This document shows, piece by piece, positions 1 to 64,000 of a stretch of 64,000 nucleotides of DNA; the first letter of the stretch is position 1; every line of letters starts with the position of its first letter. The DNA comes from Pseudotabrizicola formosa. GTDB lineage: Bacteria; Pseudomonadota; Alphaproteobacteria; Rhodobacterales; Rhodobacteraceae. Location: positions 62,001-126,000 of the forward strand of contig NZ_PJOM01000001.1 in assembly GCF_002900965.1 (NCBI RefSeq). Reading direction: 5' to 3'. Both the position numbers and the translations under genes were made by a program. The notes below the pieces were generated by a model, which was not told the origin of the DNA, did no database searches, and saw only the letters and a program-made list of their open reading frames with translations.

Positions 1-1
1 A

Positions 2-1189
2 GAGATGATCGACATCTGCGATTTCGCCGTCGGCCTGTCGCGTCAGCTCTATGGTCTGACGATTGCGACCGAACGCCCGGGGCATCGCATGATGGAAACC
101 TGGCATCCGCTGGGGGTAGTGGGCGTGATCTCGGCCTTCAACTTCCCGGTGGCGGTCTGGTCCTGGAACGCGGCGCTGGCGCTGGTCTGTGGCAACCCTG
201 TGGTCTGGAAACCCTCGGAGAAGACGCCGCTCACCGCGCTGGCCTCGCAGGCCATTCTGGACCGCGCGCTGGCCCGCTTCGGCGATGCGCCCGCAAATCT
301 GTCGCAGGTGATCATCGGCGGGCGCGAAACCGGCGCGGCCCTGGTGGATGATCCGCGGGTGGCGCTGGTCTCGGCCACCGGCTCCACCCGCATGGGGCGG
401 CAGGTCGGCCCCAAGGTCGCCGCGCGCTTTGGCCGGTCGATCCTGGAGCTGGGCGGCAACAATGCCGGTATCGTCTGCCCGTCGGCCGATCTGGACATGG
501 CGCTGCGGGCGATTGCCTTTGGCGCGATGGGCACCGCTGGCCAGCGCTGCACCACGATGCGGCGGCTCTTCGTGCATGACAGCGTGTATGATGCGCTGGT
601 GCCGCGCCTGATCAAGGCCTACGGCTCGGTTTCTGTCGGCAACCCGCTGACCACGCCATCGCTGGTGGGGCCGCTGGTGGACAAGTCTGCCTATGAGGCC
701 ATGCAGGCCGCACTGGTGGCAGCGCAGGCCGCCGGTGGCACGGTGCATGGCGGCACCCGCGTAACGGACGCCGGCCCCGAGGCAGCCTATTACGTCAGGC
801 CCGCGCTGGTAGAGATGCCCGCGCAAACCGGCCCGGTGTTCGAAGAAACCTTTGCGCCGATCCTTTATGTGATGCGCTACACCGACCTGCCCAGCGTGAT
901 CGAGGATCACAACGCGGTTGGCGCGGGCCTGTCATCTTCGATCTTCACCACCGACCTGCGCGAGAGTGAGCTGTTCCTGTCCGCCTCGGGCTCTGATTGC
1001 GGCATCGCCAATGTGAACATCGGCACCTCGGGCGCCGAAATCGGCGGGGCCTTTGGCGGCGAAAAGGAAACCGGCGGCGGGCGCGAAAGCGGCTCGGATG
1101 CCTGGAAAGCCTATATGCGCCGCGCCACCAACACCATCAATTATTCCCGCGCGCTGCCGCTGGCGCAAGGCGTGGTCTTTGACATCTGA
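2..1189 (+). CDS. amaB: L-piperidine-6-carboxylate / aminoadipate-semialdehyde dehydrogenase (ALDH7 family), 5'-truncated by window edge
   Basis: The frame is open from the first bases of the window, so the N-terminus lies outside; 395 codons are visible, against roughly 500 for the family. The fragment carries the aldehyde dehydrogenase active site: the glutamate in LELGGNNA (about residue 148 of the visible part) and the nucleophilic cysteine in GQRCTT (about 182), followed by the C-terminal FGGEKETGGGRESGSDAWKAYMRR-type region split here as GGEKETGGGRES and SDAWKAYMRR. GGNNA and GQRCTT are typical of the antiquitin/ALDH7 branch, which oxidises alpha-aminoadipate semialdehyde (or its cyclic form) with NAD in lysine catabolism. 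The gene converges on a hybrid kinase 26 bp away. The subfamily call is from motif memory; another ALDH substrate is possible. Confidence 0.85.
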   Translation, partial: EMIDICDFAVGLSRQLYGLTIATERPGHRMMETWHPLGVVGVISAFNFPVAVWSWNAALALVCGNPVVWKPSEKTPLTALASQAILDRALARFGDAPANLSQVIIGGRETGAALVDDPRVALVSATGSTRMGRQVGPKVAARFGRSILELGGNNAGIVCPSADLDMALRAIAFGAMGTAGQRCTTMRRLFVHDSVYDALVPRLIKAYGSVSVGNPLTTPSLVGPLVDKSAYEAMQAALVAAQAAGGTVHGGTRVTDAGPEAAYYVRPALVEMPAQTGPVFEETFAPILYVMRYTDLPSVIEDHNAVGAGLSSSIFTTDLRESELFLSASGSDCGIANVNIGTSGAEIGGAFGGEKETGGGRESGSDAWKAYMRRATNTINYSRALPLAQGVVFDI

Positions 1190-1215
1190 GCGCGCAAGGA
1201 CAGCAGGCGCAGCCC

Positions 1216-2751
1216 TCACCGGTCCTGTGCACTGGCCCGACCATCCTCGTCAGGGCCGGTGTCAGACAGGGCGCGCGTGATTTCCTCCAGCAAGACCGGC
1301 AAGCGGATCGGCTTGCTGGCATAGCCCTGCATGCCCATCTGCAGGCAGCGCTCCCGCTCTCCGCCCATCGCATTTGCGGTCAAGGCAACCACCCGCACCT
1401 GTGACCAGGGTTCCCCCGACCGGCGGATGGCCTGCAAGGTCGCGGCACCATCCATCACCGGCATCTGCATGTCGAGCAGAACCAGATCAACCGCGCATTC
1501 GGCCAGAACGGCCAGACACTCAAGGCCGCCCGCGGCCTCATGGCAGATGGCGCCCAAGGGCGTCAGAAGGCCGCCAGCCACGCGGCGGTTTACCGCGCTG
1601 TCATCCACCACAAGAATGGAAATGCCCTGCAAGTCGCGCCGCGCAAAGGTTTTTTGCGACTCTGCCTCGATCTGTGATGCAGCAGCCGGCGCAACCCTTT
1701 GCGCAAGGAACCGGAAGACAAAGGACGATCCCGCCCCGGGGGCAGAGGTGACGCTGATATCGCCACCCATCATCCGCGCCAGCCGGCGCGAAATGGCCAG
1801 CCCCAGACCCGTACCACCATAGTCCTTGACTGTGGTCGCTTCCGCCTGGGTAAAGGCCTCAAACAGCCGCTTTTGCGCCAGCGGATCAATGCCGATCCCG
1901 GTATCCGTTACGGTCAGCACCACCTCTGTCTGCCCGTCGTCCAGCAGGGTGGTGGACAAGGTGACCGCAATTGTGCCGCCTGTGGTGAACTTGACCGCAT
2001 TGGACACCAGATTGCCCAGACATTGCCGGACCCGCACAGAATCGTACAGCAACCGTTCGGGCGTGCCGGGCGCAGCGGCAAAGGTCAGCGCGGTGCCGTT
2101 CTCTGTGGCCCTTGCCTGAAACAGCGCAACCGTGTCTTCAAGGGATTTGATCAGCGCATGAGGCGCAGGCTGAAGATCCATCCGCCCGGCCTCGATCCGC
2201 GACAGATCAAGGATATCGTCGATCAACGACATCAGCATGTCACCGGAAACCCGGATCAGCCGCAGGTTTTCGCGCTGGCTCTGTGTCAGCTCAGTCGCGT
2301 CCAGCACCTGGACCATCCCCAGCACGCCGTTCATCGGTGTCCGGATTTCATGACTGATGTTTGCCAGAAACTCTGATTTTGCCCGGCTCGCCAATGTGGC
2401 CTGCGTCAAGGCATCGTTCAGCTTGCGCTGGGCGCCATTCAGGCGCCGCATGATCGTATCTGCATAAAGCACGGCGGGCACGGCAATGATCAATGACACG
2501 ATCAAAGAGATCACGACCACAATCCGGTAGAAATTTGCCTGCGGGTAGGGGCCCAGCATCGGTTCAAGCACAACCGCCAGCGACAGCGATAACAGCAGGC
2601 TGCAAGCGACGATTGACGCCACCAGAGTGGCGTTCAGACGACGGGCACTGATGCCTTCGGTCAGCCGCAGAAAATGGTCAAGCAGGCGGGCACGCCGCCC
2701 AGCGTGGTCTCGGATGCTGTTCAAGGGCCGTGGGGACTTAGGCTTGGTCAT
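1216..2751 (-). CDS. hybrid sensor histidine kinase with C-terminal receiver domain
   Basis: A 511-residue membrane-bound hybrid kinase. Two hydrophobic segments (about 41-63 and 76-97) enclose only a very short loop, so there is no real periplasmic sensor domain. Next come a HisKA domain with the phospho-accepting His134 in SHEIRTP, an HATPase with N box (NLVSNAVKFT, ~247-256), G1 (DTGIGI) and G2 (GGTGLGL), and a receiver domain from about 375 to 500 with acidic pair VVDD and phospho-acceptor Asp427 in LLDMQMP, plus the ALTA and SKP switch residues. The architecture His-Asp without its own Hpt suggests that phosphate moves on through a separate Hpt protein, and one is encoded at 47371-47697. 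No cognate response regulator is adjacent. The input signal is unknown. Confidence 0.9.
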   Translation of the reverse strand: MTKPKSPRPLNSIRDHAGRRARLLDHFLRLTEGISARRLNATLVASIVACSLLLSLSLAVVLEPMLGPYPQANFYRIVVVISLIVSLIIAVPAVLYADTIMRRLNGAQRKLNDALTQATLASRAKSEFLANISHEIRTPMNGVLGMVQVLDATELTQSQRENLRLIRVSGDMLMSLIDDILDLSRIEAGRMDLQPAPHALIKSLEDTVALFQARATENGTALTFAAAPGTPERLLYDSVRVRQCLGNLVSNAVKFTTGGTIAVTLSTTLLDDGQTEVVLTVTDTGIGIDPLAQKRLFEAFTQAEATTVKDYGGTGLGLAISRRLARMMGGDISVTSAPGAGSSFVFRFLAQRVAPAAASQIEAESQKTFARRDLQGISILVVDDSAVNRRVAGGLLTPLGAICHEAAGGLECLAVLAECAVDLVLLDMQMPVMDGAATLQAIRRSGEPWSQVRVVALTANAMGGERERCLQMGMQGYASKPIRLPVLLEEITRALSDTGPDEDGRASAQDR

Positions 2752-2868
2752 TTTCGCTGCTGTGCTTTCTTGCCCCGGTTTTAATCCATACGTTGAATCG
2801 ACGGGCGCGTGAAACCAATAAAGCGATCAATTTTGGCGGTGTGCAATCGCGGCTAAAGTCGTGCTGAG

Positions 2869-2934
2869 GCCGGCGCTACTTGCGCGGCAGGCCGGCGCTA
2901 CTTGCGCGGCAGGCCGGCGCTATTTGCGCGGCAT
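2869..2934. repeat. three tandem copies of a 22-bp GC-rich unit
   Basis: Positions 2869-2890, 2891-2912 and 2913-2934 carry the same 22-bp unit, which starts GCCGGCGCTACT and ends TGCGCGGCAG. Copies 1 and 2 are identical; copy 3 has one internal C-to-T change (at 2922) and a different last base. The array sits in the divergent gap between the hybrid kinase start (2751) and the DUF1403 gene start (2972). Two helical turns per unit would suit a protein bound on one DNA face, but that is inference. Confidence 0.9.
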
Positions 2935-2971
2935 GCTTGCCCAAAGCGCCGGACTGATCTAGCCTTCTTGC

Positions 2972-3862
2972 ATGAAGCCTGTTCCCCCTCCACCGCAACC
3001 AGCCCTTTCGCCTCTGCCGGTGATGCCGGGGTGGATCGCACTGGGGCGGGCAGAATCGGTCGAAGACCTGGCCTTTTTGTCCGGAGCGGCGCTGGCGCAC
3101 GTGCATGGGGCAATCCTTCGCCCCGATATCCCCCAGGCCCTGTGGCGCGCCCGGCTGGCACTGGCGGCGGCAGAGGTTTGCGTGCGGATGGCCGGGCGGC
3201 CAGAGCGTGCCGGGGCGCTGCGCGACGCCTTGTATCTGACCCGTCCCGGCGATCAGCCCGGTCCGGCGGGGGAGGTGTTTGGCCAGTGGCTGCGGGCGAC
3301 AGAACGGCCCGTCTCGGTGGCGGCCCTGTCGCGCGCCCTGCCCAAGGTTCCAGCCGACCGGATCGCAAAGCTGCTGGGCTCGTCTCAGGGGTCGCCGGTC
3401 TCTCGCGCCGCTGCGGTGATTCAGACAGTGCTGGCAGAGAGCCCGCGTTCGGAAACACCTGCGCTCATTCTGGGGGAGGCGGTGCTGGCACAGGCTCTGG
3501 GTTGGTCGCATCTGTTGCCCCTGCTGGCGGCAGGGCTGGCGCCGCGCGATCTGCGCCAGACCGATGCGGCGCTGCGGCTGGCCTGCCACCGGGCGGTCAT
3601 TGCTGCGGCCCGACCGGCCCTGCAAATGGCGGCGGATCTGGGGCGCAAGGCCGACAGGTTGCATGCGGTCGCGCCCAAGCTGAGGGCCAAGGGTGCCACG
3701 CAGGCGGTTGACCTGTTCCTGACCCGTGATGCCCTGACCGCGCCCGCGCTGGTCCCCATCTTGTCGGACCGCGCGGCACGGCGGCTCTGCGACCGTCTGG
3801 TTCTGCTCGGGGCGGTGCGCGAACTGACCGGGCGCGACACGTTCCGTCTGTACGGCCTATAG
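2972..3862 (+). CDS. DUF1403 family protein
   Basis: A 296-residue soluble, alanine/leucine/arginine-rich, largely helical protein with no signal peptide or membrane segment. The overall sequence (start MKPVPPPPQP, middle ILGEAVLAQALGW, end LVLLGAVRELTGRDTF) matches what I know of DUF1403, a family of about 300 residues found in rhizobia and Rhodobacterales. No catalytic motif is visible and the molecular function is not known. It is followed after 2 bp by an scpB-like gene, so the two are almost certainly co-transcribed and probably act together; this points towards chromosome or plasmid segregation as an inference from context only. The 22-bp repeat array lies 38 bp upstream and may control the pair. 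Confidence 0.75.
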   Translation: MKPVPPPPQPALSPLPVMPGWIALGRAESVEDLAFLSGAALAHVHGAILRPDIPQALWRARLALAAAEVCVRMAGRPERAGALRDALYLTRPGDQPGPAGEVFGQWLRATERPVSVAALSRALPKVPADRIAKLLGSSQGSPVSRAAAVIQTVLAESPRSETPALILGEAVLAQALGWSHLLPLLAAGLAPRDLRQTDAALRLACHRAVIAAARPALQMAADLGRKADRLHAVAPKLRAKGATQAVDLFLTRDALTAPALVPILSDRAARRLCDRLVLLGAVRELTGRDTFRLYGL

Positions 3863-3864
3863 AA

Positions 3865-4446
3865 GTGTCGGGGCGTGAACCCTCTGCCTTTGATGCGGAA
3901 CTGGCTGATCTGCCGGCCGATCTGCGCTGGCGCCACTGGATGCGGCGGATAGAGGCGGTGCTCTTTGCCAGTGCTGCGCCGGTGCCGCGCGAAGATCTTG
4001 CGCGGGTCGTGGGCAGGGAGGCAAGTCTGGACATGCTGATTGCAGATCTGGCGGCAGATCTGGAAGATCGGCCCTATACCGTGGCGCGGGTGGGAGTGGG
4101 CTGGGTGCTGCGCACCCGCCCGGCTTTCGCGCAGGCCATCCGCACGGCCGCGGATGTCACGCCTCAGGCGCTGAACCTTGATGCCTTCGACACCGCCGTA
4201 CTTGCGGCCATCGCCTATCATCAGCCCATCACCCGCGACGGGCTGCGCGAGATTTTTGGCAAGGACATCAGCCGCGATCTGATCGGCCGCCTGTTCGACC
4301 GCGCCCTGATCGCCGCGGGCCCGCGCGCGCCGCGCCGGGGCGCGCCTTACACCTTTGTGACCACAGATGCTTTCCTGGCCGCCTTCGGGCTGGAAAGCCT
4401 CGCCGACCTGCCGGATGCCGAGCAGTTGCGGGATGCGACAGGTTAG
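3865..4446 (+). CDS. ScpB-like condensin subunit (accessory copy)
   Basis: A 193-residue protein starting at GTG two bases after the DUF1403 stop. Two winged-helix-like halves are visible: residues ~25-85 (IEAVLFASAAPVPREDLARV) and ~105-180 (DTAVLAAIAYHQPITRDGLREIFGKDIS, then LIGRLFDRALI and APYTFVTTDAFLAAFGL). These are the hallmarks of ScpB, the dimeric kite subunit that binds ScpA in the SMC-ScpAB complex. No scpA lies beside it, unlike the canonical scpA-scpB arrangement, so I take it to be a second, accessory copy dedicated to the DUF1403 system. Whether it still binds the chromosomal ScpA is not visible from sequence. Confidence 0.8.
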   Translation: MSGREPSAFDAELADLPADLRWRHWMRRIEAVLFASAAPVPREDLARVVGREASLDMLIADLAADLEDRPYTVARVGVGWVLRTRPAFAQAIRTAADVTPQALNLDAFDTAVLAAIAYHQPITRDGLREIFGKDISRDLIGRLFDRALIAAGPRAPRRGAPYTFVTTDAFLAAFGLESLADLPDAEQLRDATG

Positions 4447-4547
4447 GCCGCACAGGGTGCCTCGGTCACACAGCACCGGAGGGCGGTGAAGAGGCGCCGG
4501 GGCTGCCCTGCAGGTGCGGTCGCATCACCTCGGTCCGACATGAAAGT

Positions 4548-4578
4548 GCCGGGCCTGTGTCTTAGCACAGCACCCGGC
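4548..4578. terminator. hairpin between convergent scpB-like gene and small gene
   Basis: The arms GCCGGGCCTGTG and CACAGCACCCGGC pair imperfectly around a short loop, with two perfect blocks (GCCGGG/CCCGGC and CTGTG/CACAG). It lies between the 3' ends of two convergent genes, as expected of a bidirectional terminator. A U tract is poor on both strands, so this is tentative. Confidence 0.35.
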
Positions 4579-4615
4579 ATGTCATCCGGCCCAGGCGGGG
4601 GCCCTGAAGTCTGTC

Positions 4616-4780
4616 TCAGAGTTTCGCAGGCACATCCGTTTCGTCGGACGCATCCTCTTTCGCCACGGCGGCAGGGCGCGCCCCCATGGAAAACCGCTTC
4701 CACTTGCGGATGTTCGGATTTGCAGGCTTGCTCAGAAATTCGGTCAGGTCGAACGGGGTTTTTTGCGGGGAATATCCCAT
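4616..4780 (-). CDS. small conserved-looking protein of unknown function (54 aa)
   Basis: This 54-codon frame starts at ATG (4780-4778) with AGGAG seven to eleven bases upstream, a very good ribosome binding site, and ends at TGA (4618-4616). The product begins MGYSPQKTPFDLTEFL and continues with SKPANPNIRKWKRFSMGARP and a charged tail ending ETDVPAKL. It is hydrophilic, without signal peptide or membrane span. The first part, proline-phenylalanine rich followed by a basic patch (IRKWKR), looks like a short peptide that docks on a partner or nucleic acid. It stands alone on the minus strand between the scpB-like gene and gyrB. I do not recognise a family; the case for a real gene is the start signal and sensible composition. 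Confidence 0.6.
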   Translation of the reverse strand: MGYSPQKTPFDLTEFLSKPANPNIRKWKRFSMGARPAAVAKEDASDETDVPAKL

Positions 4781-4953
4781 GATAGGCTCCTGTCAGGCTG
4801 GATTCGGTTGGAAACCGGCCGGGACAGAGCCTGCCATGAAACGGCACACAAGGGATGTGCAGCTTATTTCAAGATGGGGGCCCGGCAGCCGGTAAACCAG
4901 TGCCAGATCTGAACAATCGCCCAAGCCAAGGGGAAGGCCCGGAACTTTCTGCG

Positions 4954-4977
4954 CCGCCCCGTCGCAAAACGGGGCGG
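4954..4977 (-). terminator. hairpin just downstream of gyrB
   Basis: A perfect 9-bp stem (CCGCCCCGT / ACGGGGCGG) with a 6-base loop ends 6 bp past the gyrB stop codon. The position fits a transcription terminator for gyrB, although the minus strand beyond it has no long U run. Confidence 0.5.
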
Positions 4978-4983
4978 ACCGGG

Positions 4984-7437
<2,454 letters not shown>

Positions 7438-7515
7438 TCATGAACCCCAAATAATGTGCGCGACTTATACCGCCGGGGGGCGGGAATGTCACCCCTCAGA
7501 CACAAGATTTGGGGG

Positions 7516-8136
7516 TCAGGTAAAGGGAATCACGCAACCAACCGCAATCAGCAAAACCCCCGAGACGATGTTCAGTCGCTGCAGGGCTGCGGGGCTTTGC
7601 AACACCCGCCGCGCGCGGTCCAGAAACAGCGCAAGACCCAGATTGCCCAGCATGGGAACCACCGCCGAAATCAGCAAGATCGCCACAATATCCCAGCCCG
7701 TCACCCGGCTCAGATCAAAGAACCCCGGCAGAAATCCCATGTAGAACAGAATGGCCTTCGGATTGCCGATCACCGCCGCCAGCCCCACCGAAAACCCGGC
7801 CCAGACCCCGGGGCGCGTCATCCGGCTCTCCACCCCCGGCACCGCCGCCGGCTTGCGCAGCAGCAGCACCCCCATCACGATGAAGACCCCCGCCGCAATC
7901 CAGCGCATGACCTCGAGCAGATCGCCATAAAGCGACAACACCCAGGCCAGCCCCAGAATGGCGCAGAGCGGCCAGATCAGGTCTCCCAGCGCCACCCCAA
8001 CCGCCAGCGGCCAGGCCCCCGCCATCCCGCCTGACAGCGCCCGCGCGGTCAGCGCCACCCAGACCGGGCCGGGGATTACCCACAACCCGGCCATGGCCAG
8101 CGCATACAGCGCCAGTTGATGCAGCGTCACCGTCAT
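7516..8136 (-). CDS. LysE/RhtB family amino-acid exporter
   Basis: A 206-residue membrane protein with about six hydrophobic segments (near 10-30, 40-62, 72-92, 112-135, 147-170 and 185-205). The LysE/RhtB signature is present: a proline-rich first helix (LWVIPGPVWVALTARALSGG) and the central GNPKAILFYMGFLPGFF. Members export amino acids or homoserine-type metabolites with proton motive force; the substrate here cannot be read from sequence. Its ATG overlaps the recF stop as ATGA, so it is translationally coupled to recF. An exporter inside the dnaA-dnaN-recF-gyrB run has no obvious link to replication. Confidence 0.88.
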   Translation of the reverse strand: MTVTLHQLALYALAMAGLWVIPGPVWVALTARALSGGMAGAWPLAVGVALGDLIWPLCAILGLAWVLSLYGDLLEVMRWIAAGVFIVMGVLLLRKPAAVPGVESRMTRPGVWAGFSVGLAAVIGNPKAILFYMGFLPGFFDLSRVTGWDIVAILLISAVVPMLGNLGLALFLDRARRVLQSPAALQRLNIVSGVLLIAVGCVIPFT

Positions 8137-9221
8137 CCCCGAACCTCCGATCGGCCGCCCGCTTCGGTCACGGCCAAATGCTGCGCCCGACCGCCCAAAG
8201 CCTCAAACAAGCCCGGTTCTGTCCCGGTCATGATCGCCTGGGCCCCCAGCGCGCAGATCTCATCATAAAGCGCCGCCCGCCGCGCCGCGTCCAGATGCGC
8301 CGCCACCTCGTCCAGCAACACCACCGGGGCCCGCCCCAGATCGGCGGCCAGCGCCCGCGCATTGGCAAGGATCAGCGAAATCAGCAAGGCCTTCTGTTCC
8401 CCGGTCGAACATTGCGCCGCAGCCACGCCCTTGGCCGCGTAAACCGCCGCCAGATCCACCCGGTGCGGCCCTTGCAAGCTGCGCCCTGCCGCCATGTCGC
8501 GTGCGCGTGCCCTGGCCAGCACCTCCGCCAGGTCGTCATAGCGCCCCTCGGGATGCAGCAGTGCCAGATCGGCCTGCGGAAAGGCGGTTTGCGCGCCATC
8601 CTGCGCCAGCGTCAGCCGCGCCAGCGCCGCCGCCCGGTTGGCATCGATCAGCGCCGCCGCCTCGGCCATCCGTGCTTCGATCACCCCGTACCAATGGGCG
8701 TCGCGGACCTGATCCTTCAGCAGCCGATTGCGCTCGCGCATCGCCTTGTCATAGGCCAGAACCGCTTCGCCATGCTCCGGCGTGAAACTGAGCGTCATCC
8801 GGTCCAGAAACCGCCGCCGTCCTTCCGCCGCCTCGATCCACAGCCGGTCCATCGCAGGCACCAGCCACAGAATGCGCAGCACCCGCCCCAGCATGGCCTG
8901 CGTCGCCGCCTTGCCATCAATCCGCACCACCCGTGCATCGGTGCTTTCGGCAAAGGTCACCACCTCATGCGGCGCGTCCAGCCCATCGACCTGCGCGGAA
9001 ATCTTCCAGCCAATCGCCTCCGGCCGCCGCGCCAGCTCTTCGGCCCCTGCGCGTCGCAACCCACGTCCGGGCGACAGCAAGGACACCGCTTCCAGAATAT
9101 TGGTCTTGCCTGCCCCGTTCGGCCCATGCACAGCCACAGGCCGCCCGTCAAAGGCCAGCCGCGTCAGGCCGTGGCTGCGAAACTGCGACAGCACCAGCGA
9201 TGTTATGGCCAAGCCGCCCAA
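8133..9221 (-). CDS. recF: DNA replication and repair protein RecF
   Basis: A 362-residue RecF with Walker A (GPNGAGKTN, ~34-42), the SMC-like signature (STGEQKALL) and Walker B (VVLLDEVAAHLD). RecF loads RecA at gaps through RecOR. In-frame stops lie directly upstream, so initiation must use TTG: the TTG at 9221 has GAGGG six bases before it and is preferred to the second TTG three codons on. It lies downstream of dnaN as in many bacteria, and its stop overlaps the start of the exporter gene. Confidence 0.95.
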   Translation of the reverse strand: MGGLAITSLVLSQFRSHGLTRLAFDGRPVAVHGPNGAGKTNILEAVSLLSPGRGLRRAGAEELARRPEAIGWKISAQVDGLDAPHEVVTFAESTDARVVRIDGKAATQAMLGRVLRILWLVPAMDRLWIEAAEGRRRFLDRMTLSFTPEHGEAVLAYDKAMRERNRLLKDQVRDAHWYGVIEARMAEAAALIDANRAAALARLTLAQDGAQTAFPQADLALLHPEGRYDDLAEVLARARARDMAAGRSLQGPHRVDLAAVYAAKGVAAAQCSTGEQKALLISLILANARALAADLGRAPVVLLDEVAAHLDAARRAALYDEICALGAQAIMTGTEPGLFEALGGRAQHLAVTEAGGRSEVRG

Positions 9222-9252
9222 CCGCCGCCCTCATTATCTGTTCTTAAATATC

Positions 9253-9286
9253 CCGGGGGTCCGGGGGTCCGGGGGCTGGCCCCCGG
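9253..9286. terminator. GC-rich 8-bp repeats and hairpin between dnaN and recF
   Basis: Three 8-bp units (CCGGGGGT, CCGGGGGT, CCGGGGGC) run from 9253 to 9276, and the last one folds with CCCCCGG at 9280-9286 around a CTGG loop. On the minus strand the hairpin follows the dnaN stop and is followed by GGGATATTT. It could act as an attenuator or stabiliser between dnaN and recF. I recall similar CCCGGGATATTT-type intergenic elements in Rhodobacterales; that is memory, not a search result. Confidence 0.5.
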
Positions 9287-9297
9287 TCAGACGCCCA

Positions 9298-10416
9298 TTA
9301 CACGCGCATCGGCATGACGACATAGATCGCGCTGGTATCATTTCCCTCACGCATCAAGGTCGGATCGCCCGAGGAGTTGAACAGAAACACCGCATTTTCC
9401 CGGTCCACCTGGCTCGCGATTTCCAGCAGATACTTGGCGTTGAAGCCAATCTCCAGCCGCTCGTCACTATAGGCCACCGCCAGCTCCTCCTCGGCCGCGC
9501 CCGAATCCGGGGCGTTGACCGACAGGATCAGCCGGTCTTCATCCAGAGCGAGCTTGACCGCGCGGCTGCGCTCGCTCGACACGGTGGCCACGCGGTCCAC
9601 GGCCTTGGCAAATTCGGACGCATCCACTTCCAGCCGCCGCGTGTTTCCGGTCGGGATGACGCGGGTGTAATCCGGGAAGGTGCCGTCGATTACCTTCGAG
9701 GTCAGGGTTATGGCGGGGGTAGCAAAGCGGATCTTCGTTTCCGACACGGAAACCGCAATCGTCGCCTCATCATCATCCAGCAGCTTGCGCAACTCGTTCA
9801 CGGTCTTGCGCGGCACGATCACGCCCGGCATGCCCGTGGCCCCGTCTGGCAAGGCGGCATCAATCCGGGCCAGTCGGTGCCCGTCGGTCGCCACGGCGCG
9901 CAGCACCGGCCCGTCTTCGCTGGTCGAGACATGCAGATACACGCCGTTCAGGTAATAACGGGTCTCTTCGGTGGAAATCGCGAACTTCGCCTTGTCGAAC
10001 AACCGGCGCAGGGCCGGGGCCGGGGCCGAGAAGTTTGAGGAATATTCCGAGGTCGCCATCACCGGAAAATCTTCTTTCGGCAATGTCGCCAGACTGAATG
10101 ACGACCGCCCCGCCATGATCGACAACCGGCCAGAGGCCGGGTCTTCGGTCAGGTTCACCAGCGCCCCATCGGGCAGCTTGCGCACAATCTCATGCAGCAT
10201 CACCGCCGAAACGGTGGTGGCGCCGGGGCGTTCCACCATGGCGGGGGCGCGGTCCACCACCTCGATGTCCAGATCGGTGGCGCGGAACGAGATCTGCGCC
10301 CCTTCGGCCTCGATCAGCACATTGGCCAGGATCGGAATGGTGTTGCGCCGTTCCACCACAGACTGGGCCTGCGCAAGGGCCTTGAGCAGTGTGCCGCGTT
10401 CAATCGAAAGCTTCAT
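9298..10416 (-). CDS. dnaN: DNA polymerase III sliding clamp (beta subunit)
   Basis: A 372-residue beta clamp, the usual length, starting MKLSIERGTLLKAL and ending ALYVVMPMRV-like (AIYVVMPMRV), the conserved DnaN C-terminus that helps form the protein-binding pocket. Three repeated clamp domains fill the length. The frame stays open 18 codons upstream, but the family start and a GGAAG ribosome binding site right before the ATG at 10416 fix the start there. The ring keeps polymerase III on DNA and binds DnaE, and is the likely platform for the mutasome proteins encoded at 52-57 kb. It is preceded by dnaA at 230 bp. Confidence 0.97.
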   Translation of the reverse strand: MKLSIERGTLLKALAQAQSVVERRNTIPILANVLIEAEGAQISFRATDLDIEVVDRAPAMVERPGATTVSAVMLHEIVRKLPDGALVNLTEDPASGRLSIMAGRSSFSLATLPKEDFPVMATSEYSSNFSAPAPALRRLFDKAKFAISTEETRYYLNGVYLHVSTSEDGPVLRAVATDGHRLARIDAALPDGATGMPGVIVPRKTVNELRKLLDDDEATIAVSVSETKIRFATPAITLTSKVIDGTFPDYTRVIPTGNTRRLEVDASEFAKAVDRVATVSSERSRAVKLALDEDRLILSVNAPDSGAAEEELAVAYSDERLEIGFNAKYLLEIASQVDRENAVFLFNSSGDPTLMREGNDTSAIYVVMPMRV

Positions 10417-10441
10417 CTTCCATCCCCCGTCTTCCATCCCC
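10416..10441. repeat. duplicated ribosome-binding segment before dnaN
   Basis: TCTTCCATCCCC occurs at 10416-10427 and again at 10430-10441. On the coding (minus) strand this gives two GGGGATGGAAGA blocks in a row immediately before the dnaN start, each holding a GGAAG Shine-Dalgarno-like core. Confidence 0.8.
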
Positions 10442-10646
10442 GGGCCGGGCCGGTTCAGGGACGCCGACATTACCCGTTTTCTGCGGGTTCACAAGTGCTT
10501 GACCCGACTTTGTTGGGCTTTGCCGCCAAGGTCAAGGCCAACAGCCAGCATCACGGCCCAACCCTTAATTTTCCGTAAATTCGCAACGGCAAACCCTTGA
10601 AAACAAACGGAGCCCCCAGCTGTAACACAGGGAGCAAACCCAAAGG

Positions 10647-12008
10647 TCAGCTTTGCAGCAACCGTTTCAAGAGCTGCACATCATCGGCCAGCTGCCCATC
10701 CGCCGCCATCAGCTCTTCAATCTTGCGGATGCCATGCATGATCGTGGTGTGATCGCGCCCGCCAAACCGCCGGCCAATCTCAGGCAGGCTGCGGCTGGTC
10801 ATCTGCTTGGACAGATACATCGCCACCTGCCGTGGCCGCGCAATGGTGCGCAGCCGTTTCGGCCCGATCATGTCTGACAGCCGCACATTGTAATGCTCGG
10901 CCACCTTGCGCTGAATCTCTTCGATCGTCAGTCGCTTTTCCGAACTGCGCAGGATATCGGACAGGCATTCCTGCACCAGATCCAGGTTGATCTCACGCCC
11001 GACCAGCGATGCAAAGGCAAACAGCCGCATCAGCGCGCCTTCCAGCACGCGCACATTGGTGGTGATCCGATGCGCCAGAAATTCCAATACGCCCGGCACC
11101 ATCGTCAGCCCGCGGTACTGGTTGGAATAATGCTCCAGCTTGGATTGCAGGATGCCCAGCCGCAACTCGTAATCCGTGGGGTGCAGGTCCACCACCAGCC
11201 CGCATTGCAGCCGTGACCGGATGCGCTCTTCCAGATCCTTGATCTCTCCGGGCGCCCGGTCGGCAGAGATCACGATCTGCTTGTTCTGGTCGACCAGCGC
11301 GTTGAAGGTATGGAAGAACTCTTCCTGCGTGCTGTCCTTGCCGGCGATGAACTGCACGTCATCAACCATGAGCACGTCAACGGACCGGAACAGCTCCTTG
11401 AAATCCATGATCTGCCGGTCGCGCAGCGCCTGCACGAAGCGGTACATGAATTGTTCAGCCGACAAATACAGCACATGCAGATCGGGGCGGCTGAACTTCA
11501 GCTCATGCGCAATGGCATGCATCAGGTGGGTTTTGCCCAGGCCGACGCCACCATAGAGAAACAGCGGGTTGAAGGTGACCGGCCCGCCTTCGGCAACGCG
11601 GCGGGCGGCGGCGTGGGCCAGTTCGTTTGGCTTGCCGACCACAAAATTATCAAAGGTGAAGCGCTGCTCCAGCTGAGCGCCAGTCACCTCATCAGTGCCG
11701 TTCTGCCGGACCCGCGCCGGTTTTGCGGCAGGCTTTGTGGCTGGCCGCGCAGCGGGCTGTTCCGGCACGGTGCCGACGGTAAATTCTACGCGGTCCACGG
11801 GTTCCCCCGCAACAGCAAGCTGACCACGGATGTGATCGGCAAAATTGCGTGACACCCAGTCGCCGAAGAAGGTTGTCGGCACTTCAAAACTGGCAACACC
11901 GTTTTTCAGATGTGAAAGACGAAGCGGTTCGATCCATGTCGTGTAGTTGTTCTTGCCAACCCTCTTGATCAGTTCTTCCCGAACCTGTCCCCACGTGTCG
12001 TTCGTCAT
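10647..12008 (-). CDS. dnaA: chromosomal replication initiator protein DnaA
   Basis: A 453-residue DnaA starting MTNDTWGQVREEL at 12008; upstream in-frame codons to 12071 lack family similarity. Domain I (about 1-85) is followed by a short alanine/proline linker. The AAA+ domain III shows Walker A (GGVGLGKTH) and Walker B (VLMVDDVQFIAGK). Domain IV carries the helix-turn-helix and the DnaA signature RRFGGRDHTTIMH near the C-terminus, which binds DnaA boxes. It initiates replication. It heads the minus-strand dnaN-recF cluster and lies downstream of rpsT, which is the common alphaproteobacterial order. A 529-bp gap with two hairpins precedes it. Confidence 0.98.
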   Translation of the reverse strand: MTNDTWGQVREELIKRVGKNNYTTWIEPLRLSHLKNGVASFEVPTTFFGDWVSRNFADHIRGQLAVAGEPVDRVEFTVGTVPEQPAARPATKPAAKPARVRQNGTDEVTGAQLEQRFTFDNFVVGKPNELAHAAARRVAEGGPVTFNPLFLYGGVGLGKTHLMHAIAHELKFSRPDLHVLYLSAEQFMYRFVQALRDRQIMDFKELFRSVDVLMVDDVQFIAGKDSTQEEFFHTFNALVDQNKQIVISADRAPGEIKDLEERIRSRLQCGLVVDLHPTDYELRLGILQSKLEHYSNQYRGLTMVPGVLEFLAHRITTNVRVLEGALMRLFAFASLVGREINLDLVQECLSDILRSSEKRLTIEEIQRKVAEHYNVRLSDMIGPKRLRTIARPRQVAMYLSKQMTSRSLPEIGRRFGGRDHTTIMHGIRKIEELMAADGQLADDVQLLKRLLQS

Positions 12009-12085
12009 TCGTTTTGACCTGTTTTTATTTTGCCCGCCACCTCCGGTCCCCCGGTCGGGCTTGTTTCCCACACACCGCCCATGCA

Positions 12086-12132
12086 GGCCCGGGACAACCG
12101 GGCCTTTCCCTTTTGCAACACACGCAAAAGGG
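12086..12132 (-). promoter_or_regulatory. two adjacent hairpins in the dnaA leader
   Basis: GGCCCGG (12086-12092) pairs with CCGGGCC (12098-12104), and CCCTTTTGC (12108-12116) pairs with GCAAAAGGG (12124-12132) around a 7-base loop. Both stems are perfect. They lie about 80-125 bp before the dnaA start and would be in its mRNA leader if transcription begins upstream. A regulatory role is inference. Confidence 0.45.
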
Positions 12133-12480
12133 TCTGACCCGGAGCCGGGCCAGATATGGGCACCTCACAGCACAACAAATCCGGCCCCTGAAGGCCGATC
12201 TCATTGAACCACCTGAGTGCGGAATAGACCGCAGACAGCATAACACCTTGATCCGTGGCAAAATTCTGGTGGCAAGCTGGCAGCAAGGCCGATCAGAAGG
12301 CTGCGCAAGGTGGTGTCATGTCCCCCAAGACGAAGTGAATCGCCTCGAGAAGGTAGCAAGGCCGCGATGGCCTTCGCAACCGAACTATTAAGTTGACACA
12401 GCTTTGGTCCGAGCGAATCCGGGGGCTTTGGCAAATCGGCAACGGGCGGTGAGAAAAGCACCTGAAAAGCTGTGAGGGCG

Positions 12481-12514
12481 ATAAAAAAGGGCGTCCCCGC
12501 AAAAGGACGCCCTT
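12481..12514 (-). terminator. rho-independent terminator of rpsT
   Basis: On the minus strand, a perfect 10-bp stem (AAGGGCGTCC with GGACGCCCTT) with an 8-base loop is followed by a run of U residues (complement of ATAAAAAA). It starts 24 bp after the rpsT stop. Confidence 0.9.
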
Positions 12515-12537
12515 GACACAAAACTGAGAAGGTCGAC

Positions 12538-12813
12538 TCAGGCAGCCGGGGTCGACAGCGCCTTGACGCGCGACGACAGGCGCGAGATTTTGCGCGACAC
12601 CGTGTTCTTGTGAAGGACGCCTTTGGTCACACCACGCGCCAATTCTGGCTGGGCGTTCTTGAGTGCTTCTACGGCGGCTTCGGAGTTGCCCGAGGCGATG
12701 GCCTCTTCCACTTTGCGGACGAAGGTACGGATGCGCGAACGGCGGGCTTTGTTCACGGCATAGCGTGCCTCGGACTGGCGGGCGCGTTTCTTGGACTGTT
12801 CACTGTTTGCCAT
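12538..12813 (-). CDS. rpsT: 30S ribosomal protein S20
   Basis: A 91-residue, lysine/arginine-rich protein starting [15 protein letters not shown], with the S20 pattern [18 protein letters not shown] near the end. S20 is a primary binder of 16S rRNA in the 30S subunit. The start at 12813 is chosen over the longer in-frame extension because MANSxxxKKR is the family N-terminus and AGGAAAGG lies just upstream. It ends before a strong terminator, so it is transcribed apart from dnaA. Confidence 0.97.
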
Positions 12814-12967
12814 GGTGGTGGCCTTTCCTGGGTCTGATTCAATGCATTCGCACGAAAGCCCCAAGACCCCACCTTATAGGAGGGGATGATTCTTGCCTAA
12901 GCGGGCCCACGCGCATGTGAGGCGGCGTATAGGATGATTTCAGGCCAAGGGAAACAGAAAAATCAGG

Positions 12968-13744
12968 TTACTTGTCGCGGAACTGCGGCTGGCGCTTTTC
13001 CAGAAAGGCGGCCATGCCCTCTTTCTGGTCTTCGGTGGCAAACATTGAATGAAACACCCGGCGTTCGAAGAGCAGGCCTTCTGCCAGGGTGGTTTCCTGC
13101 GCCCGGTTCACACATTCCTTGACCGCCATCGACGAGAGCAGCGATTTCTCGACGATTTTCTGGGCAATCTTCATGACCTCGGCCATCAGATCCTTGGCGG
13201 GGAACACCCGGCTGACCAGACCGCAACGCTCGGCTTCGGCGGCATCCATGAAGCGGCCCGTCAGGTGCATGTCCATCGACTTGGATTTGCCCACAAAGCG
13301 CGTCAGCCGCTGGGTGCCGCCCATTCCGGCAACAATGCCAAGGTTGATCTCGGGCTGCCCGAATTTCACGCTATCCGCCGCAATGATGAAATCCGCCAGC
13401 ATCGCAAGTTCGCAGCCGCCGCCAAGACAATAGCCCGAAACCGCAGCGATGATCGGCTTGCGCACCTGACCGATGATGGCCGCTTCGACACCGAACAGGT
13501 TGTCGAAATAGACCTCGGTAAACGATTTTTCGGCCATTTCCTTGACATCCGCCCCGGCGGCAAAGGATTTCTCCGACCCGGTCAGCACGATGACACGCAC
13601 ATTGTCATCGCGGTCGGCAGCCTGCACGGCGCTGGCCAGTTCCTTCATCAGTTTGGAATTGAGCGCATTCAGCGCATCGGGGCGATTGAGCCGGATCAGG
13701 GAAACATAATCCTCAACCTCAACAATCAGCGTATCATAGGCCAT
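12968..13744 (-). CDS. enoyl-CoA hydratase
   Basis: A 258-residue crotonase-fold enzyme. The oxyanion-hole regions are FAAGADVKEM (about 61-70) and the glycine-rich SGYCLGGGCELAM, and the two catalytic glutamates of hydratases are visible in GGGCELAM and in FGQPEINLGI. This supports true hydratase activity (hydration of 2-enoyl-CoA in beta-oxidation) rather than another crotonase reaction. It stands alone between mutM and rpsT, a neighbourhood I recall from other Rhodobacterales. It could equally serve phenylacetate or fatty-acid breakdown. Confidence 0.93.
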   Translation of the reverse strand: MAYDTLIVEVEDYVSLIRLNRPDALNALNSKLMKELASAVQAADRDDNVRVIVLTGSEKSFAAGADVKEMAEKSFTEVYFDNLFGVEAAIIGQVRKPIIAAVSGYCLGGGCELAMLADFIIAADSVKFGQPEINLGIVAGMGGTQRLTRFVGKSKSMDMHLTGRFMDAAEAERCGLVSRVFPAKDLMAEVMKIAQKIVEKSLLSSMAVKECVNRAQETTLAEGLLFERRVFHSMFATEDQKEGMAAFLEKRQPQFRDK

Positions 13745-13804
13745 GCGCGGGCTCCACGGTTGTGCGATGCGGTGACTCCTAGCAGTATATCGCCCGATGG
13801 CAAG

Positions 13805-14656
13805 TCAACGCTGGCATGTCGGGCAGTAGAAGGAAGAGCGCCCGGACTGCACGATCCGTTCCACGACTGCCCCGCATCCGGGGGTGGCGCAGGGCTGGCC
13901 TTCGCGGTCATAGACCTGAAAGCCATGCTGAAAATAGCCCAGTTCGCCATCGGCCTGCCGGAAATCGCGCAGACTGCTGCCACCCGCAGCAATCGCCTCA
14001 AGCAGAACCTCGCGAACAATCGGCACCAGCGCCGCCACCTGAGTGCTGGACAGGTCGCCCGCCTTGGTCTGCGGGGCGATGCGGGCGTGGTACAGCGTTT
14101 CGCAGACATAGATATTGCCAAGGCCCGCCACGATGTGCTGATCCAGCAAGGCAGACTTGATCGGCGTGTTGCGACCCTTGAGGCGCGCCACCAGATAGCT
14201 TTCGTTAAAAGCATTGCCCAAAGGCTCTGGCCCCAGCGTCGCAAGAAGGGGGTGCCGATCGGCTGTTGCCGTGTCCATCAGATCCATGGCTCCAAAGCGC
14301 CGCGCATCGTTGAACGTCACGCGCGCCCCGCCTTCCATGTCGAGCACCACGTGGTCATGTTTTTGCGCTGCGGGATGGTCCTGGTGAAACTGCCCCAGCA
14401 TATGCCCCGAGATCAGCATCCGCCCTGACATGCCAAGGTGGATCAGCAACGTCTCGGCCGTCGACAGATCCGCCAGAATGTACTTTGATCGCCGCCGCAG
14501 CACCGTTACCCGCGCCCCGGTCAGCCGGCCGGCCATGCCCTGCGGAAACGGCCAGCGCAGCCCGTCCCGATTGACCACGGCCTGGGTGATCACCTGCCCC
14601 TCCATCACGGGCGACAGCCCACGTCGGACAGTTTCAACCTCGGGCAGTTCTGGCAT
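13805..14656 (-). CDS. mutM: formamidopyrimidine-DNA glycosylase
   Basis: A 283-residue Fpg/MutM. It begins [14 protein letters not shown], so the catalytic N-terminal proline and Glu3 are present after methionine removal. The helix-two-turn-helix ([19 protein letters not shown]) and the C-terminal four-cysteine zinc finger (CATPGCG and CPTCQR) are intact. It removes 8-oxoguanine and opened purines from DNA. With mutY at 39 kb the window holds two of the three GO-system activities. It is divergent from ubiE across 112 bp. Confidence 0.97.
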
Positions 14657-14768
14657 GGTGACGCTCCTGAGCCTTGGGCGCGATGCCGCCCCGGACAGGG
14701 TGGCGCATTGCAGCCGCGCGGATGCGCCCTATAAGAAGACTGGCAGACAATAAAGGGCAAGGCCCCCC

Positions 14769-15521
14769 ATGACCGACGACGACAAAGGCACGACGCATTT
14801 CGGCTATCAGACCGTTCCGGAGGCCGACAAGGCCGGCATGGTGCATGGCGTCTTCACGCGCGTGGCCAGCAAATACGACATCATGAACGACCTGATGTCG
14901 GTTGGCGTGCACCGTTTGTGGAAAGATGCGATGATGGATTGGCTGGCCCCCCGGCCCGGCCAGCGCCTGCTGGATGTGGCAGGCGGTACCGGTGATGTGG
15001 CCTTCCGCTTCCTGAACCGTGCGCCAGCGGCCAGTGCCGTGGTCTGCGATCTGACCGAATCGATGCTGGTGGCGGGGCGGCAAAGGGCCGAGGCGGACAG
15101 CATGGCCGACCGGCTGGGCTGGGTTGTGGGCGATGCGATGGCTTTGCCGTTCGAAAGCAACAGCTTTGACGTCTATACAATCAGCTTTGGCATCCGCAAT
15201 GTCACCCGCATCGATGACGCCCTGTCCGAAGCTTACCGCGTGCTGAGGCCCGGCGGGCGGCTTATGGTGCTGGAGTTCAGCCAGATCCCCAATGATCTGA
15301 TGCAAAAGGCCTATGACCTCTATTCCTTCAACGTCATCCCGCTGATGGGGCAGGTCGTGGCAGGGGATCGTGACAGCTATCAGTATCTGGTCGAAAGCAT
15401 CCGCAAATTTCCCGATCAGGACACCTTTGCCAGCATGATCCGTCAGGCCGGTTTTGATCAGGTCAAATACCGCAATCAGACCATGGGCATCGCCGCCCTT
15501 CATTCGGGATGGAAGCTGTAA
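14769..15521 (+). CDS. ubiE: ubiquinone (and menaquinone) biosynthesis methyltransferase UbiE
   Basis: A 250-residue class I SAM-dependent C-methyltransferase. The UbiE pattern is clear: [19 protein letters not shown] near residue 30, the SAM-binding [16 protein letters not shown] (about 65-80), and the later [24 protein letters not shown] motif. It methylates the benzoquinol ring in ubiquinone synthesis. AAGGGCAAGG precedes the ATG. ubiB begins directly after its stop codon, so the two form an operon. Confidence 0.97.
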
Positions 15522-17051
15522 GTGCGAGGCCCTCACAACATCTGGCGTCTGATCCGCACCCTTGCCACGCTGGAGCGGACCGGTGCGATCGGCGTGGTGC
15601 TGGAGGCGTTTCGCGCGCCGCCCGGGTTGCGCATTGTTGCGCGGATCCTGGGCTGGCCGTTCAAGCCTTTGGGGCTGCGCGGTGATCCGTCGCTGCCACC
15701 GGTGACCCGGGCGCTGCAGGCGCTCGGCCCCGCTTATATCAAGTTCGGACAGATTCTGTCGACGCGCCCTGATGTGGTCGGCGACGAGTTGGCTTTGCAA
15801 TTGAAATACCTGCAAGACAAGCTGCCGCCTTTCCCGATTGCCGTGGCCAAGAGGATGATCGAGGCAGAACTGGGCCTGCCGGTCGATCAGATGTTCCGCG
15901 ACTTTTCCGAACCCGTTGCCGCCGCTTCCATCGCGCAGGTCCACAAGGCCTGGCTGGTCGAAGACGGGCGCGAAGTTGCGGTCAAGGTGCTGCGTCCGGG
16001 CATCGAGCGGGCCTTCCGAAAGGATATTGATGCGTTCTACTTTGCCGCGCAGGCCATTGAATTCATCTCCCCTTCATCGCGCCGCCTGCGCCCTTTGGAG
16101 GTGATCCGTCACTTCGAAGGTGTGGTTATGGGAGAGCTGGACTTCCGGCTCGAATCCAGCGCGGCGGCAGAATTTGCTGCCAATACTGAAGGCGATGCGG
16201 GCTTTCAGGTGCCAAGGCCGATCTGGTTTTTGTCAGGCCGCAGCGTCATGACGCTGGATTGGGCCGAGGGGATCGGTCTGAATGACAATGCCCTGATCGA
16301 CGCCGCCGGACACGACCGCAAGGAACTGGGCGCTCGGGTTCTGCATCTGTTTCTTAACCATGCCCTGCGCGACGGCTATTTCCATGCCGATATGCATCAG
16401 GGTAACCTGAAGGTGGCGGCCAACGGCAATATCATCGCCTATGATTTCGGGATCATGGGTCGGATTGATGAATATACCCGCCGTGTCTATGCGGAAATTC
16501 TGTTCGGCTTCATCCGCAAGGATTATCGCCGGGTGGCAGAAGTGCATTTCGAGGCCGGTTATGTGCCTGCCGACCGTGATATCGATGAATTTGCCCGCGC
16601 CTTGCGGGCAGTGGGGGAGCCGATTTTCGGCATGGACGCCAGCCGCATTTCGATGGCGCGCCTTCTGGCCTATCTGTTCGAAGTGACGGAACGGTTCGGC
16701 ATGGAAACCCGGACCGAATTGATCTTGCTGCAACGCACGATGGTTGTGGTGGAAGGCGTGGCGCGGGGCCTGGACCCCCATATCAATATATGGAACGTCG
16801 CCAAGCCGGTGGTCGAAGGTTACATCACCAAGAACATCGGCCCCCGCGCCCTCTTGCGTGATCTGGGCAAAACCGCGCGGGTCCTGGCTCGCTTTGGACC
16901 CAGGTTGCCGCAGTTGGTTGAAAGGGCGCTGATCGCGCAGGCTGACACGCAACCGATTGTGCCGGCAAAACGAAACTGGTGGCCGGCCTGGACCGTGCTC
17001 ACCGGTGCGGTGATGCTGGTGGCGGGACTATGGTTGGGCCGGATACTGTAA
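15522..17051 (+). CDS. ubiB: ubiquinone biosynthesis protein UbiB (atypical kinase/ATPase)
   Basis: A 509-residue ABC1/ADCK/UbiB protein starting at GTG on the base after the ubiE stop. The family motif KFGQILSTRPD (KxGQ region, ~77-87), the lysine region VAVKVLRPG, the catalytic-loop equivalent FHADMHQGNLKV and the DFG-like AYDFGIMGR are all present. One hydrophobic C-terminal segment (about 484-506) would anchor it to the inner membrane, where it supports assembly or substrate release for the coenzyme Q complex. It ends 6 bp before the convergent flgD stop. Confidence 0.96.
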   Translation: MRGPHNIWRLIRTLATLERTGAIGVVLEAFRAPPGLRIVARILGWPFKPLGLRGDPSLPPVTRALQALGPAYIKFGQILSTRPDVVGDELALQLKYLQDKLPPFPIAVAKRMIEAELGLPVDQMFRDFSEPVAAASIAQVHKAWLVEDGREVAVKVLRPGIERAFRKDIDAFYFAAQAIEFISPSSRRLRPLEVIRHFEGVVMGELDFRLESSAAAEFAANTEGDAGFQVPRPIWFLSGRSVMTLDWAEGIGLNDNALIDAAGHDRKELGARVLHLFLNHALRDGYFHADMHQGNLKVAANGNIIAYDFGIMGRIDEYTRRVYAEILFGFIRKDYRRVAEVHFEAGYVPADRDIDEFARALRAVGEPIFGMDASRISMARLLAYLFEVTERFGMETRTELILLQRTMVVVEGVARGLDPHINIWNVAKPVVEGYITKNIGPRALLRDLGKTARVLARFGPRLPQLVERALIAQADTQPIVPAKRNWWPAWTVLTGAVMLVAGLWLGRIL

Positions 17052-17057
17052 CGCAGG

Positions 17058-17726
17058 CTATTGCATCCGCAAAGCAGTGACACTGCTTGCCGGAACCTCG
17101 ATGCCGCCGCGGAGCACCAGCCGCGTTCCGTCAACACCGCCCCGCGCCTCAAGGATCTGGGCGTAATATTCCACGGTCTTGCTGTCCAGCAGCGTGTCTG
17201 CAAAATAGCTTTCCAGAGTCAGCGTGTAACTGCCCGGCGGCAGCGTGGCACCGGTCGCATCGGTGCCGGCCCAATCATAGTGCGCGGTGGAAACTGGCAG
17301 TTCTTCACGCGACAAGACGCGGTCTTGCGCATCACGCACAACAAGAACCGCACGGTCGGCCGCCGAGGCCGGGTCCGGCGACAAGGTGACTGGTGCCCCG
17401 TCAAAATAGACCGGGGCTGCAGCGCGCGCCTCCTGTCCGACCCAGCCGGCAAGCTGCGCCATGCCGAGCAAGCCAAACTGCGATTGCAGACTTTCTAGCA
17501 GCTGATTGGTACGAACCGCCTGTTCCACCCCTGAAAAGGTTGCAAGCTGTACCGCATAGTCAGCTGAATCGATGGGATTCAGCGGGTCCTGGTTTTGCAT
17601 CTGCACCGTCAGCATGCGCAAGAACATCTCGTAATCCGAACTCGCAGTGGTGTCCGTGCCCCGGGCTTGCTGTTCGGCAAGGCGGGCACCGATGGCGGTT
17701 CCGGTTTGGGTTGTGGCTAATGTCAT
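17058..17726 (-). CDS. flgD: flagellar hook assembly (hook-cap) protein FlgD
   Basis: A 222-residue FlgD. The conserved N-terminal block FLRMLTVQMQNQDPLNPIDSADYAVQLATFSGVEQ (here in pieces: LTVQMQNQDPLNP and ATFSGVEQ) is diagnostic; the rest fits the beta-rich FlgD Ig-like/Tudor region. It caps the growing hook so that FlgE can polymerise, but no flgE is in the window. AAGGAG lies close before the ATG. It follows fliK by 12 bp in the same direction, so fliK-flgD is an operon. Confidence 0.96.
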   Translation of the reverse strand: MTLATTQTGTAIGARLAEQQARGTDTTASSDYEMFLRMLTVQMQNQDPLNPIDSADYAVQLATFSGVEQAVRTNQLLESLQSQFGLLGMAQLAGWVGQEARAAAPVYFDGAPVTLSPDPASAADRAVLVVRDAQDRVLSREELPVSTAHYDWAGTDATGATLPPGSYTLTLESYFADTLLDSKTVEYYAQILEARGGVDGTRLVLRGGIEVPASSVTALRMQ

Positions 17727-17738
17727 GTCGGTCTCCTT

Positions 17739-19202
17739 TCAAAGCCGCAGATCGAGTCGCCCGGCTGCAACGGTGCGGCTCGCCTGACCGGCGTCTATGG
17801 CATAGGCCGCCGCGCTGCCCTCGGCTGGTTTGGCTGAACCCTGAGATTTCCCGGGCCGCGTATCCCGCTGCGACCACTCCCCGAAGCTGAGAGAAGGATG
17901 GCCAAAGCCAGCAAGGCGCAGATCGTTCAGCAATTGCTCCCCATGGCGGCGGATCAGATCCATGGCATCAGGCCGCTCAACATAAAGCATGACATGCAAC
18001 CGATCGCTGATCGTGGTCAGATCAAACCGAATTTTGCCCAGTTCTTCCGGCCGCAATGTGACTTCCACCGGGCTGTCTGCGCCCTTCTGGATGATCTGCA
18101 CAATGGTTTGCGAAATCTGGCTGGCGGGGACGGGGACGGGGACAGCCGTGCCTGTCGTGCCGCCTTGGGGAGTGAGGCCCGGCACTGCGACACTGTCGCG
18201 CGCAAGGCCCAAGGGATCGGCAGTATCAGGTCTGAAATCCATCCCCGACGTTAGAGGACTAAGGGGGACGGAAGGTGCAGGGGAAACTGCTTGTGCAGGT
18301 TTGGCGGGTTTTGCATCCTGCGAAAGGTGGTCTGTCTCAACGGTGCGGGCAACCGGTTCGACCCGAAGACCCGGTTCTGTCTCTGCCGCGCCAAATGACA
18401 AGACGGTTGCAAGACTGGCGACTTCAGTTGCGGAAGACGCTGTTCGGCGCCCCACAGTCGACGCTCCGGCTTGTGCACGATCTGCGTACCCGGCTGCGGG
18501 GAACGCGGTCAGCGGCAGATCTTCAGCCTGCGGGCGGCCCGTTTTTGGTGCTGCCAAGGCTGCTTCTGGCTGGTCTGCAAGAGTGCCGAGCCTTTGCGCT
18601 TCTGCCGCCGGGCCTGCGACATTGATCTGCGGCCCATCTTCTGCCTCGCCCCGCGCCGAAGGCAGTTGAACCGGCGTCGCTGATCCCTGTCGCGCCTCCG
18701 GTCCGTTCTCTGAATGGTCACGTCCTGGCCCTTGATCTGCAGGGTCTGTCTGACCTGACGGTGCCGTCAGAGCTGCAGCGGGATGAGAGCCTGCCTCAGC
18801 TTCGGGCACCGCCTGCCGCATCAATGGCTCGGCCAGGCTGCTGGAAACGGCGGCTGGACCCGTTACAGGGACTTCCGGCAAGTGGACGGATCTTGTTGGG
18901 ATAGGCGCAACCAGCGTTCCCCACGAAGCGCCCTGTGCTGAAACTGCCGCGCCTTCCTGGGCGGGTGTTGAAAGCTGGCCATCGGCCAACAGCGCGTCAG
19001 ACTCGAGCAAAACCCCTTCGACCTCAACCCTTTCAGTGCCGGTTTCAATCTCTGCTCTTTTGCTTTGACAATGGGCACCGCCCTCCCGCTCGCCCGGAGC
19101 AGAGGACATCATCAGCTTTTCAAATACGGCACCGTCGCCGGATACATCTGCCGGGGCCATGGCAACGGAGGTTTGGGGCGGGGAAAGCGGGGTGATTTGC
19201 AT
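17739..19202 (-). CDS. fliK: flagellar hook-length control protein FliK
   Basis: A 487-residue protein with a long low-complexity alanine/proline/glutamate-rich region (about 1-370) and a folded C-terminal Flg_hook domain (about 380-460) with the pattern VEVTLRPEELGKIRFDL, MLYVERPDAMDLIRRHGEQL and LRLAGFGHPSLSFG. FliK measures hook length and switches export from hook to filament substrates by touching FlhB, which is encoded at 29.5 kb. Its start is 113 bp from the divergent rod-binding protein gene. Confidence 0.9.
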   Translation of the reverse strand: MQITPLSPPQTSVAMAPADVSGDGAVFEKLMMSSAPGEREGGAHCQSKRAEIETGTERVEVEGVLLESDALLADGQLSTPAQEGAAVSAQGASWGTLVAPIPTRSVHLPEVPVTGPAAVSSSLAEPLMRQAVPEAEAGSHPAAALTAPSGQTDPADQGPGRDHSENGPEARQGSATPVQLPSARGEAEDGPQINVAGPAAEAQRLGTLADQPEAALAAPKTGRPQAEDLPLTAFPAAGYADRAQAGASTVGRRTASSATEVASLATVLSFGAAETEPGLRVEPVARTVETDHLSQDAKPAKPAQAVSPAPSVPLSPLTSGMDFRPDTADPLGLARDSVAVPGLTPQGGTTGTAVPVPVPASQISQTIVQIIQKGADSPVEVTLRPEELGKIRFDLTTISDRLHVMLYVERPDAMDLIRRHGEQLLNDLRLAGFGHPSLSFGEWSQRDTRPGKSQGSAKPAEGSAAAYAIDAGQASRTVAAGRLDLRL

Positions 19203-19252
19203 TCTGCAATCCGGTGTCTGTCAGCGCTGTGCCTGAAGTTGCGCGAAACTGC

Positions 19253-19267
19253 TTACCGACTGTTTAC
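19253..19267. promoter_or_regulatory. possible CtrA-type site
   Basis: TTAC-N7-TTAC (TTAC at 19253-19256 and 19264-19267) has the half-site spacing of the alphaproteobacterial CtrA box TTAA-N7-TTAA but with C in the last place of both half-sites. It lies in the divergent gap between fliK and the rod-binding protein gene. Weak; offered because CtrA controls flagellar genes in this group. Confidence 0.3.
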
Positions 19268-19315
19268 CTAAGCAGCAGATATTCAGAACAATTCAACCGA
19301 AAGCGGAGATCTGCG

Positions 19316-19609
19316 ATGAACCCTGAACCTGTCCTGATTGGTCCCGCCCGCCTTGCACCGGACCGCAACCATCTGATGCACAGGGCAAAAGAGTTGGAGG
19401 CGGTGTTTCTGTCGGAAATGCTGTCCCATGCCGGCCTCGGCGAATCATCCGGTGAATTCGAGGGTGGGATGGGCGAACGGCAGTTCGCCTCCTTCTTGCG
19501 CGACGCGCAGGCGCGCAGCATCGTTGAAAAGGGCGGCCTTGGTCTTGCCCAAACGATTTTTGAGGCCCTGATCAAAGCAGAGGAGGCACGGGATGTCGCA
19601 AAGTCCTGA
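19316..19609 (+). CDS. rod-binding protein (FlgJ N-domain / CheL-like)
   Basis: A 97-residue protein with the rod-binding domain pattern: AKELEAVFLSEMLSHAGL near residue 22 and GGMGERQFASFLRDAQARSI near 54, then a short helical tail. It corresponds to the N-terminal half of FlgJ alone, without the muramidase half; Caulobacter calls such a protein CheL. It should cap or scaffold rod assembly in the periplasm, while wall cutting is left to SltF (33488-34171). The ATG at 19316 has CGGAGA upstream and replaces a longer in-frame start. It overlaps the next gene by 17 bp. Confidence 0.85.
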   Translation: MNPEPVLIGPARLAPDRNHLMHRAKELEAVFLSEMLSHAGLGESSGEFEGGMGERQFASFLRDAQARSIVEKGGLGLAQTIFEALIKAEEARDVAKS

Positions 19610-19913
19610 AGGCATTTTGCAAAATCTTCGCCGCGCAATAACGGAAGGGGAGTACGCGCAGCTTGAAGCCCTGCTGCCTGCCTTGCGCGACACCGAGGCC
19701 GCCTTGGTGAACAGTGACCTGACCACGCTGCAAACCCTGCAGGCTGAGGCGGAGCGGACCGAATCCTGTCTGGTCTCTGCGCTTGCCGGCGTGCGGGCCG
19801 CGCGCAGGCGTGTTGCCGAGGTGTCGGAGGCCGCCAAAGGACTGACGACATATGATCGGGGCGGTCACAAGGCGACCGTGCCTGCGGCCTTGCCAACCTC
19901 GAGGCGCGTCTGA
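19593..19913 (+). CDS. FlgN-like flagellar chaperone (tentative)
   Basis: A 106-residue, helix-rich soluble protein beginning MSQSPEGILQNLRRAI, with heptad-like leucine/alanine stretches (EGEYAQLEALLPALRDTE, LQAEAERTESCLVSAL) and a basic, disordered tail. Size and composition fit the FlgN family of export chaperones for FlgK and FlgL, and a small coiled-coil gene after the rod-binding protein is a usual place for it. Similarity is weak by eye, so the family call is an inference. Its start lies inside the preceding gene, so translation is coupled. Confidence 0.55.
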   Translation: MSQSPEGILQNLRRAITEGEYAQLEALLPALRDTEAALVNSDLTTLQTLQAEAERTESCLVSALAGVRAARRRVAEVSEAAKGLTTYDRGGHKATVPAALPTSRRV

Positions 19914-20110
19914 ATTGTTTCAATTCATTGATGATTGGCAAGCAGCAATTCACCAGTGATTAGGAATTGGAGGTTTGTATTGGTCTTGCGCCCCGAGGTC
20001 GGGGTGGCGCCGCGGGCCGTGCCCCGGGGCACAGGCAAGAATGCCCTTCCAGCCGTCGGTTGACGGTATAACAGGCTGCGAAAAGCGCGGCATTTGCGAA
20101 GGAAACGAAC

Positions 20111-21406
20111 ATGTCTTCCATTCTGACGAACAATGGCGCGATGGTTGCCCTGCAAACCATGAAGTCCATCACAAAGAACATGGGCCAGGTTCAGGCCGAG
20201 ATTTCCACCGGCATGGCCGTGGGCAGCGCCAAGGACAATGCCGCCGTCTGGGCCATCGCCAAAACCATGGAATCGGATGTGTCCGGCTTCAAGGCAATTT
20301 CCGACAGCCTCTCGCTCGGAAACTCCACCATTTCCCTGGCCAGATCATCTTCGGAGCAGATCACCAAACTGCTCGAGGAAGTGAAAGGCAAGATTGTCAA
20401 CTCTCAGGAAGAGAACGTTGACCGCAGCAAGATCCAGGCGGATATCGGCGCGCTGCGCGACCAGATCAGTTCGATCGTCGGTGCTGCCCAGTTCAACGGT
20501 CTGAACATGCTGTCGAACAAGTCCAAAACTGTTGGTTCTGGCACTGTCAACGTCCTGTCGTCCCTCGACCGGTCCTCGGACGGCACGGTTGCTGCGTCCA
20601 ACATCAACGTCAGCAAGGCAGATCTGAGCACGACAACTTCGGTTCTCGGTGGCACGGCTTTGGCAGCTGGTGCACCGCTGACTGCAAAAGCGACCGGCCT
20701 GACAACAGCAGCGACCCTCACGGGCAACTCACCGGCACCGACGACGACACTTACGATTGTCACAAATTCCGTGGTTGCTGGTGATGGCTACAATATCACG
20801 CTGACAGCGGGTGCGGCGGGGCTTGTAACCGCAAATACCGCGAGCATCCAGGACATCCGCTATGTGGCGCGTGATGGCGATACCGCGGCAGATGTCGCAA
20901 AGGGACTGGCGAGCGCCTTCAATGAGTATGCCAAGGCAAAAGGTCTGGATACCCAGTTGTCAGCCGCCGTTGGCACCACTGCTGCTACTGCCAATGTGGT
21001 CACCCTCACCGGCTCCAGCATTACTGGCAACAACGTGGGTGCGCAGGCGTTCGTCTACGCACCTGCCGGCAACACCATCGGCGGCGGCCTTGAAAAGCTG
21101 GCCACTGTTGATGTTTCCACCAGTGAAGGTGCCGAATCGGCGCTGGATGTGATTGAAGGCCTGACGCAAACCGCAATTCAGGCGGCCTCTGACTTTGGTA
21201 CCGCACAAAAGCGGATCGAAATTCAGAAGACCTTTGTGGGGAATCTGGTCGACTCGCTCAAGTCCGGTATCGGGTCTCTGGTCGATGCAAACATGGAAGA
21301 GGCATCGGCGCGCTTGCAGGCCCTGCAGGTGCAGCAGCAGCTGGCCACGCAGTCACTGTCGATTGCCAACCAGGCCCCACAGAACATCCTGGCGCTGTTC
21401 CGTTGA
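20111..21406 (+). CDS. fliC: flagellin
   Basis: A 431-residue flagellin with the conserved N-terminal D0/D1 region (SSILTNNGAMVALQTMK, then SAKDNAAVWAIAKTMESDV) and C-terminal D1/D0 (QKRIEIQKTFVGNLVDSLK, then VQQQLATQSLSIANQAPQNI and LALFR). The middle (about 160-330) is threonine/alanine/glycine-rich and variable, forming the surface-exposed D2/D3 part. AAGGAAAC precedes the ATG. A GC-rich leader of nearly 200 bp precedes the gene; in Caulobacter FlbT acts on the flagellin mRNA leader, and flaF-flbT follow directly here. It is the only flagellin in the window. Confidence 0.97.
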   Translation: MSSILTNNGAMVALQTMKSITKNMGQVQAEISTGMAVGSAKDNAAVWAIAKTMESDVSGFKAISDSLSLGNSTISLARSSSEQITKLLEEVKGKIVNSQEENVDRSKIQADIGALRDQISSIVGAAQFNGLNMLSNKSKTVGSGTVNVLSSLDRSSDGTVAASNINVSKADLSTTTSVLGGTALAAGAPLTAKATGLTTAATLTGNSPAPTTTLTIVTNSVVAGDGYNITLTAGAAGLVTANTASIQDIRYVARDGDTAADVAKGLASAFNEYAKAKGLDTQLSAAVGTTAATANVVTLTGSSITGNNVGAQAFVYAPAGNTIGGGLEKLATVDVSTSEGAESALDVIEGLTQTAIQAASDFGTAQKRIEIQKTFVGNLVDSLKSGIGSLVDANMEEASARLQALQVQQQLATQSLSIANQAPQNILALFR

Positions 21407-21413
21407 TGGCTCA

Positions 21414-21434
21414 GGCCGGGGGAAAACCCCGGCC
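21414..21434 (+). terminator. hairpin after fliC
   Basis: GGCCGGGG (21414-21421) pairs perfectly with CCCCGGCC (21427-21434) around a GAAAA loop, 8 bp after the fliC stop. There is no U run, so it may be partial termination or an mRNA-stabilising 3' hairpin that sets flagellin apart from flaF-flbT. Confidence 0.6.
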
Positions 21435-21475
21435 CACCCCTTTGAAGCACAAAGACACAACGCGAAGGATTCGCT

Positions 21476-21853
21476 GTGAACGCGCATATTCATGCAAAAC
21501 TGGGCTATTCGCGCCCGAACTCCTCCCTGCGCAGCCCGCGCGGCATCGAGTACGAGGCTTTGGCGCGTGTGACACAAAGGCTGTCGGCCGCATGGCTGCA
21601 GCGGAAGGCCGATTATCCCGCGCTGGTGCAGGCTCTGTCAGACAATCTTGGCCTCTGGTCCACTCTGGCCGCCGATGTCGCATCGCCCGGCAACGCATTG
21701 CCTGCCCCATTGCGGGCGCAATTGTTCTATCTTTATGAATTCTCCGAAGTGCACACCAGAAACGTGTTGAACGGCCCTGCCTCGGTTGAGGTTTTGATTG
21801 ATGTCAACACGGCCATCATGCGCGGATTGCGTGGGCAAGGCAGCACGGAATGA
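21476..21853 (+). CDS. flaF: flagellar biosynthesis regulator FlaF
   Basis: A 125-residue protein starting at GTG with AAGGA about seven bases upstream. The pattern RGIEYEALARVTQRL near residue 22 and LWSTLAADVASPGNALPAPLRAQLFYLYEFS in the middle (here LWSTLAADV and LRAQLFYLYEF) are FlaF features, with a hallmark LYEFSxxHT block. FlaF is needed for flagellin synthesis and secretion in alphaproteobacteria, working opposite to FlbT. Its stop overlaps the flbT start as ATGA. Confidence 0.93.
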   Translation: MNAHIHAKLGYSRPNSSLRSPRGIEYEALARVTQRLSAAWLQRKADYPALVQALSDNLGLWSTLAADVASPGNALPAPLRAQLFYLYEFSEVHTRNVLNGPASVEVLIDVNTAIMRGLRGQGSTE

Positions 21854-22254
21854 GCGGCCTTGTCATCAAACTTGGTCCACATGAACGCGTGCTTATAAAC
21901 GGCGCGGTGATTGAAAACGGTGACCGGCGTTCACGGCTCGCCATCATGACCCCGAACGCGCACATCCTGCGCCTTCGCGACGCCATCCACCCAGAGGAGG
22001 TGAATACCCCGGTGCGTCGCGTATGCTATATCGCGCAGCTGGTCTTATCAGGCGATGTCGGGCCTGCTGAGGCGCATGGACAATTGCTCCGCGGCATCGA
22101 ACAGCTCAGCCAGGTTCTGACAGATCCGGACAGCCGCCTGCAGCTGTCCCTCGCCAGCAAGGCTGTGCTGGAAGACCAGCACTATCAGGCCCTGAAACAT
22201 CTGCGCAGCCTGCTTCCGCGGGAAGAGCGCCTTATGGCGCTCGGCCCACAATGA
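21850..22254 (+). CDS. flbT: flagellin post-transcriptional regulator FlbT
   Basis: A 134-residue FlbT: it opens SGLVIKLGPHERVLINGAVI and continues with NGDRRSRLAIMTPNAHILRLRD, then a helical C-terminal half with GQLLRGIEQLSQVL. In Caulobacter FlbT couples flagellin translation to hook completion by destabilising flagellin mRNA. It is coupled by ATGA overlaps to flaF upstream and to the DUF1217 gene downstream, so all three are translated together. Confidence 0.94.
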   Translation: MSGLVIKLGPHERVLINGAVIENGDRRSRLAIMTPNAHILRLRDAIHPEEVNTPVRRVCYIAQLVLSGDVGPAEAHGQLLRGIEQLSQVLTDPDSRLQLSLASKAVLEDQHYQALKHLRSLLPREERLMALGPQ

Positions 22255-23069
22255 CATATACACCTGTTCTCCCGATCTCGGGCTACGCTGGCTGGTCTTT
22301 CCTGAAACGGACGATGGACCGGCAGACAGCGACATTCAACGCGCAACCCTCGATCCAGCGTGACGACGCCTATTTCCGAGACAAGATCGGCAAAATTACG
22401 ACCGCCGAACAACTTGTGAACGACCCTCGGTTGCTGCGGGTGGCGTTGGGCGCTTTCGGATTGGAGGGTGACGTCGCAAACAAGTTCTTCATCCGAAAGG
22501 TCCTCGAAGGCGGCACGCTCAGCCCTGACGCGCTTGCCAACAAGATGACCAACAAGCAATATGTGAAGTTGGCGGAAGCTTTTGGGTTCGGAAATTTCGC
22601 CACCCCCAACACAAAGCTATCAGACTTTGCGGATAAAATTCTTACGCCATACAAAAGTCAGCAGTTTGCAGTGGCGGTTGGGGCGCAGAACGACGATATG
22701 CGTCTTGCGCTGAACGCCGAAACCGCACTGCCGGAATTGGCCAAATCAAATGCTTCTCCTTTGGCCCAATGGTATACCGTGCTGGGCAATCCACCGCTGC
22801 GCAAGGTGTTCGAACGGGCCTTTGGCCTGCCCCTCTCTTTCGGGGCGATAGACCTCGACATGCAGGTTGAAACCCTGCAGCGTCGTGCAAGGTCGTCCTT
22901 TGGTGAAGACAGCGTAGCGCAGTTCAAAGACCCCCAAAAGCTTGACAAGTTGGTCAGGCAATTCCTTGTGCGATCTGAACTTGATGCCAATGCCGCCTCT
23001 CTTGGCTCTGGTCAGGCGGCATTGACCCTGCTGCAAAGCGCGGCACGCTTTCGGCCTGCAAGGCTTTGA
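22251..23069 (+). CDS. DUF1217 domain protein, flagellum-associated
   Basis: A 272-residue soluble protein with the DUF1217 pattern: GWSFLKRTMDRQTATFN, DDAYFRDKIGKITTAEQLVND and LRVALGAFGLEGDVANKFFIRKVLEGG (each cut here below its full length). The repeat-like helical units and the many F/Y/D positions are characteristic. The family is linked to alphaproteobacterial flagellar loci, but its role is not established. The ATGA overlap with flbT argues for co-production with FlaF and FlbT. Convergent with fliI across 13 bp. Confidence 0.88.
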   Translation: MTYTPVLPISGYAGWSFLKRTMDRQTATFNAQPSIQRDDAYFRDKIGKITTAEQLVNDPRLLRVALGAFGLEGDVANKFFIRKVLEGGTLSPDALANKMTNKQYVKLAEAFGFGNFATPNTKLSDFADKILTPYKSQQFAVAVGAQNDDMRLALNAETALPELAKSNASPLAQWYTVLGNPPLRKVFERAFGLPLSFGAIDLDMQVETLQRRARSSFGEDSVAQFKDPQKLDKLVRQFLVRSELDANAASLGSGQAALTLLQSAARFRPARL

Positions 23070-23082
23070 TTCGTGCGGCGCC

Positions 23083-24423
23083 TTAGCCGCGCAGGCACTC
23101 TGCCAAGCGGGCAAAGCTGCCCTCGATCCCGTTGCCCGGCGCATCTTCGGCGAGAAACTGGTCCAGTTCCGGCCACAGTCGAATGGCCTGATCGATCAAC
23201 GGGTCGCTGCCCTTCTGATACAGCCCGGCCTGCACCATCATTTCTGCGCGCTCCCAGGCGGCGATGATGGATCTGGCCTGCGCAATCAGTGCATTTTCCG
23301 GATCACTTGCCGCAGCAGGCAAGCTGCGCGACACCGAGCGGAGCAGATCAACCGCCGGAAAGCGCCCGCGCTCGGCGATACGGCGGTCAAGGATCACGTG
23401 ACCATCCAGAACACCCCGCAGGATGTCGGCCACCGGTTCATCCATGTCCGACCCGGCGACCAGCACGGTAAAGACGGCGGTAATATCGCCCTGTCCCACC
23501 GCCCCTGGCCCAGCCCGTTCCGCCAGCGACATGATCATGTGCTGAAGCGATGGGGGATAGCCCCGAAGGCTTGCGGGTTCGCCGGCAGAAAGTGCAATTT
23601 CACGATGCGCATCGGCAAAACGTGTCACACTGTCGAGCAGCAGCAGCACATTCAGCCCTGTGTCCCGAAAATACTCGGCCACTGTCATCGCTGCAAGCGC
23701 ACAGCGCCGTCGCAGCAAGGGTGACCGGTCGGATGTGGCCGCGATCACGACGCTGCGCTTCATTCCCTCGGGGCCAAGAACGCTTTCTGTGAACTCCCGC
23801 AGCTCCCGGCCACGCTCGCCAACCAATGCGATGACCACGATATCGGCCTGTAGTGCCCGGGCAAATGTGCCAAGCAGACTGGATTTTCCCACGCCAGAGC
23901 CGGCAAACAACCCGATTCTCTGGCCACGTACGATGGGCAGCAGGGTATCGAATGCCGCCTTTCCGGTGGCGAGCCGTTCCCCCAGGCGGCGGCGTTGCGC
24001 GGCTGGGGGAGGGGGGGCGGTCAAACTGCAGCTTTGGGCCCCCGCAAACAGCGGTCTGCCGTCCAGTGGCTGGCCAAACGGGTCGATGATCCGCCCGACC
24101 CAGCTGTCATCTGGCGCGATATGCGTCGGACCCGCCAATGCGATTTCGGTGCCGATCGCCAGACCGGCCAGCCCCTGATCTGGCAGAATCGTGACAGTTT
24201 CGGTTCCCAAGCCAATGACTTCGCCGCCGCCTTGCGCGTCCCTGCCCTGCATGGTCTTGCGCTGATCTCGGGTTCGAATTTCGATCCGGTCCCCCAGTGC
24301 TGCAGCCTTCTGCAGACCGTTGACACAGATGGTACCCCCGCCCACCGAGCGGATACGCCCGATGGGGCGTGACAGGTCGATCTGGGCAATGTGGTGGGTC
24401 AGCGGGGCAAATAGATCGGACAT
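23083..24423 (-). CDS. fliI: flagellar export ATPase FliI
   Basis: A 446-residue F1-beta-like ATPase with Walker A (GLFAGSGVGKSSLL), Walker B (NVLLLLDSVTRFADAHREIA) and the GERGRELREF motif. It hexamerises at the base of the export gate and helps unload substrates. The start MSDLFAP at 24423 is preferred because GGAGAG lies right before it; an ATG four codons upstream and a much longer open frame lack a good ribosome site. Its usual partners FliH and FliJ are not beside it. Divergent from flgB across 84 bp. Confidence 0.96.
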   Translation of the reverse strand: MSDLFAPLTHHIAQIDLSRPIGRIRSVGGGTICVNGLQKAAALGDRIEIRTRDQRKTMQGRDAQGGGEVIGLGTETVTILPDQGLAGLAIGTEIALAGPTHIAPDDSWVGRIIDPFGQPLDGRPLFAGAQSCSLTAPPPPAAQRRRLGERLATGKAAFDTLLPIVRGQRIGLFAGSGVGKSSLLGTFARALQADIVVIALVGERGRELREFTESVLGPEGMKRSVVIAATSDRSPLLRRRCALAAMTVAEYFRDTGLNVLLLLDSVTRFADAHREIALSAGEPASLRGYPPSLQHMIMSLAERAGPGAVGQGDITAVFTVLVAGSDMDEPVADILRGVLDGHVILDRRIAERGRFPAVDLLRSVSRSLPAAASDPENALIAQARSIIAAWERAEMMVQAGLYQKGSDPLIDQAIRLWPELDQFLAEDAPGNGIEGSFARLAECLRG

Positions 24424-24507
24424 CGGACTCTCCATTTGTTTGGCAATTACCGTTTCTAAAGGAATCAGCCCTAAGAACTGATGAAGTAGGTCGAGGGAGA
24501 AGCCCCG

Positions 24508-24891
24508 ATGTTTGAAAAACTTGGATTGACCAGAATGGCACAGGCACTCGCAGCGCATTCCGGCGCAAGGGTAGAGGTGGTGGCGCGTAACATCGCCAAC
24601 GCGGATACCCCCGGATTTCGCGCAATGGATATGCCCGATTTTCGTACCATTTACGGAAATGATGTCAGTTTTGTGCCGCGCCGCACCCGCGCAGCCCATA
24701 TTATGAGTGAAGAGTCACAATCGGCCCAAGCTGTCCCCTCTGGCACCGGGATGGCCCCCAATGGCAATGATGTATCGCTCGATCAGCAGATGATGAAGGC
24801 GGTCGTGGCGCGGCAAAGCCATGAAATGGCGCTGGCCATATATCAGAACACTTCCGCCATCCTGCGCGCGTCGCTTGGCCGCAATACATAA
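24508..24891 (+). CDS. flgB: flagellar basal-body rod protein FlgB
   Basis: A 127-residue proximal rod protein with the family block VVARNIANADTPGFRAMDMPDF (about 29-50, given here in part: ARNIANADTPGFRAMD) and the C-terminal helix DQQMMKAVVARQSHEMALAIYQ-type ending. It heads a nine-gene plus-strand rod/ring operon that runs to fliL at 29002. AGGGAGAAG precedes the ATG. Confidence 0.96.
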   Translation: MFEKLGLTRMAQALAAHSGARVEVVARNIANADTPGFRAMDMPDFRTIYGNDVSFVPRRTRAAHIMSEESQSAQAVPSGTGMAPNGNDVSLDQQMMKAVVARQSHEMALAIYQNTSAILRASLGRNT

Positions 24892-24898
24892 GGGGGCG

Positions 24899-25282
24899 AT
24901 GATGTCAGACCTTTTGAATTCGCTTTCCCTGTCTGCATCCGGAATGGACGCGCAGGCCAGACGCCTTCGCCATGTCTCAGAAAACATCGCCAACGCGGAT
25001 ACCCCTGGCTATCACCGCAAGGTGGTGTCCTTCCGCTCGGAGCTGGAGACGGGAACAGTCACCGTCGGACCGGTCCGGCTGGATCAAAGCCCCTTGGCCA
25101 AGGTCTACGCGCCAGATCATCCACTGGCTGATACGACTGGTCACTATGATGGATCGAATGTCGATCTGGTGATCGAAATCGCTGACGCGCGCGAAGCGCA
25201 GCGCAGCTATGAGGCGAACCTCAGACTCTTCGATCAGGCGCGTCAAATGACGCAGAGCCTGTTCGATCTCATCCGTCGATAG
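24899..25282 (+). CDS. flgC: flagellar basal-body rod protein FlgC
   Basis: A 127-residue proximal rod protein with SASGMDAQARRLRHVSENIA and NADTPGYHRKVV near the start and the C-terminal DAREAQRSYEANLRLFDQ block. Two ATG codons stand in tandem (24899 and 24902) after AAGGGGG; spacing slightly favours the second, a one-residue difference. It lies 7 bp after flgB. Confidence 0.95.
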   Translation: MMSDLLNSLSLSASGMDAQARRLRHVSENIANADTPGYHRKVVSFRSELETGTVTVGPVRLDQSPLAKVYAPDHPLADTTGHYDGSNVDLVIEIADAREAQRSYEANLRLFDQARQMTQSLFDLIRR

Positions 25283-25293
25283 GGAGATCCAGA

Positions 25294-25584
25294 ATGGATA
25301 TCAAGAAGTCGCTGGCCGCTCAGGCCTATGCACAAACACGTTCGGCGGCGACCGCAGAGCCGCCGCCGAACTCTGCCGAAGACAGCGCGGCGCGGTTTTT
25401 GGAAACCTTTGCCGAAACGCTGTCAGGCAGCGAAGACACCGCCCGCGCAGCCATGACAGGCGGTGCTGATCCGCATTCGCTCGTCGCCGCGCTGGCATCG
25501 TCTCAGACCGCGGTGGAAACCGTGGTCACGGTTCGCGATCGTGTGGTCGAAGCCTATCAGGAGATTCTGAGGATGCCGGTGTGA
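25294..25584 (+). CDS. fliE: flagellar hook-basal body complex protein FliE
   Basis: A 96-residue FliE joining the MS ring to the rod. The conserved part is in the C-terminal half: FAETLSGSEDTARAAMTGGA, then DPHSLVAALASSQTAVETVV and TVRDRVVEAYQEILRMPV. It overlaps the fliQ start as GTGA, so translation is coupled. Confidence 0.93.
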   Translation: MDIKKSLAAQAYAQTRSAATAEPPPNSAEDSAARFLETFAETLSGSEDTARAAMTGGADPHSLVAALASSQTAVETVVTVRDRVVEAYQEILRMPV

Positions 25585-25859
25585 CCCAGCCGATGACCGA
25601 AGGGGCCATTTTTGACATCTTGCGTCAGGCCCTCTGGATTTCCGTCAGCATCTCGGCCCCCTTGCTTGGGGTTGCGCTGGTGGCCGGCGTGATCGTCGGC
25701 CTGTTTCAGGCCCTGACCTCCATTCAGGAAATGACCCTGACCTTTGTCCCGAAAGTCGGTGCCATGCTTGTCGTGTTCTGGGTTTCGATGAGTTTCATGA
25801 CATCCACGCTCGTCTCCTTCTTCACCGATGCGATTATTCCACAGATAGAAGGCGGCTGA
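25581..25859 (+). CDS. fliQ: flagellar export-gate protein FliQ
   Basis: A 92-residue, two-span membrane protein starting at GTG. The first span with VSISAPLLGVALVAGVIVGL, the loop FQALTSIQEMTLTFVPK and the second span are the FliQ pattern. It forms part of the FliPQR export gate with FliR (30638-31408). fliP is not in the window, which is unusual since fliP and fliQ often sit together. Confidence 0.95.
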   Translation: MTQPMTEGAIFDILRQALWISVSISAPLLGVALVAGVIVGLFQALTSIQEMTLTFVPKVGAMLVVFWVSMSFMTSTLVSFFTDAIIPQIEGG

Positions 25860-25860
25860 C

Positions 25861-26571
25861 ATGGAAACGCCCGGCTACACCACTCTGACCCGGCAATCCG
25901 GCCTGATGCGCGAGATGCAGGTCATTGCCAACAACATTGCCAATATCTCCACCACCGGTTTCCGTCGCGAAGGGGTGGTGTTCTCGGAATACATTGCCCG
26001 GCTGGAGGGAGAGCCCTCCTTGTCAATGGCGCGGGGCAATGCCCGCCACATTGATCTTGGTCAGGCAGGGCTTTCCCTCACGGGCGGGACTTATGATCTG
26101 GGGCTGCAGGGTGAAGGCTTCTTTTTGATCGCAACGCCGGACGGCGACCGGTTGACACGCGCAGGTGCCTTCACCCTGTCGGGGGAGGGCACGCTTGTGA
26201 CCCCCGACGGCTTTGCCCTGCTTGATGCGGGCGGGGCCCCAGTTGCGGTACCGCCCGGGGCGAGCAGCATATCGGTCGCCGCGGACGGTACGCTCTCGGC
26301 GGATGGTCAGGCTGTGGCCCAGATTGGTCTGTGGCAACCGGTAGACCCCTTATCTTTGCAACACCAGACCGGGACGATGTTTTCGGCCACAGACCTTGAG
26401 CCGGCAGAAAGTGCCGTGATCCGGCAAGGTTTTCTTGAAGACAGCAATGTGCAGCCGGTGTCGGAAATCGCCCGGATGATCACCGTGCAGCGCGCCTATG
26501 AGATGGGCCAAAAGTTTCTCGATGCCGAAGATCAGCGCCAGCGCGCCGTGATCCAAACCCTTGGCCGATAG
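25861..26571 (+). CDS. flgF: flagellar basal-body rod protein FlgF
   Basis: A 236-residue rod protein with the N-terminal helix block MREMQVIANNIANISTTGFR, a beta-rich middle and the C-terminal PVSEIARMITVQRAYEMGQK motif of the FlgE/F/G family. The shorter length and ETPGYTTLTRQSGL start separate it from FlgG, which follows after 9 bp. Confidence 0.94.
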   Translation: METPGYTTLTRQSGLMREMQVIANNIANISTTGFRREGVVFSEYIARLEGEPSLSMARGNARHIDLGQAGLSLTGGTYDLGLQGEGFFLIATPDGDRLTRAGAFTLSGEGTLVTPDGFALLDAGGAPVAVPPGASSISVAADGTLSADGQAVAQIGLWQPVDPLSLQHQTGTMFSATDLEPAESAVIRQGFLEDSNVQPVSEIARMITVQRAYEMGQKFLDAEDQRQRAVIQTLGR

Positions 26572-26580
26572 GAGAATTCG

Positions 26581-27366
26581 ATGAAAGCACTGCAGATCGC
26601 CGCAACCGGCATGGCCGCACAACAGATGCGGGTCGATGTCGTCGCCAATAATCTCGCAAACATGTCGACCACCGGCTACAACGCCCGTCGCGCCGACTTT
26701 GCAGACCTTCACTATCAGCAGCTGGCACGACCTGGATCTGTCACCGCCAATGATGGCACAGTGTTGCCTACCGGTGTCCAGCTTGGCCTCGGCGTACGCC
26801 CCGCTGCAGTCTCGGTCGTGCTGGAGCAAGGGGCTCCCACCCAGACCGGCGGGGATCTGGACCTCGCCATAGAAGGTCGCGGCTATCTGGAAGTCACCTT
26901 GCCCGGCGGCAACGCCGCCTACACCCGCGATGGCGCGCTCAAGCGCACTGGCGACGGGCTGATCGTGAATTCCGAGGGGCATCAGGTGGCCCCGGGCCTG
27001 ACCATTCCGTCAGATGCCAGGTCGCTTGCCATCAATGCTGACGGGGAGATTTACGCCTATTTTGCCGACCGGGTGGAACCGGAACTGCTGGGCGCATTGT
27101 CATTGGTGGGATTTGCCAATGAAAAGGGGTTGGAAGCCATTGGATCCAATCTTTTTGTTGAAACCGAGGCATCCGGCCCGGCACTGCCAGGAGCCCCGGG
27201 CGAGGAAGGTCTGGGGACACTGCGTCAGGGCTATCTGGAGGAAAGCTCTGTCGATGCTGTGCGCGAAGTGACCGAACTGATCAAGGCGCAACGCGGCTAT
27301 GAACTGAACGCCAAGGTCATCACCGCCGCAGATCAGATGCTGGCCGCCACGGCACAGGTGCGTTGA
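26581..27366 (+). CDS. flgG: flagellar distal rod protein FlgG
   Basis: A 261-residue FlgG, the standard length. It starts MKALQIAATGMAAQQMRVDV, has VVANNLANMSTTGYNARRADF, and ends with VDAVREVTELIKAQRGYELN plus AKVITAADQMLAATAQVR. It builds the distal rod that crosses the outer membrane. Its stop overlaps the flgA start by one base (TGATG). Confidence 0.97.
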   Translation: MKALQIAATGMAAQQMRVDVVANNLANMSTTGYNARRADFADLHYQQLARPGSVTANDGTVLPTGVQLGLGVRPAAVSVVLEQGAPTQTGGDLDLAIEGRGYLEVTLPGGNAAYTRDGALKRTGDGLIVNSEGHQVAPGLTIPSDARSLAINADGEIYAYFADRVEPELLGALSLVGFANEKGLEAIGSNLFVETEASGPALPGAPGEEGLGTLRQGYLEESSVDAVREVTELIKAQRGYELNAKVITAADQMLAATAQVR

Positions 27367-27785
27367 TGTGGCTTGTGGTTTTCTGCCTGCTTCCGCTTCC
27401 GGCCTTTGCGGATGCTCTGATCACCAACCGCGTCATCAAGGCAGGTCAGATGATTGAAGCTGCCGATCTCTCGATCATCGAGGCGGAGATTCCGGGCACC
27501 CTTTCTGATCCGGCGCGCGTCGCCGGGCAAGAGGCGCGGGTCATGCTGTATCCCGGCCGGCCCATTCGCGAAGACCAGGTCGGTCCTCCGACGGTCATCG
27601 CCAGAAATCAGGTGGTGGGGCTGTCCTATATCGCAGGCGCGCTGGCGATATCGACCGAAGGCCGCGCCCTTGAGCGGGGCTCGGTCGGCGATGTGATCCG
27701 AGTCGTGAACCTGTCTTCCCGCAACACTGTGCACGGCCGGGTCATGCCCGACGGGACCGTGCGCGTCAGCCCCTCCGAAGGATAG
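27366..27785 (+). CDS. flgA: flagellar P-ring assembly chaperone FlgA
   Basis: A 139-residue periplasmic protein with a short signal peptide (MWLVVFCLLPLPAFADA) and one SAF-type domain, seen in DALITNRVIKAGQMIEAADL, NQVVGLSYIAGALAI and the C-terminal VGDVIRVVNLSSRNTVHGRV. It is shorter than enterobacterial FlgA because the N-terminal domain is absent; I believe this is usual in Rhodobacterales. It should chaperone FlgI, which is not encoded here. The ATG overlaps the flgG stop. Confidence 0.9.
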   Translation: MWLVVFCLLPLPAFADALITNRVIKAGQMIEAADLSIIEAEIPGTLSDPARVAGQEARVMLYPGRPIREDQVGPPTVIARNQVVGLSYIAGALAISTEGRALERGSVGDVIRVVNLSSRNTVHGRVMPDGTVRVSPSEG

Positions 27786-27789
27786 CCCC

Positions 27790-28509
27790 ATGCGAGTTGC
27801 ATTCTGTTTTCTTCTTGGTCTGGCGGGGTGTACCTCCCTGGACGAGGTTGGTCGCGCGCCGGGCTTTTCGCCACTGGAGGGCAGCTATCAGCATCACGCC
27901 ATGTATTCCAACGCGCTGCCGGAGTCTGCAGACCCGACCGGGCCGACGGAGGCTTCCTCTCTCTGGACCGCAGGGCGCTCATCCCTTCTCGGAGACAGGC
28001 GCGCCGGGAAGCGGGGCGATATCCTGACCGTGGTGATCGAGATCGACGACAGCGCCGAGATGTCAAATTCATCTGATCGCTCCCGAACCGGCAACCAGAG
28101 CATGGGCATCCCGCAGCTTCTTGGCCTGCCGCAGCGCATTGATCGCGCCCTGCCGGAGGGGGCCTCGATGGCCGAGGCGGTGGAAACAGGGTCCTCTTCT
28201 ACCTTTACCGGGGATGGCTCGGTCTCGCGGCAGGAGCAATTGACGCTCCGGGTGGCCGCTACCATTGTGGAAGAGTTGCCAAACGGGGTGTTGCGGATCG
28301 AGGGGCAGCAAGAGGTCAGGGTCAATTTTGAGCTGCGCGAACTGGTGGTCACCGGCTATGTGCGCCCGGCCGATATTTCGCGCACGAATGAGGTGACATA
28401 TGACAAGGTCGCTGGGGCGCGAATTTCCTATGGTGGCAGGGGTCAGATCACCGATTTTCAACAACCCCGTTATGGTCAGCAGATCACTGACATCCTCCTC
28501 CCGTTCTGA
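27790..28509 (+). CDS. flgH: flagellar L-ring lipoprotein FlgH
   Basis: A 239-residue outer-membrane lipoprotein: signal peptide MRVAFCFLLGLAGC with lipobox LAGC. The FlgH core follows: SSLWTAGRSSLLGDRRAGKRG, GDILTVVIEIDDSAEMSN, TFTGDGSVSRQEQLTLRVAA and IEGQQEVRVNFELRELVVTG (all shown in part). It forms the L ring around the rod. Its partner FlgI (P ring) is missing from the window. Confidence 0.95.
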   Translation: MRVAFCFLLGLAGCTSLDEVGRAPGFSPLEGSYQHHAMYSNALPESADPTGPTEASSLWTAGRSSLLGDRRAGKRGDILTVVIEIDDSAEMSNSSDRSRTGNQSMGIPQLLGLPQRIDRALPEGASMAEAVETGSSSTFTGDGSVSRQEQLTLRVAATIVEELPNGVLRIEGQQEVRVNFELRELVVTGYVRPADISRTNEVTYDKVAGARISYGGRGQITDFQQPRYGQQITDILLPF

Positions 28510-28516
28510 GGGCAGA

Positions 28517-29002
28517 ATGCGCAAACTCCTTCCTCTACTCCTGATCCTGATCGGTGCGGGTGCCGGCCTTGGTGCCGGGCTGTTCCTGCGTCCCGCTGCT
28601 CCGATTGCCGAGGGGGAAGCCGACCCCAGCGCAGAAGGCATTGCCCCTGCCGAAGACGCTGAGGCCAGCCCGGAGCAGTTGCCGGAGTTTGTAAAGTTGA
28701 CCAATCAATTCGTGGTGCCCCTGGTTGAACGAAACCAGATCACCTCGATGGTGATCCTCTCTCTGAGCATTGAGGTGACCGCGGGGGGGACCGACCTGGT
28801 CTACGCCAAAGAGCCGAAGTTGCGGGACGAAATCCTCCAGAGGCTTTTTGACCACGCAAATACCGGCGGGTTCCGGGGCACATTTACCGATGCAGACAAT
28901 CTTGTGATCCTGCGCAAGGGTTTGACGGAAGTGGCGCAGAACGTCTTGGGGGATATCGTCAAGACTGTTCTGATCACCGATATCATCCGACAAGACAACT
29001 GA
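28517..29002 (+). CDS. fliL: flagellar basal-body protein FliL
   Basis: A 161-residue single-span membrane protein: hydrophobic residues 4-26, then an acidic linker (GEADPSAEGIAPAEDAEA), then a periplasmic FliL domain with FVVPLVERNQITSMVILSLS and the C-terminal GLTEVAQNVLGDIVKTVLIT. FliL surrounds or supports the stator ring. The ATG at 28517 gives a proper N-terminal membrane anchor and replaces a longer in-frame extension into flgH. It closes the flgB operon. Confidence 0.85.
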   Translation: MRKLLPLLLILIGAGAGLGAGLFLRPAAPIAEGEADPSAEGIAPAEDAEASPEQLPEFVKLTNQFVVPLVERNQITSMVILSLSIEVTAGGTDLVYAKEPKLRDEILQRLFDHANTGGFRGTFTDADNLVILRKGLTEVAQNVLGDIVKTVLITDIIRQDN

Positions 29003-29217
29003 TCCGGCTGCCGCGCAGACGCGCCGCGACAGCAACGCTTCGGTCGATGAGGTCGGGCCCATGCGACGAAGGATGTCTTCGTGGTGGCGTGCTTGATCCC
29101 GAACCGCGACAGGCTGAACAATCGCCAAGACAGCAGTCGATGACGTCAAGGCCACTTTGCGGAAACGCGCGACTCTTTGCCCAAGTGACCGGCCGGTGCC
29201 ACGTCGCATGCCCGCCT

Positions 29218-29547
29218 TTAGCGCCTCAAGGTCAATTTGCCCAGAACATCCGCCTGACCGAAGGAGCGCTGTGCGGCTGAGCGCAGGGCGATCCATTCCG
29301 CCGTATCCCGTGCCAGCTGCTGATTGAGCAGAATGCGGCGGTTCGTTGTCCAGAGACCGAAACGGTCAACAACCTGCGCGGCGACGATCGGATCAAGCCC
29401 GCCTCCGGTCTGGGTCTTGTCCAGCGCGGCGAGCAACGCTTCTGTCTGCCGTTTGCGCGAAGAGGCCATGCTCAACTGCATCAGGTCGCGTTCACGCAAA
29501 AGCTGCGCAATTTTCTGCAACTGCAAAAGCTGTTTTCCTGCGGTCAT
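29218..29547 (-). CDS. small helical protein of unknown function at the end of the flhA operon
   Basis: A 109-residue soluble protein, predicted almost fully helical, starting MTAGKQLLQLQKIAQLLRER and ending ADVLGKLTLRR. It has leucine/glutamine-rich heptads at both ends, reminiscent of coiled-coil flagellar proteins such as FliJ, which is otherwise missing. Its ATG overlaps the flhB stop by 4 bp, so it is translationally coupled and very likely a flagellar export accessory. I do not recognise a named family. Confidence 0.65.
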   Translation of the reverse strand: MTAGKQLLQLQKIAQLLRERDLMQLSMASSRKRQTEALLAALDKTQTGGGLDPIVAAQVVDRFGLWTTNRRILLNQQLARDTAEWIALRSAAQRSFGQADVLGKLTLRR

Positions 29548-30632
29548 CTGCGCCGCTCCCTAGCGCGCTGCCGCATGGCGTCAGCGAAACGGATTGCCGC
29601 CGCAACGGCACGATACTGGTCGCGCTCGACCGGCTTGCCGATATCGACTGTCGCAAACAGCAACCGTGCCGTCGGCGGGTCGGAATGAAGCGGCACGCCA
29701 TGCGCCTCGGCCGCGTCGCGGATCCGGCGGGCGACTTCATCGACACCTTTGGCCACTACAATCGGCGCAGTGCGCGCGCCTTTGGTCCACCGCAGGGCCA
29801 CGGCAAAATGGGTGGGGTTGACGATCACCACATTGGCCGTCGCAACATCAGCCAGCATCTGGTTCATCGCGATGTCCTGACCCCGCTGACGTCGCTGAGC
29901 CTTGCTGTGCGGATCGCCCTCGCTGTCCTTCAGCTCATCCATGACCTCTTTGCGGGACATGCGATTGCGCTGGGCAAGGGCGTGGCGTTGCCACAGCAAA
30001 TCGATTGCGCCGATCACGGCGGTCACCAGTATGACGAAGCCCAGAAACTGCCCCAGCAAGGCGATCAGAAGCAGAAGGCTCTGGCGCGGATCCAGCGCGG
30101 CAGTGGCCAGAATGCTGGAGGCGTGACCGATCAGAAACCAGGCGAGGACAAGCGAGACGATGGCCAGCTTGAGAAAGCTCTTCGCAAACTCGAACATGCC
30201 CTCTGCCCCAAATTTCTTTTTGGCAGTGGCGAGGACCGAGATGCGCGACAGTTTCGGCACAAGCTTGTCGGGCGCAAAGACAATCGCCTGATGCGAGACC
30301 AGCGCAAGAAGCACTGCGCCCGCCGGAACGGCCATGAACAGCACAAAGGGCAAGATAGCCGTTTCGATAATGCCCCCCACGACCGGGATGGCAGACTGCG
30401 CTGCGAGATGCGCGATCTCGGGTGCCTGATCCAGCAGGACCAGCCCTGTGGTTGCGGCCCTGTCAATGGCCGGGGCACCAAGAAAGCCTGCAAGAAGCAA
30501 CCCTGCATAGGCCGCGGCCGCCGGAAGCTCGGTTGATTTGGCGATGTCCCCTTGCCGGCGAGCCTCGGCCAGTTTTCGTTCTGTGGGGGCATGTTCCTTA
30601 TCGCCCGGTCCCTGATCGTCTGACTGTGACAT
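29544..30632 (-). CDS. flhB: flagellar export-gate switch protein FlhB
   Basis: A 362-residue FlhB. Four membrane segments lie between about 30 and 210, preceded by the basic KTEHATERKL-like start (here EHAPTERKLAEARRQGDIAK). The cytoplasmic domain contains the autocleavage site NPTH (in VIVNPTHFAVALRW), where cleavage switches export from hook to filament type together with FliK. Gene order fliR-flhB on the minus strand with 5 bp between. Confidence 0.96.
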   Translation of the reverse strand: MSQSDDQGPGDKEHAPTERKLAEARRQGDIAKSTELPAAAAYAGLLLAGFLGAPAIDRAATTGLVLLDQAPEIAHLAAQSAIPVVGGIIETAILPFVLFMAVPAGAVLLALVSHQAIVFAPDKLVPKLSRISVLATAKKKFGAEGMFEFAKSFLKLAIVSLVLAWFLIGHASSILATAALDPRQSLLLLIALLGQFLGFVILVTAVIGAIDLLWQRHALAQRNRMSRKEVMDELKDSEGDPHSKAQRRQRGQDIAMNQMLADVATANVVIVNPTHFAVALRWTKGARTAPIVVAKGVDEVARRIRDAAEAHGVPLHSDPPTARLLFATVDIGKPVERDQYRAVAAAIRFADAMRQRARERRR

Positions 30633-30637
30633 GGCAG

Positions 30638-31408
30638 TTAAGGCAGCGGCGCGGCCGGTGCCGCCAGGAAGCCGTTAAGTGTCTGAAGCCAGACCGACAG
30701 AGCCAGCGGCGTGACCAGAAAAAGCAGGACCAGCCCCCCCAGACTGAGCGCAGGGGCACCGATAAAGGTGACCATCAGTTGCGGCATGGCGCGGTTGATC
30801 ACCCCGAGGGCGAGATTGTAGATCAGCGATGCGATCACAAATGGCATCGCGATCATGAAGGCCAAGCCAAAGGCGCGCGCGGTTTGGGCGACCCCCCATT
30901 CAGCGACCAATGCCGCCGATGGCCAGCGGCCGGCGGGAAAAAGCTCATAGGCCAAGAGCAGATAATGCAAGACCCGGACATGCAACCCGGCCCCTACGGC
31001 AAGCGCCAGCCCGGTGATGACCAGCAGTTTAGAAATTGCCGGTTGTGCCTCTGCTCCGGCAGGGAACAATTGGGACAGCGATGTCGCATTCGCGGCAATG
31101 GAACCCGCGGTCAGCAGGCACAGCACGAACAGCCGCACCATCAGCCCAAGGATCAGCCCGATTGCAACCTCTGGCGCAAAAGCGGTCGTGAGGGGAATAT
31201 CTGACACTGCAGGGTAAGCTGCAGGACCAATGGCGGCCGAGAAAACCACCGCCAGCACCAGCTTGATTCGTGCGGGAATACTGGTTTCGCCAAAGGCTGG
31301 CAATGTGGCCATCACAGCTCCGACGCGCAGGAACACCAGAGTTGCCGCCTCTGCATAGGCGGATAGAGTTGTGTGATAGGTCAGCAGAAGGTCGTTGAGG
31401 GCGGTCAT
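30638..31408 (-). CDS. fliR: flagellar export-gate protein FliR
   Basis: A 256-residue, six-span membrane protein with the FliR pattern VFLRVGAVMATLPAFGETSI, PARIKLVLAVVFSAAIGP, EVAIGLILGLMVRLFV and the C-terminal LALSVWLQTLNGFL. It is the single FliR in the FliP5Q4R1 core of the export gate. Its ATG overlaps the flhA stop (ATGA). Confidence 0.95.
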   Translation of the reverse strand: MTALNDLLLTYHTTLSAYAEAATLVFLRVGAVMATLPAFGETSIPARIKLVLAVVFSAAIGPAAYPAVSDIPLTTAFAPEVAIGLILGLMVRLFVLCLLTAGSIAANATSLSQLFPAGAEAQPAISKLLVITGLALAVGAGLHVRVLHYLLLAYELFPAGRWPSAALVAEWGVAQTARAFGLAFMIAMPFVIASLIYNLALGVINRAMPQLMVTFIGAPALSLGGLVLLFLVTPLALSVWLQTLNGFLAAPAAPLP

Positions 31409-33480
31409 TGCGGGACGAGGCCCACGATTGCGGGCCGCGCTTCCAGCCCGATTTCCTCATAAGACAGCACAGGCGCGCTCAAGCCTTTGGCGGCAAGGAC
31501 TGTCCGGATAAACCTTCGACGCAGGGTCGAGGTGACAACTGCGGCGGAGATTCCGGTCTCTGCCGTCCGGTTGAGCTTTTCGGCAAGCAGCGTAGACAAG
31601 CGCGCGAATTGTTCCGGGGGCAGCGCAATGTCCTGCAGACCCCGCTCTCCCGCAATTTGATAGGTGGAAAAGGTCTTTTCCCATTCCGGCGCGATCTGGA
31701 TAAGGGGAATTGTGCCATCCTTTCGCTTCAGATCCGACACCAGCTGAAAGCCGATTTTTTGCCGGACATGTTCGCAGATGGATTCAGCGGAGGGCAGGCC
31801 GCGACCTTCTGCGATGGCTTCAAGGATCAAGGGCAGGTTACGGATCGACACCCGCTCTTCCAGCAAAAGCCGGAGCACCGACAGCAGCAGGTCTGTGGGC
31901 ACTTTTTCAGGGATCATCTCATCCAGAAGCTTGCGATTGGCCGCGGCGCGTGCGGGATCCGTGACATTGATGAATTCGTCGAGCAATCGCCGCAACCCCC
32001 GCAAGGACAAGAGCCGCGCGAGATTGGAGCGGATCACTTCGAGCAGATGGGTGGCCAGGACTTCGGGGGGCGAGACGACCGTCATCCCGGCGATCACCGC
32101 ATCTTCCTGCTTGTCAGGAAGAATCCAGCGGGCTGCGGTGCCATAGACCGGTTCGCTGACATCCACGCCATCGGGGGCCGGCATGCCTTCGTTCAGCAGC
32201 ACAAGGCAGCGATCCGGCATCAGCCGGTTGGTCACCCGTTCCACACCCTGAATCCGGATGCGGTAGGTTCCTGAGGGCAAAGACGGCTCGTCCGTCAGCC
32301 GGATTTCCGGCAGGATCAGGCCGTAACTGGCTGCGATGTGGTTGCGCATATTGCCGATCCGGCCATCCAGCCCGGTCGCCGGGTCCAGCACCATGGCAAC
32401 CAGATCGGGCGCAAATTCGAGATGAAGTTCGTCGAAATCAAGCACGTCCCCCAGTGGGGTCCGCTTTGGAATATCCGGGGTGGCACTGGGCTCCACTTCC
32501 GGATGGAGGTGTTGGCGATGCACCATGAGCGCCAAGCCCGCAAGCGCTGCAGACCCAAGGATAAAGGGCAAGAAAGGCATGCCCGGCACCAGCGCAAAAA
32601 GCGCCAGCAGCACCGCGACCGTGCCGAGGGCACCGGGATATCGGCCCAGCTGCGCGAAGAAGGACACATCTGTCGCACCTGTGGCACCGCCGCGCGCCAG
32701 CAGCAGGGCCGCAGCGACAGAGATGATCACTGCGGGGATCTGACTGACCAAGCCATCACCGACCGTCAGGATTGAATAGGTTTCGAACGCGAGTCCAATC
32801 GGCATGTCATGGACGAACACGCCCATGACAAGCCCCATCACGATGTTGAGTATGGTGATCAGAAGGCCCGCAACCGCATCGCCCTTCACGAACTTTGACG
32901 CCCCGTCAAGGGAACCGAAAAAGTTGGTTTCGGCGAGTTCACGCTCGCGTCGTGCCTTGGCTTCGCTGTGGTCAATCGCACCGGCCGCCATGTCGGCGTC
33001 AATTGCCAGCTGGCGACCGGGCATGCCGTCAAGGGCGAAGCGAGCCCCGACCTCTGCCATCCGGCCTGCACCCTTGGTGATGACCATGAAGTTCACGATC
33101 AGCAGGACGCAGAAGATGACGACGCCGAGCAGGACGTTTCCCCCCATGATGAAATTGGCAAAGCCTTCAATCACCGCTCCGGCGGCGTCGGTTCCGGTGT
33201 GCCCTTCGCCAATGATCAGCTTGGTCGAAGACACGTTCAACGATAGCCGGAGCATCAGCGAGGCAAGCAGGATGGTGGGGAAGGCCGAAAAATCCAGGGG
33301 GCGTTCAATGAACAGGGTCACCGTCAGCATCAAAATGGCAAGCGCGAACGAAAGTGCGAGCCCGATATCGAGCAACCAGGCCGGAACCGGAAGGACCATC
33401 ATGACGATGACGCCCATCAATGCGAAGGCAAGCAGAATGGTCGGGCGGAAGAAAAGCGCGAGTCTGGCGGTAGGGGTCAT
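31405..33480 (-). CDS. flhA: flagellar export-gate protein FlhA
   Basis: A 691-residue FlhA. The N-terminal half has about eight membrane spans and the FHIPEP-type signature, seen as LVITKGAGRMAEVGARFALD and GMPGRQLAIDADMAAG; the acidic SEAKARRERELAETNFFGSL follows. The C-terminal cytoplasmic domain forms the docking ring for chaperone-substrate complexes. The start MTPTARLALFF at 33480 is chosen over an upstream GTG/ATG-like extension. It is followed by fliR with overlap. Confidence 0.97.
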   Translation of the reverse strand: MTPTARLALFFRPTILLAFALMGVIVMMVLPVPAWLLDIGLALSFALAILMLTVTLFIERPLDFSAFPTILLASLMLRLSLNVSSTKLIIGEGHTGTDAAGAVIEGFANFIMGGNVLLGVVIFCVLLIVNFMVITKGAGRMAEVGARFALDGMPGRQLAIDADMAAGAIDHSEAKARRERELAETNFFGSLDGASKFVKGDAVAGLLITILNIVMGLVMGVFVHDMPIGLAFETYSILTVGDGLVSQIPAVIISVAAALLLARGGATGATDVSFFAQLGRYPGALGTVAVLLALFALVPGMPFLPFILGSAALAGLALMVHRQHLHPEVEPSATPDIPKRTPLGDVLDFDELHLEFAPDLVAMVLDPATGLDGRIGNMRNHIAASYGLILPEIRLTDEPSLPSGTYRIRIQGVERVTNRLMPDRCLVLLNEGMPAPDGVDVSEPVYGTAARWILPDKQEDAVIAGMTVVSPPEVLATHLLEVIRSNLARLLSLRGLRRLLDEFINVTDPARAAANRKLLDEMIPEKVPTDLLLSVLRLLLEERVSIRNLPLILEAIAEGRGLPSAESICEHVRQKIGFQLVSDLKRKDGTIPLIQIAPEWEKTFSTYQIAGERGLQDIALPPEQFARLSTLLAEKLNRTAETGISAAVVTSTLRRRFIRTVLAAKGLSAPVLSYEEIGLEARPAIVGLVPQ

Positions 33481-33487
33481 GTCGGCG

Positions 33488-34171
33488 TCACTGCAGCAAG
33501 GGGAGGGCAGGATGATCAAAGGTGCTGACCAATGATCCGTAAGAACCGGGCTGCCCGGCCCTGAGCAGCGGATAACGGTTGTCGCGGTCAGCGCGTTGTT
33601 CGGCAGCGGGGTGCGGTGGTGCCCCCATTACCCCAGCCACTTTTGCCAGATAGGCCCCTGCGGCACCCGAGTGACGTGAATGATAGGCTCCGACCGCCCC
33701 CTCCCATGAACCGAACTCGTCAAAAAGTGTCAGCAGGAAGCGGGCAGCATAAAGCGCGTTTTCCTCTGGGTCGAACATATCTGCCAAGGACGCGAACTTT
33801 GCTCCGTGCCAGTGAACATTGATCTGAAAACACCCGATATCAATATTGGATTGACCCTGCGCCAAGGCGGCAGAGACATGGGTCATTGCCTCTGTCGCGC
33901 TGTCAAAGAAGGAACCCGCCCCGGCCTGATTGACCGTCCAGGGCCAGGGTGCCAGCACCCCCTCAACCGACCGACCCGACTCAATGCGGGAAATTGCCTT
34001 GAGCACGCGAACCGGAACGCCGCTTGTCTGGGCAGCCTTGGCGGCGGCCTTGTCACAAAGGTTTGCGACAGCCTGCGACGAAAGGGCAAAGGCGGGCCGT
34101 CGGTCATCCTCTGGCAAACCCGCCATCCAGGCAAGGGCAGAGCCAATCACAACAACCGCATTCCGCCGCAT
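33488..34171 (-). CDS. sltF: flagellum-specific lytic transglycosylase SltF
   Basis: A 227-residue periplasmic enzyme. After a signal-like N-terminus (about 1-30) comes a lysozyme-fold SLT domain with the catalytic glutamate Glu64 in ISRIESGR, followed by the GCFQINVHWHG and YAARFLLTLFDEFGSWEGAVGAYHS blocks (latter shown in part). In Rhodobacter sphaeroides SltF cuts peptidoglycan for rod passage and is recruited by FlgJ/FlgB/FlgF, which suits the muramidase-free rod-binding protein at 19316. It ends 8 bp before flhA starts, so it leads that operon. Confidence 0.9.
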   Translation of the reverse strand: MRRNAVVVIGSALAWMAGLPEDDRRPAFALSSQAVANLCDKAAAKAAQTSGVPVRVLKAISRIESGRSVEGVLAPWPWTVNQAGAGSFFDSATEAMTHVSAALAQGQSNIDIGCFQINVHWHGAKFASLADMFDPEENALYAARFLLTLFDEFGSWEGAVGAYHSRHSGAAGAYLAKVAGVMGAPPHPAAEQRADRDNRYPLLRAGQPGSYGSLVSTFDHPALPLLQ

Positions 34172-34341
34172 GAGAATTTACCCGCCCGATTTACACACAC
34201 CATTCTGGTGCTTATGCAGACCGTACGAAGCGAATCTTTCAAATTCGAAAACAGCTTGCTTCAGATGCAGGCTTGATCTTGGCATTGGCCTGCTTACCCT
34301 TGCCGACCGGGGGGGCGATCCAGAGATGACGGAGCAGATGA

Positions 34342-34584
34342 ATGGCCCAGCGGCTACACCTTGTGTTTGGGGGAGAACTTGTTGACCCCTCAAAATCGAC
34401 CTTTGTCGACGTGAACGATATCCACATCGTCGGCATGTTCCCTGACTACGCTTCGGCCCACAAAGCCTGGAAAGCAGAGGCGCAGCGGACCGTCGACAAT
34501 GCCCATATGCGGTATTTCATCGCGCATATTCACCGCCTGCGCGATGAAGAGCAGGCAGGTTCTGGCACGGAAGAGCTGCGGTAA
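34342..34584 (+). CDS. DUF4170 domain protein
   Basis: An 80-residue protein starting MAQRLHLVFGGELVDPSKST, with FVDVNDIHIVGMFPDYASAH and KAWKAEAQRTVDNAHMRYFI: the DUF4170 pattern. The fold is small alpha/beta with no membrane span. It is regularly found just before the Kdo-transferase gene in alphaproteobacteria and is probably co-transcribed with kdtA here (14 bp apart). The function is not known; a role in lipid A/Kdo assembly is inference from position. Confidence 0.85.
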   Translation: MAQRLHLVFGGELVDPSKSTFVDVNDIHIVGMFPDYASAHKAWKAEAQRTVDNAHMRYFIAHIHRLRDEEQAGSGTEELR

Positions 34585-34597
34585 TCAGACTGTAGAC

Positions 34598-35794
34598 ATG
34601 GTGCATTCTCTTGGCCTGACGCTTTACAATATGCGTCCCCGGCGTGATCCTTTGGTGGGACATGCCTGGCCGCAGCGCTTGGCCGGACGGCTGATCTGGA
34701 TGCATTCGCCGTCAGCCGAGTCGGGCCGTGGTCTGTTGGAACTGGCCAGCCGCCTGATTGAGGAAGACGGTCTGACGGTTCTGGTCACCTGCGAAGAACC
34801 TGTGCCGCTGCGTCCCGGTCTGATCAGGCTGGTCCCGCCAGAGGACCGGCCTGCCGAGGTGCGCGCCTTTCTCGATCACTGGCGGCCGGAGATGGCCGTT
34901 TTCTCTGATGGCGAACTGCGCCCGGCGCTGATCCATGAGGCAGGAGAACGCGGTATACCGCTGGTGATGGTCGACGGACGTGCGCCCTATATGCTCAAGG
35001 AACGCGACGGCTGGTATCCTGGCTTGATGCGCTCTTCGCTTCAGTCGTTTTCGCATGTTCTGGCCCTTGATGAAGCGGCGGCGCGGGCGTTCCGCAAAGC
35101 CGGGGCGGCCTTGTCTGCCGTGGCTGTCACCGGACGGATGGAGGAAGACAGCGCAGCGCTGCCTTGTCTGGAAGCGGAGCGCGCTGCACTGGCAAAGCTG
35201 TTGGCAACGCGTCCGGTGTGGCTTGCCGTTGGCCTGCCTGAAGCCGAAGAGACGGCCGTCATTCTGGCGCATCGCGCGGCACAAAGCCTTGCCCATCGGC
35301 TTTTGCTGATCATCGCCCCGCAGGATCCGGCGCGGGCAGAGCCTTTGGCGCGGCGGCTGGCGGAGGATGAAGGCTGGATTGTCGCTGAGCGGGGCGAAGA
35401 TCAGGAACCGGAAGCCGAGGTCGAGGTGTTTGTGGCCGATGGGATGGCAGAGCTTGGCTTGTGGTACCGGCTGGCCCCCATCACTTTCATGGGGGGCAGC
35501 CTCGCCGGACAGGGCTGTGTGCGCAACCCGATGGAGCCTGCGGCTCTGGGATCGGCCATTCTTTATGGTCCACGTCCAGGCCCATTTGGCGGCACATTTG
35601 GCAGGCTGGGTGCGGCGCGTGCAGCCCGTGCAGTCGGGAGCGCGGCTGATCTGGCCGAAGCACTGTCAGACCTGTTGTCGCCAGACCGGGCGGCCCGTCT
35701 TGCCCAGGCGGCCTGGACAGTGGCATCAGACGGGGCAGAGGTCACACAGAATGTTGTCGGTCTGGTGCGCAAGTGCACCGCGGAGGTCAGGTGA
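34598..35794 (+). CDS. kdtA: 3-deoxy-D-manno-octulosonic acid (Kdo) transferase, divergent
   Basis: A 398-residue GT-B glycosyltransferase of the KdtA/WaaA type that adds Kdo to lipid A precursor. Early residues [20 protein letters not shown] correspond to the family HAASVGE region, and the C-terminal [20 protein letters not shown] corresponds to FVGGSL...HNPLEP. Both motifs are altered, and the protein is a little shorter than the usual 420-430, so it is a divergent member. The ATG at 34598 ([12 protein letters not shown]) is the best start, although its ribosome site is weak. Its stop overlaps the lpxK start by one base, supporting a joint lipid A role. Confidence 0.85.
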
Positions 35795-36768
35795 TGCGCC
35801 CGCCTGCCTTCTGGCAAGCCCCGGCTTCGGCACCGGGCCTGGTAGCGCGGCTGTTGCAGCCCCTGGGGATGATCTATGGCGCGGCAACGGCCCGCCGTGT
35901 GGCGCAATCCGGCTATCGGGCGGCTGTACCGGTGATCTGTATCGGCAATCTGAATGTTGGCGGCACAGGCAAGACCCCCACCGCCATCGCGCTTCTGGGT
36001 CGGGTTCAAGGCGCTCAGGTGGTGTCGCGGGGCTATGGCGGATCGCTCGCGGGGCCGGTTCTGGTGGACCCCCGGCTGCACAGCGCCGCGCAGGTGGGGG
36101 ATGAGCCTTTGCTGCTGGCGGCCTTTGCGCCGACATGGGTCGCCAAAGACCGCGCCGCGGGCGTCCGGGCGGCCGAGGCGGCCGGGGCGCGGATCATCCT
36201 GATGGATGATGGCTTTCAGAACCCGTCGGTTCAAAAGGATCTGTCGATTGTGGTGGTTGACGCCGCCCGTGGCTTTGGCAACGGGTTGTGCCTTCCCGCC
36301 GGACCGCTGCGCGAGCCGGTGGCCGCCGGTCTGGCTCGGGCCGATGTCCTGCTGTCGATCGGCGCGCCGGATGCGCAGGCGCAATTTGTCCGCGATTGGG
36401 CGGATCAGATCAACCTGCCGCATGTGCAAGGCGCTTTGAAACCCCTGTCGATGGGCCTCGACTGGCGGGGCCAGCGGGTGCTGGCCTTTGCAGGCATCGG
36501 TCATCCGGAGAAGTTTTTCGCCACCCTGCGTGGTGAAGGGGCAGAGGTTCTGCGCAGCGTGTCGCTTGATGATCATCAGACCCTGTCTGACACATTGCTG
36601 CGCCGGCTTGAGGCCGAGGCCAAGGCCTTGGGGGCGCAACTGGTGACAACCGAAAAAGATCAGGTTCGCCTGCCGGCTGACTTCCGGCCTAAGGTTCTGA
36701 GCCTTGTTGTCCGGCTTGAACTGGCAGACTGGTCACCGCTGGACGCCGCCATCAGCAGCCTGTTGTAA
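35794..36768 (+). CDS. lpxK: tetraacyldisaccharide 4'-kinase LpxK
   Basis: A 324-residue membrane-associated kinase that phosphorylates the 4' position of the lipid A disaccharide. The P-loop is [13 protein letters not shown] (about 51-63), followed by [15 protein letters not shown] and the [19 protein letters not shown] block with its conserved aspartates. A hydrophobic N-terminal helix (about 15-35) would anchor it. GGAGGT lies 8 bases before the ATG, which overlaps the kdtA stop (TGATG). Confidence 0.96.
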
Positions 36769-36777
36769 CCCTGCAGG

Positions 36778-37902
36778 TCAGAGGATTTCGGCCTGATGCT
36801 CGCCCAATGTCGGGGCAGGGCGGTCCAGCACCAGATCGGCACCCGAAAAGCGGAACGGTGATCGCACGCCCGGCATGCCGCCCGGTGCAATCTGCAGGCC
36901 GCGCGCAATGATTTGCGGATCGGCAAACACCTCATCCAGACTGTTGATCGGCCCGGCGGGCACACCCGCGGCCTCACAGGCGGCCAGAAGATCGGCCTTG
37001 GTCCATGTGCGGGTTGCGGCAGTGAGCCGATCTGTCAGCTCCGCACGGTTCTGGACACGGTCTGCGTTGGTGAGAAAGTCCTGCGCTGTGGCCATATCCC
37101 CCAGCCCGAGAATCCTGCACAACCGCTGATACTGCCCGTCATTTCCAATCGCCAGGATCAGCCAGCCATCTGCGCAGTCAAAGACCGCATAGGGGGCAAG
37201 ATTGGGATGGGCATTGCCCATCTTGGTTGGTGCCACACCGGTCGTCAGATAGTTCAGTGACTGATTGGCCATGACCGAAGTGGCCACATCCAGAAGCGCC
37301 ATGTCGACATGCTGACCAAGCCCGGTCGTTTGCCGCTGATGAAGCGCGGCCAGAATGGCAGTTGCGGCATATACGCCTGTAAAGATGTCTGTCACAGCAA
37401 CGCCAACCTTTTGCGGCTGGCCGTTGCTGTCCCCGGTCACACTCATCAATCCGGCCATGCCCTGGATGATGAAATCATACCCCGCGCGATGTGCATAGGG
37501 CCCGTCCTGCCCGAACCCGGTGATCGAACAATAGACCAGACGCGGGTTCACCTCTTGCAGGCTTGCGTAATCCAGTCCGTATTTCGACAGACCGCCGACC
37601 TTGAAATTCTCGATCACCACATCCGCGTCTGCGATCAGGCGGCGCACCAGCGCCTGTCCCTCTGGCGTGCGGAAATCACAGGTGATGGACCGCTTTCCCC
37701 GGTTCGTCGCGTGGAAATAGGCTGCCGACCGCTCGCCCTCCCGCTCAAGAAACGGCGGCCCCCAACGGCGGGTGTCATCGCCTTCGGGAGCCTCGACCTT
37801 GATCACATCCGCCCCAAGATCTGCCAATGTCTGGCCAGCCCATGGGCCCGCAAGAATGCGGGCCAGTTCAATGACCTTCACACCGGCAAGGGGTGCCATC
37901 AT
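36778..37902 (-). CDS. CaiB/BaiF family (class III) CoA-transferase
   Basis: A 374-residue class III CoA-transferase. It begins with GVKVIELARILAGPWAGQTL and ADLGADVIKVEAPEGDDTRR, and has the active-site aspartate region in DMALLDVATSVMANQ. Members move CoA between carboxylic acids; substrates range from carnitine to formyl/oxalyl and mesaconate, and this one cannot be assigned. Its ATG overlaps the stop of the DsbA-like gene, so it is the last gene of a dciA-dsbA-like-caiB-like run with no evident functional link. Confidence 0.92.
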   Translation of the reverse strand: MMAPLAGVKVIELARILAGPWAGQTLADLGADVIKVEAPEGDDTRRWGPPFLEREGERSAAYFHATNRGKRSITCDFRTPEGQALVRRLIADADVVIENFKVGGLSKYGLDYASLQEVNPRLVYCSITGFGQDGPYAHRAGYDFIIQGMAGLMSVTGDSNGQPQKVGVAVTDIFTGVYAATAILAALHQRQTTGLGQHVDMALLDVATSVMANQSLNYLTTGVAPTKMGNAHPNLAPYAVFDCADGWLILAIGNDGQYQRLCRILGLGDMATAQDFLTNADRVQNRAELTDRLTAATRTWTKADLLAACEAAGVPAGPINSLDEVFADPQIIARGLQIAPGGMPGVRSPFRFSGADLVLDRPAPTLGEHQAEIL

Positions 37903-38561
37903 TCTTCTGCGAGCTCTGCGTCGATAAGGGTTTTCAGATCGGCATAAGACATGTTGGCATGTTTGGTGCCGTTGATGATCAGGGTTGGCGTGCCCTGAAT
38001 GTCATATTCGGTCATGTTTTCGTTGAACAGATCCAGCATCCCCTGTGCAAGGGTCGCATCCTGCATGCAGGCATCAAGGGCGGCCTTGTCCAACCCGTTG
38101 ACCAGCCCGCTTTTCTTCAGGCTCTCGACCATATCTGCCGGATTGTTGATGGACAGCCATTCCTGCTGACGTGCAAAAAGCGAGTCCTGAATGGCAAAAT
38201 ACCGCATTTCCCCGCCGCAACGTGCCACCATCGCGGCCCAGAACGCAGGCCTGTCCTGATTGAAATAAACCTCACGGTACACAAAGCGGACTTTGCCCGT
38301 GTCGATATACTCCGCCTTCAGCGGTTTGAAGATCTGTTCGTGGAAGTTCGCGCAATGCGGGCAGGTGTAGGACGCGTATTCGATCAGCGTAACCGGCGCA
38401 TCCACAGGGCCAAGTGCCATATCCTTGATGTCCATGGCCGGTGCTTCGGCAGAGGATGCTGTGTCCTGTGCCATGGTAGACGAAGCGGGCGCAAGTGAAA
38501 GGCCAAAGCTGCCTGCAAGGATAAGGGCCGAAGCGGCCAGGGTGGTCTTCAGTGACATCAT
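37899..38561 (-). CDS. DsbA family thiol:disulfide oxidoreductase
   Basis: A 220-residue periplasmic protein with signal peptide (about 1-32, ending SSTMAQ). The thioredoxin-fold active site is CPHC in YASYTCPHCANFHEQ, followed by the helical insertion and the cis-proline region IQGTPTLIINGTKH. It likely oxidises or isomerises cysteine pairs in exported proteins; the family also includes Com1-type oxidoreductases. It overlaps both neighbours by 4 bp. Confidence 0.93.
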   Translation of the reverse strand: MMSLKTTLAASALILAGSFGLSLAPASSTMAQDTASSAEAPAMDIKDMALGPVDAPVTLIEYASYTCPHCANFHEQIFKPLKAEYIDTGKVRFVYREVYFNQDRPAFWAAMVARCGGEMRYFAIQDSLFARQQEWLSINNPADMVESLKKSGLVNGLDKAALDACMQDATLAQGMLDLFNENMTEYDIQGTPTLIINGTKHANMSYADLKTLIDAELAEE

Positions 38562-39097
38562 GTTTCGCCTTCTTTCGTCTTTCGACGGTTTAGGATGTTT
38601 TCGGCAAGAGCTTCAAGGGCTGCACGCAACCCCGGATCATGGATCGGTGCGGCGGTCTTGCAGGCTTCGGCCCGGATGGCGGGATCAACCTGGGGTGCCG
38701 CCTTGGCAGCAGGGGTAAATTCTGCCTGACCTTCGGCGAAACCAACAGGGGCCGTCTGGGTCAGCAAGACCCGGGATATCGCGTTGTAACCATAGATGGC
38801 ATTCACTTTGGCCCGGATCATTTCCTTTTGCATTTCGATCATCGGGGCCATCGGCCCGGTGGTCAGCAGCGTCAGGCTGCCGCCAAAGCCGTCGCGCCCA
38901 TAGCCCACCTTGACCGGTCGGGTGCATTTGGCCAGATCTTCGCCCACCACTTCCGTCCAATGGGTCAGAAGCCGCGTGATCGCAAAACCGCGGGATTCCC
39001 CCGCTACGCGCACAGGATCTTTCATCAGGCCGAAGGCTGGTTCAAACCCACGCATCCGGCGGGATGGTTTCTGATAAGGAGTCGCGTTGCGGGCCAT
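38558..39097 (-). CDS. dciA: DciA-like (DUF721) helicase-loader protein
   Basis: A 179-residue basic protein with a DUF721 domain in its first two thirds: FAITRLLTHWTEVVGEDLAK, CTRPVKVGYGRDGFGGSLTL and MQKEMIRAKVNAIYGYNAIS. DciA is the ancestral replicative helicase (DnaB) operator in bacteria lacking DnaC/DnaI, so this is the probable loader partner for the DnaA-directed initiation encoded at 10.6 kb. The C-terminal part is low-complexity. It leads the operon and is divergent from mutY across 81 bp. Confidence 0.85.
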   Translation of the reverse strand: MARNATPYQKPSRRMRGFEPAFGLMKDPVRVAGESRGFAITRLLTHWTEVVGEDLAKCTRPVKVGYGRDGFGGSLTLLTTGPMAPMIEMQKEMIRAKVNAIYGYNAISRVLLTQTAPVGFAEGQAEFTPAAKAAPQVDPAIRAEACKTAAPIHDPGLRAALEALAENILNRRKTKEGET

Positions 39098-39178
39098 CTG
39101 GTATCCTGTGACACTGCCGCTATCTTATCCTGCCAAGGCCGCGCCGCCAGTGGCAAGACGGAACAAAGGACATAAAGA

Positions 39179-40225
39179 TTGCGTGACGCCGGGTTGAGCG
39201 ACCTTTTGCTGGAATGGTACGATAGGGAAGCGCGGGTGATGCCCTGGCGGGTGTCGCCCCAAGATCGCAAGGCTGGCATTCTGCCCGATCCCTACCGGAT
39301 CTGGTTGTCAGAGGTGATGTTGCAGCAGACAACGGTTGCGGCGGTGAAGGCCTATTACCAACGCTTCACCGCGCGTTGGCCCGGCGTGGCCGATCTCGCC
39401 GCCGCGCGGGACGAGGAGGTGATGGCCGAATGGGCTGGCCTTGGCTATTACGCCCGCGCCCGCAACCTGCTCAAGGCGGCCCGCGCCGTTGTGGCCGATC
39501 ATCGCGGCGTGTTCCCCGCCACCCGAAATGGCTTGCTGGCTCTGCCCGGCATCGGTCCCTATACGGCAAGCGCGGTGGCCGCCATTGCCTATGACGAGCC
39601 GGCAACGGTGGTGGATGGCAATGTCGAACGGGTCATGGCGCGGCTGTTCGCGGTCCAAACTCCGCTTCCCCTGGCCAAGCCCGAGCTGACAGGGCTGGCG
39701 GCATCGGTGACCCCAGACCGGCGCGCGGGGGATTATGCCCAGGCAGTGATGGACCTTGGCGCCACGATCTGCACCCCCCGCAGCCCGGCTTGCGCCATCT
39801 GTCCCGTGGTGCGGGTCTGCGCGGCGCGCGAGCAGGGCATTCAGGCCGAGTTGCCCCGCAAGCTGCCAAAGCCGGAAAAGCCCGTGCGCCGGGGTAGGCT
39901 TTGGCTGGCAACGCAGGGCGACCGGATGCTGTTGCAGCGTAGGCCGGACAAGGGGCTGCTGGGTGGCATGCTGGGCTTTCCCGGTGATGGGTGGGATGGC
40001 GCGGGTGGCGATGCCCCCGCGGTCGCGGACTGGCGTGAGATCGGCGAGATCCGCCATACCTTCACCCATTTTCACCTGTACCTGACCCTTCATGCCGCTG
40101 AACTGCCGACAAATGCGGCGATCACGCGCGGTCAATTGGTCTCGGGCAATGAATTCAGCGCCGATGATCTGCCGACGGTGATGCGAAAAGCCTATGATTG
40201 CCTGCGAGAAACTGTAACCCGTTGA
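39179..40225 (+). CDS. mutY: A/G-specific adenine glycosylase
   Basis: A 348-residue MutY. The HhH-GPD core has the catalytic glutamate in WLSEVMLQQTTV, the helix-hairpin-helix LPGIGPYTASAVAAIAYDEP (20 residues) and the aspartate in VVDGNVERV. The iron-sulfur cluster loop is C-x6-C-x2-C-x5-C (CTPRSPACAICPVVRVC). A NUDIX-like C-terminal domain recognises 8-oxoG. The start is a TTG at 39179 with AAAGGA upstream; a later TTG is possible. It removes adenine opposite 8-oxoG. Confidence 0.96.
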   Translation: MRDAGLSDLLLEWYDREARVMPWRVSPQDRKAGILPDPYRIWLSEVMLQQTTVAAVKAYYQRFTARWPGVADLAAARDEEVMAEWAGLGYYARARNLLKAARAVVADHRGVFPATRNGLLALPGIGPYTASAVAAIAYDEPATVVDGNVERVMARLFAVQTPLPLAKPELTGLAASVTPDRRAGDYAQAVMDLGATICTPRSPACAICPVVRVCAAREQGIQAELPRKLPKPEKPVRRGRLWLATQGDRMLLQRRPDKGLLGGMLGFPGDGWDGAGGDAPAVADWREIGEIRHTFTHFHLYLTLHAAELPTNAAITRGQLVSGNEFSADDLPTVMRKAYDCLRETVTR

Positions 40226-40258
40226 GAAAGTAACCTTGCTGGCCCATCCTGCGCCAAA

Positions 40259-41410
40259 ATGCCTAGGCCCGTCATGACAGATCGCTCCCGCCAGACCATC
40301 GGATTTGCCCAGGCAGTGCCGTTCTGGCTGACGCTTGGCATTGTGCCGCTGGCGGCGATCGGCGCGGTGCACGGCGGATGGTACACGGCGCTGGTGCCGG
40401 CCTATTCGATCCTTGTCTATTCCTCTCTTGACGCGCTGACCGGATTGAACGACCGCAACGCAGACCCTGAAACGCCCGAAGGCATGCTGTTCTGGTATCG
40501 GCTGCTGACCCTGATCTGGACCCCGGTCCAGATGGGGGTCCTGTTCGGGACAATCTGGTACGTGACCCATAGGGGACATCTTGCAGGGCCAGAGCTCGGG
40601 GTGCTGTTCTTTGGCATCGGCATCATCAGCGGCACTGTCGGCATCAATTACAGCCACGAGCTGATTCACCAGAAGAACCGGCTGGAACGGTGGCTGGGCG
40701 ATATTCTTCTGGCCTCGGTGCTGTATTCGCATTTCCGGTCTGAACATCTGCGGGTGCACCACACCTATGTCGGCACCTGCCGCGATCCTGTGACCGCGCG
40801 TTACAATGAAGGATTTCACCGCTTCTTCCCGCGTGTACTGCTGCAAAGTCCGGTTTCGGCCTGGCGGGCCGAAGCGGCGATGCTGGCGCGGCGCGGCTTT
40901 TCATGGTGGCATCACAGCAACCCGTTCTGGCGCTATGCCGCGTTGCAGATGGTGATGCTGGGCCTTGCCTATGCGGTCGGGGGCGGGCTGGGGCTTGGCC
41001 TGTTCTTCTGGCAGGCGGCGGTGGCAATCTGGCAGCTGGAGGCAGTGAATTATGTCGAACATTACGGCCTGACGCGCAGGCATCTGGGCGATGGCAAGTA
41101 TGAACATGTCAAACCCCATCACAGCTGGAACGCCGCCCATACCGCGTCAAACTGGCTGCTGATCAACCTGCAGCGCCATTCTGACCATCACTTCAAACCC
41201 GACCGCCGCTTTCCGCTGCTGCAGACCTATACGCCGGACCAGGCCCCGCAGCTGCCGCTGGGCTATCCCCTGATGGTGTTCATCGCGATGAACCCGCTTT
41301 GGTGGCGGCGGATGATGAATCCGCGCGTCCGGGCGTGGCGCAAATTCCACTATCCCGACATCACGGACTGGCACCCTTACAACAAGGCGCTGAATCCGCC
41401 GCCACGCTGA
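40259..41410 (+). CDS. alkB: AlkB-type alkane 1-monooxygenase
   Basis: A 383-residue integral-membrane diiron hydroxylase. The histidine motifs are all present: HELIH in INYSHELIHQKNR, HLRVHHTYVGT, the NYVEHYGL block and LQRHSDHH. Several membrane spans lie in the N-terminal third. It would hydroxylate medium or long n-alkanes at C1 using rubredoxin electrons; no rubredoxin is adjacent. Two in-frame starts (40259 and 40274) are possible and neither has a clear ribosome site. The gene follows mutY by 33 bp, a positional link without functional sense. Confidence 0.93.
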   Translation: MPRPVMTDRSRQTIGFAQAVPFWLTLGIVPLAAIGAVHGGWYTALVPAYSILVYSSLDALTGLNDRNADPETPEGMLFWYRLLTLIWTPVQMGVLFGTIWYVTHRGHLAGPELGVLFFGIGIISGTVGINYSHELIHQKNRLERWLGDILLASVLYSHFRSEHLRVHHTYVGTCRDPVTARYNEGFHRFFPRVLLQSPVSAWRAEAAMLARRGFSWWHHSNPFWRYAALQMVMLGLAYAVGGGLGLGLFFWQAAVAIWQLEAVNYVEHYGLTRRHLGDGKYEHVKPHHSWNAAHTASNWLLINLQRHSDHHFKPDRRFPLLQTYTPDQAPQLPLGYPLMVFIAMNPLWWRRMMNPRVRAWRKFHYPDITDWHPYNKALNPPPR

Positions 41411-41415
41411 ATGGG

Positions 41416-42615
41416 TCAGACCCGCTCCAGCGCGATGGCGATGCCTTGGCCTACGCCAATGCACATGGTGGCCAGTGCCCGGTCCCCGCCGCCTTGCGCC
41501 AGTTGCAGGGCGGCCGTGCCGGTGATGCGCGCGCCGGACATGCCCAGCGGATGCCCAAGTGCGATGGCCCCGCCATTCGGGTTCACGCGCTGATCATCGT
41601 CTGCGATGCCAAGCGCCCTCAGGGTGGCAATCCCTTGGGCGGCAAAAGCCTCGTTCAACTCGATCACCGCCAGGTCGTCAGGCGTCAGGTTCAACCTTGC
41701 CAGCAGCTTCTGCGAGGCCGGTGCCGGGCCGATGCCCATGATACGTGGCGCGACCCCAGCTGTTGCTCCGCCCAGAATGCGTGCAATCGGGGTCAGACCG
41801 TATTTCGCAGCCGCTGCGGCATTGGCCAAAATCAACGCCGCCGCGCCATCATTCACGCCACTGGCATTGCCGGCGGTGACCGAGCCACCTGCAAACAGTG
41901 GTTTCAACTTGGCCAGAGCCTCTGGGGTTGTCGCGCGGGGGTGTTCGTCACGGTCCACCACCAGTGGATCGCCTTTGCGCTGCGGGATGGTGACTGGGGT
42001 GATTTCCAGTGCCAGCCGCCCGCTGTCCTGCGCGGCGGCTGCCTTGGCCTGTGAGGAAAGCGCCATGGCGTCCTGCGCGTCGCGGCTGATGCCATAGTCA
42101 TCGGCGACGTTTTGCCCGGTCTGCGGCATCGAATCCGTGCCATAGGCGGCCTGCATCGCCGGGTTGATGAAGCGCCAGCCGATGGTGGTGTCATATATTG
42201 CCGCATCGCGGCTGAAGGCTGATCCCGCCTTTGGCATCACGAAAGGGGCCCTGCTCATGCTTTCTACGCCGCCCGCCAGCATCAAATCGGCCTCGCCCGC
42301 TGCGATGGACCGCGCGGCCATCAACACCGCATCCATGCCAGACCCGCACAAACGGTTGATCGTGGTGCCGCTGACGCCGATCGGCAAACCGGCCAGCAGG
42401 AGCGACATGCGCGCCACGTTGCGGTTGTCCTCGCCTGCTTGATTGGCGCAGCCAAAGATCACGTCATCGACTGCTTCCCAATCGACGCCTGCATTGCGCG
42501 CCATCAGCGCGCGCAAAGGCACAGCGCCCAGATCATCGGGACGCACGTTGGCAAGGCTGCCGGCATAGCGTCCGATGGGGGTACGGATATAGTCGCATAT
42601 AAACACATCGGTCAT
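41416..42615 (-). CDS. pcaF: 3-oxoadipyl-CoA thiolase
   Basis: A 399-residue thiolase with the acylation cysteine in NRLCGSGMDAV (about 90), the CoA-loop VESMSRAPFVM, and the catalytic His and Cys in NPNGGAIALGHPLGMSGAR (19 residues) and TMCIGVGQGIAI. The start IRTPIGRYAGSLANVRPDDL is typical of PcaF, which splits 3-oxoadipyl-CoA to succinyl-CoA and acetyl-CoA, ending the beta-ketoadipate pathway. It lies 12 bp after pcaJ on the minus strand. Confidence 0.95.
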   Translation of the reverse strand: MTDVFICDYIRTPIGRYAGSLANVRPDDLGAVPLRALMARNAGVDWEAVDDVIFGCANQAGEDNRNVARMSLLLAGLPIGVSGTTINRLCGSGMDAVLMAARSIAAGEADLMLAGGVESMSRAPFVMPKAGSAFSRDAAIYDTTIGWRFINPAMQAAYGTDSMPQTGQNVADDYGISRDAQDAMALSSQAKAAAAQDSGRLALEITPVTIPQRKGDPLVVDRDEHPRATTPEALAKLKPLFAGGSVTAGNASGVNDGAAALILANAAAAAKYGLTPIARILGGATAGVAPRIMGIGPAPASQKLLARLNLTPDDLAVIELNEAFAAQGIATLRALGIADDDQRVNPNGGAIALGHPLGMSGARITGTAALQLAQGGGDRALATMCIGVGQGIAIALERV

Positions 42616-42627
42616 GATCAGAGCCTT

Positions 42628-43299
42628 TTACAGTGCAGGAACATCAAGATCGGCCACCGCACCGTCAAGGTGCAGGGTGGCCCCGGTCAGCGCTTGCAGG
42701 TCTGAAACTGAAAACGCGGCCAGCTTTTCACGCAGCACGAAATGGCCATCGACAATATCGATCACCGCCAGACTGGAATAGATCCGCGTCACGCAGCCCA
42801 CCCCGGTCAGCGGCAGGGAACAGCGCTGCACCAGCTTTGGCTTGCCATCCTTGGTCACGTGATCGGTGATCACGGCCACGGTCTTGGCCCCATGCACCAG
42901 ATCCATCGCGCCGCCTACGGCAGGCACGCCGCGCGGGCCGGTGGACCAGTTCGCCAGATCGCCGGTTTCGGCCACCTCATAGGCTCCAAGGATTGCCACA
43001 TCCAGATGCCCGCCCCGCACCATGGCAAAGCTGTCGGCGTGGTGGAAAAATGCCGTGCCAGGTTTGATCGTCACCGCCTTCTTGCCGGCGTTGATCAGAT
43101 CCCAATCCTCGGCCCCCGCTGCCGGCGCTTCGCCAAAGCCGAGAATGCCGTTTTCGGTATGGAAGATCGCCTCGCGCCCGGGGGGCTGGAATTTTGCCAC
43201 CATTTCGGGAAAGCCGATGCCAAGGTTGACATAGGCCCCGTCGGCAATGTCTTGCGCCGCGCGCCATGCCATCTGGGTGGGGGTCAGTTTCTGGGTCAT
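42628..43299 (-). CDS. pcaJ: 3-oxoadipate CoA-transferase subunit B
   Basis: A 223-residue beta subunit of a class I CoA-transferase. The catalytic glutamate is in HTENGILGFGEAP, and GAMDLVHGAKTVAVITDHVT is the second conserved block. With PcaI it activates 3-oxoadipate using succinyl-CoA. Scot/Atoll-type specificity (acetoacetate) cannot be ruled out by the subunit alone, but pcaF beside it argues for 3-oxoadipate. ATGA overlap with pcaI. Confidence 0.93.
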   Translation of the reverse strand: MTQKLTPTQMAWRAAQDIADGAYVNLGIGFPEMVAKFQPPGREAIFHTENGILGFGEAPAAGAEDWDLINAGKKAVTIKPGTAFFHHADSFAMVRGGHLDVAILGAYEVAETGDLANWSTGPRGVPAVGGAMDLVHGAKTVAVITDHVTKDGKPKLVQRCSLPLTGVGCVTRIYSSLAVIDIVDGHFVLREKLAAFSVSDLQALTGATLHLDGAVADLDVPAL

Positions 43300-44030
43300 T
43301 CTGCGGCCTCCGGATAGACCGCTTTGGCGCGGTTCAGATCTTCTTCCTGCTGGGGGTTTGGCACTTCGACCACGCCCTGCACAAAGATGCCCGGGGTGAT
43401 TACCGCCTCGGGGTCGATGCTGCCGGGGTCAACGATCCGTGACACCTGCACGATTGTTGTGGCCGCCGCCATGCACATCAGCGGGTTGAAATTGCGCCCT
43501 GCCATCCGATAGGTCAGATTGCCCAAACGGTCGCCCAGATGCGCCTTGACCAGGGCGACATCGGCCTTCAACCAGCGTTCCTGCACGTAAGACCGGCCCT
43601 CGAACACCTCGACCGGCTTGCCCTTGGCCAGATCGGTGCCAAAGCTGGTGGGCGTGTAAAAGGCCGGAATGCCCGCGCCACCAGCGCGGATGCGTTCGGC
43701 CAATGTGCCCTGCGGCACCAGTTCCAACGCGATATGACCGGCCAGATAACGTTCGGTGAACACCACCGGATCGGCCGAGCGTGGGAACGAGCAGATCAGC
43801 TTTGCCACCATGCCCGCCTCGATCAGCGCGGCCAGCCCGACATGGCCGTTGCCCGCGTTGTTGTTCACCACCACAAGGTTTTTCGGGTGCCCGGTGGCAA
43901 GGAAGCGGTCGATCAGGGCATGGATCAACTCGATCGGCGCGCCAGAGCCGCCAAATCCGCCAATCATCACGGTCATGCCATCAGTGATCCCCGCCACGGC
44001 GGTGGCAAGGTCGGGAAGGGTTTTGTCCAT
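43296..44030 (-). CDS. pcaI: 3-oxoadipate CoA-transferase subunit A
   Basis: A 244-residue alpha subunit with the glycine-rich GGFGGSGAPIELIHAL motif and NNNAGNGHVGLAALIEAGMV (20 residues). Slightly longer than acetoacetate-type subunits. It leads the pcaI-pcaJ-pcaF operon and is divergent from an IclR-type regulator, with an inverted repeat in between, so the operon is probably controlled by that regulator. Confidence 0.93.
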   Translation of the reverse strand: MDKTLPDLATAVAGITDGMTVMIGGFGGSGAPIELIHALIDRFLATGHPKNLVVVNNNAGNGHVGLAALIEAGMVAKLICSFPRSADPVVFTERYLAGHIALELVPQGTLAERIRAGGAGIPAFYTPTSFGTDLAKGKPVEVFEGRSYVQERWLKADVALVKAHLGDRLGNLTYRMAGRNFNPLMCMAAATTIVQVSRIVDPGSIDPEAVITPGIFVQGVVEVPNPQQEEDLNRAKAVYPEAAE

Positions 44031-44097
44031 CAGGAACCTCTATCGGGGCGTCTTTTGACTCTGGCCTAGCGGGCCGCCCGCCTTGTCGTCCAGCCTA

Positions 44098-44136
44098 TTT
44101 GTGCGATATGCTGTATTTGTTGAGATATCGCACAAA
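44098..44136. promoter_or_regulatory. perfect inverted repeat, likely operator of the IclR-type regulator
   Basis: TTTGTGCGATAT (44098-44109) and ATATCGCACAAA (44125-44136) are exact reverse complements separated by 15 bp. They lie 67 bp before pcaI on one side and 10 bp before the regulator start on the other. IclR-family dimers bind such palindromes; the placement suggests control of both divergent promoters and autoregulation. Confidence 0.8.
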
Positions 44137-44146
44137 AGGTGCTGCC

Positions 44147-44908
44147 ATGATCATCACCGAGCGCGATACGATGGGCGGCCTTGCCAAAGGCCTGGCGGTG
44201 ATCGAAACCTTTACCGCCACCCGACCGCGACAGTCGATTGCCGAGGTGGCGGCGGCATCGGGACTGGACCGGGCGACGGCGCGCCGCTGCTTGCTGACAC
44301 TGGCCCGTCACGGCTATGCAGATTGGGACGGTAAGTTCTTTACCCTGACCCCGCGGGTGTTGCGGCTTGGCTCAGCCTGTCTTGCCACCATGCCCCTGCC
44401 GCAGATCGTGCAGCCGGTTCTGGATGATCTTTCAGACCGGATCGCGCAAAGCAGTTCCGTTTCCATTCTGGACGGTGCCGAAATTGTCTATGTCGCGCGG
44501 GCGGCGCAGAAAAAGCTGATGTCTGTCGGGTTGATGCCCGGCTCGCGCCTGCCCGCGCACTGCACCAGCATGGGCCGTGTCTTGCTGGCGGCGCGGCCGG
44601 TGGATGAGGTGAGGGCCTTGCTGCAGGCGCATCCGCCCGTCGCCCGCACGCCGCTGACGCGGACCGGACCAGCGGATATCCTGGCGGAACTGGATCAGGT
44701 CCGGACCCAAGGCTATGCCATCATCGACCAAGAGGTCGAGCTTGGCTTGCGGTCCCTTGCCGTACCGCTGTTCGACGTGCACGGCAGGGTGATCGCCGCA
44801 TTGAATGTCGGGGTCGCGGCCATTCACGCCGAGGTGAACCAGCTTGTCACCTTGTATCTGGCCCCATTGCAACGGGTGCAGGCGGACTTGCGCCACTTGC
44901 TGCGATAG
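44147..44908 (+). CDS. IclR family regulator of the pca operon (PcaR/PobR type)
   Basis: A 253-residue regulator with an N-terminal winged helix (GGLAKGLAVIETF, then SIAEVAAASGLDRATARRCL) and a C-terminal IclR ligand domain, including GAEIVYVARAAQKKLMSVGL and GSRLPAHCTSMGRVLLA. The ATG at 44147 with AAGG upstream fits the family N-terminus; 16 upstream in-frame codons cover the operator and are unlikely to be coding. By family knowledge it would respond to protocatechuate, beta-ketoadipate or a related acid. Divergent from pcaI. Confidence 0.92.
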   Translation: MIITERDTMGGLAKGLAVIETFTATRPRQSIAEVAAASGLDRATARRCLLTLARHGYADWDGKFFTLTPRVLRLGSACLATMPLPQIVQPVLDDLSDRIAQSSSVSILDGAEIVYVARAAQKKLMSVGLMPGSRLPAHCTSMGRVLLAARPVDEVRALLQAHPPVARTPLTRTGPADILAELDQVRTQGYAIIDQEVELGLRSLAVPLFDVHGRVIAALNVGVAAIHAEVNQLVTLYLAPLQRVQADLRHLLR

Positions 44909-44971
44909 GCCCGGTTCCGAAACTGGCAGTGTCAGCCAGTGGGTCGGTAAGGTCATCTCTGTTCAGCACAG

Positions 44972-46846
44972 CTAGGCATGAGATGCTTTTTGTTCCTTTG
45001 CCACAAAAGCTGAAAGCCCGGATGGACTTTTGCGCCGTTCCCGCTCTTCCTGACAGGCCAAAAGCACAGACCGCAATGCGTCCAGCCGGATGGGCTTTGG
45101 CAGATGCGCGTCAAACCCGGAGGCAAGATAAAGCGTCAGATCCGAAGACAGGGCATTGGCCGTCGCCGCCACGGCATAGGCGGGGAGACGGTGCTGATCC
45201 TTTTCCAGCTGCTGCAACTGATGCAAAGTCTCGATGCCTGAAAACCCGGGCATGGAGATGTCCAGCAGATAGAGATCAAAGGCCTGCTGCGCGGTCATCC
45301 TGATTGCGGCATGGCCGTCTTCGGCGATTTGCGGCTCTATTCCCAATTGACGCAGCATCGCCCGCAAGACCATCAGATTGACCGTGCTGTCATCGGCACA
45401 CAAAACGCTCAGCCCCGAGAAATCATGCAGTGGCACCACAACCGGAACAGGCTTGACCTCGTTGTCCGGGGTAGCGCGTTCCAGCGGCAGCGAAATGGTA
45501 AACCGGGTGCCTTGCTGTGGCTGGCTTTCAACCGCAATCGTCCCGCCCATGGCGGTGACCAGCCGGTGTACGATCGTCATGCCCAGGCCGGTGCCGCCAA
45601 AGAGCCGTGTTATGCCTTCATCGGCCTGATGAAATTCATCGAACAAAGTCGCGACCTGAATCTCTGTCATGCCAATTCCGGTGTCTTCGACCATGATCTG
45701 TAACGCCCCGGTGCCGCCATTCACCGAGACACGAACATATCCTGTCTGCGTGAACTTGACCGCATTTCCGACAACGTTTTGCAGGATCTGGTTCACCCGG
45801 TGCCCGTCGCCCAGCCAGTCCCCGGCGGCTTCGGGCCCAAGGTCTATGCTCAACGCGATGCCGCGCTCGCGGCATTTCGGGTCATGACTGACCCGGATCT
45901 GATCAAGCAAGGTCTCTGGATCGAAGGGCCGCTTTTCCAGCGTGACGGCATTGGCCTGCAGTTTTGACACATCCAGAATGTCGTTCAGGATGTAGATGAG
46001 CAGATCCCCCGAATGCTGGATATGGCCGATCAGCTTGCGCGCATCCGGTTGGTTCACAATTCCTTGCAAGACATCGGCAAGTCCGATGACAGAGTTCAGT
46101 GGTGTACGGATTTCATGGCTCATATGCGCCAGAAACCGCGCGCGGGATTCAGCAAGCTCATAGGCGCGTTTCTGTTCACGGTTGAGCGACTGATTTAGCC
46201 TGGCTGCGCGCAGGGCAATCAATGCAAAGCTCCACTGCAGGGCAGAATAGGCCAGAGCAAAGGCAATCAGGGCAGTCGTCGTCAGGTGCACGGAAAGGGG
46301 GGCCCCCGCCGCAAGCAGGGCCAGACGAAGCATGTAGCCGCTGAACAACACAAAAAACGGGAAACTGACCAGAAGCCGCAGTTCGCGGTCATAGGGCTTT
46401 GACAGCCGCAGGACGATGAAAGCCATGATCAGAGTGTAGGCGCTGTTGGCGAGAGACGTGGTAACAAACAGCACCGTTGTTGCCGGCCCGCTCAACACAA
46501 ACGCCCAATGCAGCCCCACATTCACCGCACTGACGGCGGCAAAAAGCCAGTAGCGCGGCTGCGCGCCCAGGCCGCGGTACATGGCGAAAAAGCCGAACAG
46601 AATGCCAAAATGCGCGCCGCAGATTATGATGCAAGCGCCCAGCCAGAACGGCAACCCCTCGTGAAACAGCAAGGTGATGGCGGCCGTGAGCATGGCGATA
46701 TTGGACAGGCTCAGCCAGGTGGACGCTGTTCGCAGGTCCGTGTCGACAACCCGGGTCCGGCGTTCGATCAGGCAAATCAGCAGCGCGAAAAGTGACATTG
46801 TCGCCGCAATCAGGACAACGACGCTGATTTCTACGGTGGTGCTCAA
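44972..46846 (-). CDS. hybrid sensor histidine kinase with seven-span membrane domain
   Basis: A 624-residue hybrid kinase. About seven hydrophobic segments fill residues 7-211 (near 7-27, 45-60, 69-89, 100-118, 122-145, 158-178, 189-211), forming an integral sensor module without an evident periplasmic domain. HisKA follows with His244 in SHEIRTPLN, then HATPase with N box (NVVGNAVKFT), DTGIGM and GGTGLGM, and a receiver with CADD and the acceptor aspartate in LYLLDISMPGFSG. No Hpt domain is inside the protein, but a stand-alone Hpt gene lies at 47371, in opposite orientation. Signal and output are unknown. Confidence 0.92.
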   Translation of the reverse strand: MSTTVEISVVVLIAATMSLFALLICLIERRTRVVDTDLRTASTWLSLSNIAMLTAAITLLFHEGLPFWLGACIIICGAHFGILFGFFAMYRGLGAQPRYWLFAAVSAVNVGLHWAFVLSGPATTVLFVTTSLANSAYTLIMAFIVLRLSKPYDRELRLLVSFPFFVLFSGYMLRLALLAAGAPLSVHLTTTALIAFALAYSALQWSFALIALRAARLNQSLNREQKRAYELAESRARFLAHMSHEIRTPLNSVIGLADVLQGIVNQPDARKLIGHIQHSGDLLIYILNDILDVSKLQANAVTLEKRPFDPETLLDQIRVSHDPKCRERGIALSIDLGPEAAGDWLGDGHRVNQILQNVVGNAVKFTQTGYVRVSVNGGTGALQIMVEDTGIGMTEIQVATLFDEFHQADEGITRLFGGTGLGMTIVHRLVTAMGGTIAVESQPQQGTRFTISLPLERATPDNEVKPVPVVVPLHDFSGLSVLCADDSTVNLMVLRAMLRQLGIEPQIAEDGHAAIRMTAQQAFDLYLLDISMPGFSGIETLHQLQQLEKDQHRLPAYAVAATANALSSDLTLYLASGFDAHLPKPIRLDALRSVLLACQEERERRKSPSGLSAFVAKEQKASHA

Positions 46847-47370
46847 TCTGTTTCCTTTGTCAGGTCATCGCCTGACCCGTCTATAATGCTGGCCCGGACT
46901 TGAACGGCTTTTGACCGTCATGCGGCGTCGCGCTAAATTAGGAGAACTCGTGTACTCGTAAAGAACATCGATATGTCAGGCATAGAGGCAATTACGGTGG
47001 CCTATGTCTTCAACGCTGAACAAACACATGAAAGAGCGACTCTTGCGCCGGAGATGCCTGCCGGAGCGGGCAGGTTGCCTTTGGGTAGAATCGCCTGAAA
47101 TGAGGCTGCGATCAAGCTGCATTTCCGGAACCGCGCCGCCGATCTCTGACAGAACCCGTCGGGACAGTCTGACCGCAACTGTCATGCTTGGGCCAGGGTG
47201 GAACAGGAAGCGAAGTTTTTGTAATGCCGGGTAAAAAAGGCACTTGCTCCTCCGGCCAATTCCCGCGACTCTTCCCAAAGTTGATAATGCGTTGCCGGAA
47301 GGGTGCCTTGTGATGCCTGGATGTTCAGTTTGGCCGGCAGGGCTCTTAGGAACCAAAGGGGCGACATGCG
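46847..47370. other. 524-bp gap without a recognisable gene
   Basis: Several short open frames exist on both strands (for example a 76-codon plus-strand frame from 47004 and a minus-strand frame covering 46976-47183), but none has a ribosome site plus recognisable protein features. AGGAG near 46941-46945 is followed by only a three-codon frame. The sequence may hold promoters for the divergent kinase and Hpt genes, or remnants of a lost gene. Confidence 0.5.
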
Positions 47371-47697
47371 ATGATTGATTGGCAAGTTGCAAACGATCTC
47401 AAGCAAGCCATCGGTACAGACGTGTTTGATGAGGTGATCGAAGTTTTTTTTACAGAAGCGGATGGCACCCTGACGCGGATGATGGCCGCAACAACGGCTG
47501 ACGACATGAAAAGCGAGTTGCATTTCATGAAGGGCAGCGCGCTGAACCTGGGGTTCCGAGAGGTTGCACAGCTGTGTCAGACGCTTGAGCATCGGGCTGA
47601 AGCAGGTGATACCGATCTGCCGCTATCGCAGGTGCAGACCATCTATGCCGCGTCTCGGGAAGAGTTTTCTCTGCGCCGCGCCGAGATGCTTGGCTAA
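47371..47697 (+). CDS. stand-alone Hpt (histidine phosphotransfer) protein
   Basis: A 108-residue, all-helical protein with the Hpt motif HFMKGSALNLGF, giving phospho-acceptor His51 and the usual Lys54-Gly55-Ser56. It lacks kinase and receiver domains. Stand-alone Hpt proteins relay phosphate from hybrid-kinase receivers to response regulators. Two hybrid kinases without Hpt are in this window (1216-2751 and 44972-46846), and the second is the near neighbour, divergently placed, so it is the first candidate partner. No response regulator is nearby. Confidence 0.9.
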   Translation: MIDWQVANDLKQAIGTDVFDEVIEVFFTEADGTLTRMMAATTADDMKSELHFMKGSALNLGFREVAQLCQTLEHRAEAGDTDLPLSQVQTIYAASREEFSLRRAEMLG

Positions 47698-47764
47698 GGC
47701 CAAGGTGCGTGTCTTGCGGGCAAGACAATGGCCTTTTTTGCGGTGATAATCCGATGGCCGGTCG

Positions 47765-48121
47765 TCACGGTGCACAGGGGGCGATGCGGATAGGGTCAGC
47801 CGAAAGCGCGCCAAGCGTATGGCAGATGGCTCCGTCGCAAAGCCGCCAACCGGCACCGGTGCTGCCAGAAGCGGCCAGATGCAGGGAAGACACCTCGGTT
47901 CCGGGCGACCAGACCCACCAGCCGTCTTGCTGCACTGCCCCGGGCCCCGGTTCCATCCCCGCGCCAGAGCCTTTGATGCGGGCCTGAACAAGGCGCAGGC
48001 CATGCGGGCGAAGCTCCCATGCCTCGACCCATTCGGTCTTTTCGACCGAATGGGTCCAGTGCAAAGAAAAGCCCGGGCCTGACAGGGAAAGCACCAGTGC
48101 CCCGGCCATCAGGCAGGTCAC
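47765..48121 (-). CDS. DUF1850 domain protein, TRAP-transporter associated
   Basis: A 118-residue protein starting at GTG (48121), overlapping the permease stop as GTGA. After a hydrophobic signal-like N-terminus (about 3-18) comes the DUF1850 pattern FSLHWTHSVEKTEWVEAWEL, GSGAGMEPGPGAV and a C-terminal CDGAICHTLG. DUF1850 genes accompany TAXI-type TRAP permeases; the function is not established. It is the third gene of the transporter operon. Confidence 0.85.
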   Translation of the reverse strand: MTCLMAGALVLSLSGPGFSLHWTHSVEKTEWVEAWELRPHGLRLVQARIKGSGAGMEPGPGAVQQDGWWVWSPGTEVSSLHLAASGSTGAGWRLCDGAICHTLGALSADPIRIAPCAP

Positions 48122-50208
48122 GCGGTGGCCTTCCGGCGCAGCAGAAGAATATGCTGGACGGCAAAGGCCAGCACCAGCGCGAAGCCTACGCCATCGGTTG
48201 CAGGCAGCGCCACCACAAGCGCCCCTGCGGCAACCATTGCCAGCGCGCGCTGCCACAGCAGCAACGGTGTCCCAAACCAGCCGATCACCGCGATGCCCCA
48301 CAAGCCAATGGCCAGAACGGTCTTGGTGACCACATAGATCACCGCCGGGACAAAGCCGATGGCACCAGCCAGCGATCCGCCGTTCTGAAGCATCAGCGCC
48401 GGGGTATAGACAGCCATGAACGGGATCACGAACCCCGCCGCTGCAATCTTCACCGCCTGGATCGAGATGGTCAGGCCACGCTCTTTGGCAATCGGCGCGG
48501 CCGCAAAGCAGGCCAGCGCCACGGGCGGCGTCAGATCGGCAAGGATGCCGAAGTAGAACACGAACATATGGCTGACGATCAGCGGCACGCCCAGTTCCAG
48601 CAGGGCAGGGCCGGCGATCGAAGAGGTGATGATGTAATTCGGGATGGTGGGAATCCCCATGCCCAGCACGATGCAGGTGATCATGGTCAGCACAAGGCTC
48701 AGGAACAGGCTGCTTTCCCCCACGCCAACGATGAACTGGCCAAAGGTATTGGCCGCCCCGGTCAGTGTCATGGTGCCGATGATGATGCCGACCAGCGCGC
48801 AGGCAATGCCCACAGGCAGGGCGGTCTTCGCGCCATCGGCCAAGGCGTCGCGGCAGATGATCAACGTCTCGCGCCCACCTTTGGACAAGGCATTGACCGC
48901 GATCAGGGCGGCAACCACGCCGGCCACCACCCAGATGCCCCATTGCAGAAAGGCTCCGGCGGCAAAGCCAAGCCCGATCCAGAACATCATCCGGATCACC
49001 CCCGCAGGTAGGCCAAGCGCCACGCTGGCCCCAAGGATCAGCATCAGTGTCAGGCCAAGCCCCACGGTGCCGGCGAACAGCGGCGTGTAGCCGGAGAACA
49101 GCAGCCAGACCAGCACGGCCAGTGGCAGGATCAGGTGCCAGCCTGCCTTGAGCGCGGCGATCGGCGAGGGCAGCTCTGCCTTTGACAGCCCGCGCAGGTT
49201 CAGCCGCCCGGCCTCCAGATGCACCATCCAGAAGGCGGCGGCGAAATACAGGATAGCGGGGATAATGGCGGCGCGAACCACCTCGATATAGGCGACGCCC
49301 AGCGTTTCGGCCATGATGAAGGCCACCGCCCCCATCACCGGCGGCATGATCTGCCCGCCCATGCTGGCCGTGGCCTCGACCCCGCCGGCGAATGCCGGGC
49401 GGTAGCCAAAGCGCTTCATCAGCGGAATGGTGAACTGGCCGGTGGTGACCACATTGGCCACGCCCGACCCGGAAATCGTGCCCATCAGGCCTGATGACAG
49501 AACCGAAACCTTGGCCGCCCCGCCCATCTTGTGCCCGACCAGGCCCAGCGAGACATCGGTGAACAGCTTGATCATCCCGGCCTTTTCCAGAAAGGCCCCG
49601 AACAGGATGAACAGGAAGATGAAGGTCGACGACACATAGGTCGGAATGCCGTAGATGCCTTCGGTGCCGAAAGCCATATGCTCGACCACTTGGGCGAAAT
49701 CATAGCCGCGATGGTTCAGGGGCGAGGGCAGATATTCCCCGAACAGACAATAGGCCAGAAATGTGCCTGCGATGACCGGCAAGGCAAGGCCCATCATCGC
49801 CCAGGCCGCGCCGAACACGGTGGCGAGGGCAATGACGCCCACCACAATATCCAGCGGCAGCGGATCTCCGGCGCGCATCAGCAGCGGCACATATTCCCAC
49901 CATTGGTAGACTGCGACCGCCACCGACAGGCCTGCCAGACCCCATGCGATCAACCGCACCACCGGCCCGGCGCCCCGCATCAGCGCCAGCAGCGGAAAGC
50001 CCAGCAGCAGCAAAAAGCCGACGTGAAAGGCGCGGGTGATCTGGCTGGCGAAATCCACCAGATGCGCCGCCGTCAGGATCTGGAACACCGAAAAGGCAAT
50101 CGCAATCCAGAACAGGGCGCGGCCTTCCCAGCCCGGAGGAAATCCTGCGGCCAGCGGATCATGCGGATTGTGCGCCTCTACCACGGCGTCGGCTTTGTCT
50201 TTGGTCAT
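48118..50208 (-). CDS. TAXI-type TRAP transporter, fused small and large permease (4TM/12TM)
   Basis: A 696-residue membrane protein with a short N-terminal four-helix part (about 25-125) fused to the large DctM-like channel. Characteristic blocks include FLEKAGMIKLFTDVSLGLVG, GSGVANVVTTGQFTIPLMKR, FAGGVEATASMGGQIMPPVMGAVAF (in part) and GMGIPTIPNYIITSSIAGPA. It moves organic acids or similar solutes with a sodium gradient, receiving substrate from the binding protein encoded just upstream. The substrate cannot be inferred. Confidence 0.94.
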   Translation of the reverse strand: MTKDKADAVVEAHNPHDPLAAGFPPGWEGRALFWIAIAFSVFQILTAAHLVDFASQITRAFHVGFLLLLGFPLLALMRGAGPVVRLIAWGLAGLSVAVAVYQWWEYVPLLMRAGDPLPLDIVVGVIALATVFGAAWAMMGLALPVIAGTFLAYCLFGEYLPSPLNHRGYDFAQVVEHMAFGTEGIYGIPTYVSSTFIFLFILFGAFLEKAGMIKLFTDVSLGLVGHKMGGAAKVSVLSSGLMGTISGSGVANVVTTGQFTIPLMKRFGYRPAFAGGVEATASMGGQIMPPVMGAVAFIMAETLGVAYIEVVRAAIIPAILYFAAAFWMVHLEAGRLNLRGLSKAELPSPIAALKAGWHLILPLAVLVWLLFSGYTPLFAGTVGLGLTLMLILGASVALGLPAGVIRMMFWIGLGFAAGAFLQWGIWVVAGVVAALIAVNALSKGGRETLIICRDALADGAKTALPVGIACALVGIIIGTMTLTGAANTFGQFIVGVGESSLFLSLVLTMITCIVLGMGIPTIPNYIITSSIAGPALLELGVPLIVSHMFVFYFGILADLTPPVALACFAAAPIAKERGLTISIQAVKIAAAGFVIPFMAVYTPALMLQNGGSLAGAIGFVPAVIYVVTKTVLAIGLWGIAVIGWFGTPLLLWQRALAMVAAGALVVALPATDGVGFALVLAFAVQHILLLRRKATA

Positions 50209-50272
50209 GCTGGCCCTCCCCGGCCCGATGCAGGCGGGCTGTGCAGCCCGCCTGTTCCCCTCTTGACGCGGG

Positions 50273-51232
50273 TTACTGGATCAAACCTGCTTCGCGGTAA
50301 TAGCGTTCTGCCCCCGGATGCAGCGGCACCGGCATACCATCCAGCGCGGTTTCAAGCGTGATCGCCGTCGCTGCCTGATGCGCTGCCGCAAGCGCCGGCA
50401 GGTTTTCAAACAACAGCTTGGTCATCTGATAGGCGGTTTCGTCATCCACCCCGTCATGGGTCAGGAAGAAATTGCCGACCGCAAGGGTCTGAACATCTTC
50501 AGTCTGCCCTTCATAGGTACCGGCCGGAATCATGGCCGACAGGTAGGGCGCGCCCAGCGTTTCAGCCACTTCTGCCGGGACCGAGACGATGGTGGTGTTG
50601 ACCGACGTGGCCAGATCCTTCAACGAAGACACGCCCAGGCCGGCCGATTGCAAAGTGGCATCCAGCTGACGATTTTTCATCAACTCGACCGATTCCGCAA
50701 AAGGCAGGTATTCGGTCTTGCTCAGATCGTCATAGCTCATCCCCAGCGCGCCAAGGATGGCGCGGGCATTCAGTTCAGTCCCCGATTTCGCCGCACCCAC
50801 CGACAGGGATTTGCCCTTGAGATCGGCAACCGTGACAACGCCGCTGTCACCGTTTGCCGCGATCTGGATATAGTTCGGATAGGCCGCAGCAATGCCGCGC
50901 AGCTTGTCCAGCGGGGCGTTGAAACCCGCATCGGCATTGCCTTCCCAGGCCAGTTTCACTGAATCGCCCAGAGCAATGGCAAACTCGCCCTTGCCCTGCT
51001 GCAGCAGGTTCAGGTTTTCTACGCTGGCCTTGGTGGCCTGCACCTGGGTCCGCGCCCCTTCGATACCATCAGCATAGATTTTCGACAGGCCCACACCGAT
51101 CGGATAATACACCCCCGACGTACCGCCGGTCAGGATATTGATGAACTGTTCGGCCTGTGCCGAAACCGGCAGAACGGTCAGCGCCGTGCAGGCGACAAGC
51201 GCGCGAAAGCCGCGCGTCATGGAAATGGTCAT
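50273..51232 (-). CDS. TAXI family TRAP transporter substrate-binding protein
   Basis: A 319-residue periplasmic protein with signal peptide (ending VSAQAEQF) and the TAXI motif region INILTGGTSGVYYPIGVGLS, where GGTSGVYYP matches the family pattern T-A-x-I/GGTxGxYY. The two-lobed fold continues with LKGKSLSVGAAKSGTELNAR. It leads the transporter operon (binding protein, fused permease, DUF1850). The ligand is unknown; TAXI proteins bind glutamate, C4-diacids or other acids in studied cases. Confidence 0.94.
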   Translation of the reverse strand: MTISMTRGFRALVACTALTVLPVSAQAEQFINILTGGTSGVYYPIGVGLSKIYADGIEGARTQVQATKASVENLNLLQQGKGEFAIALGDSVKLAWEGNADAGFNAPLDKLRGIAAAYPNYIQIAANGDSGVVTVADLKGKSLSVGAAKSGTELNARAILGALGMSYDDLSKTEYLPFAESVELMKNRQLDATLQSAGLGVSSLKDLATSVNTTIVSVPAEVAETLGAPYLSAMIPAGTYEGQTEDVQTLAVGNFFLTHDGVDDETAYQMTKLLFENLPALAAAHQAATAITLETALDGMPVPLHPGAERYYREAGLIQ

Positions 51233-51489
51233 GTGATCCTCCTCTGATCCGGACAGGGTTGGCCTGCCCCTCCTTTTCCCTACTCCTCAGCGGGATGACA
51301 TACATTGGCGCATAAGTGCCGCAGAACGAAAGGGGTTTTTGACAGTGGCCTCCTGTGCCTTGAGGTGATCCGTCATCCCGTTTTGCGTGGAACGCTGCCA
51401 AGGCAGGCAGGTTGCGGCACAGACAAAGCGGACAGCGCCCCTGCGTCAGGCTGCCCCAGACTCTATCATGGACTTTCCTTGCAGGCCTT

Positions 51490-51504
51490 GTTCTGCCAAT
51501 GTTC
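51490..51504 (+). promoter_or_regulatory. LexA (SOS) box
   Basis: GTTC-N7-GTTC (GTTC at 51490-51493 and 51501-51504) is an exact match to the alphaproteobacterial LexA direct repeat. It lies 39 bp before the SRAP gene and overlaps a possible -35 element TTGTTC (51488-51493), so bound LexA would block transcription of the whole SRAP-imuA-imuB-dnaE2 run. Confidence 0.85.
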
Positions 51505-51542
51505 CAAGGATTAACCCTTCACCATGAGTCTGTAGCGCGCCC

Positions 51543-52223
51543 ATGTGCAACCTGTATTCCCAGACCAAAAGCCAGGATGCGATGCGCCATGTCTTTGATG
51601 ACATGCTGCAAGAAAGTGAGTCGGTTGAAGATGCGACAGGCAACCTGCCATCGATGCCCGGAATCTACCCTGACTATGCCGCGCCGATTCTCCGGCACCG
51701 GCCCGGCGGCGGATGGCAGATGGCTTTGGCGCGCTGGGGCATGCCCACGCCGCAGGTGTTTCTGGCGGGCAAGCGCACAGATCCGGGTGTGACCAACATC
51801 CGCAACACCGCATCACCGCACTGGAAGCGCTGGCTGGCCCCGGCGCACCGCTGCCTTGTGCCCTTCACCAGCTTTTCCGAAATCGACAGCCGCTCCGGTG
51901 CCCCGCGCAACCATCCGGTCTGGTTCGCGCTTGGCGCAGATCGCCCGCAGGGGTTCTTTGCAGGGATCCGCACCGAATGGACCTCGGTCCGCAAGCTGAA
52001 AGAGGGGGAGGTGACGGCGGAGCTGTTCGGCTTTCTGACCTGTGATCCGAATGCCGAGGTGCAGGCGGTTCACCCAAAGGCGATGCCGGTGATCCTGACC
52101 ACGCCGGAAGAGTGGCGGATTTGGCTGACAGCCCCTGTGGCGCAGGCGCTGACCCTGCAACGGCCCTTGCCTGACGGGATGTTGCAGATTGTCGCCGAAG
52201 GGGGGCGTCAGGATGCGGCCTGA
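51543..52223 (+). CDS. SRAP/HMCES family abasic-site processing protein (YedK-like)
   Basis: A 226-residue SOS response-associated peptidase-type protein. The start is fixed by chemistry: Cys2 directly after Met is the residue that crosslinks abasic sites in single-stranded DNA. The other active-site positions are Asn85 in NIRN, Glu113 in PFTSFSEID and His177 in VHPKAMPVIL. It shields abasic sites in ssDNA. It is the first gene after the LexA box, and its end overlaps the imuA start by 11 bp, tying it to the mutasome genes. Confidence 0.93.
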   Translation: MCNLYSQTKSQDAMRHVFDDMLQESESVEDATGNLPSMPGIYPDYAAPILRHRPGGGWQMALARWGMPTPQVFLAGKRTDPGVTNIRNTASPHWKRWLAPAHRCLVPFTSFSEIDSRSGAPRNHPVWFALGADRPQGFFAGIRTEWTSVRKLKEGEVTAELFGFLTCDPNAEVQAVHPKAMPVILTTPEEWRIWLTAPVAQALTLQRPLPDGMLQIVAEGGRQDAA

Positions 52224-52800
52224 ACCCGCCCCCTCCGACCCTTTCGATCTGCGCAAAGCCCGCGTGCACGAGGCCGAAGGCCGGGGTCGCCGCGCCTTTG
52301 CCCTGCTGCAGGCGGCGCGGCATCTGGGGCCGCTGGTCTGGATTCTGCCCGGCCATGTGCCCGAAGTGCCCATGCTGCGCGGCCTGCCGCAGGGGGTGGG
52401 CGACCGGCTGCACCTGTTGCGACCTGCAAGTGAGGCCGATCTTTTGTGGTGCATGGAAGAATCGCTGCGCGCCGCCCCGGTTGGTCTGGTGATTGCCGAG
52501 CCGGAAAAGCCACTCTCGCTGACGGCAGGTCGGCGGTTGCAGCTGGCGGCAGAAAAGGGCCGCACCACTGGCCTTGTGCTGATCCGTCAGGATGCGGGCA
52601 GCCCGGCAACCGAAACCCGCTGGCACTGCGAAGCGATGGCAGGCCCGGTTGCGGACTCGACTCTTCATGACTGGAGTCTTAAAAAGAACAAAAAGGGAAC
52701 ACTTGGGCATTGGGTTGTAAACTGGGATGGCACGTCGGCTGCTTTCACTCTGGTTCCCAAGGTTGGCGAGCGACGTCAGCCTGCGGAACCGGCCTATTGA
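52213..52800 (+). CDS. imuA: ImuA, mutasome accessory protein
   Basis: A 195-residue RecA-like protein of the ImuA branch with LRKARVHEAEGRGRRAFALL, HLGPLVWILPGHVPEVPML and the C-terminal GTLGHWVVNWDG. No Walker A is evident. ImuA acts with ImuB and DnaE2 in SOS translesion synthesis, as shown in Caulobacter. The ATG at 52213 is chosen for family fit. It overlaps the end of the SRAP gene by 11 bp and the beginning of imuB by 74 bp, an unusually long overlap. Confidence 0.88.
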   Translation: MRPEPAPSDPFDLRKARVHEAEGRGRRAFALLQAARHLGPLVWILPGHVPEVPMLRGLPQGVGDRLHLLRPASEADLLWCMEESLRAAPVGLVIAEPEKPLSLTAGRRLQLAAEKGRTTGLVLIRQDAGSPATETRWHCEAMAGPVADSTLHDWSLKKNKKGTLGHWVVNWDGTSAAFTLVPKVGERRQPAEPAY

Positions 52801-54199
52801 AGGCCCCTTTGCCCTGACCCTGCGGTCAGGCAATTCCGATCATCTGCATTGCCTGAACGCGGCGGCAGATCAGCGTGGGCTGCATCGCGGCATGCCGCTG
52901 GCCGATGCCCGCGCAATCTGCCCGGATCTGTCCACCCGCCCCGCTGATCTTGCCCGCGAAGGGGCGGCGCTGGCCAGCCTGCGGCGCTGGGCCAGCCGTT
53001 ATGCGCCTATGGTCGCCAGTGATGGCACCGATGGGCTCATCGCCGATATCACCGGGGTCGCACATCTGTTTGGCGGCGAGGGTGATCTGCGCGCCGATCT
53101 GCACGCCCGGCTGGCCCGCGCAGGGTTGCAGGCCAGCAGTGCCATTGCGGGCACGCGCGGTGGCGCCCATGCGCTGGCCCGCCATGGCGGCGGCATCATT
53201 GCCGACGGTGCGCTGGCGCAGGGTCTGGGCGGGTTGCCGGTCTCGGCCCTGCGCATCGATCATGACACTGCCGAAGCGCTTGCGCGTGTCGGTCTGGCGC
53301 GCATCGCCGATCTGGCCCATCTGCCGCGCGCGCCGCTGGCCCGTCGCTTTGGCGCTGGGCTTGTCCTGCGGCTGGATCAGGCGCTGGGCGTGCAGGCCGA
53401 ACCGGTGGCGGCCGAACCGGATATGCCGCATTTCGGGGTACGGATGACCCTGCCAGATCCGATCGGCCTGCAATCTGATGTCATGGCGGGCCTGTCCCGC
53501 CTGCTGGACCGGCTTTGTGCCAAGCTCGCCCTGCACCGGATGGGCGCGCGGCGGGTGCGGCTGGAACTGCGCCGGGTGGATCGCGGCACGGTACAGGTGG
53601 AGATCGGTCTGGCGCGGCCCATGCGCGACCCCGCCCGCATTGCCGCGCTGTTTGCCAAGGGCGTGGACGAGATTGATGCAGGGTTCGGCATCGACGCCCT
53701 GCGCCTGACTGCGCCGGTGACAGAGCCGCTGGCCCCGGAACAGATCGGGGGTGGCCCCGATGCCCGGCAGCAGGATGCGCTGGCGGATTTCCTGTCCTCC
53801 ACCGGCAATCGCATCGGCTTTGATCGGGTGCTGCGGCTGTTGCCCGCCGAAAGCCTGATTCCCGAACGCAGCTTCCTTCTCGCCCCCGCTGCCTATTCCG
53901 CGCCGGAGCCGGGCTCGCTCCGCCACGGCCCCGCCCGCCCGGCCCTGATCTTTCCACCCGAACCGGTAGAGGCTGCCTCCGGCTCCCCCCCCACCAGTTT
54001 CCGCTGGCGTCGCATGCGCTTTACCACGCTGCGCGCGCAGGGGCCGGAACGGATTGCGCCGGAATGGTGGTTCGATGACCCCGCCTGGCGCAGCGGCATG
54101 CGTGACTACTGGCGGGTCGAGACCCGCGAAGGTCCGCGCCTGTGGTTGTTCCACACCCCACAATCCCCGGAATGGCGCATTCAGGGAGAATTCCCCTGA
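52727..54199 (+). CDS. imuB: ImuB, catalytically inactive Y-family polymerase homologue
   Basis: A 490-residue Y-family protein. The N-terminal segment reads RLLSLWFPRLASDVSLR; the position of the metal-binding aspartates of true Y-family polymerases is occupied by non-acidic residues, as expected for ImuB, which is a hub rather than a polymerase. Little-finger-like sequence follows (about 240-350). ImuB bridges the beta clamp, ImuA and DnaE2. I did not find an obvious QLxLF-type clamp motif by eye. Its stop overlaps the dnaE2 start (TGATG). Confidence 0.92.
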   Translation: MARRLLSLWFPRLASDVSLRNRPIEGPFALTLRSGNSDHLHCLNAAADQRGLHRGMPLADARAICPDLSTRPADLAREGAALASLRRWASRYAPMVASDGTDGLIADITGVAHLFGGEGDLRADLHARLARAGLQASSAIAGTRGGAHALARHGGGIIADGALAQGLGGLPVSALRIDHDTAEALARVGLARIADLAHLPRAPLARRFGAGLVLRLDQALGVQAEPVAAEPDMPHFGVRMTLPDPIGLQSDVMAGLSRLLDRLCAKLALHRMGARRVRLELRRVDRGTVQVEIGLARPMRDPARIAALFAKGVDEIDAGFGIDALRLTAPVTEPLAPEQIGGGPDARQQDALADFLSSTGNRIGFDRVLRLLPAESLIPERSFLLAPAAYSAPEPGSLRHGPARPALIFPPEPVEAASGSPPTSFRWRRMRFTTLRAQGPERIAPEWWFDDPAWRSGMRDYWRVETREGPRLWLFHTPQSPEWRIQGEFP

Positions 54200-57100
54200 T
54201 GCCTCCTCCTCTTGACAAGATCAGGCCTGAAGACAGGCAGGACAAAGCTTTGCTGCTGTCTGCAAAGGGGCCACCGGCCTATGCCGAACTCTATGTCACC
54301 TCGAACTTCACCTTCCTGACCGGGGCGTCGCATCCCGAAGAACTGGTAACCCGGGCAGCCGAACTGGGCCTGACCGCCATCGCGATCACCGACCGCAATT
54401 CGGTCGCAGGCGTGGTGCGGGCGTTTTCTGCGCTCAAGGAACTGACGCGCCTGCGTGAGGAGGCGCTGGCCACCGATCACGCAGCACAAGACGGGCCCAG
54501 CATCCGGTCGCAGCATGTCACCGACCATTCCAGCCGCCAGACCGTGCCGCATTGCACCGGGGCCACCGCCGCGCCTGTTTTGCCAGACACACCGCTGCCC
54601 CGGCTGATCCCCGGCGCGCGGCTGGTGCTGACCGATTCTCCTGTCGAATGGCTGGCCTTGCCGACCGATATTTCGGCGTGGTCACGGCTGACCCGGCTGC
54701 TGTCCGTCGGAAAACGTCGCGCGCCCAAAGGTGACTGCCACCTGACGCAGGCCGATCTTGTGGCCTGGGGCAGGGGGATGATCCTGATCGCCCTGCCGCC
54801 CGATCCGCTGGAGGATCGGGCGTTGAAAACCACCCATGCCGCGCTGCTTGCCATCGCCCGTGCCTTTCCCGGACAGTGTTTTCTGGGGGCCACGCCACAG
54901 TATGACGGTCGCGATCAGGCCCGGCTGGACCGTCTGGCGGCAACGGCGCAGCAGACCAACCTGTCGATGGTGGCCTTGGGCGGTGTGCTGATGCACCGCG
55001 CCGCGCGCCGCCCCTTGGCCGATGTGCTGACCTGCCTGCGCATCGGCTGTACCATCGACGCCATCGGGCAGCACCGCCTGCCCAATGCCGAACGCCGCCT
55101 GAAATCGGGGGACGAGATGGCGCGGCTGTTCCACCGCTATCCTGCCGCCCTGCGCCGCACGGTGGAAATTGCCAATGCCTGCGCCTTCCGCCTGGACGAG
55201 TTGCGCTATCAATACCCCGATGAGGCGCTGAACGGCGAACCGGCCCAGGCCCGGCTGGAGCGTCTGGCCCGCAACGGTCTGCTCTGGCGCTACCCGGATG
55301 GGGCTTCGCCCAAGATCGTCGCCCGGGTGGAAAAGGAACTGGCCCTGATCCGCGACGTGGACTATGCGCCCTATTTCCTGACCGTGCATGACATCGTGGC
55401 CTTTGCGCGGTCGCGCGGCATCCTGTGTCAGGGGCGCGGGTCGGCAGCCAATTCGGTGGTGTGCTACCTTTTGGGCATCACTGAAGTGCCGCCTGAGTCC
55501 ATCACCCTGATCTTTGAACGGTTCATCTCGAAAGAACGCGGCGAGCCGCCGGACATCGACGTTGATTTCGAGCATGAACGCCGCGAAGAGGTGATCCAGT
55601 GGATCTATGAGCGTTATGGCCGCGAACGTGCAGGCCTGACCGCCACCGTGATCCATTTCCGCTCCCGCGCCGCCATCCGCGAGGTGGGCAAGGTGATGGG
55701 CTTGTCACAGGACGTGGTCGCCCGCCTGTCGGGCCAGATCTGGGGCTGGTCGTCCTCCGCCCCGGGGCAGGACCGGATGCGCGACGCAGGCCTTGATCCG
55801 ACCGACCGGCGCATGATGCTGACCACCCGGCTGATTGCCGAGATCATCGGCTTCCCGCGTCACCTTAGCCAGCATGTCGGCGGCTTTGTCATCACCCAAG
55901 GCCGGCTGGACGAGCTGTGCCCCATCGAGAATGCCGCGATGGATGACCGCACCATCATCGAATGGGACAAGGATGATATCGACGCCTTGGGCCTCTTGAA
56001 GGTGGATATTCTGGCGCTGGGGATGCTCACCTGCATCCGAAAGGCGTTCGGCCTGCTGCGGGATCATCGTGGGCTGAGTCTGACGCTGGCCAATACCCCC
56101 GCCGAAGACCCGGCGGTCTATGACATGCTGTGCCGTGCCGATGCCATCGGCGTGTTTCAGGTGGAAAGCCGGGCGCAGCTGAACTTCCTGCCCCGGATGC
56201 GCCCGCGCGAATTCTACGATCTGGTCTGTGAAGTCGCCATCGTCCGACCCGGCCCGATCCAAGGCGGCATGGTGCACCCGTTCATCAACCGCCGTCAGGG
56301 CCGCGAGGCGGTGGAAGACCTTGGCCCTGCCATGATGGAGGTGCTGGGCCGCACCTATGGCGTGCCGCTGTTTCAGGAACAGGCAATGCAGATCGCCGTG
56401 GTGGCGGCGGGGTTTACCCCGTCCGAAGCCGACCGCCTGCGCCGCAGCCTTGCCACCTTCAAACGCATGGGCACCATCGGGTCGTTCCGCGACCGGTTCG
56501 TGTCGGGCATGCTGGAACGCGGCTATGACGCCGATTTCGCGCTGCGCTGTTTTGCGCAGATCGAAGGCTTCGGCAGCTATGGCTTTCCCGAAAGCCATGC
56601 CGCCAGCTTTGCACGGCTGGTCTATATCTCGGCCTGGCTGAAATGCCATCATCAGGCGGTGTTCACCTGTGCCCTGCTGAACTCTCAGCCGATGGGGTTC
56701 TATGCCCCCGCCCAGCTGGTGGGCGATGCGCGCGATTGCGGGGTGGAGGTGCGGCCGGTCTCGGTCAACCATTCCCACTGGGACTGCACGCTGGAACATC
56801 GCGCCGATGGCGCACTTGCCCTGCGGCTGGGGTTCCGGCAGATCAAGGGGATGCGCGAAGAGGATGCCGACTGGATCAGTGCGGCGCGCGGCAATGGCTA
56901 TCCCGATGTCGAAAGCCTGTGGCGGCGGGCAGGCGTGCAACCAGCCACGCTCGAACGGCTGGCCGAAGGCGATGCCTTCGCCGCGCTTGGCCTGTCGCGC
57001 CGTGATGCGCTCTGGGCTGCCAAGGCCCTGCGTGCCCCCGCGCCGCTGCCGCTGTTCGGCCCGGATGGTGAGGGCGGGGTGGAGCCTGCGGTCACCCTGC

Positions 57101-57627
57101 CGCGCATGACCCTTGGGCAAGAGGTGATCGAGGATTACCTGTCGCTGCGCCTGTCCTTGCGCGCCCATCCGATGGAACTGCTGCGTTCGCGCCTGCCCGA
57201 AAGCCTGCCGCATGACCGGCTGGCAGACGCCAAAGGCCGCGTCACCGTTACCGGCCTTGTCATCACCCGCCAACGTCCCGGCACCGCGTCCGGCGTGATT
57301 TTCCTGACGCTGGAGGATGAGACCGGCACCGCGAATGTCGTGATCTGGAAAAAGGTCTATGAGACCTTCCGCAAGGCGGTGATCGCGGGCCGTCTGGTCC
57401 GGGTGCGCGGCCGGGTTGAACGCGACGGCCCGGTGATCCATCTGATCGCCGAACATGTCGAGGATGTCTCGCCGCTGCTGGCCACGCTTGGCCGTCCGGT
57501 GATCATCCCGTCCAATGACGGGCGGGCGGATGAAACGAAACGCCCGGTCATCAGCCGCGGCCAGTCCAGCGCCCGCCACCCGCGCGAACAGGCGCGCAAA
57601 CTGTTCCCCAGCCGGGATTTTCACTAA
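54199..57627 (+). CDS. dnaE2: error-prone DNA polymerase DnaE2
   Basis: A 1142-residue C-family polymerase. The PHP domain begins YAELYVTSNFTFLTGASHPE; the polymerase core has the acidic motif PPDIDVDFEHERREEVIQWI; a helix-hairpin-helix and an OB domain (VTVTGLVITRQRPGTASGVI) follow, with the characteristic C-terminal ARKLFPSRDFH. The LexA box and imuAB show that it is the SOS mutasome polymerase, distinct from the replicative DnaE1. The start at 54199 uses a GGGAG site within the imuB end; 19 upstream in-frame codons are ignored. Confidence 0.96.
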   Translation: MPPPLDKIRPEDRQDKALLLSAKGPPAYAELYVTSNFTFLTGASHPEELVTRAAELGLTAIAITDRNSVAGVVRAFSALKELTRLREEALATDHAAQDGPSIRSQHVTDHSSRQTVPHCTGATAAPVLPDTPLPRLIPGARLVLTDSPVEWLALPTDISAWSRLTRLLSVGKRRAPKGDCHLTQADLVAWGRGMILIALPPDPLEDRALKTTHAALLAIARAFPGQCFLGATPQYDGRDQARLDRLAATAQQTNLSMVALGGVLMHRAARRPLADVLTCLRIGCTIDAIGQHRLPNAERRLKSGDEMARLFHRYPAALRRTVEIANACAFRLDELRYQYPDEALNGEPAQARLERLARNGLLWRYPDGASPKIVARVEKELALIRDVDYAPYFLTVHDIVAFARSRGILCQGRGSAANSVVCYLLGITEVPPESITLIFERFISKERGEPPDIDVDFEHERREEVIQWIYERYGRERAGLTATVIHFRSRAAIREVGKVMGLSQDVVARLSGQIWGWSSSAPGQDRMRDAGLDPTDRRMMLTTRLIAEIIGFPRHLSQHVGGFVITQGRLDELCPIENAAMDDRTIIEWDKDDIDALGLLKVDILALGMLTCIRKAFGLLRDHRGLSLTLANTPAEDPAVYDMLCRADAIGVFQVESRAQLNFLPRMRPREFYDLVCEVAIVRPGPIQGGMVHPFINRRQGREAVEDLGPAMMEVLGRTYGVPLFQEQAMQIAVVAAGFTPSEADRLRRSLATFKRMGTIGSFRDRFVSGMLERGYDADFALRCFAQIEGFGSYGFPESHAASFARLVYISAWLKCHHQAVFTCALLNSQPMGFYAPAQLVGDARDCGVEVRPVSVNHSHWDCTLEHRADGALALRLGFRQIKGMREEDADWISAARGNGYPDVESLWRRAGVQPATLERLAEGDAFAALGLSRRDALWAAKALRAPAPLPLFGPDGEGGVEPAVTLPRMTLGQEVIEDYLSLRLSLRAHPMELLRSRLPESLPHDRLADAKGRVTVTGLVITRQRPGTASGVIFLTLEDETGTANVVIWKKVYETFRKAVIAGRLVRVRGRVERDGPVIHLIAEHVEDVSPLLATLGRPVIIPSNDGRADETKRPVISRGQSSARHPREQARKLFPSRDFH

Positions 57628-57682
57628 GCCTGAGCATCATCTGACCATATTGGCGTCACATCGGGGCTGCAAAAGGCATCCG

Positions 57683-57698
57683 GGTGCAAAAATGCACC
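57683..57698 (+). terminator. short hairpin after dnaE2
   Basis: GGTGCA and TGCACC form a perfect 6-bp stem with an AAAA loop 55 bp after the dnaE2 stop. No U run follows, so termination here is only a suggestion. Confidence 0.25.
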
Positions 57699-57777
57699 AA
57701 GCCCAACAGGCATGCCCTGTCGACCATGGAAGGTCAGCACATCATCGGGCAGATCAGGACAGTTACGGCAAGGACGC

Positions 57778-57809
57778 CAGAATGAAGGTTGCCACAGAAT
57801 GAAGGTTGC
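57778..57809 (+). repeat. 15-bp direct duplication spanning the start of the oxidoreductase gene
   Basis: CAGAATGAAGGTTGC occurs at 57778-57792 and again at 57795-57809, period 17. The first copy starts a six-codon frame (MKVATE) with AAGGA upstream; its TGA overlaps the ATG of the second copy, which begins the real gene. Confidence 0.9.
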
Positions 57810-59076
57810 TCTTGTCGGCTGCGGATCGCGGCATCAGATGTTCCGCAACGCTCTGACCGGGCCCTATGCCGGCCGGCATGATCTGGTGGCGCTGTGCGAC
57901 ACCAACCCGTACCGGCTGTCCCTCTCGGCGGCAGCGGTGGCAAAGCCCGGTACCAATGGCATCGCCACCTATCTACCCGCCGATTTCGACCGGATGATTG
58001 CCGAACAAGGGGCCGATACCGTGCTGATCGCATCCCCCGACCATACCCATGCCGGTTACATCATCCGCGCGATGGAGGCGGGCTGCGACGTGATCTGCGA
58101 AAAGCCGATGACCATCGACCTGCCCTCCTTGCGCCAGATCCTGGCGGCACAGGACCGCACCGGTCGCAAGCTGCGCGTGACCTTCAACTACCGCTATGCC
58201 CCAGCGCGCCAGCAGATCCGCGCCCTGCTGGCCGCCGGGACCATCGGCACGGTCACAGGGCTCGATTTCCGCTGGCATCTGGATCAGGTGCACGGGTCGG
58301 ATTACTTTCGCCGCTGGCACCGCGACAAGGCCAACTCGGGGGGGCTTTTTGTTCACAAGGCCACGCATCATTTTGACCTGATGAACTGGTGGCTGGGCAC
58401 CAACCCTGTCGCCGTCGCGGCGTCCGGCGGGCGCTTGGCCTATAGCCCCGCCCGCGCGGCAGACCTTGGGCTGTCAGGTCATGGCCCGCGCTGCACCGGA
58501 TGCCCGGTCAGGCAACGCTGCCCTTATCCCCTTGATCTGGATGCCGATGACCGTCTGGCCGCCCTTTACCGAGATGCGGAAGGCGAGGATGGCTATCACC
58601 GCGACCAGTGCATCTTTTCCCCCGAGATCACATTGGAAGACACGCTGCAGGCCCAGATCCGCTTTGCCAATGGCGTCACCGCCAATTACAGCCTGACCGC
58701 CTATGCCCCCTGGGAAGGGCTGGAGGTGATGGTTCACGGCACCGGCGGACAGCTGAGCCACCGGCATGTCGAAGTGCATGGCGTGTTTGGGGGCAAGCGG
58801 CCCAAGGAAAAGCAGTCTGTCACCACCACGCTTCATCTGGCCGGACAGGAACCTGTGGCCATTGCCGTGCCAGAGGCACAGGGCGATCACGGCGGGGCAG
58901 ACCCTTTGATGCTGGAAGACATTTTCGGTGCCGGCGGACCTGAAAGCCTTGCTTCAGACCATCGCGCCGGGGCCTGGTCAATCCTTGCCGGAATTGCGGC
59001 CAATGCCGCGCTGGAGTCGGGGCGCGTTGAAGAGATCGGCCCGCTGCTTGCACGGGCTGGCATCGCCCGCATCTGA
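57799..59076 (+). CDS. Gfo/Idh/MocA family NAD(P)-dependent oxidoreductase
   Basis: A 425-residue dehydrogenase. The N-terminal Rossmann fold has VALVGCGSRHQMF, the ASPDHTHAG segment and the catalytic-type EKP motif (CEKPMTIDLPSL). The C-terminal alpha/beta domain contains GGLFVHKATHHFDLMNWWLG, where a histidine of the H-x3-D type is conserved. An insertion with four cysteines around 230-245 (CTGCPVRQRCPYPLD) may bind metal. Substrate is probably a sugar, inositol or sugar acid but cannot be named. It stands alone, convergent with mtaB. The start lies in the second copy of the 15-bp duplication. Confidence 0.88.
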   Translation: MKVALVGCGSRHQMFRNALTGPYAGRHDLVALCDTNPYRLSLSAAAVAKPGTNGIATYLPADFDRMIAEQGADTVLIASPDHTHAGYIIRAMEAGCDVICEKPMTIDLPSLRQILAAQDRTGRKLRVTFNYRYAPARQQIRALLAAGTIGTVTGLDFRWHLDQVHGSDYFRRWHRDKANSGGLFVHKATHHFDLMNWWLGTNPVAVAASGGRLAYSPARAADLGLSGHGPRCTGCPVRQRCPYPLDLDADDRLAALYRDAEGEDGYHRDQCIFSPEITLEDTLQAQIRFANGVTANYSLTAYAPWEGLEVMVHGTGGQLSHRHVEVHGVFGGKRPKEKQSVTTTLHLAGQEPVAIAVPEAQGDHGGADPLMLEDIFGAGGPESLASDHRAGAWSILAGIAANAALESGRVEEIGPLLARAGIARI

Positions 59077-59105
59077 ACAGCAGGCCCAGACCAGACGGAG
59101 CGCGG

Positions 59106-60374
59106 TCACGCCAATTCCGGGCGTGCCAGCAGCCGCGTGGTCCCGAAACCCTCGATACATGCGGTCATGATCTGCCCTTCCGGCTGATCCTGCGCGAAAT
59201 CGACCTCGGTAAACTGCTCTGTCCGGCCCATGCGAGGGCCCTCCATCAGCACCCGATGGGTCTGGCCGATCTGCGCAGACAGGTGCCGGGTCAACGCCGC
59301 CTCTCCCTTGGCGCGCAGCCGGGCGGCACGAGTCTTGATCTCTGGCCCGTTCAGCTGTGGCATCCGGGCTGCGGGCGTGCCTTTGCGCGGGCTGAACGGA
59401 AAGACGTGCAGGAAGGTCAGCCCGCACTCATCGACCAGCCTCAGACTGTTTTCGAACATGGCTTCCGTCTCGGTCGGAAAACCGGCGATGATATCGGCTC
59501 CGAACACCATATCGGGTCGCAACCGCCGCGCCTCTTCGCAGAAGCGGATCGCATCATCGCGCAAATGGCGGCGCTTCATCCGTTTCAGGATCATGTCATC
59601 GCCCGCCTGCAAGGACAGGTGCAGATGCGGCATCAGGCGCGGCTCGGTCGCGATGGCCAGCATCAGGTTGTCGTCGGCCTCAATCGAATCAATCGACGAA
59701 ATCCGCAGGCGCGGCAGGTCCGGCACCAGCCGCAGGATGCGCATCACCAGATCGCCCAGACGCGGCGTGGCGGGCAGATCAGCGCCCCATGATGTCAGGT
59801 CAACCCCGGTCAGCACCACCTCGTTGAAGCCCTTGCCCACCAGCCGCTTGATCTGCTCGATCACCACACCTGCGGGAACGGACCGCGAATTGCCCCGACC
59901 GTAGGGGATGATGCAGAAGGTGCAGCGATGATCACAGCCGTTCTGCACCTGAACATAGGCGCGGTGGCGGCCAAAGCCGTCGATCAGATGGCCGGCCGTT
60001 TCGCGCACCGACATGATGTCATCGACCTGCACCCGCTCGGTCTGGCCGATGAAATCGGGGCCGGCGATGGCAGCCCAGGTCGCGGCCTGCATCTTTTCAG
60101 TATTGCCGATCACTTGCGTGACTTCCGCCATGGCGGCAAAGGTTTCGGGTTCGGTCTGCGCGGCACAGCCGGTCACAATGACCGCGGCACCGGGATTTTC
60201 GCGCGACAGGCGGCGAATCTCCTGCTTGGCCTTGCGCACCGCCTCGGCGGTGACAGCGCAGGTGTTCACGATCACCGCGCCTGTCAGCCCGGCAGCTGCG
60301 GCCAGTTCCTTCATCGCTTCGGATTCGTAAGCGTTCAGGCGGCAGCCCAGGGTGGCGAAAACCGGCGCAGTCAT
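59106..60374 (-). CDS. mtaB: tRNA t6A37 methylthiotransferase MtaB
   Basis: A 422-residue radical-SAM methylthiotransferase. The N-terminal MTTase domain holds the three cluster cysteines in [17 protein letters not shown] and VTGCAAQ; the radical SAM motif is CDHRCTFC (C-x3-C-x2-C). It converts t6A to ms2t6A at position 37 of certain tRNAs, including tRNA-Lys(UUU), one gene of which lies 0.9 kb away. The start [11 protein letters not shown] at 60374 overlaps the dapF stop (ATGA). Confidence 0.94.
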
Positions 60375-61216
60375 GGGTGGGCCGCCAGAAAGGCCGGCGT
60401 CAGCCAGCCATCGAACACATGCGCCACCGGACCGGTCATCCAGACGCCGTCGCTCCGCCAATCCACCTCCAGCACACCGCCATCAAGGTCCAGCACGACG
60501 CGTCGCCCGGTCAGCCCGCGCAGATGCGCGGCCACGGCGGTGGCGCAAGCCCCGGACCCGCAGGCCAGCGTGATCCCCGCCCCCCGCTCCCATACCCGCA
60601 TCCGCAGGCGGTCAGGGCCGATGACAGAGACGAACTCCACATTCGTACGCTCGGGAAACAGAGGGTCATGTTCATAGCGCGGGCCAAGACCTGCCACATC
60701 CACCGCTTCGGCATCCTCGACAAACAGCACGCAATGCGGGTTTCCCATGCCCACGGCCACCGGATCGCGGGGCAGGGGCAGGTGCATAAGGTCAACCTCG
60801 TGCGCCAGTGGCACTGCCTGCCAATCGCGCTGCGGCGCGCCCATGTTCACGGATACCCGCCCATCGGTCAGCCGTACGGCGGACAGCCCGCCGCGCGCGG
60901 TGGTCAGTGTCACGGAATCCTGCCCCAACCCCCGCATCACATAATCCGACACGCAGCGTGTGGCATTGCCGCAGGCTCCGGCGCGGCTGCCATCGCTGTT
61001 CCAGAAATCCAGCGTGAAGTCTGCCCCGTCGACGCCGTCCCGAATCTCGGCAAGCTGATCAAAGCCGACACCGCGGTTCCGGTCGCCCAGGGCCAACGCC
61101 AGCGCAGGGGTCACCAGCGCCCCGGCCCGCCCGCGCGAGTCGATCACCACGAAGTCATTGCCGGCACCGTGCATTTTCATGAAGGGCAGGCCGTCTGGCT
61201 GGGGCATCTTGTCCAT
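60371..61216 (-). CDS. dapF: diaminopimelate epimerase
   Basis: A 281-residue DapF with both catalytic cysteines: ACGNATRC and [10 protein letters not shown]. The start region [18 protein letters not shown] and [10 protein letters not shown] are family hallmarks. It turns LL- into meso-diaminopimelate for lysine and peptidoglycan synthesis. Start options at 61216 and 61207 differ by three residues. It is coupled to mtaB. Confidence 0.96.
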
Positions 61217-61314
61217 TCGCGGGCATATACGCCCGATCCGGCAGATTTGCCAGAGCCCTGCATCTTTTGTCCTTGACCCCACCGGCCTCTGACCGTAATC
61301 AGCGCCCCAGTTGT

Positions 61315-61390
61315 GGGCCGGTAGCTCAGTTGGTAGAGCAGCTGACTTTTAATCAGCGGGTCACAGGTTCGAATCCTGTCCGGCTCACCA
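61315..61390 (+). tRNA. tRNA-Lys (UUU anticodon)
   Basis: A 76-nt tRNA with encoded CCA. The acceptor arms are GGGCCGG and CCGGCTC (one G-U pair), the D arm has AGCTCAGTTGGTAGAGC, the anticodon stem GCTGA/TCAGC encloses CTTTTAA with anticodon TTT at 61348-61350, and the T arm carries GGTTCGAATCC. It is followed directly by a strong terminator. No integrated element is seen at its 3' end. Confidence 0.98.
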
Positions 61391-61400
61391 CTTCTCCAAA

Positions 61401-61426
61401 AACCCGGGCCTTGGCCCGGGTTTTTT
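61401..61426 (+). terminator. rho-independent terminator of tRNA-Lys
   Basis: A perfect 10-bp stem (AACCCGGGCC with GGCCCGGGTT) with a 2-base TT gap at its tip, preceded by A residues and followed by a T run (TTTTTT at 61421-61426). Ten bases after the tRNA. Confidence 0.93.
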
Positions 61427-61448
61427 GATTCTGCGCCCTGCAGCGCGC

Positions 61449-61476
61449 AAAAAAAACCCGCCGTTTCCGGCGGGTT
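61449..61476 (-). terminator. rho-independent terminator of the carboxynorspermidine dehydrogenase gene
   Basis: On the minus strand the stem AACCCGCC/GGCGGGTT (extended by one G-C pair) is followed by eight U residues (complement of 61449-61456). It begins 5 bp after the stop of the gene ending at 61482. Confidence 0.92.
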
Positions 61477-61481
61477 GTGTT

Positions 61482-62717
61482 TCAGAAGGTCAAAGCCCGG
61501 TCGCCTGCGGCATCCTTGATCCGCGTCGGCAGCCCGATCTGGTTCAGCAAGGTGATGAACGGGGCAGGGTCCATGTCTTCGACATTGGCCATGGCCCCCA
61601 CATCCCAGACGCCCTCGGCAATCAGCAAAGCGGCAGCGACCGGCGGAACGCCCGCGGTATAGCTGATGCCCTGAGAGCCGACCTCTTCGTAGGCTTCCTT
61701 GTGATCCGCCACGTTGTAGATCAGCACCTCGACCGGCTTGCCATCCTTGGTGCCTTTGACAAAGTCACCGATGCAGGTCTTGCCGGTGTAATTGGGCGCA
61801 AGACTGGCCGGGTCGGGCAGAACGGCCTTGACCACCTTGAGCGGAATCACTTCCAGCCCTTCGGCCGTGGTCACCGGCTGTTCCGACAAGAGGCCAAGGT
61901 TTTTCAGCACCGTAAACACGTTGATGTAATGGTCGCCAAATCCCATCCAGAACCGCACATCGGCAGCGGGATAGCGGGCAGACAGCGAATGCACCTCGTC
62001 ATGCCCGGTCAGATACGCCTTCTGTTCGCCCACCACCGGCATGTCGAAGGTCTTGCCGACCTCGAACATGGTGTTGGTCTGCCATGCGCCATTCTGCCAC
62101 GAATACACTGTGCCGGTGAATTCGCGGAAGTTGATCTCGGGGTCAAAGTTCGTGGAAAACCATTTGCCATGTGACCCGGCATTGATGTCGACAATGTCGA
62201 TCGATGTGATGCTGTCCATCATGCCTTCGGCCACGCGGGCATAGGCATTGACCACGCCGGGGTCGAAACCGACGCCCAGAATGGCGGTCACGCCAGCGGC
62301 TTTACAAGCCTCACGCCGTTTCCATTCGTAATTGCCATACCAGGGGGGCGCTTCGCAGATCTTGCCCGGATCTTCATGAATTGCCGTGTCCATATAGGCC
62401 ACACCCGCCTGAATGCAGGCATCCAGCACCGGCATGTTCACAAAGGGAGATCCGACGTTGATCACGATCTGACATCCCGTCGCCTTGATCAGTGCGACCA
62501 CGGCAGCGGTGTCCATCGCATCCAAGGCATGGGCGGCAAACACGCCCGGCACCTTCATGGCCGATTTGGCATGTACGCTTTCAATGATCGCTTCAGCCTT
62601 GGCCACGGTGCGGCTGGCGATGTGAAGGTCGCCCAGGCGGTCATTGTGCTGCGCTGCCTTATGCGCCACCACTTGGGCCACGCCACCCGCGCCGATGATC
62701 AGAACATTCCGTTTCAC
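61482..62717 (-). CDS. carboxynorspermidine / carboxyspermidine dehydrogenase (saccharopine dehydrogenase family)
   Basis: A 411-residue NAD(P)-dependent enzyme with an N-terminal Rossmann motif (VLIIGAGGVAQVVAHKAAQ) and the family blocks VINVGSPFVNMPVLDACIQA and GYDFDPGVVNAYA-like (here GVGFDPGVVNAYARVAEGMM). It condenses aspartate semialdehyde with putrescine (or diaminopropane) to carboxyspermidine or carboxynorspermidine. The gene for the matching decarboxylase lies just upstream on the same strand, which decides the assignment over lysine-type saccharopine dehydrogenase. Translation starts at GTG (62717) behind AAGGAGACGG. Confidence 0.9.
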   Translation of the reverse strand: MKRNVLIIGAGGVAQVVAHKAAQHNDRLGDLHIASRTVAKAEAIIESVHAKSAMKVPGVFAAHALDAMDTAAVVALIKATGCQIVINVGSPFVNMPVLDACIQAGVAYMDTAIHEDPGKICEAPPWYGNYEWKRREACKAAGVTAILGVGFDPGVVNAYARVAEGMMDSITSIDIVDINAGSHGKWFSTNFDPEINFREFTGTVYSWQNGAWQTNTMFEVGKTFDMPVVGEQKAYLTGHDEVHSLSARYPAADVRFWMGFGDHYINVFTVLKNLGLLSEQPVTTAEGLEVIPLKVVKAVLPDPASLAPNYTGKTCIGDFVKGTKDGKPVEVLIYNVADHKEAYEEVGSQGISYTAGVPPVAAALLIAEGVWDVGAMANVEDMDPAPFITLLNQIGLPTRIKDAAGDRALTF

Positions 62718-62762
62718 TTCGAACCGTCTCCTTTAAGGACAGAGGGAAGGGTGCCGCCTTGA

Positions 62763-63857
62763 TTACCCAAGGTTGCCTTCAAAATCGGCATAGCCGAATT
62801 CACGCGCGACGGTCATCGACCCGTCAAGTTCCTTGATGACGATGCCCGGCATCTTCACCCCGTTGAACCAGTTCTTCTTGACCATGGTATAGCCCGCTGC
62901 ATCGGCGATGCTCAGCCGGTCGCCCACTTGCAAGGGGGCGGGGAAATTGAATTCACCGAAGACATCGCCCGCAAGGCAGGATTTGCCGCAGATCTGGACC
63001 GGGTGATCACCCGTGGTCTCGATCTTGCCCGATATGCGATAGATCAGCAGGTCGAGCATATGCGCCTCGACCGAAGAATCGACCACCGCAAGATCCTTGC
63101 CGTTGTTCAGCACGTCCAGCACTGTCACCTCAAGGCTCGCGGCCCCGGTAATCGCAGCCTCGCCCGGCTCCAGATAGACCTGCACGCCAAAGCGTTCGGA
63201 AAACGCTTTCAACCGCGCGGCCAGTTTTGCCAGCGGATAGCCTTCTCCGGTGAAGTGGATGCCGCCGCCAAGGCTGACCCAATCCAGCCGCGACAGCAGC
63301 ATGCCAAACTCATCCTCAATCCGAGTCAGTTGGCGGTCAAACAAGTCGAAATCGTCATTCTCGCAGTTGTAATGGATCATGAAGCCGGAAATCCGGTCCA
63401 TCACCTGTTCGATCTTGGTCGCATCCCATTCGCCCAGACGGCTGAACGGCCGCGCCGGATCGGCCAGATCAAACCCGCTGGTGGAAAAGCGCGGGTTCAG
63501 GCGCAGACCACGGTTGATGCTGGCCGACTGGGTGTCGAACCGCGTCAGCTGACCAATGGAATTGAAGATGATCTTGTCGGCATAGCCTACAGCCTCGGCA
63601 ATCTCATGATCCGCCCAGGCGACCGAATAGGCGTGGGTTTCCTTGCCGAACCGCTCGCGCCCCAGCTTCAGTTCATAAAGACTCGAGGATGTGGTGCCGT
63701 CCATATGCTGCCGCATCTGGTCGAACACGCCCCATGTGGCAAAGCATTTCAGCGCCAGCAGGGTTTTTGCCCCAGATGCTGTGCGCAGCTCATCCATAAT
63801 GGCCATGTTCCGCGCCAGTTTGATGCGGTCGATCAGGTAGTAGGGTGTCTGGATCAT
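62763..63857 (-). CDS. nspC: carboxynorspermidine / carboxyspermidine decarboxylase
   Basis: A 364-residue PLP-dependent alanine-racemase-fold decarboxylase. The PLP lysine is in LLALKCFATWGVFD, the glycine-rich site is SLGGGIHFTGEGYP, and CGKSCLAGDVFGEF carries the cysteine and aspartate of the second active-site half. It removes CO2 from carboxyspermidine to give spermidine. The start MIQTPYYLID at 63857 has AAAGGGGG upstream. It is 45 bp ahead of the dehydrogenase gene; together they form the alternative polyamine route found in many bacteria without SAM decarboxylase. Confidence 0.94.
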   Translation of the reverse strand: MIQTPYYLIDRIKLARNMAIMDELRTASGAKTLLALKCFATWGVFDQMRQHMDGTTSSSLYELKLGRERFGKETHAYSVAWADHEIAEAVGYADKIIFNSIGQLTRFDTQSASINRGLRLNPRFSTSGFDLADPARPFSRLGEWDATKIEQVMDRISGFMIHYNCENDDFDLFDRQLTRIEDEFGMLLSRLDWVSLGGGIHFTGEGYPLAKLAARLKAFSERFGVQVYLEPGEAAITGAASLEVTVLDVLNNGKDLAVVDSSVEAHMLDLLIYRISGKIETTGDHPVQICGKSCLAGDVFGEFNFPAPLQVGDRLSIADAAGYTMVKKNWFNGVKMPGIVIKELDGSMTVAREFGYADFEGNLG

Positions 63858-63947
63858 CGCATCCCCCTTTCGGGCAGCAGAAGGAAGAAGGGCGCTATTT
63901 ATGGCCCCCACCCCCCCTATGCAAGCCCTGTGACGGCCCGATGACAG

Positions 63948-64000
63948 TCAGATCATGCGGATGACGTCCTTGCCAACGGCCAAGACATAGCCCCGGCGCG
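63948..64000 (-). CDS. 3' end of a gene cut by the window edge
   Basis: A minus-strand frame enters from the right edge and ends at TGA (63950-63948); the readable C-terminus is RRGYVLAVGKDVIRMI. It looks like the end of a folded protein but is too short to assign. If real, it lies 90 bp upstream of nspC in the same direction. Confidence 0.4.
   Translation of the reverse strand, partial: RRGYVLAVGKDVIRMI

Follow-up and report, generated by a model that had tools for sequence, protein, structure and literature searches.

Why should a bacterial genome encode a second ScpB, placed beside a gene for the DUF1403 domain rather than beside ScpA? The question is raised by the window studied here, a 64,000-nucleotide stretch of the Pseudotabrizicola formosa genome, in which a DUF1403 gene and an scpB gene lie on the same strand, 2 bp apart, next to three 22-bp repeats (Table 1). 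A preliminary description of this DNA had reported the pair, its spacing and the repeats, had noted the lack of a nearby scpA and had suggested an accessory module, perhaps a variant condensin loader or a defense system. Matches to PF07183 and PF04079 bear out the pair and its coordinates, and the repeats are indeed present. The sole ScpA match of the genome (3.70 Mb in 14 contigs) is on another contig, C7, where it adjoins a canonical ScpB; none lies beside the window ScpB. With two ScpB matches in the genome, one in the window and one on C7, the idea of a dedicated second ScpB apart from a canonical scpAB pair is upheld.

Table 1. Positions of the features discussed (window coordinates unless a contig or accession is given)
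Feature	Position	Strand	Remarks
DUF1403 gene	2972..3862	+	296 aa; PF07183, E 3.7e-81
ScpB gene, module-specific paralogue	3865..4446	+	193 aa, GTG start; PF04079, E 3.6e-33
Three tandem 22-bp copies with the IR left arm GGCGCT	2868..2933	+	
IR	2915..2952	+	left arm GGCGCT at 2916, right arm AAAGCGCC at 2943
Promoter-like hexamers	TTGCCC 2937-2942, TAGCCT 2960-2965	+	consensus resemblance only
DUF1403 C-terminal winged-helix part	3704..3859	+	residues 245-296; candidate DNA-binding domain
Tyrosine recombinase (TR) of the window genome	C1:59509-60597	opposite to DUF1403	1.4-2.5 kb beyond the left end of the window
P. pseudonitzschiae SC1-35 cointegrate loci	NZ_CP086905.1 80000-98000 (L157); 170000-184000 (L161)		

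The window ScpB scores 83.7 bits against the NCBI ScpB equivalog, below the cutoff of 89.2; the canonical ScpB of the same genome scores 112.7. In a tree of 47 ScpB sequences, made up of the window protein, the full set of 16 canonical proteins and a random choice of 30 others out of 109 distinct module-type sequences, a single branch with support of 100/100 divides the module type from canonical ScpB, with a long-branch warning at this place. The window protein thus shares its family with the ScpB of the SMC-ScpAB system, but the module in this genome is without ScpA, its ScpB falls in a separate group, and the canonical pair is encoded elsewhere.

Judged from gene order and sequence, the pair is usually one half of an alphaproteobacterial plasmid module, TR <- site -> DUF1403-ScpB, and it is not a stand-alone condensin. 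Using tblastn, we found a DUF1403 match in 685 of 72,556 plasmid records and a ScpB match in 737, the latter number including a few canonical ScpB; the first-listed genera belong to Rhodobacterales and Rhizobiales. The two genes are adjacent in each of six annotated plasmid records, and repABC-type genes occur in the same stretch in four. In four records, the start of an opposite-strand TR is found about 125 bp ahead of DUF1403; in the other two, the TR has another place in the same stretch. It carries an integrase annotation in the six. Among 30 loci examined of 56 match rows, ScpB was present in all 30 and a TR within 1.5 kb in 21, the window locus being one of the other nine. We further analyzed 80 named loci, not a random sample but those that best matched the query among at least 520 confirmed relatives. 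ScpB adjoins DUF1403 in 79 of these and lies further on in one, which confirms that the neighborhood of DUF1403 is not random. A TR directly neighbors the pair in 42 loci and has some other place in a further 17; in the remaining 21, nine of which offer less than 3 kb of sequence on the upstream side, no TR was found. With queries that included general ParA, 60 of the 80 loci yielded a replication or partition gene. At L083 and L021, several hundred bases of insertion-like sequence separate DUF1403 from ScpB. Directly 3' of ScpB, TniB/Mu-type transposase genes are found at L035 (plasmid pRL10 of R. johnstonii) and at L157, L159, L160 and L161 (P. pseudonitzschiae plasmids), and the module may be an insertion target for such transposons. 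The suggestion of a defense system found no support: neither DUF1403 nor ScpB matched any PADLOC family at E up to 0.01. Of 29 stretches of viral contigs that fit a pattern, none encodes a relative.

The site between the two halves of the module has a composite structure. Its core, TCCGATAA-N7-TTATYGGA, is Xer-like, with two inverted arms around a 7-bp center; if up to 2 mismatches are allowed, 65 of the 80 best named loci have this core next to DUF1403. After the core, still within the gap between TR and DUF1403, comes an inverted repeat (IR) with the arms GGCGgTT and AAaGCGCC. We sought the right arm between 60 and 88 bp from the core in 106 distinct sites; in 102 it is at an offset of 72-73 bp, counted from where the core starts, and the search expression missed it in the other four. 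That expression had been widened after variants were spotted by eye; the narrower one recovered the arm in 80 of 89 sites (75 at 73 bp, four at 72 and one at 74). An equally good match is found at 1.6% of random places in the same DNA. Where both arms were matched, they are 27 bp apart at 62 of 67 sites. Core and gene pair also keep company across genomes: of 198 genomes from the family, 39 are positive for DUF1403 and 24 contain the core pattern, each of the 24 being DUF1403-positive (Fisher p 5e-21, kinship not corrected); a reversed control pattern is absent from all 198. These genomes hold 31 distinct core sites on 31 contigs, one contig-end overlap having been merged. A single working core per plasmid also fits the layout of a 281-kb plasmid, in which a 34-kb stretch contains one site that is perfect but for its first base, along with two more DUF1403-ScpB copies whose cores have decayed. 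A class-wide comparison over 385 genomes was dropped as too sparse, with DUF1403 in four at E up to 0.001 (three over the cutoff) and the core pattern in three. One of the latter, G206, has a core-like palindrome (C1:71809-71833, L150) and no DUF1403 match.

Sites that stand apart from the gene pair bear on the role of the IR. Thirteen of the 106 are orphans, for which the following 1.3 kb gave no match to DUF1403; at L203, only 331 bases follow the site, and at L047 DUF1403 is found about 2.4 kb further on. The IR is kept at 72-73 bp in all 13, but a -10-like box (TA and at least three of the six letters of TAGGCT) is present in just three, against 91 of the 93 gene-linked sites (p 5.6e-10). 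Since orphan sites keep the IR and have mostly lost the promoter, the IR appears to be a component of the recombination site and not a mere operator; most likely, it doubles as an operator where a gene follows. The two roles are kept apart at L047, where the TR spans 2434-3553, a core with its IR begins at 3539, and DUF1403 is at 6001. Here, the IR occurs twice: one copy accompanies the TR and core, the second sits at the promoter of DUF1403, and other sequence separates the two.

At the window locus, the IR arms show the 27-bp spacing of most plasmid sites, and this IR is a candidate binding site for DUF1403 and/or ScpB. The right arm sits between the two promoter-like hexamers, which are 17 bp apart. 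No core was found in or near the locus, the best match in C1:57001-66600 having 7 mismatches. Its expected position, reckoned from the right arm as in the plasmid loci (about 2870-2893), is occupied by the 22-bp copies. Their left arms are at 2872, 2894 and 2916, in steps of 22 bp, so that the first two are extra and precede the IR. At L039, the closest relative among the matches listed (DUF1403 84% identical), there is a single left arm only. The preliminary description had regarded the repeats as an array of candidate cis-sites. Cis-sequences do lie beside the pair; we dropped the notion of an independent array, because the repeats are copies of the IR left arm and L039 has just one. By this comparison, the most plausible origin of the repeats is a tandem duplication specific to the lineage (a local triplication of that arm), and the extra copies may offer added binding sites.

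The TR of this genome lies outside the window. Along with the core and the mainly plasmid nature of the module, it was missed by the preliminary reading of an accessory module, of which the dedicated ScpB/DUF1403 pair stands. It is the sole TR match in the genome, is 72% identical to a plasmid TR, matches PF00589 (E 1.5e-13) and is separated from DUF1403 by genes for an aldehyde dehydrogenase and a histidine kinase. The motifs GLRRSE, HSLRAG, LGHAS and RRY, which we take to be of the catalytic type, are all present. Two plasmid TRs that were scored fail the NCBIfam cutoffs for orthologues of both XerC (55.2 and 57.7 bits; cutoff 335.15) and XerD (48.9 and 54.2 bits; cutoff 329.6).

DUF1403 itself is predicted, from a structural model, to combine a Fic fold with a C-terminal winged helix. 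Winged-helix chains match residues ~227-296 of the model, and the C terminus shows a weak match to HTH_13 (22.2 bits, below the cutoff of 26.1). Searched against PDB sequences, the DUF1403 profile gave no match at E up to 1. Identity to Fic proteins such as SO_4266 of Shewanella (3eqx) is 13%, and DUF1403 differs from them in that HPFx[DEN]GNxR, presumably the Fic enzyme motif, occurs in none of 52 DUF1403 sequences. There are no kleisins among the 50 structure matches listed, although their absence there is no proof. After the Fic-like model, we set aside DUF1403 as a replacement for ScpA, and the variant condensin loader of the preliminary description seems improbable.

If the window locus has no core, on what might its proteins act? 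Perfect sites of core plus IR occur in this genome only on contigs C12 and C13. C12 most likely represents a RepABC plasmid that is circular and 82,789 bp in size, because its ends share an overlap of 13,445 identical bases (L132/L133); it has one site, about 1.2 kb behind repC. C13 is a 58.8-kb contig with a ParA-type gene. Whole-genome searches gave no match to TR, DUF1403 or ScpB on either contig; in the window lineage, all three genes are chromosomal, near gyrB/dnaA, without a core. We infer that these chromosomal genes probably act in trans on the C12 and C13 sites. Two further genomes resemble this one in having the site and the gene pair on separate contigs: in G026, C7 carries a core and TR fragments, and the large contig C22 an unbroken TR frame together with DUF1403-ScpB; in G078, C37 carries a core and TR, and C160 carries DUF1403-ScpB. 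Sixteen genomes were chosen because a DUF1403 locus in them has no intact core next to it; 11 of these contain a core elsewhere (in G010 beside a second DUF1403 copy and in the L047 genome 2.4 kb off in the same locus), and five contain none. One of the five is P. sediminis (G594; locus L039), which has its gene order in common with the window and keeps the chromosomal genes; its assembly contains no core at up to 1 mismatch. Between the two species, dN/dS is 0.19 for DUF1403, 0.11 for ScpB and 0.16 for TR, with 0.03 for gyrB; by these ratios, the three genes look to be under purifying selection in both.

Taking these findings together, we propose, with a probability of roughly 0.6, that DUF1403 and ScpB are components of a four-part module for site-specific recombination, which most likely resolves plasmid multimers and probably acts in trans in the window lineage. 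The Xer-like TR would bind the core and pair two cores. DUF1403, through its winged helix and probably together with ScpB, would bind the IR at its fixed distance of 72-73 bp from the core, and the resulting nucleoprotein complex would control the TR, determining when, and between which sites, exchange takes place. As the IR overlaps the DUF1403 promoter at gene-linked sites, the pair probably also represses its own expression. ScpB may, in addition, tether the complex to the SMC-ScpA of the host. In the window lineage, a single chromosomal set of genes would probably serve the sites of two plasmids. Several results weigh against the proposal: the five of the 16 chosen genomes that contain no core, P. 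sediminis among them; the scores of the two plasmid TRs, far below the XerC and XerD cutoffs; the 21 loci in which no TR was found; and the persistence of a cointegrate plasmid with two sites, described below.

Xer-type plasmid resolution with accessory proteins is the closest kind of system known to us. Multimers of ColE1-type plasmids are resolved by XerCD at cer with ArgR and PepA, accessory proteins that steer the exchange. The module resembles this arrangement in its tyrosine recombinase, its short core and its accessory sequence at a fixed distance, and in that the accessory factors at cer are proteins of other origin, often chromosomal and acting in trans. It differs in having its own TR, far below the XerC and XerD cutoffs, and in its candidate accessory proteins, DUF1403 and ScpB, which are usually encoded beside the site. 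With FtsK-XerCD-dif and the XerD of B. subtilis, an unloader of SMC (PMC13342612), it has in common a two-arm core, one per replicon, and a Xer-type protein with a link to SMC, putative in the case of the module; unlike dif, it has an IR at a fixed distance and a dedicated ScpB with DUF1403 and is mainly plasmid-borne. Recombinases encoded near repABC offer a third parallel. PMC10194956 describes rhizobial ones downstream of repABC, namely, the XerD-like CDS5 of pSmeLPU88b, for which a role in plasmid maintenance is proposed, and RinQ, which differs from the TR in belonging to the invertase/resolvase family; ScpB, condensation and DUF are not mentioned in its main text.

A fuller version of the proposal, which we offer as speculation, makes the composite site a miniature plasmid terminus. 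The TR at the core and DUF1403-ScpB at the IR would resolve multimers and hand over or unload SMC by way of their own ScpB; recombination would be licensed by the passage of SMC, much as FtsK licenses XerCD; DUF1403 would be a Fic fold turned into a DNA-binding scaffold; and a chromosomal copy would serve several plasmids in trans. Alternatively, the site might chiefly handle SMC, with the TR on the core as a roadblock or platform (compare XerD at dif in B. subtilis), DUF1403-ScpB recruiting, stalling or unloading SMC-ScpA, and recombination secondary or absent. We consider this alternative possible but improbable. It would explain a dedicated ScpB, which is hard to account for with a pure recombinase, and PMC13342612 cites the unloading of SMC by XerD at dif and presents a Hi-C pattern that suggests the same for a large replicon. 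The 197,667-bp plasmid of P. pseudonitzschiae SC1-35 also speaks for it: two full sites persist there, identically oriented, along with both sets of genes, one of which has a TR with a changed front. By its length and flanks, this plasmid is a fusion of the 87- and 110-kb plasmids known from sister strains, and its persistence with two sites implies that resolution is incomplete or absent in that culture. The cointegrate looks like a product of homologous recombination, which would leave junctions where they are seen: inside DUF1403 and ~28 bp to the left of the core, where a conversion-like patch begins. These places are outside the core, and we rejected the plasmid as proof of a core crossover. 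Against a site that merely handles SMC stand the catalytic-looking motifs of the TR, the purifying selection on this protein and the Xer-like two-arm symmetry of the core.

Another view would treat the module as an integrase-type mobile element, with the core as its attachment site and DUF1403-ScpB as control proteins of an integrating plasmid. The integrase annotation of the TR and the chromosomal position of the window copy agree with this, as does the survival of the right core half alone in six of the 80 best named loci (L040, L078, L087, L088, L090 and L098, of which L087, L088 and L090 are from one strain). L004, L012 and L017 likewise retain just the right half, with differing sequence in place of the left arm, damaged in the case of L012. 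Such half-cores could have arisen when secondary sites took part in earlier exchanges, or they could simply have decayed. The single core per contig in the 198 genomes, the replication or partition gene in most of the best named DUF1403 loci and the lack of a core at either end of the window gene set (C1:57001-66600, best match 7 mismatches) make a mobile element unlikely.

It is very unlikely that the window copy is a chromosomal relic of a lost plasmid, with the IR as a mere operator: the copy has no adjacent core, nor does the P. sediminis assembly have any, but the three genes are intact, with dN/dS of 0.11-0.19, their order is common to two species, and perfect sites exist on two plasmids of the same genome. 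Hardly more can be said for a stand-alone variant condensin or loader with DUF1403 in place of ScpA and ScpB as its kite partner, as the ScpB family match and the constant pairing with DUF1403 would have it, given the predicted Fic-like fold and the core, IR and, in most loci, TR that accompany the pair.

The four-part module, in which plasmid multimer resolution is the most likely function, is likely novel: in the literature searched, mostly open-access, the word DUF1403 is absent, and no paper listed describes the module in its title or the start of its abstract. To our knowledge, how large low-copy RepABC plasmids stay monomeric has been poorly described. The module is found on hundreds of sequenced plasmids and provides exact parts to test. 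It would give DUF1403, a domain of unknown function, a role, and a recombinase with a condensin kite subunit of its own would open the connection of Xer recombination with SMC to direct testing.
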